Positions 1-64,000 of a stretch of DNA of 64,000 nt are shown here, one piece after another (within the stretch, counting starts at the first letter, position 1; every line of letters begins with the position of its first letter). The translations under genes were made by a program, and so were the position numbers. The DNA is taken from assembly GCF_037991315.1 (NCBI RefSeq), contig NZ_CP150300.1:6200001-6264000 (forward strand), written 5' to 3'. The notes beneath the pieces are model-generated. The model saw only the letters and a program-made list of their open reading frames with translations, made no database searches and was not told the DNA's origin. This DNA is from Paenibacillus sp. FSL H8-0079. GTDB taxonomy: Bacteria > Bacillota > Bacilli > Paenibacillales > Paenibacillaceae.

Positions 1-668
1 GGTGTACCACTCTGTTGAATCACACCGCCATTCAGGACAAATATCTCGTCCGACATCGCCAAGGCCTCTTCCTGATCATGCGTAACAAAGATAAACGTGA
101 TGCCCAGTCGCTGTTGCAGCTCCCGCAGCTCATACTGCATTTCGGTCCGCAGCTTCAGATCGAGTGCCGAGAGCGGCTCGTCCAGCAGCAGAATTTCAGG
201 CTCGTTCACAATGGCTCGTGCAATCGCAACACGTTGTCGTTGTCCGCCGGACATTTCGCCGATTTCACGGTTTTCATAACCGGATAGATTGACGAATTTG
301 AGGGCTTCCAACACTTTGCTGCGAATTTCAGCCGTTTTCATCTTTTTGATCCGCAAACCAAAAGCCACGTTCTCAAATACATTCAAATGTGGAAATAACG
401 CGTAATCCTGAAATACGGTATTCACCTGCCGCTGGTGGGCAGGCACCCGGTTGATAAGCGCACCGTTAAAATAAATACTGCCCTGTGTCGGCTCCGCAAA
501 GCCGGCAATCAGCCGCAATATCGTTGTTTTCCCGCAGCCCGATGGGCCAAGAAGCGTATAAAATTTACCCCGCTCAATCTCAAAGCTGACCGCCTTCAAT
601 ACGGCTTCATCCTGATCGTATTGCTGAGTCACCGCTTCGAAGCGGATAATCGGTTGTTGTTCTGACAT
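1..668 (-). CDS. potA: PotA-type ABC transporter ATP-binding protein (partial, C-terminus cut by window edge)
   Basis: Translating the minus strand from the ATG at 666-668 gives an uninterrupted frame to base 1 (about 222 residues; the family is usually about 350-370). The protein has Walker [10 protein letters not shown], the Q-loop in [10 protein letters not shown], the signature MSGGQRQRV, Walker [13 protein letters not shown] and the switch histidine in VTHDQEEA. This order, and the AALD-type D-loop, match spermidine/putrescine or iron-type importers that energise a PotBC permease pair. The regulatory C-terminal TOBE domain and any potBCD partners would lie left of the window. The RBS is an AAGGGGG about 12 nt upstream of the ATG. 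An inverted repeat AGGTTT-n8-AAACCT at 694-713 lies just upstream and could be an operator. Polyamine specificity is inferred from family resemblance only. Confidence 0.85.
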
Positions 669-810
669 GCTTCACATCGCCCCCTTATACTTGAGGTTTA
701 CCTTAAGAAACCTTATCCATTATACACGACTTTAATTCAGCCATGATTCGAATAAGGTTAATGTAACTCATTTTTTTGCGTTTTGAAAGACATTCAGGTA
801 AAATGCGCAA

Positions 811-851
811 TCAAGAAAAACCACCGGCAATAGGTAGGAACCTTCCGGTGG
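811..851 (-). terminator. Rho-independent terminator of the SLH/cohesin gene
   Basis: Stem CCACCGG (821-827) pairs with CCGGTGG (845-851). On the minus strand the stem is followed by TTTTTCTTGA. It lies about 90 bp past the stop of the cohesin-SLH gene and before potA, which suggests that potA is transcribed separately. Confidence 0.8.
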
Positions 852-941
852 CTTCATTAACTCAAGCTACGTATACACTTATTATAGTACAAACAGACGA
901 ATGAAAACGTCAACTCAAACCTTTACTTCAGAAACAGAATA

Positions 942-3539
942 TTACTCGATCAGACCTGATTTTTGCAAAAGCCTTTGGATAATCGTTGCTGCTTCAGCGC
1001 GAGTCATGTTCGCCTTGGGTGACAGTGCTGCTTCGCTTCTGCCAGAAATTACACCAGCTTTCACGCTTTCTGCAGTACCCGCTTGCGCCCATGGAGATAC
1101 TTGAGATGCATCCCTGAATGAAGATAGCACTTCTGCCGAAGATACTACCGATGGATTAGTGTGCAGACCGGTAAGAATCATCGCTTTAGTAAGGATCACC
1201 ATGGCCTGTTCACGCGTAATCTTGTCAGTCGGCTGGAACGTACCATCCTGATAACCATCAATTAGCTGGTACACATAGGCCGTGTTGATCGCTGAATGAT
1301 GCCAGTCCGAACCATTAACATCAGTAAACGGCACTGTTCCTTCCTCTTTCGCCTGTACAAGCCCCAGGCCACGTACGAGGATTGCCGCGAACTCGGCTCG
1401 GGTAACTTCCTGATCCGGGCTAAAGTTTGCGCCGCCTAACCCTTCGATAATTAACCGTGATCCCATGTCATTCACCGCCGCTTTGGACCAGTGTGTCGTG
1501 ACATCGCCAAATTCAACCGGGTTCCATACGACAGCATACATGCTATTGGTTAAGCTATTGATTTGCGCATAATATTGCCCATCAATATTCATCACTTTAG
1601 TAGGTACATGTCGAACCCTTCCGTCCGGATCAATCACAACGCCTGTTGTAAGCTTGGTTCGATCTACCCCTTCCGGGATGGAGAGATTACGTTGTACATA
1701 GGCATTAAATTTTGATAAGACCTCCGCGTTGTCCCCATAAACTACTCGGATTGTAAAATTCAGTGGCGGAACCACCATCGATAGTTTGGCTGTTGCCAAT
1801 GCGTTCTCCACCATCTTCAATTGATCTTTTTTCGGAACGGCAATCTCGATCTGAACCTTGACATCTTCCAGATGAACTGAAGATCCTGCCTGATTTAAAG
1901 TGGAATTAATTCGGATTTCTTTTGCAGGAATTCTGTAGATTGCCTGTCCCGTCCTAATCTCCACAATAGCATCCTTGCTAACCATACTCTTCACCATTTG
2001 ACCATTCAATTCACCGATCACTACCTCCGATGTGCCACTGATCGGAATCGTGATGACAGCGCCTTGACCTTCTGTTGCCAGCCTAGCCTCCAATTTCTGC
2101 TGATCTACAATTAGAGTGGTAATCTTCTGGTTATCACGCTCAATCGTTGTGATTATACCCGCTCGCTCAGCCTTACCATTGATCAGAATATCGGCTCCGC
2201 TCCCTGCCGCCGTTGTTGTAACTATAGCTGATGGTGGCGTTGGTGAAGAAGAGCCACTGCCGCTACCACTGTTACCGCCACCATTTCCGGTACCCCCTCC
2301 GCTACTGCCGGATGATATCGGTGTGACCATCACCTTATTCGAGTCTTCACTCAAGCCTACCCTGTTACCCGCTTTGACCTTAAAGTAGTAGGTAGTTCCG
2401 TTAGTAAGGCCGTTCACGCTGTATGTCCCGTCAAATACCTTCGCCACTGCATCTTCGTTGATGAAATTCGAGTCCATCGATTGGTAGACGTTATAGTATG
2501 TAGCTCCTGTTACTGTATTCCAATTCAGATCCACCTTGCTGTCTCCACCCGATGCAATCAGGTTTTGTGGAATGCCAGGAAGACTCGGCCCCTGCAACGT
2601 TATTTTCCCAGGCACCAACGTTTTAATCATTTCAATACCATCTACTGTAGTCACAGAGAAATACAGCACGTCTTCGGTCTGAACGGTCAATGCCTTGTCT
2701 TCTATGGTTGCCTCTTCCCTAATCTTGAAGGTGATCGTGAACAGCTTGTCTCCACTCTGAATTGGTGTGTCACCACCATCACTATCTGCCCAGGCCACCT
2801 TCAGCCAACCTGCCGTGTTATTATAATTTGAATCAACATAGTCACCCGCTTCTTCCGTAATATGCTGCACTTCCAGTGCAGCAGCATCGTAATCGATCCG
2901 CAGACTGTAACTGCCGATTCCGGTTGTTGTACCGGACACGGTTACCGGAACTTCTACCGTTTCACCTTCAGAGCCACTTGTCGAGCCAATATTGATCTGT
3001 GCTGTAGGCTGCGGGGCAATAACCGTAATTTTCCCGGCGATACCGGAAGAACCATCGGCTTGGATTCCCCCTTCATACAGATCATGCTTCACCACAGTGA
3101 TCTCCAAGTCTCCAGAACTGACATCATCCTTGATTTTGAAATGAAGCGTTGCTACGAGTTCTTTTGTAAATAAAGCGTTCGTTGAAAGTTCCGCAGACAA
3201 TTCTATTATTCCGGGAGTCGATGTGATGATCTCATACGTTTCATTCGAGGCTACTCCAATCTCATCCGTGACTTCACTGCCTGAAACCAATTCCAACATA
3301 TTTTCATCATATCCAAGCGCAATATCGAACTTCTCAATCATATCTTCCGGCGTTACATATATCCCTATACTGACTTCTTCCCCCGGTAAGCCCGAAGCAG
3401 TACCCACCTCAACCACATTAGTTACTGCCGGTGCAGCCTCTACTGTCATACTCATGGACAGCAGCATGCTCGCCACCAGCAATATTGACACCAACCTTCT
3501 AGTGAGATTCGCTTGTTTGGTGAAAAAATATGTATACAT
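942..3539 (-). CDS. Secreted cohesin-Fn3-SLH surface anchor protein
   Basis: 865 residues. Residues 1-35 form a signal peptide (charged start, hydrophobic core, VEAAPA cleavage region). Two cohesin-like beta-sandwich modules follow at about 43-174 and 181-315; each begins with a G-x-x-G-E-x-V-x-(I/V)-(G/P)-(I/V) strand and ends in GKIT. A fibronectin type III domain lies at about 321-408, a Gly/Ser linker at about 409-433, an unrecognised region at about 436-655 and three SLH motifs at the C-terminus (for example TRAEFAAILVRGLGL, TREQAMVILTKAM, TRAEAATIIQRLL). SLH domains bind pyruvylated wall polymers, so the protein should be wall-bound with cohesins exposed. Its RBS lies in the last codons of the upstream dockerin gene (4-bp gap), so the two are probably translationally coupled. 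The cohesin call comes from sequence pattern only; related hydrophobic-beta-sandwich modules are the alternative. Confidence 0.82.
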   Translation of the reverse strand: MYTYFFTKQANLTRRLVSILLVASMLLSMSMTVEAAPAVTNVVEVGTASGLPGEEVSIGIYVTPEDMIEKFDIALGYDENMLELVSGSEVTDEIGVASNETYEIITSTPGIIELSAELSTNALFTKELVATLHFKIKDDVSSGDLEITVVKHDLYEGGIQADGSSGIAGKITVIAPQPTAQINIGSTSGSEGETVEVPVTVSGTTTGIGSYSLRIDYDAAALEVQHITEEAGDYVDSNYNNTAGWLKVAWADSDGGDTPIQSGDKLFTITFKIREEATIEDKALTVQTEDVLYFSVTTVDGIEMIKTLVPGKITLQGPSLPGIPQNLIASGGDSKVDLNWNTVTGATYYNVYQSMDSNFINEDAVAKVFDGTYSVNGLTNGTTYYFKVKAGNRVGLSEDSNKVMVTPISSGSSGGGTGNGGGNSGSGSGSSSPTPPSAIVTTTAAGSGADILINGKAERAGIITTIERDNQKITTLIVDQQKLEARLATEGQGAVITIPISGTSEVVIGELNGQMVKSMVSKDAIVEIRTGQAIYRIPAKEIRINSTLNQAGSSVHLEDVKVQIEIAVPKKDQLKMVENALATAKLSMVVPPLNFTIRVVYGDNAEVLSKFNAYVQRNLSIPEGVDRTKLTTGVVIDPDGRVRHVPTKVMNIDGQYYAQINSLTNSMYAVVWNPVEFGDVTTHWSKAAVNDMGSRLIIEGLGGANFSPDQEVTRAEFAAILVRGLGLVQAKEEGTVPFTDVNGSDWHHSAINTAYVYQLIDGYQDGTFQPTDKITREQAMVILTKAMILTGLHTNPSVVSSAEVLSSFRDASQVSPWAQAGTAESVKAGVISGRSEAALSPKANMTRAEAATIIQRLLQKSGLIE

Positions 3540-3543
3540 CTGC

Positions 3544-5352
3544 TCACCCCTTCCCTGTATATGCTTGCAGAATCATCTGTACATCCAATTCATCCAATAC
3601 TCCATCACCATTCATGTCCAGTGCATCCTGCTGTTCCGGGGTCAATGTGATCTTGCCCTTGAGGTATCTGGTCAGTAGCAACGCATCCGCAGCAGTAACC
3701 CGACCATCACCATCAGCATCTCCCTTTATAATCTCTGGTGCATAGAACGCTGTATACATAATCGATGTATTTATGATTGTAAGTGAGAGTTCCTCACTAC
3801 TAAGCTTGGTTGTCCCGCCATCGCTGCTCCAGCCCGTGAACCTGTATCCAGTGTGGGGTGTTACTGCCGGCACTGCTGACGGGGAACCGCCGTTAGAGAC
3901 TGTCTCTTGAGCCATCCCGCTGAGCATTCCGTGCTCTCCCGGCAGATAGCTCACCGTTACGCTGGGCGTTGTCCACTTGGCATACAATTTGACACTTGCA
4001 TTCCTGATCGTAAACGTGTCTCCCGGCAGATAATTCGTTCCGTTGCCATCTGCGGAAGTATTCCAGCCAGCAAAGACATAACCTAACTTCTCCAGGTTGC
4101 CTGTATTGCCGGATACCGTCACGCTCGCCTGGTTATCATACACATTGCTGTCAATTGGCACACTGCCCACGGATGCACCACTGCTGTCGTAGGTCACCGT
4201 ACTGGCCTCTGCAAACCTCATCATGGTGAGTCCTTGACCATGTAAGCTATCTTTATAAGCAACGAAAGGCACACCATCATCTATGGCCAGCATCGTATTA
4301 TTGACCAATCCAGCGGAGAAACCTGCATTACCCACCCGTTCCCATTCGCCATCATCCGGACTGTATTTCATCACCGTAGCTTTTGCGGAATTGACATTAT
4401 CTCGAAAAGAAATAAAAGGCGTACCGTCTTCACTAAAAGCTAAACTTGTAAAAGAGACTGCTCCAGCAGAGAAACCTTCATTCCCTACAGGCATCCAGCC
4501 ACCCGGCTCGTTATAAGTAATAACCGTCGCCCGATTGCCCTTGGTATTATCAGTTATAGCGAGGTATGGCTTACCATTATAAATCGCATACGAAAGGGGG
4601 TTGTTTACATTGGAATTGAACTCGCCACTGCCTAACTTAATCCATCCATTCGATTCCGAATATTTCATAATAACGGTTTGAGTTCCGTTATAGTTATATT
4701 GATAGATAAACATAGGAATTCCGTCATTCACTTCCATATACATATCTGAAGGCACGTCTTCCAGATAGATTTTGTCTCCAAACGGCTCCCAGTTGCCGGT
4801 AGTTTGATTAAGCTTCATAACAAACAACTGTTTATTATTGGTATAAGCCATATAAGGCACGTCATTTTGGTCTAATGCCACCGCAGGAGAGGCACCCGAT
4901 GAGAAGAAGGCGTCGTTCGGATTGCCAACAGGCGTCCACCCACTCCCCTCGCTATACTTCAACACCGTTGCTCTGGAATTATGTGATCTATCCGAGTAGG
5001 TGATGTAAGGAACCCCATTATGAATGGTAATCGGGGTAGTATAGAATGTTTGTTCGTTAATACCTGTATTATCGAGCTTCTTCCAGCCATCCGTGCTTGT
5101 ATACCTCATGACATTTAAACTGCCGTTTACGCCTTGAAAAGTCACATAGGGAATGCCATCTTCCATCGCCATCTTGGGATAACTTATATATTCGTTATAG
5201 AACCCTTCGTCGCCCACCGGCTTCCAGATCCCTGAAGCGGCATAAGCGCGATCCGCCTCCCGTGTCTGGAATGCAGATACAGAGCCGATGATTAATACCA
5301 AAGCCAATATAATGCCTACTGTTTTTCTTGCGCTCAGGATACTCATGTTCAT
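3544..5352 (-). CDS. Secreted beta-propeller-like protein with InlB-type repeats and C-terminal dockerin
   Basis: 602 residues with a signal peptide (about 1-38, ending YAAS). Residues about 41-375 hold seven repeats of about 48 residues, each opening with a W-x-(P/K)-(V/L)-G-like motif (GIWKPVG, DGWKKLD, SGWTPVG, GNWEPFG, NGWIKLG, GGWMPVG, GEWERVG), consistent with a seven-bladed propeller. Two InlB/Listeria-Bacteroides-type repeats follow, with GYVFAGWNT and GYRFTGWSS. The last about 60 residues are a type I dockerin with two calcium loops, DADGDGRVTAAD and DMNGDGVLDELD. The dockerin's obvious candidate partner is the cohesin protein encoded immediately downstream. The start ATG has AAGGGAAGG upstream; an internal ATG two codons later is possible. 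No catalytic residues were recognised, so the propeller may bind a ligand rather than hydrolyse. Confidence 0.82.
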   Translation of the reverse strand: MNMSILSARKTVGIILALVLIIGSVSAFQTREADRAYAASGIWKPVGDEGFYNEYISYPKMAMEDGIPYVTFQGVNGSLNVMRYTSTDGWKKLDNTGINEQTFYTTPITIHNGVPYITYSDRSHNSRATVLKYSEGSGWTPVGNPNDAFFSSGASPAVALDQNDVPYMAYTNNKQLFVMKLNQTTGNWEPFGDKIYLEDVPSDMYMEVNDGIPMFIYQYNYNGTQTVIMKYSESNGWIKLGSGEFNSNVNNPLSYAIYNGKPYLAITDNTKGNRATVITYNEPGGWMPVGNEGFSAGAVSFTSLAFSEDGTPFISFRDNVNSAKATVMKYSPDDGEWERVGNAGFSAGLVNNTMLAIDDGVPFVAYKDSLHGQGLTMMRFAEASTVTYDSSGASVGSVPIDSNVYDNQASVTVSGNTGNLEKLGYVFAGWNTSADGNGTNYLPGDTFTIRNASVKLYAKWTTPSVTVSYLPGEHGMLSGMAQETVSNGGSPSAVPAVTPHTGYRFTGWSSDGGTTKLSSEELSLTIINTSIMYTAFYAPEIIKGDADGDGRVTAADALLLTRYLKGKITLTPEQQDALDMNGDGVLDELDVQMILQAYTGKG

Positions 5353-5521
5353 TTGTCTCTTCCTTCCCTTTTGCAGATTTGTAGTATCAATAAGTCATAC
5401 CGTGTTTTCCAGGTATGCTTCATTAGTCACCTCATATCCGCTGATTCTTTTGTCCCATTGCTTAATGCCCAGTATAAAAAATGTCACCTTAAAAAAACCT
5501 TAAAAACCACAACATTTCGAC

Positions 5522-5549
5522 AAAAAAGGCCTCATCTATTGATGAGACC
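5522..5549 (-). terminator. Rho-independent terminator of the kinase gene
   Basis: Stem GGCCTCATC (5528-5536) pairs with GATGAGACC (5541-5549) around a 4-nt loop. On the minus strand it is followed by TTTTTT. It separates the two-component genes from the dockerin-cohesin pair, so the latter should have its own promoter in about 5353-5520, where none was identified with confidence. Confidence 0.88.
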
Positions 5550-5602
5550 CTGTTGGGTTCAATATTCTGCATGAAATTCAAGAGCTCTCGGTGATGAACC
5601 AG

Positions 5603-8600
5603 CTAGAGCAAGGCAGTAGGGATGCGCACAGTAACCTTCGTTCCTTCTCCCAGCTCGCTCTCCAGTTCTAGAGAAATGCCGTATTCATGCATCAATCTTT
5701 TGTTAATATTCAGCAAGCCTACTCCTTGAGGCTCATGGATCTCAGCTCGATGCAGCAGCGACTTCAACCGTTCCGGTTCGATTCCAACGCCATTATCGAC
5801 TACAATAAATCTCCAATCCCCCGCCGACACCTCTGCAATCAAAGTAACCGTTCCTCCCTCGGGCCGTCCTCCGATGCCATGCCGTATTGCATTTTCGACC
5901 AACGGCTGCAACAGCAGCGGCAAGATACGCAAATCATGAGCACCATCTGCAATATCCGCTTCAAAGCGGATGCGATCCTTAAAACGCGCCTGCTCAATGG
6001 CAACATAGGTACGGATTAATTCAAACTCCTCTGTAAAAACAACCCGCTCATCCGCATTACTGAATCGGAAGCTACCGCGCAAGTAATCCGCCAGATCCAC
6101 AATCATGCTCCGTGCGCGTTCGATATCCGTATAACTTGATGCCACGATACTATTTAACACGTTGAACAAAAAGTGGGGCTTGATTTGTGATTGCAGAAAG
6201 GCTACTTCCAGATGGATCGCACGTCCGAGCGATTCTTTCATCGCCAGCAGGCTCCCGATTCTCGCCTTAAGTTCCTCCACATCAAACGGCTTCGGTAAAT
6301 AATCATTCGCTCCTGCCTGAAAAGCGGCCACCTTATCCTGCGGTTGAATGGCCGCCGTCACCATAAGAACGGGTAGTTCCAGTGGCGAGTATCGTTCTCG
6401 AATGCGCTGGCATACCTCATAACCCGACATGCCCGGCATCATCAAGTCGAGAATAACCAGATCGATTTTACCGGATTGTTGCATCTGCTCCAATGCCTCA
6501 TGTCCATTTTTGACTGCGATCACACGATAATTGAGCACTTGTAGAGCATCAATCAGCACCTTCAGATTCTCATACTGGTCATCAGCAATCAAAACCGTAT
6601 GCTTCCCGGAATAATTTGAATAATATGGTGTATCGAAGGAATATCCTTTGGACTTGGGTACCACCTCAGTGCTGGCAAGCATTGATTTCGCAGCACTATT
6701 ATGATCTGCGATGGGCATCGTGATTGTGAAGATAGAACCAACCCCAGGCGTAGAAGAAACCTTAAGTGTGCCGTGCTGTAGCTCAATCAGTTGCTTGGCA
6801 ATGGGTAGCCCTAATCCAAAACCGCTTTGCTGACTCTCGCCGGGGGACTTGAACGGTTGGAAGATCAGCTCAATATCTTGCGGTTCGATGCCTCTGCCTG
6901 AATCCTGCACTGCAATTTCAAGCTTGCCTCCACTCTCTTTACCTGTTATTACAACACTTCCGTTCTCGGCATTCTTAATCGCATTATCCAGCAAATTGCC
7001 CATTACCTGACTTAGACGATTCTCATCGGCCAATGCAGAAGGCAGATTAGCAGGAATCAGGTTGACCAGTTGAATCTTGCGCTCAGCGGCAAGGTAGGAG
7101 TAAAAACGCACCTGCATCTCCACAACCGAACGAATATCAATGGGTGCTGGAACCATTCTGAGTTCGCCCTGTCTCAGCTTGGACAAGTCCAAAATGTCGT
7201 ACACCAGCTGTGATAATCTTTTCGTCATGTCGGTCATCAACTGCAATTTTTCCCGCTGCTCAACCGTAGGAGGGTATGTAGCATCATTAAGCATAGAGCG
7301 TGAAATATTCATAACCACATGAAGTGGTGTCTTGAATTCATGTGAAGTTCGGGCAAGAAAGTCATCCTTAACGCGATCCACTTCCAGCAATTGCTCTGAT
7401 AACACCTCTATTTTATGAAAAGCATTGGAGAAGCGAAGCGACATTAGCAGAGCTAGCATTAGGAGTACTAAAAAGGGTTCAATCGGCGCAAGCTCATAAA
7501 CCGGTACGCCAAAGTAGAAATTCATATTCTGTTTCAATATCAGAACATTCAGAGCCATAGCTGCTAAGGCCAAATATCCACTGCCAGCAACTCGCTCAAG
7601 AGCAGCCAGCACGAATACGTATGTTGCATACAGCAAGGAAAAGGTGACATAGAACGTCGTAAACTGTCGGAATGCACCAAAAGTTAACAAAGGTCCAAAC
7701 AAACTGTGAAGCACGATGAGCAGTCCGCCTACCATCAATCCTCCTTGAAGGATCCGTTTGAAAACATAGGGACGGAAAGCTGTATACAGGTAGAGGTAAA
7801 ATCCAAAGGCGCCCCCCACGGCAGATACGATCTGAATACGAAAATATAACCAGAATGGCAATGGGCCAACGATCTGGAACAATACTCTTTCACCGCCGAC
7901 GCTTGTAAACAAGGCAATCAGCGCACACACGATTCCAAATACGAGAAGAGAACGATCATGTCGTCTCTGAGAGTATAAACCGATAAAATACAAACCCATA
8001 ATCAAAAAGGCGGTTACCGTAATCCAATCATGAGCCAAAGCTTTGTCACGAAGCCCGGATATTTGATCAGCTTCACCTAATACAATGGGTTCAATAATCC
8101 CGCTACTGGCGAAGAATTCATGATTAGCTACCTGAAGTAATATTTCATTAACACCCGGTTTCAGCATGAAATAGCTTACATTGGGTTTATTGAGGGCTGA
8201 GTACTCCCCTTTTTCACCCGGATTCCCACTAGAACTGACCAATTGTCCATTCATGTACAATTTATTGGATACGACAATGGATGCCGTTTTGATCCCATAT
8301 ATCCTACTCGCGTACCTGTCGTTAATTTCCAGCTGCAAGCGATAAGTTGCCATGCCATTCATTGGCATCAGTCCAGACCACGAACCTGGTACCATAATCC
8401 GGGAAGGCTTCAGTGCATCTTCCATGAGAAAGGAGGAAAAATCACGATGGGTTAACAGCCTGTCCGGATATATCTCCCATTCCCCATTCAAGGGAATCAT
8501 GCCATCTTCTGCGAATGTCCAAGACGTTAAATCCATGACACCATTTACGGCGGTGAGAGCTTCTTTCTTATTCATTGAGAAGTATGTAAGTAAAATGCTG

Positions 8601-8656
8601 TACGTGGCGACCAATAATAAAATAGTGATCAGAGCCGCGGCAATTTTTTTTCTCAT
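5603..8656 (-). CDS. Hybrid sensor histidine kinase with 7TMR-DISM input, HisKA, REC and LytS-type kinase modules
   Basis: 1017 residues. TM1 is at about 7-26. An extracellular 7TMR-DISM sensor domain (jelly-roll type, LNGEWEIYPD, GSWSG) spans about 40-195, and seven membrane segments span about 208-410. A HisKA domain has phospho-His H439 in SHEFKTPLH. The first HATPase spans about 535-650 (NLLDNAIKNA, DSGRGI, GFGLGLPIAK). A receiver at about 686-800 has D737 (ILDLMMPGMSG) and K789. A second, LytS-type kinase module has H828 in QIKPHFLFNVLNS, and a second HATPase has LLLQPLVENAIRHGIGG (about 913-930) and a final GVGLLNI glycine box. Its ATG overlaps the stop of the response regulator gene by 4 bp (8653-8656), so the pair is coupled. 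DISM domains are thought to sense carbohydrates or other small ligands; the ligand here is unknown. Confidence 0.93.
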   Translation of the reverse strand: MRKKIAAALITILLLVATYSILLTYFSMNKKEALTAVNGVMDLTSWTFAEDGMIPLNGEWEIYPDRLLTHRDFSSFLMEDALKPSRIMVPGSWSGLMPMNGMATYRLQLEINDRYASRIYGIKTASIVVSNKLYMNGQLVSSSGNPGEKGEYSALNKPNVSYFMLKPGVNEILLQVANHEFFASSGIIEPIVLGEADQISGLRDKALAHDWITVTAFLIMGLYFIGLYSQRRHDRSLLVFGIVCALIALFTSVGGERVLFQIVGPLPFWLYFRIQIVSAVGGAFGFYLYLYTAFRPYVFKRILQGGLMVGGLLIVLHSLFGPLLTFGAFRQFTTFYVTFSLLYATYVFVLAALERVAGSGYLALAAMALNVLILKQNMNFYFGVPVYELAPIEPFLVLLMLALLMSLRFSNAFHKIEVLSEQLLEVDRVKDDFLARTSHEFKTPLHVVMNISRSMLNDATYPPTVEQREKLQLMTDMTKRLSQLVYDILDLSKLRQGELRMVPAPIDIRSVVEMQVRFYSYLAAERKIQLVNLIPANLPSALADENRLSQVMGNLLDNAIKNAENGSVVITGKESGGKLEIAVQDSGRGIEPQDIELIFQPFKSPGESQQSGFGLGLPIAKQLIELQHGTLKVSSTPGVGSIFTITMPIADHNSAAKSMLASTEVVPKSKGYSFDTPYYSNYSGKHTVLIADDQYENLKVLIDALQVLNYRVIAVKNGHEALEQMQQSGKIDLVILDLMMPGMSGYEVCQRIRERYSPLELPVLMVTAAIQPQDKVAAFQAGANDYLPKPFDVEELKARIGSLLAMKESLGRAIHLEVAFLQSQIKPHFLFNVLNSIVASSYTDIERARSMIVDLADYLRGSFRFSNADERVVFTEEFELIRTYVAIEQARFKDRIRFEADIADGAHDLRILPLLLQPLVENAIRHGIGGRPEGGTVTLIAEVSAGDWRFIVVDNGVGIEPERLKSLLHRAEIHEPQGVGLLNINKRLMHEYGISLELESELGEGTKVTVRIPTALL

Positions 8657-9807
8657 GAACCCTGCCTCAACGCATTGACTTTAGTTTGTCTAATCAATTG
8701 CAGTGTCTCTTCTTCCAGTTCAGTTCCTAACTGCGAACATACCGCGTCTTCCAGCTGTAAGCACACACGGTTGGCTTCATTTCGATTCCCCATTTCCAGA
8801 TGCATTCTGATTAACTCACGCCCGTCCTGTTCCGAATCAGGAGTAATGGTCAGAATGCGTTCCAGACTATTTACGGCTAGAGCTATCTGACCCTGGAAGC
8901 GAAAATGTACATGCCATTTACGAAGTGCACGAACATAAGCAGACTGAATCTCCATTCGTCTCGCCTCAGCCCATCTGAAATCACAAGCTTCCATGTATTC
9001 CCCTTTGTAAATCAGGTTTATGCTGTCATATAAGGTAGTATCCCATTCCTTTTCCAACCTTGTGTCATAAGGATACTGGCTTAACATTTGTTCGAATCCC
9101 TTCGCATCAATCTGCACCGCCTCGCAATCTGCCACAAAACCTTGATTGGCTTTATGAATGCGTATTGGAATATTGTGCTCAGCAAGACTTCTTCTTAAAT
9201 AGGAAAGACAGGTGTATACATACGTCTTTGCCTTTTTTAGATCATAGCCTGGCCAAATGGCTTCCAGAATGGCAGAAGTACTAGAGGATTTTCCTGCATT
9301 ATGGATCAAATATGCGCAAAGTTCCTTTTCCTTTTTGGTTTTCCAAGGCAGAACCTTTTTCTCGTGACCCGGAAGTTGGATATGGAATCCTCCAAGGCAC
9401 TGGATCAGTGGAGAATCTTCGTGGCTTTCAGGCGCGGCAGGGCTGGATAGAGAATGTCTTATACGCCCCACCGCATTATGTAATCGTTCAAGGGTGAACG
9501 GCTTAAGAAGATAATCCATCGATTGGACTTCAAACGCTTCAACAGCATACTCCGCATAAGCGGTCGTGAATACGATGGGCATATGCGGGGTCATGCGCCT
9601 GATCTCCCGCGCGACTTCCATTCCATTCATGCCTGGCATCTGTTGATCCAGGAACACCGCATCAACAGGAGTCTGGCTCAGTGTCTTAACTGCTTCAATC
9701 GGATTGATAAACCTTCCAACCACCAATACATTGCCAACTTGTTTGAGTAGAATCTCCAACAAATCGAGTGCGTCTTCTTCATCATCAATAAGCATTACAC
9801 GAATCAT
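8653..9807 (-). CDS. Response regulator, REC + winged helix + BTAD (SARP-like)
   Basis: 384 residues. The receiver (about 1-115) has the acidic pair D8/D9, phospho-acceptor D54 in VFLDQQMPGM, T81/T82 and K102 in LLKPF. Residues about 135-235 look like an OmpR-type winged helix (WKTKKEKELCAYLI, YVYTCLSYLRRSL), and the rest is a bacterial transcriptional activation domain of helical repeats (VRALRKWHVHFRFQGQ, IRMHLEMGNRNEAN). It is probably a DNA-binding activator phosphorylated by the kinase encoded immediately downstream. The RBS AAGGAG lies about 9 nt before the ATG. Likely targets are the dockerin and cohesin genes on the same strand, by proximity only. Confidence 0.9.
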   Translation of the reverse strand: MIRVMLIDDEEDALDLLEILLKQVGNVLVVGRFINPIEAVKTLSQTPVDAVFLDQQMPGMNGMEVAREIRRMTPHMPIVFTTAYAEYAVEAFEVQSMDYLLKPFTLERLHNAVGRIRHSLSSPAAPESHEDSPLIQCLGGFHIQLPGHEKKVLPWKTKKEKELCAYLIHNAGKSSSTSAILEAIWPGYDLKKAKTYVYTCLSYLRRSLAEHNIPIRIHKANQGFVADCEAVQIDAKGFEQMLSQYPYDTRLEKEWDTTLYDSINLIYKGEYMEACDFRWAEARRMEIQSAYVRALRKWHVHFRFQGQIALAVNSLERILTITPDSEQDGRELIRMHLEMGNRNEANRVCLQLEDAVCSQLGTELEEETLQLIRQTKVNALRQGS

Positions 9808-10000
9808 CGTGGTATCTCCTTAGTGCAGGATAGTTAATTTGAGAGTAAGTAACCAAAGTTTGGGTCATTCGAGGCATCAAACATGGTTTTTATCTGTACA
9901 CTATTATAACTCATCGGTGTGCCATAACGCTCTTCTGTTCTTCCTGTTCAGCGTATACGATGACGGAAAAAAGTCAATAAGTACGCATAGGAGGCGCCTC

Positions 10001-11362
10001 ATGGATATTCGTCGTAACCTGCCTTTGCTGATGACGATTTGTTTCCTTAGTCAGATGGGCGGATTCATGATCCTGCCCCTGTTTCCGTTGTTTATTGAAG
10101 AATTCGGCCTGTCCGGCTGGATGATGGGGGTTATTTTTGCACTCTTTTATGTAGGTAAAGTCCTTGGGGGCATTCCTGCAGCGGCAATTTATAAGAAACT
10201 AGGTGGTAAAAAGGCGCTCATCCTCATGCTGTTACTGCTCGCGGTCTGTATGGGTGGCTTCGCGCTGTCTTCTGCTGCCGTATTATTCGGTCTGCTCCGG
10301 TTGCTGCAAGGGCTCGCTTCCACCGGCCTTACCGTAGTCGTGCGTTCAATCATTGGGGATGGGGGCAGTGTAGACAACCGCGGCCTGTACAATGGTTATA
10401 TCAGCAGCAGTGAGGGTGGCGGCATGGTGCTCGGTCCGGTCATAAGTGGCTGGCTCGCATTGCATTGGCCACTGTCGGTGCCTTTTCTGCTCGTTACCGT
10501 ATGCTGTCTTATGGCCGTGGTTGCTGCGATGGGGATGAAGACGACGGCACAAGCTAGAGCTAATCTTAAATCCGGGGATACGTTAAGTGATCATCTATTA
10601 GAAGATCCTTCAGCTGTCGTTAAGCAAGTAACTCTTGATAGCTCAGGATACTCGGTGCTCCACACGGATGACACCCCTCCTTTACCTTCACCAACATCTG
10701 ATGCACTGCATACGCAAACTGCGGATACCTCCTTAACCTCCCAATCCAACCAAGCTCCCGAATCAACAATGTCTGGCCCAACTACAGGGCTTACCCGGCG
10801 GCAACAGCTTGTTGGCTACGGTACGGTACATTTTCTGGAGATGAGCGCCTACGCCGTATTTCTCACCTATTTTGCACTGTATGCAGCTCACATCATGCAC
10901 TGGGACCCGTTTGCCACCAGTCTCGCCTTCACCGTCTCCGGGATTTCTACGCTTGCCGCTGCTCCCTTTGTTGGTTATCTCTCTGATCGGCTGGGTGATC
11001 GTCTATTACTTTGCATGCTTGGCATGTTCCTGATTGGAATCGAAGTTGTTGTATTTCTAAGCACGTCCTCTCATCTATGGGTCTACGTTGGCATGCTGAT
11101 TGGCGGGGTTGGCGGTGCATGTTATATGGATTCGTTCTTTGCTCATATTGGTGATCACATCCCAGACGAGAGTCGAAGCTCTGTCATAGGCAAAATTGTC
11201 TCTGCGGCCGAGATCGGCTCCATCGTATCTCCACTGGTTGCAGCGCTACTTATGGAGGTTAGCTCGCTGTACTCCGTGTTTGTGTTCAATTTGGTGCTGA
11301 TTGCTGCTGCCATTGTAGTTCAGGCTGCGATGCGCAGTCGGTACAAGACAAAGCGGGTGTAA
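10001..11362 (+). CDS. MFS transporter with a long hydrophilic central loop
   Basis: The start at 10001 is chosen because AGGAGG sits at 9989-9994, six bases before it; an upstream in-frame extension lacks an RBS. 453 residues with about 12 membrane segments in two halves; loop 2-3 reads GGIPAAAIYKKLGGKK and the second half has GYLSDRLGDR, the MFS motif A. Between the halves (about residues 181-265) lies a Ser/Thr/Pro-rich, non-hydrophobic stretch of about 80 residues, longer than the usual central loop. It is probably a proton-driven drug or metabolite exporter; the substrate is unknown. It is divergent from the response regulator gene, sharing an upstream region of about 190 bp. Confidence 0.88.
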   Translation: MDIRRNLPLLMTICFLSQMGGFMILPLFPLFIEEFGLSGWMMGVIFALFYVGKVLGGIPAAAIYKKLGGKKALILMLLLLAVCMGGFALSSAAVLFGLLRLLQGLASTGLTVVVRSIIGDGGSVDNRGLYNGYISSSEGGGMVLGPVISGWLALHWPLSVPFLLVTVCCLMAVVAAMGMKTTAQARANLKSGDTLSDHLLEDPSAVVKQVTLDSSGYSVLHTDDTPPLPSPTSDALHTQTADTSLTSQSNQAPESTMSGPTTGLTRRQQLVGYGTVHFLEMSAYAVFLTYFALYAAHIMHWDPFATSLAFTVSGISTLAAAPFVGYLSDRLGDRLLLCMLGMFLIGIEVVVFLSTSSHLWVYVGMLIGGVGGACYMDSFFAHIGDHIPDESRSSVIGKIVSAAEIGSIVSPLVAALLMEVSSLYSVFVFNLVLIAAAIVVQAAMRSRYKTKRV

Positions 11363-11373
11363 CCGCAATAGGA

Positions 11374-11417
11374 GATGTCCCACAAGTCATGAATCGGAAT
11401 CGGAGGACATCCCTTTA
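11374..11417 (+). terminator. Possible terminator of the MFS gene
   Basis: GATGTCC (11374-11380) pairs with GGACATC (11405-11411), followed by CCTTTATT. The loop is long (24 nt) and the T-run is short, so this is a weak call. Confidence 0.4.
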
Positions 11418-11516
11418 TTGCATAATTATTTTCTAACGAACTGCACAAGTGTTATTCGCTTCAAGTTCCACTTCGTTAAATTACAATTCCACAATTAATC
11501 GGTGGCAACCTCTCAA

Positions 11517-11984
11517 TTATATTTTTCCCCACAATGTTGTTATATGCTCTGCATTTTCTTGGATTTTTCTTTTTAAGTAAGGGTCTGTCCTATCAGGTAG
11601 TTCTGTTGGTTTGTAAAACTTTGCTTCAAAAACTTCCACCCCATCTGGCTTCAATTCTCCCTCAAACTCCGTACAAATATATCCAATAACCACATTATAG
11701 TATTCATGCCCATTTCTTAATTTCGTATATAACTCTTTTCCTGAGAAGACGCCGTAAAGATGAAGTTTCTTGATCTCTATCCCAATCTCTTCTCTGACCT
11801 CTCGCATTGCAGACTCTTCCACCGATTCGCCGAGCTCCATGTTTCCACCCGGTACTCCCCACGTATCATCCAGATGTCGAACCAATAGAATCTCACCTGT
11901 CTTGTTCAAGATCAATATACTCGGTCTCACCAAAATAATAGGAGCATTGCCAACCATTCCTCGCAACGTTTCAATGTAACCCAT
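11517..11984 (-). CDS. Nudix hydrolase
   Basis: 155 residues. The Nudix box is complete: GGNMELGESVEESAMREV followed by REEIGIEI (consensus GX5EX7REUXEEXGU), which binds the divalent metal and cleaves nucleoside-diphosphate-linked substrates. The N-terminal strand PSILILNKTGEILLVRH precedes it as usual for the fold. The RBS GGGGAGG lies about 8 nt from the ATG. It is a single-gene unit between the MFS gene and nos; substrate is not predictable from the sequence. MutT/ADP-ribose-type hydrolases are the closest match. Confidence 0.9.
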   Translation of the reverse strand: MGYIETLRGMVGNAPIILVRPSILILNKTGEILLVRHLDDTWGVPGGNMELGESVEESAMREVREEIGIEIKKLHLYGVFSGKELYTKLRNGHEYYNVVIGYICTEFEGELKPDGVEVFEAKFYKPTELPDRTDPYLKRKIQENAEHITTLWGKI

Positions 11985-12114
11985 GGATTGTTCCCTCCCC
12001 TATGTGAAGTCAAAGTCATGGCTTCATTATAAAGTTGTTATATATTTCCATACAGAGAAAGAATCTTTTCATTTTTTTCCTATTTTAAAGCCCTTCTTTT
12101 GGATAAAAATAATC

Positions 12115-12155
12115 ACAAAAAATAACCCGTCTGCACAATTTAATGTGCAAACGGG
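12115..12155 (-). terminator. Terminator overlapping the 3' end of nos
   Basis: CCCGT-CTGCAC (12126-12136) pairs with GTGCAA-ACGGG (12145-12155) and is followed on the minus strand by TTATTTTTTG. The upstream arm of the RNA stem is made of the final nos codons, and the stop codon (12140-12142) lies in the loop. Confidence 0.85.
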
Positions 12156-13351
12156 CATTTCATTGGTGTATCTCCGGCCTGTGGCTGGGAATTCTCTACC
12201 TGTGCATTCTGCTGCTCACTGCTTCGCAGTTCTGCGGCAGATGCCACGCCATCTTTCAGGGTATACGCCTGATCTTGACGGAAAAAGTTCGGCTTCACGA
12301 TCTCATTACGATAGGAGCTGTGGAAAATATGTGTCGTCGCCGGGGACACTGGCGGAATCAGCCACACCCAATCTCCGGTCAGTTCTCGCCCAGCCTTCTC
12401 TTCCCGCTGTTCAAACATAGCAAATTGCGCTGCTGCCGTGTGGTGATCCACAATGCTCACACCTGCTTTTTTGAACGAATGCAGCACAGCCACATTCAGC
12501 TCAACTAACGCACGATCCTTCCACAGCGTCGTTTCACTCGACGTATTCAATCCAAACGCTTCCGCCACCGCAGGCAGCTTGTTATACCGGAACGTATCCG
12601 CCAGATTACGGGCGCCGATCTCGGTACCCATATACCAACCATTGAATGGTGCTGCTGGATAAGATATACCGCCAATCTCCAGTCGCATATCAGCAATCAT
12701 CGGCACACCGTACCAGCGCATGCCCAGCTCGGCCATTTCCGCTTGCTCCGGATGTTCAATAAGAACTTCCACAATCTCTTCTTCTGGCACAACATACCAC
12801 TCTGGGGCTTGTCCTTGTGCCTGAATAATGAGCGGTAACACATCATAGGGGCTACCTGCCCCTTGCCAGCCAAGTGACATCGCCGCCTTGGTCAGCTCCA
12901 CCGAAGCAGGATCTCCGATAATACCTTGCTCTGTCTCATATCCCGCATAACGAATGAGCTGATGATTCCAGAGTCGTACCGGAGTTCCATTCGGCCCATC
13001 CGGTGGAAGGATGGTAATCATCGGGATTACTTTGCCACCGTTGGATGCCATATGAATATGATTCAGCACAGCTTCCGCTGCCGTTCCTGCCGTATCGGCG
13101 TGACGGGCATCCACGATCCGCAATTTATCCCAGAACAGCCGCCCGATGCAGCGGTTGCTGTTCCGCCATGCCATTTTACAACCCTGCTCCAATTCCTCAG
13201 TGGTATGCACATAAGTACCGGTTACTTCGATCTCTCCCATAACGGCAACAAGCCGGGCCTCTGCGTCTTCACGCGAATGGCCCAGCTCTTCATAACAAGT
13301 ATATATAAACCGTTCAGCTTCTTCCTGCAATTGTTCCAGGTCTGACCGCAT
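12140..13351 (-). CDS. nos: Bacterial nitric oxide synthase oxygenase
   Basis: 403 residues. The haem thiolate is C68 in AWRNSNRCIGR; the arginine-binding glutamate is in FNGWYMGTEIGARNL (E244), and the pterin-side region is present (WVWLIPPVSPATTHIFH). Like other Gram-positive NOS proteins it has no reductase domain and must borrow flavodoxin-type reductases to turn L-arginine into NO and citrulline. The family is usually about 360 residues; here a polar tail of about 30 residues ends in MKCPFAH, whose KCPF resembles a haem-regulatory CP motif. The start follows the conserved N-terminal helix; no strong RBS was seen. NO produced this way protects bacilli against peroxide and antibiotics, which fits the dps gene upstream. 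Confidence 0.96.
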   Translation of the reverse strand: MRSDLEQLQEEAERFIYTCYEELGHSREDAEARLVAVMGEIEVTGTYVHTTEELEQGCKMAWRNSNRCIGRLFWDKLRIVDARHADTAGTAAEAVLNHIHMASNGGKVIPMITILPPDGPNGTPVRLWNHQLIRYAGYETEQGIIGDPASVELTKAAMSLGWQGAGSPYDVLPLIIQAQGQAPEWYVVPEEEIVEVLIEHPEQAEMAELGMRWYGVPMIADMRLEIGGISYPAAPFNGWYMGTEIGARNLADTFRYNKLPAVAEAFGLNTSSETTLWKDRALVELNVAVLHSFKKAGVSIVDHHTAAAQFAMFEQREEKAGRELTGDWVWLIPPVSPATTHIFHSSYRNEIVKPNFFRQDQAYTLKDGVASAAELRSSEQQNAQVENSQPQAGDTPMKCPFAH

Positions 13352-13478
13352 CGTTCATTCCACCATTCTGTACATCTTGAATGCCATCATTATACGGCAA
13401 GCGCACCGGATTTGTAAGCGAACGGACACTTTGTTCACGGACTCTACATATCGTTGTCAGGATGTAGGGTGACTTTGC

Positions 13479-13958
13479 TTATTTGCCCAGAAATGCGGTT
13501 AACATCCAGACCTCTTTATCCAGGGCAGCGGTGAATCCAATCAGCATATCTTCCGTTGCGTTATCTTCCGCATCTCCTGCTTCGTGAATGCCTTGACGAA
13601 TCACTTCCACCATTGTGCGCAGATCAGCAACTACCGATTCTACCATACGCTCAGCAGACAACTGTCCTTGTGCCTCTTCAATTGGAGACAGACGCAGCTG
13701 TTCAGCCATCGTAGCCACTGGACGTCCACCAATAGCCAGCAAACGTTCTGCAACTTCGTCCATATTTGCCGTAGCCAAGTTGTACAGTTCTTCGAATTTG
13801 GCATGCAATGTGAAGAAATGAGGTCCTTGGACATACCAGTGGAAGTTATGCAGTTTCGTGTACAGTACGGACCAGCCTGCGATCTGACGGTTCAGAACTT
13901 CTTGAAGTGCTGTGGCGTTGTTAGCAAAAGTGTTGTTTCTAGTTTGGATTGTGCTCAT
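13479..13958 (-). CDS. dps: Dps-family ferritin-like DNA-protection protein
   Basis: 159 residues, normal length. The ferroxidase residues are in the typical segment TKLHNFHWYVQGPHFFTLH followed by FEELYNLATANMDEVAERL. The N-terminus is short and polar. The protein should form a 12-mer that oxidises Fe(II) with H2O2 and stores it, shielding DNA. The RBS GAGAGGGGA precedes the ATG at 13958. A PerR-like dyad lies at 14034-14048, about 75 bp upstream, matching the PerR control known for B. subtilis mrgA. Confidence 0.95.
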   Translation of the reverse strand: MSTIQTRNNTFANNATALQEVLNRQIAGWSVLYTKLHNFHWYVQGPHFFTLHAKFEELYNLATANMDEVAERLLAIGGRPVATMAEQLRLSPIEEAQGQLSAERMVESVVADLRTMVEVIRQGIHEAGDAEDNATEDMLIGFTAALDKEVWMLTAFLGK

Positions 13959-14033
13959 GGAATTTATCCCCTCTCGAATATAAAAATAGAATTTGAATTT
14001 TATAATGGATTGCTTTGATTCGCTTATTTTAAT

Positions 14034-14048
14034 TTAGACTTAATCTAA
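14034..14048 (-). promoter_or_regulatory. PerR/Fur-like operator upstream of dps
   Basis: TTAGACT-T-AATCTAA is a 7-1-7 inverted repeat (6 of 7 pairs) and matches 10 of 14 informative positions of the PerR box TTATAAT-n-ATTATAA. Its place upstream of dps supports peroxide-responsive repression. Confidence 0.6.
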
Positions 14049-14150
14049 ATCTTGTTTTAATTATAACACCGCATATCCTGTTTGGGAAGGATTTTGCCCT
14101 GTCTTGTACATGAAGATTCCATGAAGCTGAGCTTCATCCTATATCATTAC

Positions 14151-14226
14151 AAAAAGTGGAGTTACACTGTCCACACGGCTGATTAATGAGGGTGTGTAGT
14201 ACTTCCTGCACCAGATCCCACTTTTT
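14151..14226. terminator. Long hairpin between dps promoter and HAD gene, possible terminator
   Basis: AAAAAGTGG (14151-14159) pairs perfectly with CCACTTTTT (14218-14226), with weaker internal pairing (ACACTG/GTGTGT). It lies about 115 bp past the stop of the minus-strand HAD gene. A second short palindrome, ATGAAGC-TGA-GCTTCAT, is at 14121-14137. Nothing else was recognised in 14062-14341. Confidence 0.4.
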
Positions 14227-14341
14227 ATTTATACCTTTAATTACGCTCACATACTGCGAATATTCTCACAGTGCACATAACGCAAAAACAGCCCTTCATC
14301 TCCGCGAGATGATCGGACTGCATGAACCCACCTGTACAATT

Positions 14342-15079
14342 TTATTGCTTAACAAACTCAAAAGTCAGGATACGACTGATCTCTTCATAGCTCCGTGCTA
14401 CAAAATGAGGTTGATGATCGGACTCAGGCAGCGCCTCCCGATGGTTAAACCAGATGACTGTCCAACCTGCATCCACTGCACCTACCACATCATTACGCCA
14501 CGAGTCGCCGATGTAATAGCTGGAACGGGCATCTGTCCCGGACTGTTTACTCACATATTCGAACAACCTGCGATCCGGCTTCGCATAACCAGTCGTTCCG
14601 GAGATGAAAATCAGATGCTCGTCCACGAGACTGAGCACATCCAGTGCTTCAAGCTTACGCCGCTGATGCTCTCGTTCTCCATTGGTGATTAGACCAACGG
14701 TATGTCCCTCTGCCTGAAGTCTTCTGATCAGCTCATATGCTCCTTCAAAAGGTACAATCTCGAACTGTCTGCTCAAATACTGTGCTTGCAGTTCTTCAGT
14801 CTGTCCCGATTGTAGGGGGAGTCCGAACTCTTCCATCGTCAACTCAAACCTCCGACGGCGCATTCGCTCCACTGCATCCGGCTCTGGTACAGCGGACAAA
14901 TCTTCTTGTGCAGACAGCCAGTCACTATAATAACGAAAACGATGATAGGCCTCAGCATAAGGGAAATCATCCGGCAGGCCGAGAACGTCCTGCAACGCGC
15001 CACGAAGCGGCTGCAAGTGATCATATAACGTATCATCCACATCGAAAAATATCGTTTTAGCTTCATTTTTTATATTCAT
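14342..15079 (-). CDS. HAD superfamily hydrolase (subfamily IA, YjjG/YfnB-like)
   Basis: The start at 15079 (MNIKNEAK) follows AGGAGG, 13 nt away; a 12-codon upstream extension to 15115 is open but has no RBS. 245 residues. HAD motif I is FFDVDDTLYD, motif II LITNG, motif III the lysine in GYAKPD and motif IV YYIGDSWRNDVVGA. These are the nucleophile Asp, the phosphate-binding Thr/Ser and Lys, and the metal-binding acids of phosphatases. The overall pattern resembles pyrimidine 5'-nucleotidases of the YjjG type, but substrate is inference. It is monocistronic and divergent from the zinc-ribbon gene. Confidence 0.88.
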   Translation of the reverse strand: MNIKNEAKTIFFDVDDTLYDHLQPLRGALQDVLGLPDDFPYAEAYHRFRYYSDWLSAQEDLSAVPEPDAVERMRRRRFELTMEEFGLPLQSGQTEELQAQYLSRQFEIVPFEGAYELIRRLQAEGHTVGLITNGEREHQRRKLEALDVLSLVDEHLIFISGTTGYAKPDRRLFEYVSKQSGTDARSSYYIGDSWRNDVVGAVDAGWTVIWFNHREALPESDHQPHFVARSYEEISRILTFEFVKQ

Positions 15080-15362
15080 AATTGTTACTGATCCTCCTGC
15101 TCCTGTCTCAAGCATTCTCTTCTTATTACTATATATGTAATCCTATGCCTCGTCCAAAAGGGATTTGTTGCATGATCACTTCTACTCCAGAACAGTGCCC
15201 ATAATAAAGCTTAGACCAGCATTGATCGGACGGCTTTATATGTTAAAATAAGGATGATTAAATCTGAGTAGCCTTGGACAATCAGTGATTGCCTCATCCC
15301 AGTTACTGGAATATAATTTATTAAAGAACACATCCAAAATGATAAAAAGGTGGAATGAACAT

Positions 15363-15548
15363 ATGAGTACTTCTGTAAAGAAATGCACCGATTGTGGAAG
15401 CACGTCTTTCGTACAGGCATCCGACTTCATCAATCTTCGTCCATTGGATAAGAAATTGTCAATTGGTTCGGAAAGAGTATATACCGTTTGTTTGGATTGC
15501 GGGGAAGTGGTCTCCATTAAGGTGAAAAATCCAGAGAAATTAAAATAA
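15363..15548 (+). CDS. Small zinc-ribbon protein
   Basis: 61 residues, start at 15363 chosen from AAGGTGG nine bases upstream. Two CxxC pairs, KKCTDCGS and TVCLDCGEV, frame a short beta hairpin with YTVCLDCG, the classic zinc ribbon. Similar short proteins are sometimes labelled TFIIB/TFIIIB-like, but no other domain is present and function is unknown. The gene is convergent with the adenine deaminase gene; the terminator that should end both is now split by an IS. Confidence 0.75.
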   Translation: MSTSVKKCTDCGSTSFVQASDFINLRPLDKKLSIGSERVYTVCLDCGEVVSIKVKNPEKLK

Positions 15549-15601
15549 GCGGGTTTCGGATTATATAATTACACGAACATGATAATACGAATATGAATCC
15601 G

Positions 15602-15623
15602 TGAAAAAGAAGCCCCGGCTCAC
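15602..15623. terminator. Left arm of an IS-interrupted bidirectional terminator
   Basis: AAGAAGCCCCGGCTCAC (15607-15623) is the reverse complement, with one wobble and one mismatch, of GTGAACTGGGGCTTCTT at 17096-17112. An A-run precedes it, so on the minus strand a T-run would follow. The location just past the stop of the zinc-ribbon gene fits a terminator arm. Confidence 0.6.
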
Positions 15624-15630
15624 CTAAAAT

Positions 15631-15678
15631 GTACCCTATAAGATGGACACTTTGAAAAAAGCCCATCTTATAGGGTAC
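15631..15678 (+). promoter_or_regulatory. Perfect 16-bp hairpin at the IS left end
   Basis: Bases 15631-15646 are the exact reverse complement of 15663-15678, with a 16-nt loop. It begins one base inside the IS terminus and lies upstream of orfA. In transcripts entering from outside it could hide orfA translation signals or act as an insulator; this role is inferred. Confidence 0.7.
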
Positions 15679-15720
15679 TTTGTTTATAATGAAAAAAAAC
15701 GATGTTGGAGCGGAAATGTT

Positions 15721-16140
15721 ATGACGAAAAGATTACTGACGAAGAAAGAACAAGAACAACTAAAACGGAATCCAAATGTGATCGCTGTTAGTGAAAAGGC
15801 GATTACGTATACCGATGAATTTAAGCGCCATTTCATTGCACAAAATGAACAGGGTAAACTGCCACGAGACATTTTTGAAGAAGCGGGCTTAGATGTTGAA
15901 TGTATTGGTTTAGAGCGTGTCCGTTCTTCTGGAAAACGTTGGCGTGCTTCGTATCGTGAAGCGGGTGTAGAAGGCTTACAGGATACACGTAAAACGAATT
16001 CAGGTCGCCCTTCGGAACGTGAATTAACATTAGAACAAAAGATTGAACGATTAGAAGCAAAAAATCAATTGTTACGAGCGGAAAATGAACTGCTAAAAAA
16101 GCTCGATCTACTCGAAAGGCAGATGTTGAAAAAGAAATAA
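15721..16140 (+). CDS. IS3-family transposase OrfA
   Basis: 139 residues from the ATG at 15721, which has GGAG about 10 nt upstream; a longer frame from 15643 would start inside the left-end hairpin. The N-terminal part contains a helix-turn-helix (DEFKRHFIAQNEQGKLPRD onward) that binds the IS ends. The C-terminus is a leucine-zipper-like coiled coil (EQKIERLEAKNQLLRAENEL) typical of IS3 OrfA. A slippery heptamer A-AAA-AAG at 16095-16101 near its end permits -1 shifting into orfB. Confidence 0.88.
   Translation: MTKRLLTKKEQEQLKRNPNVIAVSEKAITYTDEFKRHFIAQNEQGKLPRDIFEEAGLDVECIGLERVRSSGKRWRASYREAGVEGLQDTRKTNSGRPSERELTLEQKIERLEAKNQLLRAENELLKKLDLLERQMLKKK
16095..16101 (+). promoter_or_regulatory. 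Programmed -1 frameshift site
   Basis: In the orfA frame the codons are CTA AAA AAG, giving the canonical A-AAA-AAG heptamer. The -1 frame is open from 16089 through orfB, so slippage would make an OrfAB fusion transposase, as known for IS150 and IS911. Confidence 0.75.
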
Positions 16141-16142
16141 AA

Positions 16143-17051
16143 GTGGCTGTAGAGCTGAAGTTTGAACTCATTTATCGGACGATCAGAACGTATAAATTGA
16201 AGCGGTTGGTCAGCTATCTATGCGATATTATGGAAGTATCACGTTCGGGTTATTACAATTACTTCACTGAAAAATCAGCGCAAAAGCGTATAGCTGAAGC
16301 CGAAGCAGATGAGATGGTAAAGGAAATGATTTTAAAGGCCTATCGATTCCGTGGACGTAAAAAAGGAGCACGCCAAATTAAAATGACATTAGAAAATCAG
16401 TACAAGATGACGTACAACTTGAAGCGGATTCGTCGGATCATGAAGAAATTTGAAATCATCTGTCCCATTCGAAAGGCTAATCCAGCCCGTAGAATGGCAA
16501 AAGCAACGAAAGAACATCGCACATGTCCAAACGAATTACAGCGCAATTTTAAGCCAGGCGAGGCGGGAAAGGTGTTATTAACCGACATCACCTATTTAAC
16601 GTACAAAGGCAACCAGCGAGCTTATTTATCAACCATGAAAGACGCACAGACGAATGAGATTTTAGCGTATGAAGTGTCTTCTTCGTTACGCATAGACATT
16701 GCGCTGAACACGCTTCATCAATTGAAGAAACACCGACATATCACAAAAGATGCGTTAATCCATTCCGATCAAGGCTTTCATTATACGAACCCACAATTCC
16801 AATCCGTAGTGAAAAAAATGGGGTTAACTCAATCCATGTCACGACGAGGAAACTGTTGGGATAACGCTCCCCAAGAATCATTCTTTGGGCATTTTAAGGA
16901 TGAAACGAATATCAAAGAATGCGAAACATTAGAAGAAGTAAAACGAGAAATTAAGAGTTATATGACGTACTATAATCATTATCGAGGGCAATGGAATTTG
17001 AAAAAGCTGCCGCCTGTAAAATACAGACAGCAGCTTCAACAAGTTGCCTAG
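16143..17051 (+). CDS. IS3-family transposase OrfB (DDE integrase core)
   Basis: 302 residues from a GTG at 16143, though its main product is probably the OrfAB fusion made by -1 frameshift. The HTH_21-like N-terminal region (SRSGYYNYFT) is followed by the rve integrase core. The DDE residues are D in LLTDITYLTY, D in IHSDQGFHYTN and E in NAPQESFFGHFKDE, the last 35 residues after the second Asp. No stop or frameshift breaks the core, so the enzyme looks functional. Confidence 0.92.
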   Translation: MAVELKFELIYRTIRTYKLKRLVSYLCDIMEVSRSGYYNYFTEKSAQKRIAEAEADEMVKEMILKAYRFRGRKKGARQIKMTLENQYKMTYNLKRIRRIMKKFEIICPIRKANPARRMAKATKEHRTCPNELQRNFKPGEAGKVLLTDITYLTYKGNQRAYLSTMKDAQTNEILAYEVSSSLRIDIALNTLHQLKKHRHITKDALIHSDQGFHYTNPQFQSVVKKMGLTQSMSRRGNCWDNAPQESFFGHFKDETNIKECETLEEVKREIKSYMTYYNHYRGQWNLKKLPPVKYRQQLQQVA

Positions 17052-17095
17052 TTTTTTTTCAAAATGTCCTTTACAAAGGGTACACTTTAACCTGA

Positions 17096-17118
17096 GTGAA
17101 CTGGGGCTTCTTTTTTTT
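17096..17118. terminator. Right arm and T-run of the IS-interrupted terminator
   Basis: GTGAACTGGGGCTTCTT (17096-17112) continues into T-run 17111-17118. With 15607-15623 it could form a 17-bp stem lying exactly between the convergent zinc-ribbon and adenine deaminase genes. Confidence 0.6.
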
Positions 17119-17195
17119 ATAAAACACACAAGCGATATAACAACGAATAATCTAATGGATCATCGCAAGCAGACCGCCAGAGATGTCTATCCCAC

Positions 17196-18935
17196 TTAAA
17201 CAATTAACGATACAACCTTACCTGCATTCACATCAATCAGGCCATGGTCCGTAATCTTCAGCGCCGGACTTACTGCAAGAGAGTGCGTGCTAATCGACAT
17301 GATCGGATTGTAATGCACGTACCCAAGAGACAACATCGCTGCTCTCAGTTCCTTCACTTGATGAGACACTACTGTCAGTGGTTCTTCCGTCAAAATACCA
17401 CCTACGGGAAGTTCCAGATGGGACAACACCTTGCCGTCTTCCACCACACAGAAGCCACCCTGACTCGAAATCACTGTGTTAGCTGCCAATATCATATCTT
17501 CACGATTGCGTCCTACAACCAGCAGGTTGTGATTATCATGTGAATATGTCGTTGCAATGGCGCCGCGTTTGATAGTGTCTCCACCAATCAGACCATGTGC
17601 ACGATTGCCGTTCACGCCATAACGTTCAAAGGTCGCGATCTGTGCATATCCGCTTTCTTCCCATAGCAATTCACCATCCGCAGACTGAATCGGTGCAATA
17701 TGTTCTTCCACAAAAGTAGAACCATCCTTCACCATCATGACACGACATTGATACTCACCTTCATCAGCGAGATCAACACCTGATCCACTCACTTTCGGAT
17801 CTGACAACTGAATTGCGAAATCTGCAACATCCAGCTTCTCCAACTGCACACTCTTATAGAAGTGAGGTGGAAATTGCCCAGTTACTCGTTCTTGCTTATA
17901 CGGTTCGGAATTGTCATAAGCTTTGCGGCCGTTTTTGTACACCTGATCAACAGAGAGCTCCTCCAGATTGGATAACAACACATAATCGGCCACTTTGCCT
18001 GGGGCTACGCTGCCACGATCGGTCATTTTCATCCGGGAAGCAGGGGTAGATGTTGCTGCATAGATTGCATCTTCCGGACGCATCCCCATCTGAATCGCTT
18101 TACGTACGATATGATTCAGATGACCATGCTCCACCAGTGAATCCGGCATCACATCATCCGTTACAAAGCAGAAATGCTGCGCCACATCATGTTGAATCAG
18201 GTACTCCATGACTTCCGGGGTCATTGATTTCTCTTGAATTTCAATAAACATACCTGCCGCAATCCGCGCCTGTAATCCCTCAATGCTCTGATGCGTATGA
18301 TCGGAATCAATACCTGCATAGATCAGTCGATGCAGATCGAGTCCAAGCAGTTTCGGTGTATGACCTTCGATCACAAGATCCGGATAGTTTTTGCGAATAT
18401 GCTGTAAAATCTGGTTTGTCTTGCACTCCGGATCACGGATGACATCGACATAGTTCATGATCTCGCCCAGACAGATGATCTCGCCAGTGGCGAGCAGCAC
18501 GTCCATATCTTCGATTTCAATCGAACCACCTGTTGTCTCCATCGGGGTTGCCGGAACGGAACTCGGGATCGCATAGAACATGTCCACCGTCGTCTCCCGA
18601 CTCACAGCCATCATCTCCTGTACACCTTCCAGTCCGAACACATTCGCCATCTCATGCGGTTCTGCGACAATGGATGTTACCCCGCAGCCAATCAGACCAT
18701 GGGAAAAGGTTTCCGGTGTCACCATTGTACTTTCGATATGCAGATGGATATCGATCAAGCCAGGAATCATGTATCTTCCCCGCACATCAATGACTTCGTC
18801 TGCCTGAATCATCTCCGGTCCGCCGGGCCCAACGTATAGGAATCTGCCGTCGAGTACAGCGACGTTATTCATTTCAAACCGTTTATAGTAACTGTTATAC
18901 ACATGTACATTCACAATTAGTTGATCTGCACGCAT
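17196..18935 (-). CDS. ade: Adenine deaminase
   Basis: 579 residues, the usual length. Metal-binding residues are in the amidohydrolase motif GLIDIHLHIES and in VIEGHTPKL and the HTHQS segment; VTDDVMPDSL holds the catalytic Asp region. The enzyme turns adenine into hypoxanthine and ammonia. It is the last gene of a minus-strand purine cluster, 174 bp after the transporter ATPase gene, with no obvious terminator between them. RBS AAGGAG lies 10 nt before the ATG. With the nucleoside hydrolase upstream it would allow use of adenosine-type compounds as purine and nitrogen source. Confidence 0.95.
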   Translation of the reverse strand: MRADQLIVNVHVYNSYYKRFEMNNVAVLDGRFLYVGPGGPEMIQADEVIDVRGRYMIPGLIDIHLHIESTMVTPETFSHGLIGCGVTSIVAEPHEMANVFGLEGVQEMMAVSRETTVDMFYAIPSSVPATPMETTGGSIEIEDMDVLLATGEIICLGEIMNYVDVIRDPECKTNQILQHIRKNYPDLVIEGHTPKLLGLDLHRLIYAGIDSDHTHQSIEGLQARIAAGMFIEIQEKSMTPEVMEYLIQHDVAQHFCFVTDDVMPDSLVEHGHLNHIVRKAIQMGMRPEDAIYAATSTPASRMKMTDRGSVAPGKVADYVLLSNLEELSVDQVYKNGRKAYDNSEPYKQERVTGQFPPHFYKSVQLEKLDVADFAIQLSDPKVSGSGVDLADEGEYQCRVMMVKDGSTFVEEHIAPIQSADGELLWEESGYAQIATFERYGVNGNRAHGLIGGDTIKRGAIATTYSHDNHNLLVVGRNREDMILAANTVISSQGGFCVVEDGKVLSHLELPVGGILTEEPLTVVSHQVKELRAAMLSLGYVHYNPIMSISTHSLAVSPALKITDHGLIDVNAGKVVSLIV

Positions 18936-19109
18936 GGGGCATAATCTCCTTTTTCACAAGCATTTCACCGCGATCCGGACTGAACAATGAACCTGTACTT
19001 TAATCAGATGCACTGTACTTGATTGTGTACCACTGCCTCGTCCGGAATCATCGCATGAATTGCCTTCTTTGCTGCTCTTATTACTTGATGCTAATCCCTA
19101 CATTCACGA

Positions 19110-20186
<1,077 letters not shown>

Positions 20187-20978
20187 TTAACGTTTAGTAA
20201 AGTATGAAAATCCGCCCATGATCCGTTCGATCACGAACATTAAGAGTCCGGTCAGTACCATCAATAGCACGGAAATCGCTGCAATCGTTGGGTCAAAATA
20301 ATTCTCCACATACGTCAGCATCTGGATTGGTAATGTGCTTACCCCTGGTCCGGTCATGAACACCGAGATGTCCACGTTGTTGAAGGACTCCAGGAAGGCA
20401 ATCAGCACGGCAGCGATAATTCCTGAGCGGATATTAGGCAGCACGATCGTGAAGAACGTTCTTACCCGTCCCGCACCAAGACTCAGCGCAGCTTCTTCCA
20501 CTGCAAAGTCAAAGCTCGACAGACTCGACGCGATAACCCGAATGATAAATGGAAGCATGATAATCGTATGACCAATCAACAATCCGAGATACATCGGCAG
20601 ATGGTAGATTACGATCAGGTATTTCATCAATGTAAAACCAAGCACGATTCCCGGGATCAACACCGGGGACAGGAACAGTGCATTCAGCACGGACTTGCCT
20701 TTGAAATCGTAACGACTAAGTGCATACGCAGCCGGTACTCCGAGCAACAGTGCCAACAAGTTCCCCAGTAAGGAAATGATGATGGACGTCTGGAATGTGC
20801 GGAGGAATCCGCCTGTGTTGAAAATATTCTCATACCAGCGGAAGGAGAACCCTTCCGGCGGAAATTTGAGTACCGTTCCCGGTTCAAACGAAGTGACCGA
20901 TATGATCAGAAGCGGGCCCAGCAGAAAGATAAAGACCAGCAGACTGAACAGGCCCAGCCCGATATGTTTCTCCCGCAT
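20187..20978 (-). CDS. ABC transporter permease (PotC-like)
   Basis: 263 residues with six hydrophobic segments. The cytoplasmic EAA loop is present as EEAALSLGAGRVRTFFTIVLP (about residues 158-178), the contact site for the ATPase. It is most like the second permease of polyamine/Fe(III)-type importers. It starts 5 bp after the first permease stop and is followed directly by the ATPase gene. Confidence 0.92.
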   Translation of the reverse strand: MREKHIGLGLFSLLVFIFLLGPLLIISVTSFEPGTVLKFPPEGFSFRWYENIFNTGGFLRTFQTSIIISLLGNLLALLLGVPAAYALSRYDFKGKSVLNALFLSPVLIPGIVLGFTLMKYLIVIYHLPMYLGLLIGHTIIMLPFIIRVIASSLSSFDFAVEEAALSLGAGRVRTFFTIVLPNIRSGIIAAVLIAFLESFNNVDISVFMTGPGVSTLPIQMLTYVENYFDPTIAAISVLLMVLTGLLMFVIERIMGGFSYFTKR

Positions 20979-20982
20979 ATGT

Positions 20983-21804
20983 CTACCCCTTCGGATTTAA
21001 AGTTTTGGCCATTTTGTTCATGACACCGACCACGACAAATGTAATTACAATCATAATCGCGGCAACAACCGAGGCCAGATACCAGTCGTTGAGGGTCATG
21101 GCGTTTTGATACAGGAACGTAGCAATTACACGCTGCTTGCCTCCAAGGAGGGCAGGTGTGGTATACGCCGTCAGGCTTCCGACAAAGACAAGTACGGCTC
21201 CGATCACAAGCCCTGGCACAGCCAGTGGAAACACGACCCGGCGGAATGCCGTAATGCGCGATGCACCCAGACTTTGTGCTGCTTTGAGCAGGTCACCGTC
21301 AATGTTCTCAAGCACACCGACCAGAGAGATAATCATCAGTGGCAGGAACAGGTGCGTCAGACCGATCATCATCGCTGCCGGCGTGTACAGAATGTCCAGC
21401 GGCTTGTCCACGATACCCAGGCCAACCAGGGTATTATTGATCAGCCCTTTGCGTCCAAGAATGATCATCCAGCTAAACGAGCGCACGACCGGGCTCGTCA
21501 GCAGTGGGAAGATCGCCAGTGCCAGCAAAATGCCTTTGCGGCGTGGCGCTTTCTGCGAGATATAATAAGCTGTCGGGAATCCGAGCACCACACAGACGAT
21601 GGTGGTGACCACGCTGACTTGCAGCGTCGTAAGCAATATTTTCAAAAAGTATGGATCTCTGAAAAAATGCATGTATCCTTCAAACGTGAAGGAGTTTTCT
21701 TGGAAAAACGTCGACCCGATCGTCAGGACAATCGGAATGATCATAAATGCCGCCAAAAATACGAATCCCGGCAGCAATAGCCAGTAGATTACTGATTTCT
21801 TCAT
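20983..21804 (-). CDS. ABC transporter permease (PotB-like)
   Basis: 273 residues with six membrane segments and the EAA loop KAAQSLGASRITAFRRVVFP. It is the first permease of the pair. It follows the nucleoside hydrolase gene after a 203-bp spacer that carries a perfect 15-bp inverted repeat (21884-21933), so permease level may be set by processing of a common message. Family: binding-protein-dependent transport inner membrane component. Confidence 0.92.
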   Translation of the reverse strand: MKKSVIYWLLLPGFVFLAAFMIIPIVLTIGSTFFQENSFTFEGYMHFFRDPYFLKILLTTLQVSVVTTIVCVVLGFPTAYYISQKAPRRKGILLALAIFPLLTSPVVRSFSWMIILGRKGLINNTLVGLGIVDKPLDILYTPAAMMIGLTHLFLPLMIISLVGVLENIDGDLLKAAQSLGASRITAFRRVVFPLAVPGLVIGAVLVFVGSLTAYTTPALLGGKQRVIATFLYQNAMTLNDWYLASVVAAIMIVITFVVVGVMNKMAKTLNPKG

Positions 21805-21883
21805 CGCGATACTCCTGACTTGTAAATTTAATTCGAGATTGATACTTGAGTACTCCGACTGCAGTACCGTCCTTCGATCCCTG

Positions 21884-21933
21884 TTATCCCCCGATTTTTT
21901 GATTCATTTTCATAGGTGAAAATCGGGGGATAA
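21884..21933 (-). repeat. Intercistronic 15-bp perfect inverted repeat
   Basis: Bases 21884-21898 and 21919-21933 are exact reverse complements around a 20-nt loop. There is no U-run after it on the minus strand, so it is not a classic terminator. It may stabilise or process the mRNA between the nucleoside hydrolase and permease genes. Confidence 0.7.
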
Positions 21934-22007
21934 AGGGGAACGCTTCGCTTCTCCAGATCGGTTCTGCACTCTCCGCAATCGTATAAATATCTTATTGGGC
22001 AGAGCAA

Positions 22008-22946
22008 CTACGCGTTTAATGCGTTGATAAACAGTTCAAGGAATGCTTCCGCATCTACGGTTTCGCAGACGAGGGTGTTGGGCTGCTCGCCCAAACGGTT
22101 TTGGAAGTCGCATACCATCTGGCCATCGCACAGGCGGCTGGCGGTTTCGACATCGACGTAATACGATTTGCGTCCTACCAGTTCCGGGGCAAGGGCTACG
22201 CCCACGGCTAGTGGATCATGTAAAGCGCAAGCGCGGACGCCGTTCATTTGTTCGTAACGGTTGATGTAAATCTCCGTGCTTTGAGCAACGTATGCGCGCA
22301 GTGCAGGATCAGTGAGACGCTCAATCGTTGCTTCATTCAGCAATGTTTGACGCGTCACATCCAATCCGACTTGGGTAAGCTTCTCGATGCCTGCATGCAG
22401 TACGATGCGTGCGGCCTCTGGATCAGCGTATGTGTTATACTCGGCTGTCGGTGTAATGTTGCCATGTCCGCGAACTACGCCACCCATGAAGATGACTTCC
22501 TTCAATAAAGAAGGCAATTCAGGACACTTCATCAGCGCGAGGGCCAAGTTCGTTAAGGGTGCGGTCATAATTAATGTCAGTTCGCCTGGATACAACTTGG
22601 CTTGTTCCACGATAAAGTCTGGCGCAAAACCTTCCTCGGCTTTCTTAGACACGGCCGGATCAGGCAGCGCACCGCCCAATCCATCTTGTCCATGTACCCG
22701 ATGTTCATAATGCGACTTGCGAGTGAGTGGTCCAGCTGCTCCGGCAATGACCGGAATCGTTGGTGCACCCGCGAGTTCAAGAATTTTGCACGTATTCTCT
22801 GTTGCCTGCTGAAGTGATACGTTCCCACAGACCGTGGTGATGCCGAGGATGTCCAACTTCCGGCTTTTGACCGCCAGCAAAATCGCCAGTGCATCGTCAA
22901 TCCCCGTGTCCACGTCCAGAATGATGTGATTTTGCGCTTCACTCAT
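22008..22946 (-). CDS. Inosine/uridine-preferring nucleoside hydrolase
   Basis: 312 residues. The calcium and ribose-binding motif DVDTGIDDALAILLA is at the N-terminus, with the characteristic EYNTYADPEAARIV and LHDPLAVGVAL segments, which hold the remaining metal and substrate ligands. The enzyme splits ribonucleosides into base and ribose. It lies between the solute-binding protein and permease genes of an ABC importer, which suggests that imported nucleosides are cleaved at once, with adenine then passed to the deaminase. RBS AGGAG is 10 nt upstream. Confidence 0.93.
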   Translation of the reverse strand: MSEAQNHIILDVDTGIDDALAILLAVKSRKLDILGITTVCGNVSLQQATENTCKILELAGAPTIPVIAGAAGPLTRKSHYEHRVHGQDGLGGALPDPAVSKKAEEGFAPDFIVEQAKLYPGELTLIMTAPLTNLALALMKCPELPSLLKEVIFMGGVVRGHGNITPTAEYNTYADPEAARIVLHAGIEKLTQVGLDVTRQTLLNEATIERLTDPALRAYVAQSTEIYINRYEQMNGVRACALHDPLAVGVALAPELVGRKSYYVDVETASRLCDGQMVCDFQNRLGEQPNTLVCETVDAEAFLELFINALNA

Positions 22947-23047
22947 CCGTTCTCAACTCCTATGCGGTGATATGGTTGCTTGCTGCAAATGATATAAGTT
23001 CAACATGTTGACCAAAGATAACTTTTAAGTCAGTCGGTTACTTGTTT

Positions 23048-24121
23048 TTATTGTGCAATCTCACGGTTCCAGCGATCTGTCCAGCCTTTAACCTGTTGAT
23101 TCACGAATTCCATATCCAGCTTGTTCAGCTTCTCAACCACGTCAGCACCATATGTTACGCCTTCTGCTTCTTCAGCAGTCAGTTCAACCTTGGTATTAAC
23201 CGGAGAATCGACTTTAGCTTTGGCAGATTTCGCTTGTACATCCTGGCTCAGCTGCCAGTTGATGAACTCTTCAGCGAGCTCTTTGTTTTTGCTGCCCTTC
23301 ACGACATTGATTGTGTTCATCACGGCATATGCACCTTCGCTAGGTGTAACAAACTTCGCATTAGGCACGGCTGCTTTCAGATCTTTGAAATACATTTCCA
23401 TGATCGGTCCGCCAGCAATCTCTTCTTGGGAGAACATGTTCACGAACTCGGACGTTTGGCTATAGAATTTCACCACATTGCCGCTCAGTTTTTTCAATTC
23501 AGCAAATGCCGCATCTTCATTAAACGTATCGTTTCCAGCTACACGGGAAGCTGCATCCACAACCATCGGGCCAGCCGTTGCCGTAATATTCGGGATAGTC
23601 AGGTTACCTTCGAACGCCGGGTCCCACAGGTCACTCCATGAAGTCACTTCTTTGGAAACGAGGTCCGGGTTATAAGCGATACCGAGCTGTCCAACTGTGT
23701 AGGCCGGGCCATAATCTTCACCAAGTGGTGCTTTGGCAATATCATAAATGTCATTTACATTTGGAATTTTGGAGCGATCGATTTTCTCAAACAGACCTTC
23801 ATCAATACCTTGTTGTGCATAGTAGTCAGACAGGTAGATGACATCGACATTCGATGTACCCTGACGGATTTTATTCAGACGTTCAGCGTTATTGCCGACT
23901 TCGAGTACGATGTCTACATTATGTTCTTTTTCAAAAGGACCAAATACCGATTCATTGAAGAAATCTTCCGAGAAGCCCCAAGTGGAGATAACCAATTTGG
24001 TAGCTGCTGTTCCCCCACTGCCTGATCCACCTGTTGCATCCTCTGTGCTGCTGCCACAACCTGCAAGTAATACTGATGTCATTGCCACTGCTGCCAAACC
24101 GCTAATCCACTTTTTCATCAT
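23048..24121 (-). CDS. Solute-binding lipoprotein of the purine-cluster ABC importer
   Basis: Start at 24121 (MMKKW) chosen because AGGGGGA lies just upstream and a lipoprotein signal follows (SVLLAGCGSS, lipidated Cys about residue 22); the open frame extends to 24286 but that stretch contains an attenuator-like hairpin. 357 residues. The fold is a periplasmic-binding-protein type II, PotD/AfuA-like (LVISTWGFSEDFF, VIYLSDYYAQQGI, SWSDLWDPAFEGNL). It delivers the ligand to the permeases encoded two and three genes downstream. Ligand is unproven; the neighbouring genes point to nucleosides or purines, the family to polyamines. Confidence 0.88.
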   Translation of the reverse strand: MMKKWISGLAAVAMTSVLLAGCGSSTEDATGGSGSGGTAATKLVISTWGFSEDFFNESVFGPFEKEHNVDIVLEVGNNAERLNKIRQGTSNVDVIYLSDYYAQQGIDEGLFEKIDRSKIPNVNDIYDIAKAPLGEDYGPAYTVGQLGIAYNPDLVSKEVTSWSDLWDPAFEGNLTIPNITATAGPMVVDAASRVAGNDTFNEDAAFAELKKLSGNVVKFYSQTSEFVNMFSQEEIAGGPIMEMYFKDLKAAVPNAKFVTPSEGAYAVMNTINVVKGSKNKELAEEFINWQLSQDVQAKSAKAKVDSPVNTKVELTAEEAEGVTYGADVVEKLNKLDMEFVNQQVKGWTDRWNREIAQ

Positions 24122-24154
24122 GATCCTAATTCCCCCTGATATATGTGATGTGTA

Positions 24155-24203
24155 TGAAAAAACAAAAAGAAAAGTGCTCTTGTATAAACAAGAACACTTT
24201 TCT
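24155..24203 (-). terminator. Terminator/attenuator hairpin in the leader of the purine cluster
   Basis: AGAAAAGTGCTCTTGT (24168-24183) pairs with ACAAGAACACTTTTCT (24188-24203): 16 bp with one wobble, 4-nt loop. On the minus strand the U-run TTTTGTTTTTTC follows. It lies 35-80 bp before the binding-protein start, so it is either the end of the DUF2294 transcript or an attenuator in the leader. Confidence 0.82.
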
Positions 24204-24368
24204 TCGTAAACAAAGGAAAGCGACACCCGCTGCCGGTACATCATCGGTTTCTGCTTCAGAATCAATCCGAAGACAGACGCCATCATATGAAATTGTACGG
24301 AACCTGATCATGAATCCGGGCCATAACCTCCGTATACATCAACAAGAATCAATCCTGCCGATCCATCC

Positions 24369-24725
24369 TTAGGCCTGTTCCAGAATCACATTCGTGATCG
24401 CCCACTGAGTGGACGCATCATAATCCCGCAATATAGCTTCAATTGGCAAACCCATGTGTTGCTCGAGCTTCTCCCGGAATTTCTTCTTATATAAGACAGA
24501 CATGCGGAAGTCCACTTCCAGCTTTAAGCCGGGGGCCTCCCCTTCCAGGGCGTCAGAGCGCGGTGAACGTCGGTGCTTCGCGTAGAAGGTCACAATATTC
24601 TGGTCAATGGTCACTCTCAGGAGAGTGGTGCCAAATCCGAACAGTTCCTTCGAAATTTCGTTATAATACTGGCACATCTTCTTCTTGCTCTCATTGCTGT
24701 CCAGTAGTTCCATGAACTCACCCAC
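24369..24725 (-). CDS. DUF2294-family protein
   Basis: 118 residues from a GTG at 24725; the ATG four codons later (24713) is an equally good start. The body matches DUF2294 in pattern: YNEISKELFGFGTTLLRVTID, then a charged middle and MGLPIEAILRDYDASTQWAITNVILE. No catalytic motif is visible and the family's function is unknown to me. It lies on the same strand upstream of the purine cluster, separated by 247 bp containing a strong terminator-like hairpin. Confidence 0.8.
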   Translation of the reverse strand: MGEFMELLDSNESKKKMCQYYNEISKELFGFGTTLLRVTIDQNIVTFYAKHRRSPRSDALEGEAPGLKLEVDFRMSVLYKKKFREKLEQHMGLPIEAILRDYDASTQWAITNVILEQA

Positions 24726-25088
24726 ATCTCTTACTACCGTACATTCGACGTGTTAACACGATTGATTATACATAAATATACGATCGTAGGCAACCCAAAA
24801 GATATAGTTAACATGAGAATAACACATAAAAGCGAACGATGAGACATTAACGGTTAAAAACAATTCGTCTTATGCCACAGTGAATTTACATTAATATGCC
24901 TGCATGTCATTCCTATACTATTGTTGCTTCTACACTCCGTTTTCATACACAGGATTCGAGGCCTTTGTTTCAACTTTCCCTAAATGGGTACTAATTCCTG
25001 CGAAACATAGACAAACTTCGTCATTAACCGTTAAAATGAGACACAATGTTGACATGTTTTTATTTTCTAGAAATTGGAGGCTTATACC
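24726..25088. other. Intergenic region with two TTAACSGTTAA palindromes
   Basis: No gene was seen. TTAACGGTTAA (24847-24857) and its complement TTAACCGTTAA (25024-25034) occur once each, 177 bp apart, between two divergent genes. A possible promoter for the plus gene is TAGACA (25007-25012), 17-bp spacer, TTAAAA at about 25030, which would overlap the second palindrome. Confidence 0.45.
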
Positions 25089-26003
25089 ATGAAATGTCCA
25101 GTATGTAATCACGAAAATGGAGATGCCCATTTTTGCGAGAGGTGCGGCTCTAATCTAACGCAAACAACCTCATCACCAACTCCTGTACCGAACTCGGAAT
25201 CTGCTGCTTCCGAACCCGAATATACCCGTTGGTCCAGCACGCAGGCTACCTCTTCCCAGGCATCCGTTCCATCCAACACACCATCCGTCTCCATTCACAA
25301 GGAACAGGCGAGAGAATCAACAGGTACCAATGACCATGCTTCTGCAGGAGACAATAGCTCCAATCAGTGGAATAATATTGTGCAGAATGAGAAAGTTCAG
25401 CAAGCCAAAGAAGTAAGCAAACAGTATCTATCCTATTTCCTCAGTGTATTGGCCCGTCCTTATCAGACGATGAAAACCGTTGGCGACCAGCATTCCCTAA
25501 ACGGATGGCTAACGATGGCGCTAATTGCAGTTCTATCTTCTACATACTTCTTAATTACCTTTAGTCGCATAGGCATGGACGGCTTGTTCATTGGTGGATT
25601 TTTAAGACCGCTGTTGTTCACCGTCATTATCCTGATTGCCTCTATTGCACTGATGTACGCTATTCTGAAGATTGAAAAAATAACCTTCCGTCCCAAAACA
25701 CTGGTTGCCCAGTTTGGTACATTGCTTGTTCCTGCTGTCGTATCCCTTGTTCTGGCGAATCTGTTTATTATCATCTCGTATTCCATCGCGATCTCATTGC
25801 TTGCTGTCTCGTATATCATTATCTTTGTTGCTCTGAATTCGGTGCTGTTCCAGTATCCACTGAATCGTACCAAAGCAGCCATCGACAGCATGTACAGCGT
25901 ATTAATCGCCAATGCGGTCGTGTTCTTTATTCTGTATCGATTGTTGGGTGAAATTATTATTGGACTGATCGGCCTGATGCTTTCGCCTTTTGGACGTCTG
26001 TAA
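25089..26003 (+). CDS. Zinc-ribbon membrane protein (YIP1-like)
   Basis: Start at 25089 (MKCPVC) supported by GGAGG nine bases upstream. 304 residues. An N-terminal zinc ribbon (CPVCNHENGDAHFCERCG, residues 3-20) is followed by a Ser/Thr/Pro/Gln-rich linker to about residue 115. Five or so membrane segments then follow (LTMALIAVLSSTYFLITF, PLLFTVIILIASIALMYAI, LLVPAVVSLVLANLFIII and others). The arrangement resembles zinc-ribbon plus Yip1/DUF1282-type membrane proteins of Firmicutes. Role unknown; a membrane-tethered regulator or trafficking factor is speculation. Confidence 0.82.
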   Translation: MKCPVCNHENGDAHFCERCGSNLTQTTSSPTPVPNSESAASEPEYTRWSSTQATSSQASVPSNTPSVSIHKEQARESTGTNDHASAGDNSSNQWNNIVQNEKVQQAKEVSKQYLSYFLSVLARPYQTMKTVGDQHSLNGWLTMALIAVLSSTYFLITFSRIGMDGLFIGGFLRPLLFTVIILIASIALMYAILKIEKITFRPKTLVAQFGTLLVPAVVSLVLANLFIIISYSIAISLLAVSYIIIFVALNSVLFQYPLNRTKAAIDSMYSVLIANAVVFFILYRLLGEIIIGLIGLMLSPFGRL

Positions 26004-26139
26004 AATAGTTCAGTTGGAATAAAGCTGTTTACACTCGTTACTTCGATGACAGAACAACCTTCAGGTTCTTTCTGTCCTCTACGTTTTCGTGAAATGGTTA
26101 TTCCAATGAAAATTTTCCTGGCTCTTTAGTTTCATACCA

Positions 26140-26175
26140 GGCTTTCCCTGCTCGCGCGGGGAAGGTCTTTTTTTT
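26140..26175 (+). terminator. Terminator of the zinc-ribbon membrane protein gene
   Basis: CTTTCCC (26142-26148) pairs with GGGGAAGG (26158-26165), followed by TCTTTTTTTT. A second hairpin (GACAGAA...TTCTGTC, about 26050-26079) lies before it. Confidence 0.7.
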
Positions 26176-26192
26176 GGTTTTCCAAGGCAGCA

Positions 26193-26221
26193 TTGCGCTG
26201 AGCATGATTCATACACTATAA
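26193..26221 (+). promoter_or_regulatory. Promoter of the DUF3105 gene with an embedded dyad
   Basis: TTGCGC (26193-26198), 17-bp spacer, TATAAT (26216-26221). The -10 box is framed by TACAC and GTGTA as an inverted repeat, so a repressor bound there would block RNA polymerase. Transcription would start near 26228, giving a leader of about 145 nt. Confidence 0.65.
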
Positions 26222-26248
26222 TGTGTAGTGCAATAGGTATGTTCTTAT

Positions 26249-26288
26249 TTACGTAACAAACACGGACTTAGCAACTCCCGTTACGTAA
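26249..26288 (+). repeat. Leader inverted repeat TTACGTAAC/GTTACGTAA
   Basis: TTACGTAAC (26249-26257) and GTTACGTAA (26280-26288) are exact complements, and each half holds the palindrome TTACGTAA. It lies in the predicted 5' leader of the DUF3105 gene. Confidence 0.65.
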
Positions 26289-26312
26289 TAAGAGGATTAA
26301 CTGTTGTTATTA

Positions 26313-26331
26313 ACACTACATTATGTAGTGT
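26313..26331 (+). promoter_or_regulatory. 9-1-9 palindromic operator candidate before the DUF3105 gene
   Basis: ACACTACAT-T-ATGTAGTGT is a perfect dyad. Its core TACA-n3-TGTA resembles half-sites used by BlaI/MecI/CopY repressors, although their spacing is usually shorter. A related sequence overlaps the -10 box about 95 bp upstream. Confidence 0.6.
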
Positions 26332-26371
26332 ATTGATCACTCATTTTACACAGAAAGCAGAGGAACTCTCT

Positions 26372-27118
26372 ATGGACATGTCTCATATGAATCATATGCA
26401 AATGGAGCACGAAGCAGGTACATCCTACCTGTGGCTCATCGTAGGTGCAATCGTGTTGCTGTTTTCCATCGCCTCTTATATCTGGGCATCACGCACACAA
26501 GGCAAAATCCTGGGTCACATGAAAAAGAAAGAACGGGCGGACATCCAGAAAAAAAGTCGATCCCTTCGGCTGGTTGCACATGCATTGATGGCTGTGTCAA
26601 TTGTTACATTTGGTCTATTCTTCCTACAAGGTGCAGGGGCAAAATATGATGTAGCCGATCTGACGTCCAACGCGACAATCGATGTGACTGACGATAAATA
26701 CTATGGGGCAGACCATACAGAGGACCCGATCCAGTATGAGATGACAATCCCAACATCAGGGCCGCATAACCCGCATGATATCAAATTTGGATTTTACACC
26801 GACTTCCCGGGTTATAATTACCTTGTTCACAATCTGGAGCATGGGGATATCATCATCTATTATCGTGAGAATGCAAGCGAGGATTTGAAAGAACATCTGA
26901 AATACCTTGCTAAATTCCGCGAAGCCGGGGCAGGTATACTGGCTGTACCAAACAAGGATATTCCCGAAGGCAGTGAAGTTGTCGTGACTGCATGGACCAA
27001 AACGATGAAGCTCGACCAATTCGACGATGCTAAAGTGGGTACTTTTATCAATAAATATATTAATCAGGGACCTGAAAAGATTCCTGCCTCCATTCGCCAG
27101 GGTGGCGGAACGATGTAA
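26372..27118 (+). CDS. DUF3105 membrane protein with Met/His-rich N-terminus
   Basis: Start at 26372 (MDMSHMNHMQM) supported by AGAGGAA; an upstream in-frame ATG at 26333 lacks an RBS. 248 residues. Residues 1-15 are rich in Met and His, a pattern often seen in copper-handling proteins. Two membrane segments (about 21-41 and 68-88) precede an extracytoplasmic DUF3105 domain with TSGPHNP, NYLVHNLEHGDIIIYY and a conserved His/Glu set that could bind metal. Function of the family is unknown. A dyad-rich promoter region suggests tight regulation; no regulator gene lies alongside. Confidence 0.85.
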   Translation: MDMSHMNHMQMEHEAGTSYLWLIVGAIVLLFSIASYIWASRTQGKILGHMKKKERADIQKKSRSLRLVAHALMAVSIVTFGLFFLQGAGAKYDVADLTSNATIDVTDDKYYGADHTEDPIQYEMTIPTSGPHNPHDIKFGFYTDFPGYNYLVHNLEHGDIIIYYRENASEDLKEHLKYLAKFREAGAGILAVPNKDIPEGSEVVVTAWTKTMKLDQFDDAKVGTFINKYINQGPEKIPASIRQGGGTM

Positions 27119-27142
27119 CGACGTCTTATAGAATTGAAACGT

Positions 27143-27184
27143 AATTAGCTCCCGGATCAAATTGACTCGGGAGCTAATTCTTTA
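27143..27184 (+). terminator. Terminator of the DUF3105 gene
   Basis: AATTAGCTCCCG (27143-27154) pairs perfectly with CGGGAGCTAATT (27168-27179), followed by CTTTAT. Confidence 0.75.
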
Positions 27185-27323
27185 TCGCCCAGATGCCGAT
27201 ATTTCAAATAGAAAAGTGAACATTGGAAATACAATACATACGAACAAAAAGGAACGACCAGCACCAAAGTAAAGAGACACAGAGATGATTCATCCAACAG
27301 ATCAAGGGGGAACACTTTTACCA

Positions 27324-29042
27324 ATGAACAGTTTGTTTATGCGGATCTTTTTATTTTTTTCCTGTCTGATGCTGGCCGCAGGTGCGGTTCTTGGCATTAC
27401 GATGTACCGTTCATCGGCGCAACTGGTCGAGCAATCCATGGGTATGCAGGCACAGGCTGTGGCTGAACGGGCAGCAGCATTAATTGATACCTCCCTGTAT
27501 GTACCACTCAGTACTGGACAGGACCAAACAGCGTATTATGGCACTTTACGTGAGCAGCTCAGTCAGCTGCGTGAAGCCAATGGGCTCAAGTATCTGTACA
27601 CACTCGGTACACGCGAAGAAAATGGAACAGCTACGTATTTCTATGTTGTGGATGGGGCTGCTGCCGATGTGGCAGAGGATGACTTCTCCCCTTACGCTTC
27701 CGCAGAAGAGACCCCATACGAGGGTATGCTACAGGCTTTTGAGCAGAATGAACCTATTCGAGGCGAACTCACCCAGGATGAATATGGCGCTACCATTACA
27801 GCGTATGTGCCGATCCATGGAGATGATGGGAAAGTCCTGGGGTTGGTCGGTGCGGATCTGGACTCCACTGCGGTCTATGAACTGATGTCCCGCAACCGTA
27901 TGACCATGATCTGGACAGCGCTGGCGATTGTGCTGCTCAGTGTCTTGTTGGTTTATGGTTTCGCCCACTATTTGACCCGTCCATTGGTGAAACTCAAGAA
28001 ATTGATTGCCGAAGTCGGAAAAGGTGACCTGACGGTAAACGTTGAACTTAGCCGCAAGGACGAGGTGGGACAGCTCGCTTCCGAGTTCAAACATCTGGTC
28101 ACAGGTACCCGGGATGTCATGATGGGCATCCGTCAAAGCTCTGATTCTCTGCTACAAGCTGCAGAAGGAGTATCCAAACATTCGCAGGCGACTGCAGAAG
28201 CCAGTCAGCGCATTGCCGAGCATACGAATCATACAGCCAGTGGAGCTGCTGAACAGGTGGCTCGTGCGGGCGAAGTTACGGTAGCCATGGAAGAGATTAC
28301 GCGCAGCATGCAGCACATTGCGAATTCTTCCACCATCGTTGCGGATGTCTCGCAGGAAACGACCAATAACGCGGTGCAAGGTCAAGCCAAAATCAACACG
28401 GCGATGGACAGTATGGACAAAATTCATCAGGCGAATGTGCAGATGGTGGCCTCCACCTCCCAACTGGAGCAGTATTCCGATAAAATTGAGTCGGTGGCAC
28501 ATCTAATGAAAGGTATCGCTTCACAGACCAATCTGCTTGCACTTAATGCAAGTATTGAAGCCGCTCGTGCAGGAGAGTATGGCAGCGGGTTTGCGGTGGT
28601 TGCCTCAGAGGTTCGCAAGCTTGCGGGGGAATCGGAGCAGTCTTCCCAGCATGTAACCGAACTGATCGCAGAGATGACACGCCAGACTGCCCTGTTGTCG
28701 GACCATATGTCAGCCAGCACTTCAGCTGTACAGTCTGGTCTCGCTGTTGTTCAGGAGGCAGGCCGTTCGTTCACATCCATTCATACCGGGATTGAGACGA
28801 TGAATGAACGTCTACATGAAGTATCCGCAGCATCCGAGCAACTGTCTGCCAGTGCAGAAGAAGTGTCCGCTTCCGTGGAGGACATGGAGCATATCTCGCG
28901 TGAATCCTCTTCGAGTATCCAGAAGGTGTCGCACGCTACCGGAAGCCAGCTGCAATCCATGGATGAGATGAGTGCATCCGCAGAATCTCTCCGGGTATTG
29001 TCCAGTGAGCTGAACGGATTGATTAGTCGATTTAAAATATAG
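27324..29042 (+). CDS. Methyl-accepting chemotaxis protein
   Basis: Start at 27324 (MNSLFMRIF) places the first membrane segment at the N-terminus; an in-frame start at 27285 adds 13 residues. 572 residues. TM1 is about 7-27, then a Cache-like extracellular sensor ([36 protein letters not shown]) to about 190. TM2 ([19 protein letters not shown]), a HAMP domain ([19 protein letters not shown]) and a long cytoplasmic coiled coil follow. The highly conserved tip is [25 protein letters not shown], so it should couple to CheW/CheA. The ligand is unknown. It stands alone; no che genes are nearby. Confidence 0.93.
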
Positions 29043-29083
29043 CGGGCAGCTTAGATTGTTATATAGATCAGCCCACAACAAAC

Positions 29084-29155
29084 AAAGCCGCACGGCAGGG
29101 ACGGGATCATGGGGGTCAACCCCATTTCCGTACACTGCTTGCGGCTTTATTTTTG
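29084..29155. terminator. Structured terminator between the MCP and nucleoside hydrolase genes
   Basis: AAAGCCGCA (29084-29092) pairs with TGCGGCTTT (29140-29148); inside are further stems (ACGGGA/TTCCGT, ATGGGG/CCCCAT). TTTATTTTT follows on the plus strand. It lies between convergent genes and may serve both. Confidence 0.75.
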
Positions 29156-29191
29156 TACCTTTAATGTTGGCACGCCCTAAGGCTGCCTGAA

Positions 29192-30157
29192 TTAGTAGCG
29201 CTGCGGAGCAGCTTTTTTACCCAAATCCGTCATGTACGTAAAGAACGCTTCCGGATCGGTATCATACACCAGTTGTACTGGACGTCCGTCTGCTTGCTCA
29301 ACCGTGCGGCCCTGGCTAGGACCATCCGGGATAACAATACAGTTTACGGTTTTCTTCTTCACGATGTCCTCGCGTCCAACGGAAGCCGTTGTCAGCACAT
29401 CCCACAGATAGTATGTGGAATTTGTCTCACTGTACACCAGTGGCGGACAACCTGCGTAACAGTTACCCAAGAAATCAACGCCTTCGAAGCGGCGCTCTGC
29501 TGCCCAGCGGTTACGAACAGCTGGAGTCAGAGGCACTTTGTTCGTGCTTTCCAGTGCAACCAGATCGATCTGGATGCCGCTCTGCCATACACGGTAAGCC
29601 GCTTCCGGGTCCCAGAATACGTTCCATTCAGCTGTGCCGTCATGCTCAGGCTCTTCTACGTTACCACGCTCGAATGTGCCGCCCATCCATACCAGCTTGT
29701 CGATTTTCTCTTCAATGTCTGGTGCTTCGTCCAGTGCACGCGCAAGGTCCGTCAGTGGGCCTGTGAACAGGAGCAACGTTTTGCCTTCGGTATTGCGCAC
29801 TTTCTCGATCAGATGCTGATGTGCCGGAACAGCAGAGAGTGGTGCTTCCATTTTGCCGGATTCGTTCAGTACAGGAAGTGCATCTACATAGAAGGAGTGC
29901 AGTCTCCACGCCGCAGGAAATGGATTTTTCCCTCTGGAGTTGGATTTGGATACCTCTACGGAATATGTACCGAAACGATCGATAATTTTACGGCTGGCAT
30001 CTGTTGCTGGCTCCAGATATCCATCTGCCGGAATAACCGATACGCCGGTTACATGTACATTGTCCATTTGCAGAAGCATGAACAGCGATACGAGGTCATC
30101 CACGCCGCCGTCATGGTTAAAATACACATTAAGTTGGTTCGTCATGCTTGCTTTCAT
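29192..30157 (-). CDS. Nucleoside hydrolase family protein
   Basis: 321 residues; the ATG at 30145 (MTNQL) is an alternative start with better RBS spacing from GGGGAAGG. The N-terminal metal motif is HDGGVDDLVSL, where the usual first Asp of DxDxxxDD is His, so the pocket differs from the classical inosine/uridine enzymes. WNVFWDPEAAYRVW and LLLFTGPLTDLARAL are typical of the family. It has no operon partners. Substrate may differ from that of the hydrolase at 22008; sequence cannot say. Confidence 0.85.
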   Translation of the reverse strand: MKASMTNQLNVYFNHDGGVDDLVSLFMLLQMDNVHVTGVSVIPADGYLEPATDASRKIIDRFGTYSVEVSKSNSRGKNPFPAAWRLHSFYVDALPVLNESGKMEAPLSAVPAHQHLIEKVRNTEGKTLLLFTGPLTDLARALDEAPDIEEKIDKLVWMGGTFERGNVEEPEHDGTAEWNVFWDPEAAYRVWQSGIQIDLVALESTNKVPLTPAVRNRWAAERRFEGVDFLGNCYAGCPPLVYSETNSTYYLWDVLTTASVGREDIVKKKTVNCIVIPDGPSQGRTVEQADGRPVQLVYDTDPEAFFTYMTDLGKKAAPQRY

Positions 30158-30414
30158 CCTTCCCCTGGTTGTCCCATTGATGTTGATTCATCCGTCTGCC
30201 CTAGGCCGACGCTTCCTCTATTATGTCCCAAAACCCTTGGCTACGTAAACCTTCCCCGTGCAAAGAAAACAAGGATCACACCTCATCCTGCGGATATTTT
30301 ACAGTTCCACCATTCCATCTCAGGAGGACACACTGCTCTACTGTCATTGTTATAAAAATAAAGAAATGGACAGCGAACTTGAAGCCTCGCCATCCATCTC
30401 GCCCAATCCATGCA

Positions 30415-32646
30415 TTACATGGACTGGTTCTGTTTCTCCTCATTCTTTTCGGCAATTGGAACATACTTGCCTGGCCAGAAAGCCCATTTGCCCAGCAATG
30501 CGGTGATAGCCGGTACCATGAATGGACGAACCAGGAAGGTATCCAACATCACACCAACGGCTGTGATTATACCAAACTGCACCAACACCTGAATTGGCAA
30601 TGTAGCAAGTACCGCAAACGTTCCTGCCAAGATCAGACCTGCAGATGTAATAACAGAGCTTGTCTCGCCAACACCTTCTCTAATCGCTTGACGAAGCGGC
30701 ATCGTTTTGCGTTTCTGCCAGATGCTAGAGATCATGAAGATGTTGTAGTCTTCACCCAGTGCCACGAGGAATACAAAGGAATACAGCGGAATCGCTCCCT
30801 GAATGGCATCTGCGCCAAGTCCGTAGTGAATGATGATCCAACCCAGACCCAGTGCAGAGAAATACGATAGAACAACTGTCGCGATCAGGTATGCTGTGGC
30901 TACGATTGAACGCAAGTACAACAGTAGTAACAATGTAATCATGCCGATGACCACTGGAATAATGATCTTGGCATCCCGTTCTCCGGTTACTTCAATGTCA
31001 TACTGTTCAGCCGTCTGACCATCGATCCAGACCTGACTGTCCACATTAGCTACACCAGCATCTTGAAGCGCCTGTTCCGCAGTAGCCCGCAAATCCGGAA
31101 TATGCTGCATCGCCTCCATCGAATATGGATTCAGATTGAACTCCACATCAAAAGCGGTAATGTTGGCATTCTCGGCACCCTGCTGAGCATCGCCTACTTT
31201 GCTAATGTAATCCAGCGATTCGAGACGCTGCTTCAGATCAGTTTCTTTGCCTTCGGCATCAACGATCACTTTGACTGGAGCCAGCTCACCTTGAGAGAAC
31301 TGTTCGCCAATGACCGTGAACCCTTCGCGGGAAGGTACATCCTCTGGGAAGGAAGACAACAGATCGTAGGTGAATTTCACCTGAGTAGAGAACGCCGCCA
31401 GTCCTCCCAGCAATACCAACGTAATTGCAAGAACGGTCCATGGCTTCGTTACTACAACACGGCCAATCCAGCTTTCCTTCACTTTGCGCGGGGCAGGAGC
31501 CGGTTTGCCTTTTTTCTTCGCACGTTCGACTTCCATCTCATGAGTACGCGGTACGAACGGGTAGAATGAACCCCGACCGAAGATCGCAAGAAGGGCTGGA
31601 ACCAGCGTCAGACTTGCAATAAACATAATAAAGATGGACAGACTGAATGGTACGGCAAAGCGATGATATGCACCATATTCAGCCAGCAACAGCACCAGTA
31701 ATGCTGCAACGACCGTGAATCCACTCATGGCAATGGCGCCGGAAGATCCGGTAATTGCCTGGAAGATGGCTTTCTTTTTGTCCGGCTCATGATAGAGAAT
31801 TTGACGGTATCTGGAGATCATGAACAGGCAGTAATCCGTTCCTGCTCCAAATAACAATACCGTCATGATCGAGATGGACTGTGCATCCACCGTAATCCAG
31901 CCCTGATCCGCCATGAATCCGAGAATAGGGCTTGTCACCATATACGCGAATCCAACGGCAATGATCGGGATAATCGCCAGTACCGGCGAGCGATAGATCA
32001 ATAACAACAGTACCAATACCAGTACAACGGTAGCGATTAGCAAGGATACATCGGCGGAGGAGAATAGTCCGCTCGCATCAATGGATATCCCTACTGGCCC
32101 TGTCACACGGGCAACCAATGTATTGGTATCATCTATAGCTACATCAAACGGGTTTGCCCCGAAGATGTCTTGTGTTTTTTGCTCAAGCGCTTCAATACCT
32201 TCCTTCAGTTGTTCCGAATCGGCACCTTCATTAAAGAAAAGTGGCATAACCAAGGTGCTTCCGTCTTCCGAAAGCTGGCCTTTCAATGCCTGTGGTGGCA
32301 ATTGATAGAGTGGCACAACGGACTGCTGTTGTTCTACCGGATCTTGATCCAGTCGCTCCGTTAATGCTTGAATGTTCTGAATCTGCTCATCTGTCAGACC
32401 ACCGGCTTGACGCCATACGATCAGCGCGGGCAATCCTTCACCACCAGGGAATTCCTTCTCGGCAAGTGCAGCTGCCTGAACCGATGGTTTGGACTCACTC
32501 AGATCCTGTGCGTTATTGGTTTCACGATCACCTACAGCAGGCCATACCATACCAAGCACAACGGCGATAATGATCCATACCAACAGCGTAATCCATTTGC
32601 TTCGTTTGCCAGCAACCCAGCGGCCATAACCCGAACCTTCCTGCAT
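30415..32646 (-). CDS. MMPL-family RND transporter
   Basis: 743 residues with 12 membrane segments arranged as two repeats of one plus five. Each repeat has a large extracytoplasmic loop after its first helix. Characteristic transmembrane motifs are present (FGAGTDYCLFMISRYRQ and ALGEDYNIFMISSIWQK, with the Asp pairs that carry protons). Family members export lipids, siderophores or drugs. A TetR gene is divergent 178 bp away, so TetR-controlled drug or lipid efflux is the likely role. Confidence 0.93.
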   Translation of the reverse strand: MQEGSGYGRWVAGKRSKWITLLVWIIIAVVLGMVWPAVGDRETNNAQDLSESKPSVQAAALAEKEFPGGEGLPALIVWRQAGGLTDEQIQNIQALTERLDQDPVEQQQSVVPLYQLPPQALKGQLSEDGSTLVMPLFFNEGADSEQLKEGIEALEQKTQDIFGANPFDVAIDDTNTLVARVTGPVGISIDASGLFSSADVSLLIATVVLVLVLLLLIYRSPVLAIIPIIAVGFAYMVTSPILGFMADQGWITVDAQSISIMTVLLFGAGTDYCLFMISRYRQILYHEPDKKKAIFQAITGSSGAIAMSGFTVVAALLVLLLAEYGAYHRFAVPFSLSIFIMFIASLTLVPALLAIFGRGSFYPFVPRTHEMEVERAKKKGKPAPAPRKVKESWIGRVVVTKPWTVLAITLVLLGGLAAFSTQVKFTYDLLSSFPEDVPSREGFTVIGEQFSQGELAPVKVIVDAEGKETDLKQRLESLDYISKVGDAQQGAENANITAFDVEFNLNPYSMEAMQHIPDLRATAEQALQDAGVANVDSQVWIDGQTAEQYDIEVTGERDAKIIIPVVIGMITLLLLLYLRSIVATAYLIATVVLSYFSALGLGWIIIHYGLGADAIQGAIPLYSFVFLVALGEDYNIFMISSIWQKRKTMPLRQAIREGVGETSSVITSAGLILAGTFAVLATLPIQVLVQFGIITAVGVMLDTFLVRPFMVPAITALLGKWAFWPGKYVPIAEKNEEKQNQSM

Positions 32647-32732
32647 TGTCTCTTCATCTCCCTATATTGTTTCTATGAGGCCCTATTTGATGTGATAGTA
32701 TAGCAATGAACCACGGGTCATAGTATAATCGA

Positions 32733-32762
32733 GTTAATTATATATACCGGAAGGTTAATTAT
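32733..32762. promoter_or_regulatory. Direct repeats GTTAATTAT, 21 bp apart, in the MMPL/TetR divergent promoter
   Basis: GTTAATTAT occurs at 32733-32741 and 32754-32762, two helical turns apart, in the region between the divergent genes. Such spacing suits two regulator dimers on one DNA face. TetR sites are usually palindromic, so this is only suggestive. Confidence 0.35.
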
Positions 32763-32824
32763 GCAATCCTTATTTTTGTGAACACGTCTAACAAGCGATT
32801 AAATACGTAAAGAGGTATGTACTC

Positions 32825-33451
32825 ATGAGCAAAAAAACAAACATCCCCCGTTCACCTGGCAGACCCAAAGCAGGTGTGGATCAAGCATCTGTCCAAACCA
32901 ACATATTGATGACTGCGTCACGTCTGTTTATGGAATACGGGTATGAACCCGTCTCACTCCAGCAGATCGCTTCGTTATGTAATGTGACCAAAGCATCGAT
33001 CTATTATCACTTCTCCAGCAAAGCCGATCTGTTCACCGTTGCCATCACCCGCATGATGGCGATGGGCATGCAGCAGACCTCGCTCCGTCTGGATGAACCT
33101 GGTACGTTGCAAGAGCGGCTGATCAAGGTTGCGGAAGCAAAGATGCAACACTCCCATATTGAAACGGAGAGCATGATGCGAGAAGCCGAGAAACATCTGG
33201 ACACGGAGCAGCTCGCTCAGATTCGGGAAGCAGAGGTTCGCATATTCGAAGTACTAGCTACCCATTTTCAGAAGGAGATGGACAATGGTTATTTGCGGGT
33301 CGGGAACCCCATGCTGCTTGCCCATGCGTTTACGTCACTGCTGATGCTCGCGAACCGCGAAGATGTACGTAATATGAATGGTGGCAGCATTGAGGAACTC
33401 GCGGAGGAACTGGTGGCGCTGTTTCTGGATGGAGCGGTTAAGCGGAACTAA
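32825..33451 (+). CDS. TetR-family transcriptional regulator
   Basis: 208 residues. The N-terminal helix-turn-helix is clear: TASRLFMEYGYEPVSLQQIASLCNVTKASIYYHFSSKADLF (about 30-70; shown motif parts are the classic TetR pattern). The C-terminal ligand domain is about 130 residues with no recognised subtype. It is divergent from the MMPL transporter gene and probably represses it until a substrate binds. Confidence 0.92.
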   Translation: MSKKTNIPRSPGRPKAGVDQASVQTNILMTASRLFMEYGYEPVSLQQIASLCNVTKASIYYHFSSKADLFTVAITRMMAMGMQQTSLRLDEPGTLQERLIKVAEAKMQHSHIETESMMREAEKHLDTEQLAQIREAEVRIFEVLATHFQKEMDNGYLRVGNPMLLAHAFTSLLMLANREDVRNMNGGSIEELAEELVALFLDGAVKRN

Positions 33452-33541
33452 AGACCCTTCTATACGCTGTCAGTGAGCAGCACAAGATGAATTCCGGAAT
33501 GTTGACCCCTTATTCCAATCACATTTTAGGAGGAACAACTT

Positions 33542-34132
33542 ATGTCACCACCAAAACCATCCCCGCGTATCCCCCGTTTGCTAGAAACGTCGCGCATATA
33601 CCTGCGCCCTTTCGAGATTACAGATGTGGATGCTTATTTCCCCAGCCTGTTTGATGCCGAGATGCGCAGGATGACGGGTACACAGAACAGTTTCACACGC
33701 ACTCAGGTTGAACGTTACGTTGAAAACGCCGCACAGGATGACTCCAGACTGATGTTGCTGATTACTTTGCAGGAAAATGACCAGATCATCGGAGATGTCG
33801 TCCTGATGGACATGCATGCCAAGAATCGCAGTGCACACATCCGGGTTGCTATCGATCAGGCTGAGCATCAAGGAAAAGGTTACGGTAGCGAGGCGTTGCT
33901 GCTTATGCTGGACTACGGCTTCGGCATCTGTAACCTGCATCGAATCGAGCTTGAGGTGTACGCCTTCAACGAGCGAGCCATTCGCACGTATGAGAAGCTT
34001 GGATTCCAGCGCGAGGGTGTGAAGCGGGATGTCTTGTTCTACAATCATCAATATCATGATGCGATTCAGATGAGCATGCTCGACGATGAGTTCAGGCAAC
34101 ATCATATGAAAGATCAGGCAGAGAATGATTGA
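33542..34132 (+). CDS. GNAT N-acetyltransferase (RimJ/RimL type)
   Basis: 196 residues with AGGAGG 7 nt before the ATG. The N-terminus RLLETSRIYLRPFEITDVD is typical of RimJ/RimL-like enzymes. The acetyl-CoA loop is Q-x-x-G-K/Y-G-S in EHQGKGYGSEALLLMLDYGF, and the C-terminal NLHRIELEVYAFNERAIRTYEKLGF is the second hallmark. It acetylates an amine of a small molecule or peptide N-terminus; the target is unknown. Confidence 0.92.
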   Translation: MSPPKPSPRIPRLLETSRIYLRPFEITDVDAYFPSLFDAEMRRMTGTQNSFTRTQVERYVENAAQDDSRLMLLITLQENDQIIGDVVLMDMHAKNRSAHIRVAIDQAEHQGKGYGSEALLLMLDYGFGICNLHRIELEVYAFNERAIRTYEKLGFQREGVKRDVLFYNHQYHDAIQMSMLDDEFRQHHMKDQAEND

Positions 34133-34160
34133 GTTACCGATCAGTCAAAATCAAACCAAA

Positions 34161-34191
34161 AAACCGGGGGATTTAATAATCCTCCCCGGTT
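34161..34191 (-). terminator. Terminator overlapping the 3' end of the lipid kinase gene
   Basis: AACCGGGGGATT (34162-34173) pairs with AATCCTCCCCGGTT (34178-34191); on the minus strand TTTTTTGG follows. The RNA stem includes the last codons and the stop of the gene, as at nos. Confidence 0.82.
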
Positions 34192-35069
34192 AGAAACTTC
34201 AGATGACCCGTCAGCACCGACAGCTCGGCGGGTGTCTTCATATACAATTCGCCATCCGTATCAGCTGACATCGGCGCATCTGTCTTCACTTTTAGCGTAG
34301 AAGCCTTGAAGTATGAAATGCTCTCACTCTGAGGTTGCCAATCTCCCTCCGGCTTGTGCGATAGTATCTCTCGCAGTAACGGGATGCCTGTCTCATGAAT
34401 AATGAGTACGTCTAACTCCCCATCCTGCAACGCATCCGGTGCAAAGGGTAATGCATTGGTTCCCAGAAAACGGCCATTGGCTGCATAGATCATCACAGCT
34501 TCGCCTTCCATCTCTTTCCCATCCGCCTCTATTTGATAACGAAACGGTTCCGTATGACTGATCGTCTGCAACGTGCTGATGAAGTAACTGAGCTTCCCCA
34601 GCGCGCCTTTCAGATTCTCGTTAATATTCTGCGATGCATCACTGATTAAGCCAATGCCAAAAAAGTTCGTGAACACCCGATCATTAGCTCGTCCAACATC
34701 AATGGATACCACCCGACCTGCCAGCATTTCTTGTGCCGCTGTTTCTGCATCCGGTGAAATGCCGAGCGAACGCGCAAAGTCATTACAGGTGCCTCCAGGC
34801 AATATGCCAATCAACGGAGGATTTTGCAGATCAGCCAGTCCATTCACACATTCATGCACCGTGCCATCCCCACCGAGGATAAACACCACATCGAATTGTT
34901 CCCCGCGCTCACGACACAGCTTTTCCCCTTCACCCGGTTCGTCCGTGCGCACAATGACAAGTTCGTGCACAGCGGGAGCCAACACGCCTGCCACTATACC
35001 CACCGTATTCTCCTTATTGACCTTGCCCGAATGATGATGATGAATTAACAACGCTTTGTTAAACCCCAT
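34173..35069 (-). CDS. Diacylglycerol/lipid kinase family protein
   Basis: 298 residues. The catalytic glycine-rich loop is ILGGDGT (GGDGT at 66-70), followed by IGILPGGTCNDFARSL, the second nucleotide-binding motif of DAGK/YegS kinases. The C-terminal beta-sandwich has ALQDGELDVLIIHE. It likely phosphorylates diacylglycerol or a related lipid with ATP at the membrane. An unusual HHHH follows the first strand. It is divergent from the DUF697-like gene. Confidence 0.9.
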   Translation of the reverse strand: MGFNKALLIHHHHSGKVNKENTVGIVAGVLAPAVHELVIVRTDEPGEGEKLCRERGEQFDVVFILGGDGTVHECVNGLADLQNPPLIGILPGGTCNDFARSLGISPDAETAAQEMLAGRVVSIDVGRANDRVFTNFFGIGLISDASQNINENLKGALGKLSYFISTLQTISHTEPFRYQIEADGKEMEGEAVMIYAANGRFLGTNALPFAPDALQDGELDVLIIHETGIPLLREILSHKPEGDWQPQSESISYFKASTLKVKTDAPMSADTDGELYMKTPAELSVLTGHLKFLTGEDY

Positions 35070-35240
35070 CCTTCTCTTCCTCCATTCCGATGCTTGTTAA
35101 CCTTTACCCACAAAGGTCGAAGCCGTAAACAAGCCTTTCGCTAAGTACTCATCATAATCCAGAGTAGGGTTCCCAATCAGGTATGCATCCTAATCGTTAT
35201 TCATTCGTAATAATATGCATGAGAAAAAAGGTTTCTCCAC

Positions 35241-35257
35241 ACCTTATGTCATAAGGT
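35241..35257. promoter_or_regulatory. 8-1-8 palindrome between lipid kinase and DUF697-like genes
   Basis: ACCTTATG-T-CATAAGGT is a perfect dyad 82 bp before the plus-strand gene. It looks like an operator; the regulator is unknown. Confidence 0.5.
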
Positions 35258-35338
35258 TGCAAATTTTGCTGGTGAGAACCCATTCAAAATGAGTCAAAAC
35301 GGTTATATCTATACCATATACGAATGGAGGGATTCCCT

Positions 35339-35932
35339 ATGATTCCGGCAACGTTGGAACAATTAGAGCAAGTTCGCAAGGAATGCCGTACCATGGTTCG
35401 CAAAAGAGCTACTGCTTCCGCCGGTACAACACTCGTTCCGCTGCCCGGTACAGACGTACTGGCTGATGTGGGGATGCTGATGCAGCTGTTGCCTGCCATT
35501 AACAATAAATTCGGATTATCACAAAAACAGCTGGACGGTATGGACCCCGAGACCAAATCCATGATCTATGGATTCGTGATGTCCATCGGAAGTAAAGTCA
35601 TTGGCCGTATGATCACCAAGGAATTGGTGGTACAGGTTCTAAAAAGAGTCGGCGTACGCGTAGCCACCAAATCGGTCGCCAAATTTGTCCCCTTTGCAGG
35701 ACAGGGATTGGCTGCCGCACTCAGCTTTACAGCCATGCGCTATGTTGGTAACAAACATGTGGATGACTGTTATGAGGTCGTCAAACGCATGATTGAGCAG
35801 CGCGAATTGATCCCGGGTGAACCCGCTCCATCGGCACTGAAGGAAGCTAATAGCGACGACGCGAAGATAGAAGTGAAGTCGATCTCTAGCAACGGTACAG
35901 ATGAACCTGCTAAGGAGTCTAAGAATCAGTAA
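35339..35932 (+). CDS. DUF697-like membrane-associated protein
   Basis: Start at 35339 (MIPATLEQ) has GGAGG seven bases upstream; the ATG at 35324 overlaps that RBS. 197 residues. The core (KRATASAGTTLVPLPGTDVLADVGM and VAKFVPFAGQGLAAALSFTAMRYVG) resembles DUF697/YcjF-type helical proteins with Gly/Pro-rich hairpins. The last about 40 residues are charged and disordered. No enzyme motif is visible; function unknown. Confidence 0.7.
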   Translation: MIPATLEQLEQVRKECRTMVRKRATASAGTTLVPLPGTDVLADVGMLMQLLPAINNKFGLSQKQLDGMDPETKSMIYGFVMSIGSKVIGRMITKELVVQVLKRVGVRVATKSVAKFVPFAGQGLAAALSFTAMRYVGNKHVDDCYEVVKRMIEQRELIPGEPAPSALKEANSDDAKIEVKSISSNGTDEPAKESKNQ

Positions 35933-35976
35933 ATAACTCATTCATATCTCAGCGTCAATCTTCTGGATACACGACA

Positions 35977-36022
35977 AATAGCCGGGAGCACCCCTAAGGG
36001 TACTCTTGGCTATTCTTGTTAA
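35977..36022. terminator. Terminator between the DUF697-like and ABC exporter genes
   Basis: AATAGCC (35977-35983) pairs with GGCTATT (36008-36014), with inner pairing GGGAG..CTC and ACCC/GGGT. It lies between convergent genes; T-runs on both sides are short. Confidence 0.65.
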
Positions 36023-36034
36023 TTATATCTATAA

Positions 36035-37912
36035 TCAGATCGCCTGCGGTTGTTGCTCCGTAAATTGACTATTGTACAGATCCGCATAGAAGCCCTGACT
36101 TGCCATCAATTCTTCATGATTGCCCTGTTCAATCACGTTACCATGATCCATAACCAGGATCAGATCGGCGCCGCGAATGGTGGACAAACGGTGTGCAATG
36201 ACAAAGCTCGTGCGATCCTTCATCAGATCATTCATCGCTTTCTGGATAAACACTTCGGTCCGTGTATCCACGCTACTCGTCGCTTCATCCAGAATGAGGA
36301 TGGCTGGGTTCGCCAGAATCGCTCTTGCAATCGTCAGCAACTGTTTCTGCCCTTGGGAGATGTTCGATGCCTCTTCATTCAGCACCGTGTCATAACCATC
36401 AGGCAACGTGCGAATAAAGTGATCCGCATGTGCCGCAACGGCTGCTTTGATGACTTCCTCTTCCGTAGAACCTTCTCGACCATAGGCGATGTTGTCCCGA
36501 ATCGTTCCGTTGAACAACCAGGTATCCTGGAGCACCATTCCGAACAGACTGCGTAACTTGCCACGTTCCATGTCCTTAATGTCAGCACCGTCAATCGTAA
36601 TTCGACCATCCTGGATTTCGTAGAAACGCATTAACAGGTTGATCAGGGTGGTTTTACCGGCTCCTGTTGGTCCAACAATGGCTACCGTCTGTCCTGGTTT
36701 TACATCAATATTCATGTTATGAATGAGCAGTTCATTTTCTTTATATCCAAAATTAACACCTTGGAACGTAACCGCACCTTTAGGCTGCTGTAATTGCACG
36801 GGTTGTTTGGACTCTGGAACTTCTTCCTCTTCATCCAGCAACTCGAATACACGTTCCGCCGAAGCAATCGTCGATTGAATAATATTCGAGATATTCGCAA
36901 TCTGGTTAATCGGTTGTGTGAATTGACGGGAGTACTGTGTGAAGGCCAGAATATCCCCGATGGAGATAGAACCACGTGTAACGAAGATCCCACCGACCAC
37001 ACAGATCAGTACATAACCCAGGTTACCGACAAAACTCATAAGCGGCATAATAATACCGGAGATAAACTGAGCTTTCCAGCCGGATTCATACAGCTCTTCA
37101 TTGACTTTCTCGAATTGCTGTACGGATTGTTCTTCGCGTCCAAATGCTTTGACGACTTTGTGCCCCGTGTACATCTCTTCGACATGACCATTCAGTTCCC
37201 CAAGGGATTTCTGTTGACCTGCAAAGTGTTTTTGCGAACGGGATGCGACCAGCATGACAACAACCACACTGAGTGGCAGCGTCAAAATCGTGATCAAGGT
37301 CATCCATGGACTAATCGTCAGCATCATGATAATTACGCCGACAATCGTTACGATAGACGTAATGAACTGTGCCAAGCTTTGCTGAAGTGTATTACTGATA
37401 TTGTCCACGTCATTCGTGGCACGGCTAAGCGTCTCCCCAGTCGTGCGGGAGTCAAAGTATTTCAAAGGAAGGCGTCCAACCTTCGCACTAATCTGCTCAC
37501 GCATGTCATAGACAACACGCTGGGCCACACCGGCCATCAGGTATTGCTGAACATACATAAATGCAGCACTGAATAGATAGAGTCCGCCAAGCAGGTATAA
37601 TACTTTCATCAATGCAGGAAAATCAATCCCGGCCCCCTGCACACCCTGAAGGATGGCAATGGCGCCTTGACTGAGAATATCCGTTCCTTCGGCCATAATC
37701 TTTGGACTGATGATGCTGAATACGGTACTCAGAATGGCTGCGACCAGCACACCCAATAGGCGAGAACTGTGGGGCTGGAGATAACGAATCAAGCGCCGCA
37801 GTGTACCTTTGAAATCTTTCGCTTTCTCAGCGGGAGGTCGCATGCCCATTCCGGGACCAGGACCTGGCCCACCAGGTGGACGAGGCGACTTGCGTTCTGT
37901 ACGTTCACTCAT
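36035..37912 (-). CDS. Heterodimeric ABC exporter subunit with canonical ATPase site
   Basis: 625 residues: a Gly/Pro-rich N-terminus (RPPGGPGPGPGMGMRPP), six membrane helices to about 340, then an ATPase domain. Walker A is GPTGAGKTT, Walker B LILDEATSSVD with catalytic Glu and the switch is IAHRLST with His. The signature is NISQGQK rather than LSGGQ. With the next subunit, which lacks the catalytic Glu and His, it should form an asymmetric multidrug exporter of the LmrCD/BmrCD class. Its ATG overlaps the partner's stop by 4 bp. Confidence 0.92.
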   Translation of the reverse strand: MSERTERKSPRPPGGPGPGPGMGMRPPAEKAKDFKGTLRRLIRYLQPHSSRLLGVLVAAILSTVFSIISPKIMAEGTDILSQGAIAILQGVQGAGIDFPALMKVLYLLGGLYLFSAAFMYVQQYLMAGVAQRVVYDMREQISAKVGRLPLKYFDSRTTGETLSRATNDVDNISNTLQQSLAQFITSIVTIVGVIIMMLTISPWMTLITILTLPLSVVVVMLVASRSQKHFAGQQKSLGELNGHVEEMYTGHKVVKAFGREEQSVQQFEKVNEELYESGWKAQFISGIIMPLMSFVGNLGYVLICVVGGIFVTRGSISIGDILAFTQYSRQFTQPINQIANISNIIQSTIASAERVFELLDEEEEVPESKQPVQLQQPKGAVTFQGVNFGYKENELLIHNMNIDVKPGQTVAIVGPTGAGKTTLINLLMRFYEIQDGRITIDGADIKDMERGKLRSLFGMVLQDTWLFNGTIRDNIAYGREGSTEEEVIKAAVAAHADHFIRTLPDGYDTVLNEEASNISQGQKQLLTIARAILANPAILILDEATSSVDTRTEVFIQKAMNDLMKDRTSFVIAHRLSTIRGADLILVMDHGNVIEQGNHEELMASQGFYADLYNSQFTEQQPQAI

Positions 37913-39636
37913 GCGATCTCCTCCTCTGTCAGCTGGGAGGATACAATCTCGCGATACACTTCATTGTGCTCCAGCAGCTCTTTATGTGTTCCTGAACCGA
38001 CAATTCGTCCCTCATCCATGACCAGAATGCGATCGGCATCCATTACTGTACTTACGCGCTGGGCTACAATCAGCACAGCCGCTTCTGTCGTTTCGGACTT
38101 CAGCGCAGCACGAAGTTTAGCATCCGTTTTGAAATCGAGAGCAGAGAAACTGTCATCAAAGATATAGACTTCCGGACGGCGAACAAGTGCGCGAGCGATG
38201 GAAAGACGTTGCTTTTGTCCACCAGACACGTTGTTACCGCCTTGTGCGATAAGGCTGTCATATCCTTCTTTCATCTCGGTAATGAAGTTCTCTGCCTGAG
38301 CCGTACGGGCTGCATGCACAACTTCATCCATTGTGGCATCGTCTTTCCCGTGACGGATATTCTCCGTAATCGTACCCGTGAAGAGGACTGCCTTCTGCGG
38401 TACAAAGCCAATTTTGGCACGCAGATCTTCCTGCCGAAGTTCACGCACATCTGTACCATTTACCCGAACACTGCCTTCAGTCACATCGTAGAATCGTGGA
38501 ATAAGACTGAGCAATGTCGATTTCCCTGAACCCGTACCGCCAATAATGGCTGTCGTCTCACCTGAGCGAGCTGTGAAGGAAATACCAGACAAAGCTGCAT
38601 TCTCTGCACCCGGATAACGGAAGGTTACATTATCGAACTCAATCATACCTTGCATCGCTTTCATGCCACTCGGCTGCTCAGGATTGCTAAGGTCCGGCTG
38701 CATATCAAGCACTTCGTTGATCCGTTCTGCCGATGCCGAAGCTCTTGGAATCATGACAAAGATCATGGAAACCATAATCAGCGAGAACATAATCTGCATC
38801 GCATACTGAATGAAGGCAATCAGAGAACCAATATTCATATTGCCGCTGTCAATCCGCAAACCACCAAAATAAAGGATGGCAATCATCGAAAAGTTCATAA
38901 CCAGCATCATTACAGGCATGATGGTCGCCATGAGCACATTGACCTTGATCGAAGCGTCCCGCAGTTCCGTGTTGGCCCCATTGAAGCGTACACGCTCATG
39001 CTTACCGCGGTTAAAGGAACGAACAACCCGAATCCCTGTTAATTGCTCCCGGAGCACCAAGTTGAGTCGGTCCAGCTTTTTCTGAATGGTTTTGAACAAA
39101 GGTAAACCCTTGGCACCAATCAGCGCAATGGCTCCACCCAGTACAGGAAGCACAACCAGGAAGATCGTAGATAATTTGGCGTCCTGAGATACCGCCATGA
39201 AGATACCCCCGATACACATGAGCGGAGCCATAATCATCATGCGCAGCATCATCGTAAGTACGTTCTGTACTTGTGTAATGTCATTCGTTGTACGCGTAAT
39301 CAATGAAGCAGTACCCATCTTATCGAACTCCTGGAGCGAAAAGTTCTCCACATGACGGAATACTCTGCTACGCAGTTGTTTGGCAAACCCACCCGCTGTG
39401 CGGGATGAGAGGTAACTGGCAATCACCGAACATACTGTTCCGCCAATCGCAATGACCAGCATCCAACCGCCAATCTGCCAGATATATGGGATATCTCCTT
39501 TAATAATGCCGTCATTCACGATGTCTGCCATCAGCGTGGGCAGGTACAGTTCAGCCAAAGACTGTAACATGATCAGACCCAGAATGAAGAAGATGGGGAT
39601 TTTGTAAGGCTTCAACATGCGAAACAGTTTCATCAT
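37909..39636 (-). CDS. Heterodimeric ABC exporter subunit with degenerate ATPase site
   Basis: 575 residues: six membrane helices then an ATPase domain. Walker A GGTGSGKST and signature NVSGGQKQR are canonical. After Walker B the catalytic residue is Asp (YIFDDSFSALD instead of Glu), and the switch His is Gln (VAQRVST). This is the pattern of the non-hydrolysing site in heterodimeric exporters; its partner's altered signature (SQGQ) completes that site. It is cotranscribed with marR upstream (4-bp overlap) and the partner gene downstream. Confidence 0.93.
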   Translation of the reverse strand: MMKLFRMLKPYKIPIFFILGLIMLQSLAELYLPTLMADIVNDGIIKGDIPYIWQIGGWMLVIAIGGTVCSVIASYLSSRTAGGFAKQLRSRVFRHVENFSLQEFDKMGTASLITRTTNDITQVQNVLTMMLRMMIMAPLMCIGGIFMAVSQDAKLSTIFLVVLPVLGGAIALIGAKGLPLFKTIQKKLDRLNLVLREQLTGIRVVRSFNRGKHERVRFNGANTELRDASIKVNVLMATIMPVMMLVMNFSMIAILYFGGLRIDSGNMNIGSLIAFIQYAMQIMFSLIMVSMIFVMIPRASASAERINEVLDMQPDLSNPEQPSGMKAMQGMIEFDNVTFRYPGAENAALSGISFTARSGETTAIIGGTGSGKSTLLSLIPRFYDVTEGSVRVNGTDVRELRQEDLRAKIGFVPQKAVLFTGTITENIRHGKDDATMDEVVHAARTAQAENFITEMKEGYDSLIAQGGNNVSGGQKQRLSIARALVRRPEVYIFDDSFSALDFKTDAKLRAALKSETTEAAVLIVAQRVSTVMDADRILVMDEGRIVGSGTHKELLEHNEVYREIVSSQLTEEEIA

Positions 39637-40175
39637 GGCGTATCATCTCCTTGTGTCGAATCATCCTTTTGCAGGGAGGGAAGTGTATCAAAAAAGGTGT
39701 ATACCTTCGTCAATAGCTCCGCCAGCTGAGTGCTGTCTTCTTCCCCCAGGTGTTTAACGAGTTTGTTGAATATCTCCATGCGCTCTTCATGAGCAGCCCG
39801 AATAATTTCACGGCCTGCTTCAGTAATCGTGATGCGGACAGCACGTCGATCCTCCGGGTCCATCGTCCGCTTGACCAACCCCTCATCTTCCAGGCCTCGA
39901 ATAACCGGTGTAATGGTTGGTGATTTCACTCGTAGCAAGGCGCTGATTTCCGAGACTTTCATCCCGGGATGATTGGATTGGATCGTGTCATTGAAATCAG
40001 GTGGGTTATCCTGCCAATTCAACCGCTCTCCCGGATGCATCCCGTGGAGCAAACAACCCAGCACCATAATTTCATTGTGATTGCGCCCATGAGGTTTATG
40101 TTGCCTCCATTTGCCTTTATTAAACTGCATGATGGAGTACAAAAGCTTCTGAGCAAGCGGATCAATACCCGTCAT
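39633..40175 (-). CDS. MarR-family regulator of the ABC exporter
   Basis: 180 residues. The winged helix is MKVSEISALLRVKSPTITPVIRGLEDEGLVKRTMDPEDRRAVRI in pattern (about 72-120), with the DxR wing. A segment of about 25 residues (HPGERLNWQDNPPDFNDTIQ) is inserted before it compared with usual MarR proteins. It is the first gene of the exporter operon, so it is probably an autorepressor relieved by a drug. A 9-bp inverted repeat lies at 40228-40262. Confidence 0.9.
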   Translation of the reverse strand: MTGIDPLAQKLLYSIMQFNKGKWRQHKPHGRNHNEIMVLGCLLHGMHPGERLNWQDNPPDFNDTIQSNHPGMKVSEISALLRVKSPTITPVIRGLEDEGLVKRTMDPEDRRAVRITITEAGREIIRAAHEERMEIFNKLVKHLGEEDSTQLAELLTKVYTFFDTLPSLQKDDSTQGDDTP

Positions 40176-40227
40176 AATGGGTTCCTCCTTCTTTCTTTAT
40201 CATTCCATAGACATCCAACATCATAGG

Positions 40228-40262
40228 ACATCTATTAAATAGCATTACAATTAAATAGATGT
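40228..40262 (-). promoter_or_regulatory. Candidate MarR operator
   Basis: ACATCTATT (40228-40236) and AATAGATGT (40254-40262) are exact complements, 17 bp apart, about 55 bp upstream of the marR start in an AT-rich promoter region. Confidence 0.5.
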
Positions 40263-40439
40263 ACAATTAATTAGGTATACTAAGTATATTCTCGAAAGAA
40301 GACAAAGTCAAACATCTAAAAATAACCAATATAATCCCATAACAAGAGCTGATGTGCGCTTGATTATGGGGTTTGTCATTTTGCCGTCATTGGAGCCCGC
40401 TATACTTATTATGTGCAATGCCATGAATCCAAATTATAA

Positions 40440-40500
40440 AAAAAGCTCCCATTCTATACTCCGGTGGATGGAGACCCGGATATATAAATGGGAGCTTTTT
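40440..40500. terminator. Bidirectional terminator downstream of uxaC
   Basis: AAAAAGCTCCCAT (40440-40452) pairs perfectly with ATGGGAGCTTTTT (40488-40500); inner CCGG pairs lie in the loop. Nothing else was recognised in the 40263-40574 gap. Confidence 0.8.
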
Positions 40501-40574
40501 ATTACGATGGAAAAGGAGAAACAAGATAGCTCTGTTATTTCATAACTTGAATGATTAGGTGCACTTGTTGAGCA

Positions 40575-42017
40575 TCAAGACTGTGAAGCTGAGACCGTTT
40601 TAAGTACTGAGGCAAACGGAAAATATTCTTTCGCATTGTTGTAGGCAATGCCCTGTACGATCTGACCGAGCAGCTCCATATCCTGCGGTGCCTCGCCCTG
40701 TTCAGCCCATTCACCAATGAGATTGCAGACCAGCCGACGGAAATACTCATGCCGCGTGTAGGACAGGAAACTGCGTGAATCGGTCAGCATGCCGACAAAT
40801 CGGCTGAGCAGACCGACATTCGCCAGTGCCTTCATCTGAGCGAGCATGCCGTCCTTTGTATCATTGAACCACCATGCTGCACCAAGCTGGATTTTTCCAG
40901 GAATGCCCCCACCTTGGAAGCTGCCGATAATTGCTGCCAGCACTTCGTTGTCCCTTGGATTCAGCGAGTACAGAATCGTTTTGGGCAGTGCTTGCTGCTG
41001 TTCCAACGCATCGAGTAAACCAATCATCGCTGACGACAACGGTGTATCATTCACGGCATCATAACCGGTATCCGGCCCAAGCTTAGCCAACATGCGTGTG
41101 TTGTTGTTACGGGCTGCATTGATGTGGAACTGCATGACCCAGCCCCGCTCTGCATACAGTTTGCCAAGGAATGTCAGCGTCACCGTCTTATACTTATCCT
41201 CTTCCTCACGCGTTACCTTGTGACCCGCAAGTGCCTTCGCAAATATGGCCGTCGCTTCTTCACGTGTAGCCGCACCGTAAGGAACATAATCGAGTGCATG
41301 GTCAGAAACTCTGCCGCCTACGGAATGGAAGAATTCCACTCGAGACTCCAGCGCAGCAAGGAAGGATTCATAATCGGAAATCGCTGTGCCGGATGCCTGT
41401 GACAGCTTGCCCACCCATTCGGTGAAGGTATCGCGGTTCAATTCCAGCCCTTTATCCGGACGGAAGGATGGCAATACGGCCGTATCAAAACCTTCGATCT
41501 CCTGAATCTTCAGATGATATTCCAGAGAATCGGTAGGATCATCGGTTGTGCATACAACAGTGACATTGGATTTGGTAATCAGATCACGTGCACCGAATCC
41601 GTCACTGTTCAGTTTGGCATTTACTTTTTGCCAGATGGCTGGTGCGCTTGTCTCATTAAGAACTTCGTAGACGCCAAAGTATCGCTGTAATTCCAGATGA
41701 GACCACGCGTACAGCGGATTACCAATCATCATGGGTACCGTTTTGGCGTAAGCCAGGAAACGATCGTAATCGGTCACTCCCTCGCCGCCGGTTACATATT
41801 GCTCTTCAATTCCGTTCGCGCGCATGAGCCGCCATTTGTAGTGATCACCGTATAACCAGGCCTCTGTAAGATTGCCAAAGGTTTTGTTCTCGTAGATCTC
41901 CTGAGGACTGAGGTGGCAATGATAGTCAATAATCGGCATGTCTTTGGCATAATCCTCATATAACTTGACCGCCGTTTCATTGTGCAGCAAAAATTGTTCA
42001 TCCAGAAAAGATTTCAT
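40575..42017 (-). CDS. uxaC: Glucuronate isomerase
   Basis: 480 residues, normal for UxaC. The N-terminal metal motif IIDYHCHLSPQEIYENK is diagnostic, along with GDHYKWRLMRANG and FHINAARNNNTRM. The enzyme converts D-glucuronate to D-fructuronate, and galacturonate to tagaturonate, at the entry of hexuronate breakdown. No other uronate genes lie next to it. A perfect cre site 96 bp upstream indicates CcpA repression in the presence of glucose. Confidence 0.96.
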   Translation of the reverse strand: MKSFLDEQFLLHNETAVKLYEDYAKDMPIIDYHCHLSPQEIYENKTFGNLTEAWLYGDHYKWRLMRANGIEEQYVTGGEGVTDYDRFLAYAKTVPMMIGNPLYAWSHLELQRYFGVYEVLNETSAPAIWQKVNAKLNSDGFGARDLITKSNVTVVCTTDDPTDSLEYHLKIQEIEGFDTAVLPSFRPDKGLELNRDTFTEWVGKLSQASGTAISDYESFLAALESRVEFFHSVGGRVSDHALDYVPYGAATREEATAIFAKALAGHKVTREEEDKYKTVTLTFLGKLYAERGWVMQFHINAARNNNTRMLAKLGPDTGYDAVNDTPLSSAMIGLLDALEQQQALPKTILYSLNPRDNEVLAAIIGSFQGGGIPGKIQLGAAWWFNDTKDGMLAQMKALANVGLLSRFVGMLTDSRSFLSYTRHEYFRRLVCNLIGEWAEQGEAPQDMELLGQIVQGIAYNNAKEYFPFASVLKTVSASQS

Positions 42018-42112
42018 TCGCCTCGCACGCTCCCTTTAGGTGAGTTTACGTTCATATGGGTTCACTTCCCATCTTTACGCTACACTGTTTGCCATCAAAG
42101 TTCAATATAAAA

Positions 42113-42126
42113 TGATAGCGTTATCA
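42113..42126 (-). promoter_or_regulatory. CcpA cre site upstream of uxaC
   Basis: TGATAGCGTTATCA fits the cre consensus TGWNANCGNTNWCA at every position and is itself a perfect palindrome. It lies between uxaC and the divergent MBL-fold gene. Confidence 0.8.
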
Positions 42127-42220
42127 AAAAAGGTTGATTTAGGCATATATTCGGGAACAAGGTATACTGGATTTAACGCAAGGATGCTGATCTGAAGATC
42201 ACACAAGGAGATGAAATGAA

Positions 42221-42964
42221 TTGAAAATTACTTTTCTCGGCACAGGAGATATGTTCAGCGTGGAACAGCATCACAATAGTATGCTGGCTGAATTCGGAGA
42301 GACGCATCTGGTCATTGATTTTCCAGAATCGAATGCAAAAGCACTCAAGGAATATGGATTCGCCATGACCGATATTCAAAATGTGTTCATTACCCATCTG
42401 CATGAGGATCATATTAATGGTGTACAGATGCTGGGTTATTACGCACAGATCGTAGGCGACCGCAAACCCCGTCTGTTCATCCACGAACAATTGGTAGAGC
42501 CACTCTGGAACATTCTATCTCCGGGCATGCGCTACACAACGGATGGTGAGCGTACCATGAGCGATTACTACGATGTAGTTCCCCTGCCAGATGGAGGCAC
42601 ATTTGAACTGGGCGGCGTGACGTTTGAGACGTTTCGAACGCAGCATGTTCCCGGTATGGTCAGTAATGGATTGCTCGCCAAGCCTTACTTCTATTACAGT
42701 GCAGACAGTACACTCGACCAGGAACGGGTGGAGCAGATCGCCACTGATGTGCAGTTAATTTTCCATGAATGCCATATGCATGATCTGGTGATCAAATCCC
42801 ATACTTCATTAAAGGATCTGGAGCAGTTACCCGCCGAAGTGAGACGGAAAACCATACTGATGCATTATCATGACGAGTACGCCGATGCGGACAAACGGGA
42901 ACAATTCAACCGCGAGCATGATCTGCGGATGGTTGGCACGTTGGAATCATTTGAACTGGAGTAG
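42221..42964 (+). CDS. MBL-fold metallohydrolase
   Basis: 247 residues starting at a TTG (42221) with AAGGAG 10 nt upstream; no ATG fits better. The metal motif is THLHEDHINGVQM (HxHxDH). A later ADSTLD supplies the bridging Asp and MHYHDEYAD the last His. The fold is that of ribonuclease Z/lactonase-like hydrolases. The gene is divergent from uxaC and could share its cre site. Substrate unknown. Confidence 0.86.
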   Translation: MKITFLGTGDMFSVEQHHNSMLAEFGETHLVIDFPESNAKALKEYGFAMTDIQNVFITHLHEDHINGVQMLGYYAQIVGDRKPRLFIHEQLVEPLWNILSPGMRYTTDGERTMSDYYDVVPLPDGGTFELGGVTFETFRTQHVPGMVSNGLLAKPYFYYSADSTLDQERVEQIATDVQLIFHECHMHDLVIKSHTSLKDLEQLPAEVRRKTILMHYHDEYADADKREQFNREHDLRMVGTLESFELE

Positions 42965-43088
42965 GTAAAATCATACACCCGAAAAGCCTGGAGCATTTTC
43001 AATGGAACGAAGTGAGTTCAATCGAATGTGGGATACGATGAATCAGTATTTTGAAAGGTAATAACCTTATCATTTCAATAAAAGAACT

Positions 43089-43138
43089 GGCAGCGTCTAC
43101 TCAGATTCCTAATATGGAGCTAGTATGCGCTGCCTTTC
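43089..43138. terminator. Weak terminator between MBL-fold and lipoprotein genes
   Basis: GGCAGCG (43089-43095) pairs with CGCTGCC (43128-43134), followed by TTTCTAT; the loop is 32 nt. Confidence 0.5.
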
Positions 43139-43145
43139 TATGAAT

Positions 43146-43775
43146 CTAATCTTTCTCCCATGACTTCATATACTCAATCGTTCTCGGAGATGGCTCGGCC
43201 TGGATGTAAAAATAATCTTCCGTTCGCTGATCATTCGGCCCATAAGAAATTTTGATATACATATCCACATAACTCTGGACGAAATGACTGTCGATCTCTA
43301 CCCTTGGCTTCAAGATATAATTCCTGCCCAAACTCAATCCAAACGGTTCCTTATCCGGCTCCAGACTTGCCTCGTATGTATTGCTCACATTAGAATTAAT
43401 CAGTTCTGCGGCATCGATCTGATTCATCATGTCGGGATCGAGGGTGAAGGACTGAATAACATTGGACATGGGCACCCGAACCTCATTCAACATTATCTCG
43501 TACGAAATCCGATCAACTCCGGATTCATGACTCACATCCAACGTTGCAGTCAAAGTATACTCATCAGGCGTATTCTTCTGAAAGGACTCAGGTCTCTTAT
43601 TAACCCGCTCATTCAAATCTCTTCGCTCCGAATTAAACGTATAGTCATCGGTTCGTTTCGGTTCACCCGCCGGCCCCTGATTTGCTCCCAAACTGCAAGC
43701 CCCCAGACACATGGCTAATACAAATAGATACATGACTAACGGGAAGAAACGGTTCATCTCTCTTTTGAAGCTCAT
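43146..43775 (-). CDS. Predicted lipoprotein of unknown function
   Basis: Start at 43775 (MSFKREMNRFF) chosen from GAGGAGG just upstream; the frame opens further to 43820. 209 residues. A lipoprotein signal (PLVMYLFVLAMCLGAC) puts the lipidated Cys near residue 27. The mature part is a polar, strand-rich domain (EYTLTATLDVSHESGVDRISY) that I do not recognise. It should sit on the outer face of the membrane. No partners lie alongside. Confidence 0.75.
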   Translation of the reverse strand: MSFKREMNRFFPLVMYLFVLAMCLGACSLGANQGPAGEPKRTDDYTFNSERRDLNERVNKRPESFQKNTPDEYTLTATLDVSHESGVDRISYEIMLNEVRVPMSNVIQSFTLDPDMMNQIDAAELINSNVSNTYEASLEPDKEPFGLSLGRNYILKPRVEIDSHFVQSYVDMYIKISYGPNDQRTEDYFYIQAEPSPRTIEYMKSWEKD

Positions 43776-43820
43776 ACCATCCCTCCTCTTCTCAAGTCGT
43801 CTATCAAGAATAAAGCTCAT

Positions 43821-44170
43821 TAGATTTTGTTGTTCGATTTTTTTCTCACTCCATATTTGGATTATTATACCGTATATTAAGATGTAAAACTGAACTGACT
43901 CTGTTTCATTTCATGTTTAACTTTCAGCAGCAATTTGTTTGCGTATGGTGAGCCTTAACCCACGCTAAGCTAACGAATCTGAAAGACCTTATTCGGATTA
44001 AATTCAAGGTTTCAATATTCTAACGAATCTCAGACGCTTTAATCTGGTAATATTGCTCTGTTTGGCGCTAATTCTATCACTTTTATGAGCAATAAAGTTA
44101 CTGAGATTCGTTAGAATTCCCTAACGCTATTTCAGTGGTAATAAGGCGTGTTGAGTTCATTAGGATGGAG
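43821..44170. repeat. Palindromic intergenic element with repeated CTAACGAATCT
   Basis: Bases 44017-44033 and 44101-44117 are exact 17-bp reverse complements. Inside, TATTGCTC and GAGCAATA form a second stem. CTAACGAATCT also occurs as a direct repeat at 43970-43980 and 44020-44030. No gene was found. The structure is that of a MITE- or REP-like element of about 100-150 bp. Confidence 0.7.
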
Positions 44171-44193
44171 TTTTAGTTGTACATAGAAAATGC

Positions 44194-44238
44194 AAAAAAA
44201 CACCTGAACATAGGTCGGCTTGCCCGCCTGTTCAGGTG
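44194..44238 (-). terminator. Terminator of the alpha-amylase gene
   Basis: CACCTGAACA (44201-44210) pairs perfectly with TGTTCAGGTG (44229-44238); on the minus strand TTTTTTT follows. Confidence 0.9.
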
Positions 44239-44314
44239 GTTCAACGATATATATACTTTTTTCATAGCGATATCGATCTGTATATCTTTTCTTATCATGC
44301 CTAGCACTATGCCA

Positions 44315-45796
44315 TTACTCAGCGTCAGCACAGTCCTCATCCTGCTCCGGAAGGGCCCATACCGAGAGGCCTCCACCGCATACGTGGAAGGTGGCCCAGC
44401 CGTCTTCCTCAATGGTAATCTGGTCCTCACAACTGTGCGTCAGATCCACCCACACTTCACCAGCACGATGCTCTCCGATGAACATTCTCTTCTCACCGTC
44501 ATCCCCGTTGGAGATAACCACCGCACAACCGGAACCTTCGATTTCCTCTACGCCACGACGTACCCAGCCAATCGTATTCGCGTGATCGAAGTAATCTTCC
44601 TGCTCTCCATAGGCCTTGTTGCAACGAGCAGACAGCAGAATGTCCAGAATCTCTTTTTTGCCATCCACAGGTTCAGGTCCACCAATGCCATAATAATCTC
44701 CGTAAAATACAACCGGATAACCATCGCGACGTAATAGAGTCAACGCATAGGCGCTGGGTTTAAACCAGTCTCCAATCCATGATTCCAACGCTTCATGGGG
44801 TTGGGAGTCATGATTATCTACAAAAGTTACCGCATGGGTAGGATGTGTCTGAACCAAGGTGTCATCAAAAATTTTGGAGAGATCAAAGTCTCTGCCGGCA
44901 AGAGAAGCCTCATGCAACTTATAGTGAAGAGACACATCGAACAGGTCGATCTGATAGTCTACCGTATCAAGGAACTCACGACATGCATCCAGGTTCGAGT
45001 TCCAGAACTCACCTACGATGTAGAAATCCTGACCGCGTTTGCGGATCATCTCTGCTGCGAATTCCTTAATGAATTCATGGTTGATATGCTTGATCGCATC
45101 CAGCCGGAAGCCACCGCATTGGAGTGTGTCGATCAGCCATTTCCCCCAATCGATCATCTCGCGCCGCACATCCGGGTGGTTATAATCTATATTGGCAAAC
45201 ATCAGATAATCGTAGTTACCAAACTCATCATCGACATTCTGATTCCAGTTCTTGTTCTCACCTGCGATGCGGAATACACCACTCCGTTCTCCCTTGGCAT
45301 CAAAATCCGTGCCATTGAAATGTTCGGAGTTCCACTTAAAGGAGGAGTATTGATCCCCACGCCCTGGGAATGTAAATTTGGTCCAACCCTCAATTTCGAA
45401 CGGCTCGGAGATTTCCTTCGTTCGATCATTGGGATCAACCTCAATCACTTTGAACACTTCCGTCTCATCTGCTCCAGCCTTGTGATTCATGACCAGATCC
45501 ACATAGACGGCGATTCCGTTCTTCTGACACTCGGCAATGGCCTCCACCAGTTCTTGCTTGGTGCCATATTTAGTGCGTACGGTACCCTTTTGATCAAATT
45601 CGCCCAGATCGTACAGATCATATACACCATAACCTGTATCTTCTGCGGACACTGCCTTGGTTACGGGAGGTACCCATACCGAGTCAATACCTTTGGCTTT
45701 CAGTTCCGGGGCCATTTCAGCCAGTCGCTTCCAATGATCTCCGTCTGCAGCCAAGTGCCACTCAAAAAACTGCATCATGGTATGATTTCTCTTCAT
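44315..45796 (-). CDS. Cytoplasmic alpha-amylase (GH13)
   Basis: 493 residues without a signal peptide, so probably intracellular. GH13 regions are all present: VDLVMNHKAGAD, GFRLDAIKHI (nucleophile D233), IVGEFW (acid/base E263) and FVDNHDSQP (D330). The overall pattern matches the liquefying AmyS/cytoplasmic MalS-like group. It would cut imported maltodextrins or stored glucan. RBS AAGGAGG is about 9 nt before the ATG. It is a single-gene unit with a strong terminator; no maltodextrin genes lie next to it. Confidence 0.95.
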   Translation of the reverse strand: MKRNHTMMQFFEWHLAADGDHWKRLAEMAPELKAKGIDSVWVPPVTKAVSAEDTGYGVYDLYDLGEFDQKGTVRTKYGTKQELVEAIAECQKNGIAVYVDLVMNHKAGADETEVFKVIEVDPNDRTKEISEPFEIEGWTKFTFPGRGDQYSSFKWNSEHFNGTDFDAKGERSGVFRIAGENKNWNQNVDDEFGNYDYLMFANIDYNHPDVRREMIDWGKWLIDTLQCGGFRLDAIKHINHEFIKEFAAEMIRKRGQDFYIVGEFWNSNLDACREFLDTVDYQIDLFDVSLHYKLHEASLAGRDFDLSKIFDDTLVQTHPTHAVTFVDNHDSQPHEALESWIGDWFKPSAYALTLLRRDGYPVVFYGDYYGIGGPEPVDGKKEILDILLSARCNKAYGEQEDYFDHANTIGWVRRGVEEIEGSGCAVVISNGDDGEKRMFIGEHRAGEVWVDLTHSCEDQITIEEDGWATFHVCGGGLSVWALPEQDEDCADAE

Positions 45797-45970
45797 TATA
45801 ACCGACCTCCTTGATTGCTTTCGAAGCGGACCGCGGAACGGATAGGGTATTCGCCGTTGTTCGTTCGTTGCTAACCAAGTTATAACCCTTTCACCCTACC
45901 CTTCAATCATGTAAAAGAAAGAAAATCGAAAAATATATGCTACATGCATCATTTCATTCGTAGTCGTTCA

Positions 45971-48283
45971 TCAAATCCGCTTATAATCATGCCACTCCTC
46001 GGGCAGTAGCGAACGATACGGTTCCTGCGTAAAACGATCATCGACCAGCACCAGTACACCCTTGTCTTCTTCCGTCCGAATCAGCCGTCCACCCGCCTGC
46101 AGCACCTTGTTCATACCAGGGAAAATATAGGCATAATTGAACCCATTGCGCCCTGTACGATCATAGTAATCACGAAGCACATTGTTTTCCAGACCAATTT
46201 GCGGCAGCCCCGCACCTACCACAACGACGCCATTCAAGCGGTCTCCCGGTAGATCGACACCCTCCGAGAACACACCACCCATGACGGCAAACACCAATCG
46301 TGTTCGTTCAGGATTTGGTTGGAATCCATCCAAAAACTGCTCTCGTTCCAGTTCGTTCATGCCCTGCTTCTGTATGACCGTATCCGCTTCATTCGGAAGC
46401 TGTGCATAGGTTTCATAGATTTCTCGCATATAAGGATAAGAAGGGAAGAACACCATCAGATTGCTGCGCGGCCATTCACTTACCAGCTGTTGCAGCATCT
46501 CTGCAATGGGGCGCCGGGATTGCTCCCGGTCCTTATAACGCACTGATAAGGGCAGGAGCCTTACATCCAGCTGTTCACGCTGAAATGGTGATGGAATCTG
46601 CAATGTATAATCCTCTTCCTCTGCACCCAGCATATCCCGATAATAGCGAAGGGGTGACAATGTGGCCGAAAAATGAATGAGCGAGCGGAATCCTTTGGCT
46701 GTCTGACGAAGCAGCACGGAGGGATCGAGACAGAACAACTTCACTCTCACTTCACTTCGAACACACTCTGCATACGTAATAAAACGTTCATCATACAGCT
46801 TCGCAATACGCAAGAAATTCTGTGCAGTGAAGTAGGCATCCAGCAGCAGCTGATCCGTCTCAGCATTCCCCGAGCCACCTTCAACAAGACATTGCTCCGC
46901 AACCATGACAAAAGGCTCCAGTCGTTCAATCAGTTCCTCTGGTGCCTCCTGTTGTATGATCTTTCCTTCTTCTCCACCATTTTTACGAAGGGTGATCAGA
47001 TACTTATCAATGGCTCCAGTGTAGTCAACAATGGCTTTGGCAGCAGGCACACTGCTGCCCAGTGTCTGGAACTCTCTTTTCACATCCAGAAATACTGCCT
47101 TCTCCAACTCTGCGGAGAACATCATTCGGCCACGATCGACCAGATTATGTGCCTCGTCCACCAATAACACCGTCTTGCGTTTCTGCTCCTCCAACATTCT
47201 TTTCAAAGAGATCCGTGGATCAAAAATATAGTTATAATCGCAAATGACCGCATCGGCTGCATACGCCGCATCCAGTGAAAACTCAAACGGACACACCCGA
47301 TGTTTGCGCGCATACTGTTCGATGACCGGACGTGTCATTAATGTCTCATGTTCCAGCATATCCAGCACGGCTCCGTTAATACGGTCATAATATCCTTCGC
47401 ACATGCCGCATTGCCCCGTATCACAGGCTTCTTCTTCCTTAAAACAAATCTTATCCTTCGCGGTCAGACTGATCACATGCATCTTCAATCCTTCCGATTG
47501 CATCCGGGCAAAAGCTTCTTCTGCCGCCACCCGTGTCGTCGTCCTCGCGGTCAGATAGAACAATCGGTTAGCTTCGCCTTCGCCAATCGCTTTGACCGTG
47601 GGGAACAGTACGGACATCGTTTTACCAATGCCTGTTGGTGCTTTGGCCATCAATCCCTGACCCTCACGGATTGTTTTGTAAACGGCTCCTGCCAGCTTTC
47701 GCTGTCCCTCCCTGTATTTGCGAAAAGGAAACGGCAGCTCTTTCACACTGATATCTCGCTTTTCTTCATATGTAGCGATCATCTCTGCATATGGCGCATA
47801 ACCGGCAATCACTTCTGCCGCAAACTGCTCCAGTTCCTCTCGTTCTGCCATTCGGCGGAATCGTCTTTCTTCATGAGTTACCGAATGCACGTACGTCAGC
47901 TGCACTTGCATGCGTGGTTCATCTTGCTGAACGGCGTACATGTAGGCATACATCATGGCCTGCGCCCAATGCACGGGAAGTCCCTCACCCAAATCATCCA
48001 GATTGCCCGCAGTCGATTTGATCTCATCCACCGTTAACTGACCCTCCAACCGGATCAGGCCATCACATCGCCCTTCCACCACGTAGGTCAGATCACCATG
48101 TTGAATCTCAGCTTCGAGTACGATCTCTTTCAGATCTTCTTCGGTGTATCCCTTCTGTACCCGCTGATGGATTCGAGTCCCCTCCTGCATCGAGGCATTG
48201 GTCCGGAACCCTGGACGTATGCTGCCGCTGCGGTACACATACTCCACCAAAGGTCTAACCGATATCCGAATTGTTGTTGTCAT
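45971..48283 (-). CDS. PD-(D/E)XK nuclease-XPD/DinG-type helicase fusion
   Basis: 770 residues. The N-terminal about 180 residues carry a Cas4/RecB-like nuclease motif, VEGRCDGLIRLEGQ then VDEIKST (D and ExK). Then comes a superfamily 2 helicase: Q-like FRKYREGQ, Walker A KAPTGIGKT, motif II VDEAH, a C-terminal lobe with GVFSEGVDLPGDRL and motif VI QAGGRLIRTEEDKG. Between Walker A and DEAH are Cys in KICF, ACDTGQCGMC and RVCPFE, fitting the iron-sulfur cluster of XPD/DinG helicases. It probably processes damaged or branched DNA. Confidence 0.9.
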   Translation of the reverse strand: MTTTIRISVRPLVEYVYRSGSIRPGFRTNASMQEGTRIHQRVQKGYTEEDLKEIVLEAEIQHGDLTYVVEGRCDGLIRLEGQLTVDEIKSTAGNLDDLGEGLPVHWAQAMMYAYMYAVQQDEPRMQVQLTYVHSVTHEERRFRRMAEREELEQFAAEVIAGYAPYAEMIATYEEKRDISVKELPFPFRKYREGQRKLAGAVYKTIREGQGLMAKAPTGIGKTMSVLFPTVKAIGEGEANRLFYLTARTTTRVAAEEAFARMQSEGLKMHVISLTAKDKICFKEEEACDTGQCGMCEGYYDRINGAVLDMLEHETLMTRPVIEQYARKHRVCPFEFSLDAAYAADAVICDYNYIFDPRISLKRMLEEQKRKTVLLVDEAHNLVDRGRMMFSAELEKAVFLDVKREFQTLGSSVPAAKAIVDYTGAIDKYLITLRKNGGEEGKIIQQEAPEELIERLEPFVMVAEQCLVEGGSGNAETDQLLLDAYFTAQNFLRIAKLYDERFITYAECVRSEVRVKLFCLDPSVLLRQTAKGFRSLIHFSATLSPLRYYRDMLGAEEEDYTLQIPSPFQREQLDVRLLPLSVRYKDREQSRRPIAEMLQQLVSEWPRSNLMVFFPSYPYMREIYETYAQLPNEADTVIQKQGMNELEREQFLDGFQPNPERTRLVFAVMGGVFSEGVDLPGDRLNGVVVVGAGLPQIGLENNVLRDYYDRTGRNGFNYAYIFPGMNKVLQAGGRLIRTEEDKGVLVLVDDRFTQEPYRSLLPEEWHDYKRI

Positions 48284-48393
48284 ACGATCACCCGTTCTGT
48301 TTGTAGTGACTATACTTTATCATGAAAAGACGTACTCAAACCAGTTGATCCGCCGATTGGACTCACTGATTCCCATATGCTATCTTGAGATAG

Positions 48394-48918
<525 letters not shown>

Positions 48919-48966
48919 CGAATCGGGTACGAACTGGCTTTCCTTACAGCAACCCGCGCATGCCAC

Positions 48967-48994
48967 ACCTCTTCCAGCATGGGAGAGGTTTTTT
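48967..48994 (+). terminator. Terminator of the hmoB-like gene
   Basis: ACCTCTTCC (48967-48975) pairs with GGGAGAGGT (48981-48989), 5-nt loop, then TTTTTT. Confidence 0.9.
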
Positions 48995-49088
48995 GTTGTC
49001 GATTGATGGCGGCTTTCATTTTTTGACACGGACATGCTGAGATAGGATAATACTTGTTAAATGAAACTTCGGAAGGGAAGGCGGTACC

Positions 49089-51071
49089 TTGTCACGCAGT
49101 TCACTCACCCGGTTTCTAAGCGGACCGTTTATATTCTTTACCATTATCATGATGATCAAAAGCTCACTGGCCTGGATTGTTATCTTCGATGACATTCCTG
49201 TTTGGAAACCATTGCTGACCGAATTGCCGCTCATCTGGATCGGCTTCTGTCTAATTGAGTGGTTTGCTGCCAAGCGGCGCATGTGGATATACCTTGCCGT
49301 GAATCTGCTGCTCTCGGGTATTTTCTTTGCAGCCATCATGTACTACAAATACTACGGCGTAATCGTTAACTATCACGCGCTGGCACAGGTCAATCAAGTG
49401 ACCTCGGTCAAGAGCAGCATGTTCTCTTTGCTTGACCCCTATTATTTGTTTATTTTTGCAGACGTTCTGATCATTGGAGGGATACTCGTTCGTCGTCGGA
49501 TCAAGCTCGGGAGTACAGAACGTCCGAACCGCATTCCGCTTGAACGCCGTGCCAGAAGACGGGTTGCCTCGGTCATTCTGACCCTGTCCATGATCCTGTG
49601 CATGCTCAACATCTACCCCAATCGGGCCAGCATGAGTGAGATTACACAAGCAGAACAGATGGGTATCCTTGGTTACGAGGCATATACTATCCTGGATCGA
49701 CCTGATAAACCTGTGCCCATCGCCCACATTGATCAGACTGACATCGACCAGTTGAAGCAAACGACTGAACTTCCTGCAATTGTCGAGCAGGGTGCAGCGA
49801 GTGGACGTAATGTTATTGTGCTCCAGTTGGAGTCGTTTCAGAACTTCCTCATTGGATTAGAGGTAGATGGACAGGAGATTACGCCTAATCTGAATCAATT
49901 GGCTAGAGAAAGCCTGTATTTTCCGAACTTTTATCAACAAGTGGGGCAGGGAAATACATCGGATGCAGAATTTGTTGTGAACACATCGTTCTACACCCCG
50001 CCGAACGGGGCAGCAACGACTGTATATGCAGATAAAGCTCTGCCGAGCCTGCCCAAGTTGATGTCAGCAAACGGGTATCAAACAGCCACATTCCATACGA
50101 ATGATGTTCATTTCTGGAATCGGGATCAGTTATACAAGGCACTTGGGTTTGACCAGTATTATGATATCGATTATTTCGGCACACAGGACTCTATCGCCTT
50201 TTCGGCCTCGGATGAGGTTCTGTATTCCAAAACACTGGATAAGCTGGAATCCATGCAGTCTTCGGGCGATCCCTTCTATGCCCACATCATCTCCATGTCA
50301 GCCCACCACCCGTACACGCTGCCTGAAAACAAAGTGAAGCTGACGCTGCCTGAGCGTTACAAGGATACGTTGCCCGGTGATTATCTAATATCACAGCATT
50401 ATGCCGATCAGGCGGTTGGACAGTTAATTACGGGATTAAAAGAACGGGGATTATGGGAAAATAGCCTGCTCGTCTTTTACGGGGATCACCTGGGACTTCC
50501 CATCTATTCACTGGATCGGGATGACGAGGTCCTCATGAAAGAGTTATATGGTCGGGAATATACATCAGCAGATATGATTAATATTCCACTCATTATCTCG
50601 GCCCCGGGCGTTACTAAGGGTGTACAGCTGGAGCAGATCGGAGGCCAGGTGGACATTCTGCCAACGATTGCCGGATTAACTGGAATATCACTGGAGGATC
50701 AATTGCACTTTGGTCAGGATTTGCTGCATGAAGGCGGAAATCTGCTACCCGAACGCTATTACCTCCCTTCCGGGTCGGTGCTAAACGATGCTTCTCTCTT
50801 CATTCCTGCGCAAGGATACGGGGATGGGACACATTATTCCCTAGCTGATGCAGGCAGGAAGAATGCCGGACAACAACAGACAGGTGTTCCTTCAGAAGAG
50901 ACGCGGAAAATTTCGGGAGAAAAGGGATCTCCAGCATTGACCACACCCAATAACAGTGGGGTACCCTCTTCACGGTTTATAACGAAGGAACAATATGATC
51001 GAGCATTGGATCTTGCACACTTGTCCAACAGTTATTTGAGCCAGCTACCAGATCGAAAGGACGCGAACTGA
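49089..51071 (+). CDS. LtaS-like sulfatase-fold membrane enzyme
   Basis: 660 residues from a TTG at 49089 with GGGAAGG upstream. About five membrane segments fill residues 12-175. The extracytoplasmic sulfatase domain starts near 240: LQLESF holds metal ligand E248, QGNTSDAEF the nucleophile T290 and YGDHLG the later Asp/His ligands. These match lipoteichoic acid synthases, which polymerise glycerol phosphate from phosphatidylglycerol. A hydrophilic tail of about 60 residues (GQQQTGVPSEETRK) follows the catalytic domain. Confidence 0.92.
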   Translation: MSRSSLTRFLSGPFIFFTIIMMIKSSLAWIVIFDDIPVWKPLLTELPLIWIGFCLIEWFAAKRRMWIYLAVNLLLSGIFFAAIMYYKYYGVIVNYHALAQVNQVTSVKSSMFSLLDPYYLFIFADVLIIGGILVRRRIKLGSTERPNRIPLERRARRRVASVILTLSMILCMLNIYPNRASMSEITQAEQMGILGYEAYTILDRPDKPVPIAHIDQTDIDQLKQTTELPAIVEQGAASGRNVIVLQLESFQNFLIGLEVDGQEITPNLNQLARESLYFPNFYQQVGQGNTSDAEFVVNTSFYTPPNGAATTVYADKALPSLPKLMSANGYQTATFHTNDVHFWNRDQLYKALGFDQYYDIDYFGTQDSIAFSASDEVLYSKTLDKLESMQSSGDPFYAHIISMSAHHPYTLPENKVKLTLPERYKDTLPGDYLISQHYADQAVGQLITGLKERGLWENSLLVFYGDHLGLPIYSLDRDDEVLMKELYGREYTSADMINIPLIISAPGVTKGVQLEQIGGQVDILPTIAGLTGISLEDQLHFGQDLLHEGGNLLPERYYLPSGSVLNDASLFIPAQGYGDGTHYSLADAGRKNAGQQQTGVPSEETRKISGEKGSPALTTPNNSGVPSSRFITKEQYDRALDLAHLSNSYLSQLPDRKDAN

Positions 51072-51148
51072 TTTAATTTTTTTATATATTCTAAAAGAGC
51101 TTCATAGCGAATCACCAAGTACTGATGTTTCTTCAAAATTACACACCT

Positions 51149-51198
51149 ATAACGCACATGATCCATCTTCTTAGGATGAACATGTGCGTTATTTGTAT
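51149..51198. terminator. Bidirectional terminator between ltaS-like and lysR genes
   Basis: ATAACGCACATG (51149-51160) pairs perfectly with CATGTGCGTTAT (51181-51192), with ATCC/GGAT inside the loop. Confidence 0.78.
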
Positions 51199-51255
51199 TA
51201 CACGCAATCGGCATTCAACCCTTTTCCGTTTCAGAAAGCTACACGAGCTGATCGA

Positions 51256-52149
51256 TCAATATTCTTTAAAATATGTCAGCAGTTCTGATTGAAAATTTTG
51301 GGCAGTAGAGCTATGCTCTCGATTTTTATGAACAATCAGACCATGCGTAAAGCTTATTTTAGAAGTAAAAGGAAGAATTTTTAATCTACCCATCTTTAGT
51401 TCGTTTTTGATCGCTATTTTAGGGACCAAGGCAAAACCTTTTCCACAGCATACAAATTCCTTGATCATCTCAAGACTTGAAAGCTCTAATGCATCCTTAA
51501 CCACAATCCCTTCATTTTTTAAAACATCTACAGCAGTCGTATGATACAAACAAGATGTACCGTTACTGATAAACACCTCGTCATTTAGAATCTGTGCCCC
51601 TGCACTTTCCACTTTCCGAACCAAATCCTCAGATGCAGCAAAAACAATAGTCTCTTCCATAATCGGATAAAAGAGAATGTCATGTCGCTCAGGGTTCTGA
51701 GGAACAATGCCAAAATCCAGGGCATAATCCAGCACACCTTTCAGAATATCTTGATGCGCCCCTTGTTCAACACGTAAATTTACGCTTGGAAAGTTTCTCG
51801 TATATTCCTGTACAAATGGAAGCATGCGTGTAAGAAAAAAGGATTCCTGTAGTCTAATATTTATTGTTCCACACGGCTGATCCATATCATTCATACTTTC
51901 TTTAAGAGATTCACTTAAGTGGACATACTGATAAGCATATTTGGAAAATACTTTTCCTGCTTCCGTAGGTTCCACCCCTCGTGGAAATCGATGAAACAAC
52001 TTCTGTCCGCAGATCTTCTCCAGCTGTTGAATATGAGTTGTTACTGTGGACTGGACATAACCTAAGCGCTCCCCAGCTCGGCTGAAACTCTTCTCTTCTA
52101 GCAAAGCAATAAATGCCTGAAAAAAACGACCCTCTAAGGAATTGATCAT
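51256..52149 (-). CDS. LysR-family regulator
   Basis: Start at 52149 (MINSLEGRFF) has AAGGGTG seven bases upstream; the frame extends 18 codons further without an RBS. 297 residues. The HTH is FIALLEEKSFSRAGERLGYVQSTVTTHIQQLEK and the C-terminal about 200 residues are the ligand domain. It is divergent from the alpha/beta hydrolase gene, which it probably controls. Both genes are more AT-rich than their neighbours. Confidence 0.9.
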   Translation of the reverse strand: MINSLEGRFFQAFIALLEEKSFSRAGERLGYVQSTVTTHIQQLEKICGQKLFHRFPRGVEPTEAGKVFSKYAYQYVHLSESLKESMNDMDQPCGTINIRLQESFFLTRMLPFVQEYTRNFPSVNLRVEQGAHQDILKGVLDYALDFGIVPQNPERHDILFYPIMEETIVFAASEDLVRKVESAGAQILNDEVFISNGTSCLYHTTAVDVLKNEGIVVKDALELSSLEMIKEFVCCGKGFALVPKIAIKNELKMGRLKILPFTSKISFTHGLIVHKNREHSSTAQNFQSELLTYFKEY

Positions 52150-52314
52150 ATCTTTCACCCTTTTGTATTTTGATTTGAAATAGCTAGCATTCAATCTATT
52201 CATTATTCAAATAAATATATTAATTATACAATAAAAACACGTCATCACCAGTTGTACAAGTAAGTAAGAGAAATAATAGTGGACTTCTTAATGAATCCAG
52301 AAGGAGATGTAAAA

Positions 52315-53172
52315 ATGAAGATTAGTTATCAGCAACAGAAGGTTGGAGATGTCGACGTTTTTTACCGTGAAGCCGGGCCTAAGGATGGCCAAGTTATTTT
52401 ACTATTACACGGGTTTCCATCCTCTAGTCATATGTTTCGCGACCTTATTCCCAAACTGGCAGAACAATACCGTGTCATTGCCCCTGATCTTGCTGGGTTT
52501 GGTCGCACAACAACTCCACCCCGTAGTCAGTTTGACTTCACATTTGACAGCCTGTTTCGAGTTATTGAAGGTTTCACTGAAGCATTAGCTCTTAAGAAAT
52601 ATGTAATGTATGTGTTTGATTATGGGGCACCTGTCGGTTATCGCTTGGCAGTGGCTCACCCGGAACAAGTTCAAGCCATTATTAGTCAGAATGGCAACGC
52701 ATATATCGAAGGGTTTAGTGACGCATGGGGACCTTGGGAGATGTATTGGCACTCTCCAACACCTGAAAATCGTGAAGCATGTCGTGATTCCTTAACCCCC
52801 GAAACTATCCGTAACTTTCAGTATCTTCATGGGACTGATGCTAGCCTTGTTTCACCAGACGGATATTCACTGGATATTGCCTACATGTCACGCCCGGAAG
52901 CTGAAGAAATCCAACTGGATTTAATCCTCGATTATAGAACAAACGTGGATCTTTATCCTGAATTTCAGGCTTATTTCCGCAATTATCAACCTCATCTTCT
53001 AGCTGTATGGGGTAAAAATGATCCTGCCTTTCTTCCTGCTGGAGCTTTAGCTTATAAGCGTGATATCCCATCTGCAGAAGTGCATTTACTTGATACTGGG
53101 CACTTTGCTCTCGAAACACATGTGACAGAGATCCATGAGCTTATTCACCACTTCTTAATAAAAATATTTTAA
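52315..53172 (+). CDS. Alpha/beta hydrolase with Asp nucleophile (haloalkane dehalogenase/epoxide hydrolase-like)
   Basis: Start at 52315 (MKISYQQQ) has AAGGAG eight bases upstream. 285 residues. The oxyanion-hole motif is LLHGFPSSSHMFR. The nucleophile elbow reads FDYGAPVG with D102 in place of Ser, as in haloalkane dehalogenases and epoxide hydrolases. The catalytic His is in LDTGHFALETH near the end. Substrate is unknown. The divergent LysR gene suggests induction by a small molecule. Confidence 0.86.
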   Translation: MKISYQQQKVGDVDVFYREAGPKDGQVILLLHGFPSSSHMFRDLIPKLAEQYRVIAPDLAGFGRTTTPPRSQFDFTFDSLFRVIEGFTEALALKKYVMYVFDYGAPVGYRLAVAHPEQVQAIISQNGNAYIEGFSDAWGPWEMYWHSPTPENREACRDSLTPETIRNFQYLHGTDASLVSPDGYSLDIAYMSRPEAEEIQLDLILDYRTNVDLYPEFQAYFRNYQPHLLAVWGKNDPAFLPAGALAYKRDIPSAEVHLLDTGHFALETHVTEIHELIHHFLIKIF

Positions 53173-53216
53173 ACCCAACTTACATTGGCTCAATCTCAAC
53201 CTTGAACTAAATAGAA

Positions 53217-53263
53217 AAAGCCCGTAGAAAGCAGGTCCAATAATGGCCTGTTCTACGGGCTTT
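53217..53263. terminator. Bidirectional terminator between hydrolase and GNAT genes
   Basis: AAAGCCCGTAGAA (53217-53229) pairs perfectly with TTCTACGGGCTTT (53251-53263), with CAGG/CCTG inside; A- and T-runs flank it. Confidence 0.85.
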
Positions 53264-53333
53264 CTGCATGACTGTCATCATTCTTCAAGGTACTTGCAAC
53301 GTCACTATGATCTAATGTTCTATCCCGTCCCGT

Positions 53334-54005
53334 TTACAACGGCAGTAGCGCAACCAACTTGCGAGCAGTCAATTGCTCTACCATGGCAAGCCATTCCTGT
53401 GGTTTATTTGGCAGCACTGCATAATATCGATTCAGGAAATCAGCCACCAGGCTGGCTGGCAGTTCACCGAGTGACTCATCACCTGGCATGAAGCACAGGT
53501 CCAAACCACCAACCGCTTCGCCGTCACCTTGCCAGGATGGATGAACATACGGGAAGTCCAGACGCTGATATCCCAGATGGGACAGCACTTCGCGACGCAC
53601 ATACGGGTCCATTGGCTTGATGCCGCCAAACTCGTGGTCCTGACTCAGATAAGGGTTATAGATTTCGGCAAACATGCCGAACAATTCTTTCCCGTTTGCT
53701 GCAGCCAGATTTTGCAGATCACGCTTGCGGTGATTCGCCAGGAAACTGCCGATCCCCAGTCCCTCGCGACCAATAATCGTGAAGTCCGTCATGGCCACGT
53801 TCCAGTCCTCGTAATAACGGTACTCCGTTGCTCCAACGACTTTCCCTTCATGCACAGCCACGAACACCCGAATACCCGGATCTTCCAACGGCTCTGCCCA
53901 CAGTGGGAAATCCAGCACTTCTTCCCGCGGGAAAATCTCCTGCATCAGCTTGTGCATTTGGGCAAACAATGGATCATTAATGGATGTAATACGCGTAAAT
54001 TCCAT
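53334..54005 (-). CDS. GNAT-fold protein, second of an acetyltransferase pair
   Basis: 223 residues. The N-terminal half has a GNAT-like pattern (VAVHEGKVVGATEYRYYED, FTIIGREGLGIGSFLANHRKRDL), where GREGLGIG replaces the usual acetyl-CoA loop. The C-terminal half (RREVLSHLGYQRLDFPYVHPSW) follows the fold's last strands. It lies 46 bp after another GNAT gene, so both are probably cotranscribed. RBS GAGGAGG is 10 nt upstream. Substrate unknown. Confidence 0.75.
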   Translation of the reverse strand: MEFTRITSINDPLFAQMHKLMQEIFPREEVLDFPLWAEPLEDPGIRVFVAVHEGKVVGATEYRYYEDWNVAMTDFTIIGREGLGIGSFLANHRKRDLQNLAAANGKELFGMFAEIYNPYLSQDHEFGGIKPMDPYVRREVLSHLGYQRLDFPYVHPSWQGDGEAVGGLDLCFMPGDESLGELPASLVADFLNRYYAVLPNKPQEWLAMVEQLTARKLVALLPL

Positions 54006-54051
54006 GGATTAATGGCCTCCTCGATCAATAATGTATTTCATTAATATTTAT

Positions 54052-54726
54052 TTATCTGAACGGATTCCGCCACTCCATCAGGGCAGCATAATTACAGGAT
54101 TCCTCATCGTCCAGATAGTTTGCGGTCACACCAACAGGCATGCGGCCACAGCGAAGCAGGAATGATATTACCGGATCACGCTTCTCTCCCGCAGCCACCT
54201 GGTCCAAATATTCCTGTGCAGAAAGTTGGTCTGCAACCAGATGATAACCTGGCATTCTGCCAGCACCTAATAACCGATCTATGCCCTGTGCAATCACAAG
54301 GTGGTACATTGCCTGCATCATAAGCTGAGCCAGTCCCCACTTGCGGTACTTTGGACGAACACAGAGATCAACAATATACAGCGTGTTGCCATCGGACTGG
54401 TGGTTACGAATATAGCCGTCATCCGTCACTTCGGCCCAGGTATGACTTGCCGGATGTGCAGGGTCCCACTGCATCCGCAGCGAAGTCATCGAGCCGGCCA
54501 ATTCTCCATCTACTTCAATACAGATGGCACCCTCCGGGTAATGATGCACATGACTGGTGAGCTGCTCGTGACTCCAGAGCAGCTCTTCCGGATAAGGAGG
54601 AGGGAAACTCTCCGCCTGAATGCAAATGAGTTCCTCAAAGTCGGCTGCAACATAATTGCGAACGACTGCCTTTACCCTTTTGCCACTTCGCTCCGGGTCG
54701 GTGATCCGCATTTCTTTGCTATACAT
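54052..54726 (-). CDS. GNAT acetyltransferase resembling the YhcX N-terminal domain
   Basis: 224 residues. The acetyl-CoA loop is VRPKYRKWGLAQLMMQAMYHL (R/Q-x-x-G-x-A form) after the strand NTLYIVDLCV. The segment IDRLLGAGRMPGYH and the early NYVAADFEELICIQAESFPPPYP resemble the GNAT part of YhcX, in which a GNAT is fused to a nitrilase-fold amidase. Here the nitrilase is a separate gene 254 bp upstream, with a structured intergenic element between them. Confidence 0.83.
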   Translation of the reverse strand: MYSKEMRITDPERSGKRVKAVVRNYVAADFEELICIQAESFPPPYPEELLWSHEQLTSHVHHYPEGAICIEVDGELAGSMTSLRMQWDPAHPASHTWAEVTDDGYIRNHQSDGNTLYIVDLCVRPKYRKWGLAQLMMQAMYHLVIAQGIDRLLGAGRMPGYHLVADQLSAQEYLDQVAAGEKRDPVISFLLRCGRMPVGVTANYLDDEESCNYAALMEWRNPFR

Positions 54727-54795
54727 GTTGCCGGTTCACCCCTTTCCACTGACAAAATGAATTCCCTACTCTTTTTCGCTTCGGTTTTAATTATG

Positions 54796-54964
54796 TGTTC
54801 AAAAAGGTCGGTTTTCAGTACCGAGAAGATGGGATGAAGCTAGAAATGGAGTAGCGGAGCGTAGGGAAGACTACGTGAGCAACGGACATTTCGGCTGAAT
54901 TCCATATTCGATGCTGATGATGCCACTAGGCATCCTTCGTAATCAAAAGCGGGCTTTTTGAACA
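54796..54964. repeat. Structured intergenic element with 11-bp terminal inverted repeats
   Basis: TGTTCAAAAAG (54796-54806) and CTTTTTGAACA (54954-54964) are exact complements at the ends of a 169-bp segment. Inside are stems GATGCC-ACTA-GGCATC, CGTAG-n6-CTACG and an AGC.GAAATG/CATTTC pairing. No open frame spans it. It looks like a MITE or a structured RNA; I have an unverified impression that similar intergenic sequence recurs in Paenibacillus. Confidence 0.65.
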
Positions 54965-54980
54965 ACCTCTATAAGGTTGC

Positions 54981-55838
54981 CTACTCCCAATCGGTATACA
55001 AATCGGTACGGCGGTCACGCCAAGTCGTTACCGATCCACGTTCACGCACCTCATACAATAAGTCCAGATCCAGATCGGCGGTCACAATCATATCGTTGTT
55101 AATCTCACCTTCGGCCAGGATGCCACGAGGCGGGAACGGGATATCATTTGGCGTAATAATCGCAGCCTGTCCATAGTTGGCACGCATAAAATCAACGGTT
55201 GGCAGATTGCCCACTGTTCCGGTTAACACAACATACACCTGATTCTCTACTGCGCGAGCATGACTCGTATAACGCACACGGTAGAATCCATGGCGATCGT
55301 CCGTGCAGGAAGGACAGAAGATCACGTCAGCACCTTTGGCTTTGGCCATCCGCACAATTTCCGGAAATTCAATATCGTAACAGGTCAGCATCGCAATACG
55401 GCCTTTATCCGTATCGAATACTTCAAGCCCATCCCCAGGAGCCATATTCCATTCCTGTACTTCGGTTGGTGTAATGTGAATCTTGTCCTGGCGCGCGATA
55501 CGACCATCCGGGTAGAACATGTGGGCTGTATTATACAGCTTCCCTTCACGGCGAATAACGTGTGTTCCCCCGATGACATGCATGCCGTACTTGGCAGCAA
55601 GTGATGTGAATAGTTGCTCATATTGCTCCGTAAAGTTTGGTAGATCCTCAATTGTCAGCGCATTGCCTTGTTCGTCCCCAATGGACATTAATTGCGTTGT
55701 GAAAAATTCCGGGAACAGCACAAATTCAGTTCCGTATTCGCTCGCTGTCCGTATGTAATGCTCAGCCTGAGCGGCGAACTGCTCAAACGAGCTGATTGTG
55801 TGCAATTGGTATTGTACAGCGGATACCCGCAGTTTCAT
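54981..55838 (-). CDS. Carbon-nitrogen hydrolase (nitrilase superfamily)
   Basis: 285 residues. The Glu-Lys-Cys triad is visible: E44 in LFPEFF, K119 in RQDKIHI and C153 in LTCYDIEFPE. The family hydrolyses amides or nitriles. The pattern EFFTTQLMS and HITPTEVQEW resembles the amidase half of YhcX-type proteins. RBS GGAGG precedes the ATG. It is first in line with two GNAT genes on the same strand, suggesting a joint acylation/deamidation role that remains inferred. Confidence 0.92.
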   Translation of the reverse strand: MKLRVSAVQYQLHTISSFEQFAAQAEHYIRTASEYGTEFVLFPEFFTTQLMSIGDEQGNALTIEDLPNFTEQYEQLFTSLAAKYGMHVIGGTHVIRREGKLYNTAHMFYPDGRIARQDKIHITPTEVQEWNMAPGDGLEVFDTDKGRIAMLTCYDIEFPEIVRMAKAKGADVIFCPSCTDDRHGFYRVRYTSHARAVENQVYVVLTGTVGNLPTVDFMRANYGQAAIITPNDIPFPPRGILAEGEINNDMIVTADLDLDLLYEVRERGSVTTWRDRRTDLYTDWE

Positions 55839-55950
55839 GTTCGTACACCTCCATCATGATTATGCTTCCATTGTAACAACGATCCGGGGTCAACAAAAGA
55901 GTATTTACACGGGGCACCACACTGACAGAATAACCTTCCGATCGCTTCCT

Positions 55951-56838
55951 TTAATCGCCCAGCATGGACTGTGTGAATCCGATCCACTCTCTCGTGGCAA
56001 ATGACAGATAGCGGTCCTTCCGCCAGATCATGCCGAGCTGCCATGGAATCACAGGTTCCACCACCGGTATAATACGCACGCGCATATGGTCCACCTCACG
56101 ACAGATCGTCTCCGGCAATAAGGCTACACCCAGATTGGCGGCAACCATCGCGCTGAGCAGATCCCACTGGGAGCTCTCATATACCACCCGAGGCTGGAAC
56201 CCCGCATGCTGACAAGCCACAATAATTCGGTCATGCAATGCAAAATCTTCCCGAAACAGCACAAAGGCGTCGTTTTCCAGTTCATGCAGCGCAACCGACT
56301 CTTTCTCCGCAAGTGGATGTGAAGGGTGTACGAGAAGGTTCAGCTTCTCTTTCACAAACACAAAATGATCCAACAACTCATCCACGGTTGGCAATACGGC
56401 AACGCCGATATCCAGTGCACCGCTAATCACATCGGCCTCCACCTTTTTGGCACCATCCTCAAACAGCTGAATGGTCACCTGCGGGTAGGCTTTGTGAAAT
56501 TCGCCAATGATCATGGGGAAAAAGCTTGATCCTACCATCGGTGGCAAGCCGATCCGCAGATGGCCTTTCTTCAAATTCATCAGGTCGTCCAATTCGGACG
56601 ACAGACTGCGGAACGACTTTTCAATCTCCAGTGCCTGCCGAAAAAACACATGGCCCGCGTCCGTTAGTTCAACTTTCTTCCCATAACGGTCCAATAACGT
56701 GATACCCAATTCCTCTTCAAGACTCTTGACCGTCTTGCTGATGGTAGGCTGGGTGATATACAGAACTTCAGCGGCTTTCGTGAAGCTTTGTTGCCGGGCG
56801 ACTTCCAGAAAATATTGCAAATGGCGGATATCCATCGC
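55951..56838 (-). CDS. cidR: LysR-family regulator, CidR-like
   Basis: Start at 56838 (MDIRHLQYF) is the typical LysR beginning and has AGGTGGG upstream; the frame extends six codons further. 295 residues. The HTH is FLEVARQQSFTKAAEVLYITQPTISKTVKSLEEELG, followed by a ligand domain. It is divergent from cidA-cidB, the arrangement known from B. subtilis ywbI-ywbHG and staphylococcal cidR-cidABC, where the regulator responds to acetate or overflow metabolism. Confidence 0.9.
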   Translation of the reverse strand, partial: AMDIRHLQYFLEVARQQSFTKAAEVLYITQPTISKTVKSLEEELGITLLDRYGKKVELTDAGHVFFRQALEIEKSFRSLSSELDDLMNLKKGHLRIGLPPMVGSSFFPMIIGEFHKAYPQVTIQLFEDGAKKVEADVISGALDIGVAVLPTVDELLDHFVFVKEKLNLLVHPSHPLAEKESVALHELENDAFVLFREDFALHDRIIVACQHAGFQPRVVYESSQWDLLSAMVAANLGVALLPETICREVDHMRVRIIPVVEPVIPWQLGMIWRKDRYLSFATREWIGFTQSMLGD

Positions 56839-56940
56839 TTGCTTCCCACCTCTCATAGATAAATGGAATGGTAAACATTCTTAATATGCATTTTACTCAT
56901 GAAAGAAAGCCATGTAAAATTTGTGATATCAGGTGAATCA

Positions 56941-56970
56941 TTTTCATTTTCATTTTCATTTTCATTTTCA
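56941..56970 (+). repeat. Five tandem TTTTCA hexamers in the cidR-cidA promoter region
   Basis: Exactly five copies of TTTTCA in a row, ending 38 bp before the cidA start codon. Slippage would change promoter or operator spacing in 6-bp steps. Confidence 0.9.
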
Positions 56971-57008
56971 CTTAAACGATTACGTTGATTATACAAGGAG
57001 GGATTGAA

Positions 57009-57380
57009 GTGAAAAAATGGGGCCTTGGTATTGCACAGGTTGCGCTCTTAATGGTTTTTTCACTGCTCATGGACCTGCTGGCCCGTACTCTCCATCTTCC
57101 TGTACCCGGTTCAATACTCGGTATGGTCGTGTTATTCATTCTGCTTCAGACTCGTGTCGTGAAGCTGCGCTGGATTGAAGTTGGAGCTGCCTGGCTACTC
57201 GGTGAACTACTGTTATTTTTTATCCCGTCAGCCGTTGGCATCATGAACTATATGCCCATGTTGGAGCATGACGGATTGCAAATTTTATTCATCGTACTAC
57301 TTAGTACATTCCTGGTCATGTCCTGCACAGGACTGGTTGCTACACGAATCGCCAAACGAAAGGAGCGTCACACCGGATGA
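57009..57380 (+). CDS. cidA: CidA/LrgA family membrane protein
   Basis: 123 residues from a GTG at 57009 with AAGGAGG seven bases upstream. Four membrane segments and the motif LHLPVPGSILGMVVLFILL (the PGxIxGM signature of CidA/LrgA) are present. LLFFIPSAVGIMNY is also typical. CidA proteins act as holin-like or metabolite transport components with CidB. Its stop overlaps the cidB start by 4 bp. Confidence 0.93.
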   Translation: MKKWGLGIAQVALLMVFSLLMDLLARTLHLPVPGSILGMVVLFILLQTRVVKLRWIEVGAAWLLGELLLFFIPSAVGIMNYMPMLEHDGLQILFIVLLSTFLVMSCTGLVATRIAKRKERHTG

Positions 57381-58057
57381 TTGGATTCCTCTGCCTGTTG
57401 TTAACCGTCGGTATCTATTGGGTTACCAAACGAATGTATCGCAATCTGCCAAAAGTATATCTGTCTCCACTGCTCATTACGCCACTGCTTGTCGTTGGCA
57501 TACTGCTCGCAACGGGAACGGATTATACCACTTATAGCAGTGGTGGCAAATGGCTGAGTCTGTTGCTTCAACCGGCCACGGTGGCTTTTGCCGTACCACT
57601 CTATACCTTTTTCCATGTACTCAAAAAACATATTTCCGAGATTGTCTTCAGTGTCATGACCGGATCGGTCGTTGCCGTACTCTCTTCTGCCCTGCTCGCC
57701 AAATGGTTACGTCTGGATTCAGGGCTAATCCACAGCTTGATCCCGCGATCCATTACAACACCCATTGCCATGAACGTATCGGCTACAATCGGTGGCATTC
57801 CCGCAGTGACAGCTGTTTTTGTTATTATGACAGGCCTGCTCGGGGTGATTATGGGACCTTCGATCGTCAAAATGCTGCGCATCGATGGGGAGATTGCACG
57901 AGGCACACTGTTTGGAACCGGTGCCCATGGCACAGGGACATCCAAGGCGTTTGAACTGAGTTCCCTGACAGGTACCATCTCCAGTATCTCCATGGTGCTC
58001 GCCGCATTGTTCACTTTAGCCATTGCACCCATCCTTTCCAAACTTATTTTCCCATAA
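57377..58057 (+). CDS. cidB: CidB/LrgB family membrane protein
   Basis: 226 residues with about seven membrane segments. Conserved stretches are LIPRSITTPIAMNVSATIGGIPAVTA in pattern, and GTGAHGTGTSKAFE near the C-terminus, both hallmarks of LrgB. It works with CidA in carbohydrate-overflow export or pyruvate-type uptake and programmed lysis. The ATGA overlap shows translational coupling with cidA. Confidence 0.94.
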   Translation: MIGFLCLLLTVGIYWVTKRMYRNLPKVYLSPLLITPLLVVGILLATGTDYTTYSSGGKWLSLLLQPATVAFAVPLYTFFHVLKKHISEIVFSVMTGSVVAVLSSALLAKWLRLDSGLIHSLIPRSITTPIAMNVSATIGGIPAVTAVFVIMTGLLGVIMGPSIVKMLRIDGEIARGTLFGTGAHGTGTSKAFELSSLTGTISSISMVLAALFTLAIAPILSKLIFP

Positions 58058-58162
58058 TAGATGGAATTATCCCACTTTTTTGAAATATTATTGTTGTATT
58101 AAAGCCCTTTCTTCCTTACAATAAGGACAGGTTTTAATTGTGAATATTGCGGGGGAGATGCG

Positions 58163-58681
58163 ATGAAAAGAACCGGAATGAAGAGATCTCTGGACCGTCT
58201 TGGACGAATTGTCCTTCCCAAAGAAATGCGGGATACGATGGAAATCCATATCGGCGATCCGCTTGAGTTTTTCATTGAAGGGAAAGAGTTGATTTTAAGA
58301 AAGTACAAATCAACATTATGTATTTTTTGCGGTGATGTAGATACGGAAATGTATTTCAAAGAGCAATTCATCTGCCGGACTTGTGCAACTCAATTAAAAC
58401 ACCCGGATGACTCTCCCAACTGGTCCATACCTCAGAACAAACAGGCTCCTGCACCCGTGGAGCGTCCTGCTACCAAATCCGCCTCAGTCTCATCTCCCGC
58501 TAGGGAAGAAGGGACCACCGCTGACAACCCAGAATACCCGGACCTGCGGCCGAAGACGGCACGCATGCTGCAACAGATGAAAGAAATTGTTGAACAGAAT
58601 CCCGGTTTGGCTCAACAGCAAATTGCGGAAAAGCTTGGCATTAGCCAAGGACGCGTCTCTCAATTAAAAAAGTTACTATAA
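58163..58681 (+). CDS. AbrB/SpoVT-type regulator with zinc ribbon and C-terminal HTH
   Basis: 172 residues. The swapped-hairpin DNA-binding domain is at residues 6-48 (RSLDRLGRIVLPKEMRDTM, then DPLEFFIEG). Four cysteines (C53, C56, C71, C74) form a CxxC-n14-CxxC zinc site. After a Pro/Ser-rich linker, residues about 130-172 form a helix-turn-helix (LAQQQIAEKLGISQGRVSQLKKL). AbrB itself is about 95 residues, so the extra HTH is notable. It is a transition-state-type regulator by fold; target genes are unknown. Confidence 0.88.
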   Translation: MKRTGMKRSLDRLGRIVLPKEMRDTMEIHIGDPLEFFIEGKELILRKYKSTLCIFCGDVDTEMYFKEQFICRTCATQLKHPDDSPNWSIPQNKQAPAPVERPATKSASVSSPAREEGTTADNPEYPDLRPKTARMLQQMKEIVEQNPGLAQQQIAEKLGISQGRVSQLKKLL

Positions 58682-58744
58682 TAAGAATGGCATTCGATCA
58701 TTTATAGTCAGAAGACCTTCCAATTCAGGAAGTCCCGCTGCAAG

Positions 58745-58780
58745 AGAACCCGTTGTGTTTCGTGGGTTCTTCTTTTTTTT
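58745..58780 (+). terminator. Terminator of the AbrB-type gene
   Basis: AGAACCC (58745-58751) pairs with GGGTTCT (58764-58770), followed by TCTTTTTTTT. Confidence 0.85.
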
Positions 58781-58809
58781 ATATTCATATCGTAATGGGA
58801 AGGAGTCCT

Positions 58810-59505
58810 ATGGATAAAATCTTGTATTTATCACAATTCGACCTGATGTCCTCCTTATCAGAGGCTGACCTGATTGAAATGGATGGAATGACTTCCATAA
58901 CGACCATACCTAAAAACAGACAAATCCAGACCCCGCATACGTTTACAGAGGGTTTCTATTTTGTAAAACGGGGAAAGGTTCGTTTATATACATTGAACCC
59001 GGAGGGCAAGCAGTTCACTCTCGATATTTTGATGGAAGGTAATGTGTTTGGAGAAATGAACGGAATCTCCCTCGGAACACGTGCCGTTTATATCGAAACA
59101 ATGGAGGAGTGTGATATTTGCCTGATGGACAAGCAACGTTTTGAGCAGTTTCTGATTGAACATCCACAATTTATGATGAGACTGATGAACGTACTAAGTG
59201 AGCGGATGAGGCGAATGAGCGAGTTGACACAGACGCTCGCACTTGGAAACCTGCATGAAAAGGTGATACATAATCTTTACCGGCTGGCCAAACAGATTGG
59301 ATGGATTGAAGAGAATGAGTATTGCCGGATTCAGCTCGCGCTTACTCATCAGGAGATTGCCTGGATGGCGGGAGCCACGCGGGAATCGGTTACGATTGTC
59401 ATGCGAGACTTAGCAAAAGCAGGCCGGATCCGTACCGGATTCAAATCAGTCTCCCTTCATCGTGACGAAATCGCTACCCTCCGGAGAATCACTGCCCAGT
59501 TGTAA
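58810..59505 (+). CDS. Crp/Fnr-family regulator
   Basis: Start at 58810 (MDKILYLS) follows AAGGAG with short spacing; the frame opens 19 codons earlier, inside the previous terminator. 231 residues. A cyclic-nucleotide-binding-type beta barrel (about 10-125, with FGEMNGISLGTRAVY) leads by a long helix to an HTH (LTHQEIAWMAGATRESVTIVMRDLAK). There are no N-terminal clustered cysteines, so it is not an Fnr-type iron-sulfur sensor. Ligand unknown. Confidence 0.9.
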   Translation: MDKILYLSQFDLMSSLSEADLIEMDGMTSITTIPKNRQIQTPHTFTEGFYFVKRGKVRLYTLNPEGKQFTLDILMEGNVFGEMNGISLGTRAVYIETMEECDICLMDKQRFEQFLIEHPQFMMRLMNVLSERMRRMSELTQTLALGNLHEKVIHNLYRLAKQIGWIEENEYCRIQLALTHQEIAWMAGATRESVTIVMRDLAKAGRIRTGFKSVSLHRDEIATLRRITAQL

Positions 59506-59582
59506 GCTGCCTTACATCTCTGTTCTTCAGCTAGTTGTATTGTATAGCTCATGAGTCTATACAACCAAGGAGGAGTATATCG

Positions 59583-60422
59583 TTGAATGTTAAGTCAGAT
59601 CTGTTTATCCCTGATGACGTTCTTTCTCGCAAAGGTGCCCGTAAAGCAACAGAAATTCCAGAGTATATTCGCAATTGGCTACAAGCCGGACATATCGAAT
59701 CGGTCAATTTGACCGAATGGCTGGCAGTAGATCATGTTCTTCTTTTTCAGAAGATTACCCACGAATGGGGCATGGATGCTGAGACTAAAGAAATCAGTGA
59801 GCAGTTAAAACAGATGAATGAACAACGGATTATGAAAATCATTCCGGCCATAGGTATGCAATGGCTTGATGTGTTGAAACGCCTAGCAATCAACGAACAA
59901 ACAATGCTCTTCCGTTCCATTGCAGAACATCGTTCAGATAGCGTTCGCTGCTGGGGGGCTTATATCATTGGACTGGATTCCCGTCTGAACCTGACTGAAA
60001 AACTGGAGCATATTCAGCCCTTTGCAGCAGATCATCACTTTGGTGTAAGAGAAATCGCCTGGATGGCTGTACGGGAGTCCATCTCTGCAGAATTATCCAC
60101 AGCCTTGCAAAATTTAATATCATGGTGCAATGACCCTGATCCACTCATCCGTCGCTTTGCCATAGAATCTACTAGGCCGCGTGGTGTCTGGGCCAAACAT
60201 ATTCCGGAGCTAAAAGAGAACCCGACAGCGGCCCTCCCCTTACTTGACGCAGTGAAATCGGATGCCCATAAGTATGTACAGGATTCAGTAAGTAACTGGC
60301 TGAACGATGCCAGCAAGACGAACCCGGAGTGGGTGCGGCAGATCTGTACCACTTGGATTCAGCAGTCGGATACCAAACATACGCTGCGAATCGTCACACG
60401 CGCCAAACGGAGTCTAACATAA
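59583..60422 (+). CDS. DNA alkylation repair-like HEAT-repeat protein
   Basis: 279 residues from a TTG at 59583 with AAGGAGG nine bases upstream. The helical repeats FGVREIAWMAVRESI, PDPLIRRFAIESTRPRGVW and YVQDSVSNWLNDASKTNPEWV match the HEAT-like AlkC/AlkD family of DNA alkylation-repair proteins. These remove N3/N7-alkylated bases. Family placement rests on these C-terminal repeats. It follows the Crp-type gene by 77 bp, but probably has its own start signals. Confidence 0.8.
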   Translation: MNVKSDLFIPDDVLSRKGARKATEIPEYIRNWLQAGHIESVNLTEWLAVDHVLLFQKITHEWGMDAETKEISEQLKQMNEQRIMKIIPAIGMQWLDVLKRLAINEQTMLFRSIAEHRSDSVRCWGAYIIGLDSRLNLTEKLEHIQPFAADHHFGVREIAWMAVRESISAELSTALQNLISWCNDPDPLIRRFAIESTRPRGVWAKHIPELKENPTAALPLLDAVKSDAHKYVQDSVSNWLNDASKTNPEWVRQICTTWIQQSDTKHTLRIVTRAKRSLT

Positions 60423-60424
60423 AA

Positions 60425-60460
60425 AGATGACCACCGCTCATTGGCAGTGGTCATCTTCTG
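60425..60460. terminator. Bidirectional terminator between alkylation-repair-like and doxX genes
   Basis: AGATGACCAC (60425-60434) pairs perfectly with GTGGTCATCT (60447-60456). The minus strand continues with TTTTT. Confidence 0.8.
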
Positions 60461-60548
60461 TATAGGCATCCGCGTATTACATTTCTGTTAAAGGGAATAT
60501 CCTTCTCCTCGGTGAACTAGCCCAATTAATGTAATCCTTATCTTTCGC

Positions 60549-60926
60549 TTACGCCTGAATCGCGTCCATATATTCTTCTTCCTCTTCCAATCTGCGCATG
60601 CCCACAACCAGGACAATAATGTTAGCTACCAACAGTACAGCCGGGAACGGAACAGCAGCATATTGTGCATAGATCAGATGACTTCCCACGGCCCCAATCA
60701 GAATGAATGTCAGTATGCCTGAAGCTAGGATGCGAGTCCGTGGAATCAGCAGTCCTACTGCACTAAGCAACTCCGCAGCGCCCAGCAGATACATGGTCCA
60801 TGTCGGATAAGAGAAACTTTCGAATGTCTGAATCATCATGTCTGCCCCACTAATCTTGTTAAACCCTGTCATGACGAATACCCCTGCAAGCACAACTAGA
60901 AAAACATAACCCAAAATTTTGTTCAT
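60549..60926 (-). CDS. DoxX-family membrane protein
   Basis: 125 residues with four membrane segments. The motif LAGVFVMTGFNKISGADM is the N-terminal signature of DoxX/DoxD, and LLGAAELLSAVGLLIPRTR the central one. RBS AGGAGG lies seven bases before the ATG. DoxX-like proteins of B. subtilis (CatD, MhqP) are linked to quinone and thiol stress and are controlled by HxlR or MarR repressors; an HxlR gene is divergent here. Confidence 0.9.
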   Translation of the reverse strand: MNKILGYVFLVVLAGVFVMTGFNKISGADMMIQTFESFSYPTWTMYLLGAAELLSAVGLLIPRTRILASGILTFILIGAVGSHLIYAQYAAVPFPAVLLVANIIVLVVGMRRLEEEEEYMDAIQA

Positions 60927-61102
60927 ATGTATATCCTCCTATAACGAATTGTATGTTCCTACTATGGGATGATTAAGTTTGCGATAAATAGTAAAAAAGA
61001 ATCTATGTAAAAGTTCCCCAAAGGTAACTCTGTTTTCATATGGTCAGTCTCATTCACTTCCAAAATAGTACGCGTTCATATTATAGGTATTATTTATCAG
61101 CA

Positions 61103-61123
61103 ACTTACTTTTATGAAGTAAGT
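61103..61123. promoter_or_regulatory. Candidate HxlR operator between doxX and hxlR
   Basis: ACTTACTT-n5-AAGTAAGT is a perfect 8-5-8 dyad in the divergent promoter region. It resembles the TACT-n7-AGTA layout reported for YodB-type repressors. The rest of 60927-61312 is AT-rich, with other short dyads such as ATGTAT-A-ATACAT near 61170 and no gene. Confidence 0.55.
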
Positions 61124-61312
61124 ATATAATAATAATATAATTTCTTCAAGTAATTTTTCACTGTATGATGTATAATACATACAAAAGGTATGTTACAGTA
61201 TATTTTGTAGTAACCCTCATTTACTTGGGTGTCCCCTATTCTTAAAGCGGCAGAAATCATGTCCTTTCATATACAACTTTGAAGAAAATGATCATGAATC
61301 GAGGTGAATACG

Positions 61313-61648
61313 TTGAAGCTGAAAAAAGTAAAAGCACCAAGTCCCTGTATGATCACTCAGGCCATAGACATTATAGGCAAGAAGTGGGTACTGTTAATCA
61401 TGTACCAACTGTTGTCTGGACCCAAGCGGTTTACGGAGCTTGAAGCAGAGATGGCGATCAGTGGACGACTTTTATCGGAGCGATTGAAGGAAATGGAGGC
61501 GGAAGGTATCGTAACCCGGCACATGTTTCCCGAGATTCCTCCTCGTGTAGAGTATGAATTAACACCTAAAGGCAGAGCCATTGAACCTGTCATTGATCAG
61601 ATCTACAGCTGGTCTTCCGACTGGTTGAAACAGCAGAAATCCGAGTAA
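61313..61648 (+). CDS. HxlR-family redox-type regulator
   Basis: 111 residues from a TTG at 61313, with AGGTG about seven bases upstream; a GTG at 61304 overlaps that RBS. The winged helix is IIGKKWVLLIMYQLLSGPKRFTELE, then SGRLLSERLKEMEAEGIV and RVEYELTPKG. A single Cys (residue 12, PSPCMITQ) sits where YodB and HypR have their sensing Cys, suggesting a thiol-based switch. It probably controls the divergent doxX. Confidence 0.9.
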   Translation: MKLKKVKAPSPCMITQAIDIIGKKWVLLIMYQLLSGPKRFTELEAEMAISGRLLSERLKEMEAEGIVTRHMFPEIPPRVEYELTPKGRAIEPVIDQIYSWSSDWLKQQKSE

Positions 61649-61683
61649 TATGGATTCCTGATCCATGACATTCCACTCAACAC

Positions 61684-61745
61684 AAATACGCCTGAATCAG
61701 GCTGATCTACACGGATCAGTTCCTGATTCAGGCGTATTTATATTA
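61684..61745. terminator. Large bidirectional terminator between hxlR and the dehydrogenase gene
   Basis: Bases 61684-61701 and 61722-61739 are exact 18-bp complements; inside CTGATC and GATCAG pair as well, leaving a 6-nt loop. It separates two convergent genes. Confidence 0.82.
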
Positions 61746-61758
61746 CATTCAACTTTTA

Positions 61759-62763
61759 TTAATGAGAAAGATGCTTTGAAGGCTGAAGCTGTACCGGCAG
61801 GCCGGAATCTGCCGATGCCAGTGCCGCCGTCGTAATCTCCTGTGTACGACAGGCATCCGCATAATCGGACAGAATCCGTGAACGGTCTCCCGTACGCAGG
61901 GCGTGAATGAACGCTTCATTCTCACGCTCGTATGGATTATGTCCTGCCGGAATTTCCAGACCTGCCATCGCATGTGATGCGGCACTTGGCAGAAGCAAAC
62001 GTTCCGGCGTCCAATCCCACACGCCTGCATCCGTGTAGAACTGTAGCCCTGCGCCGCCCTCTCCGTCTGGCAACAGGCATGTATTGGCGATACTGGCAAT
62101 CGCTCCACTTTCCAGCTTAAGCGTCACATTCGCCACATCGGCAACGGTGACATGCTCATGCTTCTCATGCATACTGCGCTGAGCTGCTACGGCATATACC
62201 TCCGTAACTTCTCCTGCACAATACCGAAGCAAGTCTACAATATGTGTAGTCTGCTCCACGAATTGTCCTCCTGAACCATCCTGACGCCGCCACCAGGCAA
62301 CCCCTGGCATTCCACCCATCCAGCGGCCAAGAGCCATGCCGACCGTCTGTTCTTTCATTGCTTGTTGTAGTACCTGAGCAGCCTCCTGATAACGGAAATG
62401 ATATCCGACAGAGGTTAACAATCCGCTCTTCTGTACCTGATCCAACACCTGACGCGGTACGTCCATTCCAGTACTCAGCGGTTTCTCCACCAGGAATGGA
62501 ATTCCGCGACGATTCAATTCGGATTCAATCGATCCGTGAGACATCGGAGGCACACAGATATACACCGCATCCAGTTTTTCACCATCCAGCATATGTTCAA
62601 GTTCACCGTAACCAACAGCATCATAGACGGAGGCCATAGCCTCTGCCTTTTCCAACGTTGTTCCACAGACACTCGCAACACGAACACCTTCCATTCGTGC
62701 GAGAATATCCGCATGTACCTTACTGAACCAGCCTGTTCCAATGATTCCGATCTGTAATGTCAT
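61759..62763 (-). CDS. Gfo/Idh/MocA-family oxidoreductase
   Basis: 334 residues. The Rossmann motif is IGIIGTGWFSKVHADIL, and the EKP motif that binds nicotinamide and substrate is PFLVEKPLS. GGQFVEQTTHIVDLLRY holds the catalytic-region His. The enzyme oxidises a sugar or inositol-type substrate with NAD(P). RBS AGAGAGGGG is upstream. It lies 68 bp after glpD on the same strand and may be cotranscribed. Confidence 0.92.
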   Translation of the reverse strand: MTLQIGIIGTGWFSKVHADILARMEGVRVASVCGTTLEKAEAMASVYDAVGYGELEHMLDGEKLDAVYICVPPMSHGSIESELNRRGIPFLVEKPLSTGMDVPRQVLDQVQKSGLLTSVGYHFRYQEAAQVLQQAMKEQTVGMALGRWMGGMPGVAWWRRQDGSGGQFVEQTTHIVDLLRYCAGEVTEVYAVAAQRSMHEKHEHVTVADVANVTLKLESGAIASIANTCLLPDGEGGAGLQFYTDAGVWDWTPERLLLPSAASHAMAGLEIPAGHNPYERENEAFIHALRTGDRSRILSDYADACRTQEITTAALASADSGLPVQLQPSKHLSH

Positions 62764-62831
62764 GGATGTAATCCCCTCTCTGTGTTACACGCTTACATGT
62801 TCCATTCGACTCTTAGCCTTGAAATCCTGCC

Positions 62832-64000
62832 TCAGATTTTGCCGGATGCTTCCAACAATAGCTGATCCAGTTCCTGTTCATGCATGACCGCTTGCTCTTC
62901 AGACCAGTTCAAACGCCCGGCCATATAGGAGTTAACCGCTGCCTTATAACGACGGACTTCATCAATACGGAAAAATAAATCTCCTGTTCTTCGGACCAAA
63001 AAATCTGACGGGGTTACTGCCATCTCTTCTTCGATCGCGTAACATAGCATCAACAGCAGCTCTTGTGGCATGCCATGAAGCTCGGCCTTCGTCCGCGGAT
63101 CAGGCATTCGCTCATACAGTGCCTTCACATTGGAACCATACGTGCGAGCAAGCCTCTCTGCAGCAGATCGAGCAAGTCCCAGAGCGACACCATCCTTAAT
63201 CTTGCGCTCCGCATACGATACGAATCCAGCCGATCCCCCTACGTCACCGCCGGAGATGGGCATCTTCTTCGTTACACAAGGGCCTATGGAATGTCCGTGT
63301 TCCTGCTCCATATGACGCGCGACCAGATCAACAACCATCTCCGCCATTTTGCGGTATCCGGTTAATTTGCCCCCGGCAATCGTAATCAGATTGGAATCAG
63401 AGACCCAGACTTCATCTTTACGTGAAATTTCGGAAGGATTCTTGCCTTCCTCATGAATAAGTGGACGTACACCCGCCCATCCAGATTCCACATCCTCGAT
63501 ACTAATCTGAACATCCGGAAACATGCCATTGACTGCATTAATGACATAATCACGGTCGGAGTCGGAGATTCGGGGATGTGCAGGATCGTCCTGATATACG
63601 GTGTCTGTCGTTCCTACATAGGTTTTGCCATCACGTGGGACAGCAAACACCATTCGACCATCGAGTGTATCAAAATAGACCGCCTGTCTTAACGGGAATC
63701 GTTCACCGTCAAAGACCAAGTGAATGCCTTTGGTCATCTGTAGCGTTTTCCCCTGGCGCGAACCATCCAATCCCCGCAGCCCATCCACCCAGGGGCCGGA
63801 AGCGTTGATCACCTTACTTGCTTTCAGGGTATAGGTCTGGCCACCGATCTGATCCATGGCTTCAATACCTGTAATTTTACCATTCTCCTTCAGGAAACCT
63901 GTCGCCTTCACATAGTTCACTGCCTGTGCCCCACGTTTGACAGCTTCTTTCATGACTTCAATGGTAAGCCTGGCATCGTCTGTCCGGTACTCCACATAGA
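62832..64000 (-). CDS. glpD: Aerobic glycerol-3-phosphate dehydrogenase (partial, N-terminus beyond window)
   Basis: The frame is open to the window edge; the visible about 389 residues are the C-terminal two thirds of a protein normally about 550-570 long. YRTDDARLTIEVMKEAVKRGA is typical internal GlpD sequence, followed by VINASGPWVDGLR, MTKGIHLVFD and GLTGYRKMAEMVVDL-type FAD/substrate segments; ITIAGGKLTGYRKMAE is the second FAD motif. The C-terminal DAO_C domain follows. The FAD-binding N-terminus (GxGxxG) is missing here only because of the window. It oxidises glycerol-3-phosphate to DHAP at the membrane. Confidence 0.95.
   Translation of the reverse strand, partial: YVEYRTDDARLTIEVMKEAVKRGAQAVNYVKATGFLKENGKITGIEAMDQIGGQTYTLKASKVINASGPWVDGLRGLDGSRQGKTLQMTKGIHLVFDGERFPLRQAVYFDTLDGRMVFAVPRDGKTYVGTTDTVYQDDPAHPRISDSDRDYVINAVNGMFPDVQISIEDVESGWAGVRPLIHEEGKNPSEISRKDEVWVSDSNLITIAGGKLTGYRKMAEMVVDLVARHMEQEHGHSIGPCVTKKMPISGGDVGGSAGFVSYAERKIKDGVALGLARSAAERLARTYGSNVKALYERMPDPRTKAELHGMPQELLLMLCYAIEEEMAVTPSDFLVRRTGDLFFRIDEVRRYKAAVNSYMAGRLNWSEEQAVMHEQELDQLLLEASGKI

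Follow-up and report, generated by a model that had tools for sequence, protein, structure and literature searches.

The window analysed here, a stretch of 64,000 nt from the genome of Paenibacillus sp. FSL H8-0079, probably encodes a regulated, non-cellulosomal two-part surface display, in which a propeller-bearing head is docked on an SLH anchor under control of a switch formed with the adjacent kinase. This reading is built on the genes, domains and folds present in the window, on a conserved pairing of dockerin and cohesin genes, on their linkage to a regulator and on the layout of an operator-like sequence.

A dockerin gene and a cohesin-SLH gene in one operon

An earlier note on this DNA had described a dockerin with two calcium loops encoded next to a gene for two cohesins and three SLH motifs. 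Pfam searches and inspection of the sequence confirmed this arrangement (Table 1). The dockerin of gene 1 matched Dockerin_1 (PF00404) with 51.7 bits against a cut-off of 22.9 (E 9.9e-14), and both calcium loops are intact. In gene 2, two cohesins, one FN3 domain and three SLH repeats were each found over the Pfam cut-off. The N-terminal modules, which the note had named as a point at which its reading could fail, are cohesins both by profile (PF00963, over cut-off) and by fold, cohesin 2 showing a clean type I fold. At the junction of the two genes, AGGGAAGGGGTGAGCAGATG, the ribosome site of gene 2 is located within the final codons of gene 1, as had been noticed before, and the start codon of gene 2 follows 4 nt past the gene 1 stop.

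Table 1 Features of the cassette and of its regulatory genes (positions in the window)
Feature	Position	Strand	Source or remark
Gene 2, cohesin-SLH anchoring protein, 865 aa	942..3539	-	
Three SLH repeats, predicted cell-wall anchor	987..1511	-	
Conserved module without Pfam match, residues ~447-677	1509..2201	-	
Fibronectin type III domain (FN3)	2331..2570	-	Pfam
Cohesin 2, canonical type I class	2628..2999	-	
Cohesin 1, divergent class	3093..3413	-	
Gene 1, propeller-InlB-dockerin protein, 602 aa	3544..5352	-	secretion-type N-terminus read from sequence
Type I dockerin, residues 543-594, two calcium-binding F-hands	3571..3726	-	Pfam
Two InlB B-repeat domains (Flg_new 385-459, Flg_new_2 466-538)	3739..4200	-	Pfam
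Seven-bladed beta-propeller, residues 43-384, seven ~49-aa repeats	4201..5226	-	
-10-like box TATACT, 9 nt past second repeat	5471..5476	-	
Operator-like direct repeat TTAAGGT-N4-TTAAGGT, 11-bp period, spacer TTTT	5486..5503	-	
Terminator-like hairpin 3' of kinase gene	5526..5551	-	4 such sites in region vs shuffle mean 3.4
Hybrid histidine kinase: 7TMR-DISM, HisKA-HATPase, receiver, His_kinase-HATPase	5603..8656	-	Pfam
Response regulator: receiver, winged helix (Trans_reg_C), BTAD (SARP-like)	8653..9807	-	Pfam

The N-terminus of the gene 2 product is, like that of gene 1, predicted to be of the secretion type. With this putative signal peptide, three SLH repeats and a route to pyruvylated wall polymer in the genome, where a CsaB match over cut-off is present, gene 2 has the features of an SLH-anchored surface protein. 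CsaB plays a role in making the SLH ligand. SLH repeat matches numbered 104 in the whole genome, indicating a large SLH surface proteome. The module of about 230 aa preceding the SLH repeats is common to other cohesin-SLH proteins and to single-chain SLH proteins of Paenibacillus.

The propeller of gene 1 was assigned from seven repeat matches (residues 43-383) to an HMM that was built with the window protein included, and from the strands of an AlphaFold2 model, for which PDB propellers were obtained with Foldseek and VIA-align. Deducing a function from this fold alone was set aside, many unrelated propellers scoring alike in the structure comparison. The propeller is probably an adhesin binding a carbohydrate or a surface. 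It could also be an enzyme itself, which would make the cassette a minimal enzyme-on-anchor system and bring it closer to a cellulosome than is apparent, but this is quite unlikely. No enzyme over cut-off was detected by NCBIfam in the two window proteins. GH85_C matches in two anchors were rejected as enzymes and taken as FN3-like: the one in the window anchor is below cut-off, that in the anchor of a second cassette (B, see below) scores 42.5 against 27 with no single stretch passing, and both overlap FN3.

Three cassettes in the genome

When the genome (6,708,762 bases) was searched for other dockerin proteins, a check already named in the earlier note, three dockerin and seven cohesin matches were obtained at E <= 0.01. 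All of them belong to three cassettes, in each of which the dockerin gene precedes the cohesin-SLH gene. Cassette A is that of the window. Cassette B (L011) specifies an NHL-propeller/InlB/dockerin protein and an anchor with four cohesins, and cassette C (L012) a protein of 349 aa with an internal dockerin and an anchor with one cohesin. The dockerin of cassette C scored 21.7 against the Pfam cut-off of 22.9 when the whole protein was used, and 24.7, over the cut-off, in the genome search. An ORF with both dockerin and cohesin was not found in this genome by the profile search. Another genome of the same species (G040) harbors cassette C only and lacks cassette A, which counts against the proposed display.

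Pairing of dockerin and cohesin genes in the genus

In a survey of 75 genomes of the genus, dockerins were detected in 41 (67 matches) and cohesins in 39 (86 matches); at the family level, cohesins are present in 123 of 197 genomes. For 44 of the 67 dockerin matches, a cohesin is encoded downstream on the same strand in another ORF within 1.5 kb, and for six within the same ORF. The remaining 17 have no cohesin within 1.5 kb, and 12 of these reside in ORFs of more than 1000 aa. Among dockerin matches in ORFs shorter than 1000 aa, 44 of 49 are paired with a cohesin in a separate downstream ORF. At least one pair is present in 31 of the 75 genomes, a single one in 19 of these 31. The intergenic gap, which rests on mechanically assigned start codons, ranged from -68 to 276 nt in 40 pairs measured, with 18 nt or less, or an overlap, in 23. 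A chance neighbourhood of dockerin and cohesin genes was set aside, since the pairing is kept both in this genome and in the genus. In one genome (G005, L054), a type C dockerin gene adjoining a cohesin-SLH gene is apparently split into two ORFs.

The proteins carried by the dockerins are diverse. Window-type passengers were found in G017 and G053 (53-56% identical), while those of L024, L026 and L028 have a DUF6242/YCF48-like propeller with CBM_X2. Type B passengers of other genomes showed NHL over cut-off in three of five tested, just under it in one, and not at all in one; five C and D proteins scanned gave no propeller match. The absence of a glycosidase domain from both window proteins, stated in the earlier note, was upheld and extends to 17 further dockerin-type proteins, so that none of the 18 dockerin-type proteins scanned has such a domain. 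Together with the pairing in 44 of 49 cases, this supports the earlier proposal of a non-cellulosomal two-part surface assembly made from one operon. In G017, a second dockerin protein with a YCF48-like match, Ig, InlB and dockerin is encoded directly downstream of the two-cohesin anchor (L023:4960-6705), and two heads may be placed on one anchor in this strain.

In a quick tree with long branches, the cohesins formed two classes, and type A, X and B anchors that have two cohesins keep these classes in the same order. That a single adjacent dockerin gene faces two cohesins of different classes in the window counts against a dedicated pairing. A mixed surface, on which dockerins A and B can each use the cohesins of both anchors to give several combinations, would be compatible with a two-part display, and we regard it as a real possibility falling somewhat short of an even chance. 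Cross-binding is conceivable from the dockerin sequences, as A and B are 62% identical and C shows 24-29% identity to both. The same quick tree places cohesin 2 of A together with cohesins 2 and 4 of B at a support of 86, the presence of two classes hints at more than one partner, and in G017 two dockerin genes flank one two-cohesin anchor. On the other hand, gene pairing is one-to-one across the genus, and most pair-bearing genomes (the 19 of 31 mentioned above) have only one pair to mix.

It is very improbable that the modules have decayed or are generic, with cohesins as mere spacers and the pairing an old operon without assembly. Several deviations could be seen in this light: cohesin 1 is divergent, F-hand 2 is conserved less than F-hand 1 (0.70 versus 0.83 in 22 A, X and B dockerins), and loop 1 departs from the usual calcium pattern in the second dockerin of G017 and in L042-L044, where position 3 of the loop is T. 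They are opposed by the intact loops of the window dockerin, by the clean fold of cohesin 2, and by pairing and gene order kept in 44 of 49 cases. Because F-hand 1 is the more conserved one, these figures also hint that it may be the binding face of the dockerin in the two-part display.

A linked kinase and response regulator

Upstream of the cassette, the window contains genes for a hybrid histidine kinase, with two histidine-kinase cores (HisKA-HATPase and His_kinase-HATPase) and a receiver in between, and for a response regulator. The linkage was surveyed in 19 genomes, comprising G006 and every one of the 18 that have propeller-type cassettes; each of them gave 1-8 7TMR-DISM and 1-7 BTAD matches. 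Within 6 kb and on the same strand, 16 of 21 propeller-type cassettes have a 7TMR-DISM match, compared to none of ten type C and D cassettes of these genomes. A regulator is located near all 16 kinase-linked cassettes, recognized by a BTAD match in 12 and as a blastp homologue of the window regulator in the other four (L023, L024, L025, L028). The kinases are about 29-42% identical to that of the window at other loci, and 71% in G017. They are encoded upstream of the cassette in types A and X and downstream in type B; the two placements therefore suggest at least two independent origins of the linkage, the 16 loci being partly related by descent and not 16 independent events. At five of the 21 propeller-type cassettes, including cassette B of this genome, there is no kinase nearby, which counts against the linkage.

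Two cohesin genes, G004:C62 and G006:C12, lack a dockerin neighbour and yet are accompanied by kinase and BTAD regulator. In G006, cohesin, NHL repeats and SLH repeats are combined in one protein (L055:6051-9308), adjoined by a similar kinase and regulator; no dockerin match was found within 6 kb of it.

Taken together, the assembly is likely to have a dedicated two-component switch. A possible sensing role of the complex, which the earlier note had considered besides adhesion, is indirectly supported by the kinase and regulator linked to the cassette.

Operator-like repeats upstream of the cassettes

The region between kinase gene and cassette contains a direct repeat with an 11-bp period followed by a -10-like box (Table 1). 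The available part of a published account describes SARP targets as having direct repeats at a distance of 11 or 22 bp, with 8 bp between the 3' repeat and the -10 (PMC10936776). The layout of the cassette promoters corresponds to this type, with direct repeats, an 11-bp period and 8-9 nt to the -10. The box was not among the sites of a sigma-70 consensus scan (4 found, shuffle mean 9.7), which probably missed it because a -35 is absent.

Repeat, spacing and box are identical in L023, and L022 has the window-type repeat with TATGAT at 9 nt, though no kinase adjoins. In type C, TTCAGAA-N4-TTCAGAA-N8-TATACT is present in 12 of 13 loci read, and in type D in three of seven. The X loci L026 and L027, which have no adjoining kinase, share this repeat with cassette C. 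Variants of the repeat occur in the remaining X loci and in type B, those of type B in other genomes being imperfect with 8 nt to the -10. Compared with 300 block shuffles, the exact 11-bp run gave p values of 0.02 or less in A, X, C and D, except for L036 (0.06). In type B, 11 of 12 loci had p values of 0.14 or higher and one had 0.02, which counts against a common operator. No 11-bp run was found at the second dockerin gene of G017.

The sequences can be summarized in a composite motif, TT(A/C/G)AG with two loosely fixed bases, which occurs twice at a period of 11 bp and is followed after 8-9 nt by a -10-like box. In the cassette loci and the window (1,106,082 bases when both strands are counted, or some 553 kb of DNA), it matched 34 times and precedes 32 of 41 dockerin genes; having been drawn up after viewing the sequences, many of them from orthologous loci, it is a description and not an independent test. 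Nine dockerin loci lack the motif (L011, L024, L025, L033-L037, L057), and cassette B of this genome (L011) is thus devoid of operator as well as kinase.

Whole genomes were also searched. A first, narrow operator pattern had matches in two of 12 genomes. TTCAGAA-N4-TTCAGAA was found at 20 sites in nine of 12 genomes and not at all in the reversed control; seven of the 20 are cassette promoters, and the sole site in the genome studied here is the promoter of cassette C (L012:8152-8169; G000:C1:2864151-2864168). For TTAAGGT-N4-TTAAGGT with any spacer, 29 forward and five reversed-control matches were obtained in 20 genomes. This genome contributed two forward matches, one being the window promoter, versus one in the reversed control. 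The second, TTAAGGTACGGTTAAGGT (L182:7845; G000:C1:2010844), is located 5' of an ORF of 557 aa. The site recurs across 16 of the 20 genomes and has no -10-like box at 8-9 nt.

The same probable switch precedes single-chain SLH proteins

The window repeat with its TTTT spacer was detected at nine sites in 20 genomes: three at type A cassettes, five at single SLH genes and one, in G006, with neither downstream, which counts against a strict association. In the five genomes with single SLH genes (G004, G052, G053, G057, G058), the order is that of the window: an orthologous regulator (57-61% identical to the window's), an orthologous kinase (63-67%), TTAAGGTTTTTTTAAGGT, and then an SLH protein of 1632-1735 aa. 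The C-terminal part of these single-chain proteins shows 44-51% identity to the window anchor over 493-631 residues, and Big_2 repeats, FN3 and SLH were found in the four scanned. The repeat HMM of the window propeller matched three of these four with E values of 8.6e-07, 6.8e-06 and 3.1e-05 in a set of 13 sequences, and the fourth reached only 0.015, while three of eight shuffled or reversed controls were reported at 0.86 to 1.1. By this measure, the start of the four tested proteins resembles a propeller. When the window and single-chain propellers were compared profile to profile, the match was weak (P 0.028, probability 1.7%), which counts against this similarity. G053 contains both the two-gene and the single-chain build with identical repeats, and one-chain propeller-SLH proteins also exist elsewhere (P0083, P0037).

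Judged from these sequences, relatives appear to build a similar propeller display as one protein. The shared switch and repeat in front of the single-chain build are the strongest argument that the dockerin protein and the cohesin-SLH protein are halves of one display.

Proposed mechanism and implications

In the proposed display, the gene 2 product would serve as the anchor, its SLH repeats gripping the wall polymer and its two cohesins facing outwards as sockets. The gene 1 product would be the functional head, with the propeller carried on InlB spacers and the dockerin plugged in a calcium-dependent manner into a cohesin of the anchor. There the propeller may catch a surface or glycan ligand. 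The kinase/regulator pair would switch the operon through the 11-bp-period repeat, which is placed like a SARP operator and presumably contacted by the regulator.

A more speculative extension, which we consider rather unlikely, is that kinase, regulator, propeller and anchor form a closed loop, the wall-held propeller acting as ligand antenna of the 7TMR-DISM kinase, which would tune the supply of its own antenna. If so, the dockerin link would make the antenna exchangeable or releasable, for example at falling calcium, which single-chain versions could not achieve, and passengers could be swapped in evolution with socket and switch unchanged.

Here cohesin and dockerin seem to form a simple display kit of two genes, present in 31 of the 75 genus genomes, whose heads have no recognised enzyme domain. 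This kit often comes with its own switch and offers an operator clear enough to test. One switch with a one-chain output in relatives constitutes a natural experiment on what is gained by splitting a protein into plug and socket, and the cassettes are a source of small, possibly orthogonal pairs for surface display.

Comparison with known systems

Among the titles and abstract starts obtained in searches of open-licence literature, which leaves most subscription literature outside, no description of this cassette or of its regulator was found. Cohesin-dockerin interaction is known as the glue of cellulosomes. The clostridial cellulosome with an SLH anchoring scaffoldin resembles the present system in its type I dockerin and in cohesins on an SLH anchor. 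Here, however, the dockerin proteins have no enzyme match, there is no CBM-bearing scaffoldin, and one dockerin gene per anchor is present, both in one operon. A cellulosome was therefore set aside, as no dockerin-bearing enzyme was found in this genome: its three dockerin proteins gave no glycoside hydrolase match, no CBM was detected in its three anchors, and the number of cohesins is two in the window anchor and four at maximum.

Non-cellulosomal cohesins and dockerins are said to have been reviewed by Peer et al. in 2009. The cohesins of Clostridium perfringens glycosidases and of Archaeoglobus are not known to have an SLH anchor. They (PDB 2w1n, 2vo8, 2xdh) are likewise cohesins outside cellulosomes, but come, by their PDB titles, from glycoside hydrolases or an archaeon. 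Closer by origin is the cohesin/dockerin set of Paenibacillus guangzhouensis, which also includes SLH-anchoring scaffoldins and for which, in the available part of the report, the authors thought a conventional cellulosome unlikely (PMC11557425). The same part lists 35 proteins with cohesins, including 28 dockerin-cohesin adaptors, many with GH domains, and one dockerin outside scaffoldins (PMC11557425). Compared with the set as described there, the genome studied here has three gene pairs in which a dockerin gene is followed by an anchor gene, and no ORF that combines the two modules. Bacterial seven-bladed propeller lectins of the PLL/PHL type are 10-11% identical to the gene 1 propeller in the rows compared, and other propellers score alike.

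On the regulatory side, the afsS promoter under AfsR is similar in its 11-bp-period repeats, the last of which lies 8-9 bp before the -10, and as in SARP systems a regulator with winged helix and BTAD adjoins, as far as the accessible text describes them (PMC10936776). In comparison with the systems covered in that text, a receiver precedes the DNA-binding part here, and the regulator would act on a surface operon (PMC10936776). The individual parts are of known kinds; new are the dedicated pairing, the heads without a recognised enzyme domain, and their regulation.
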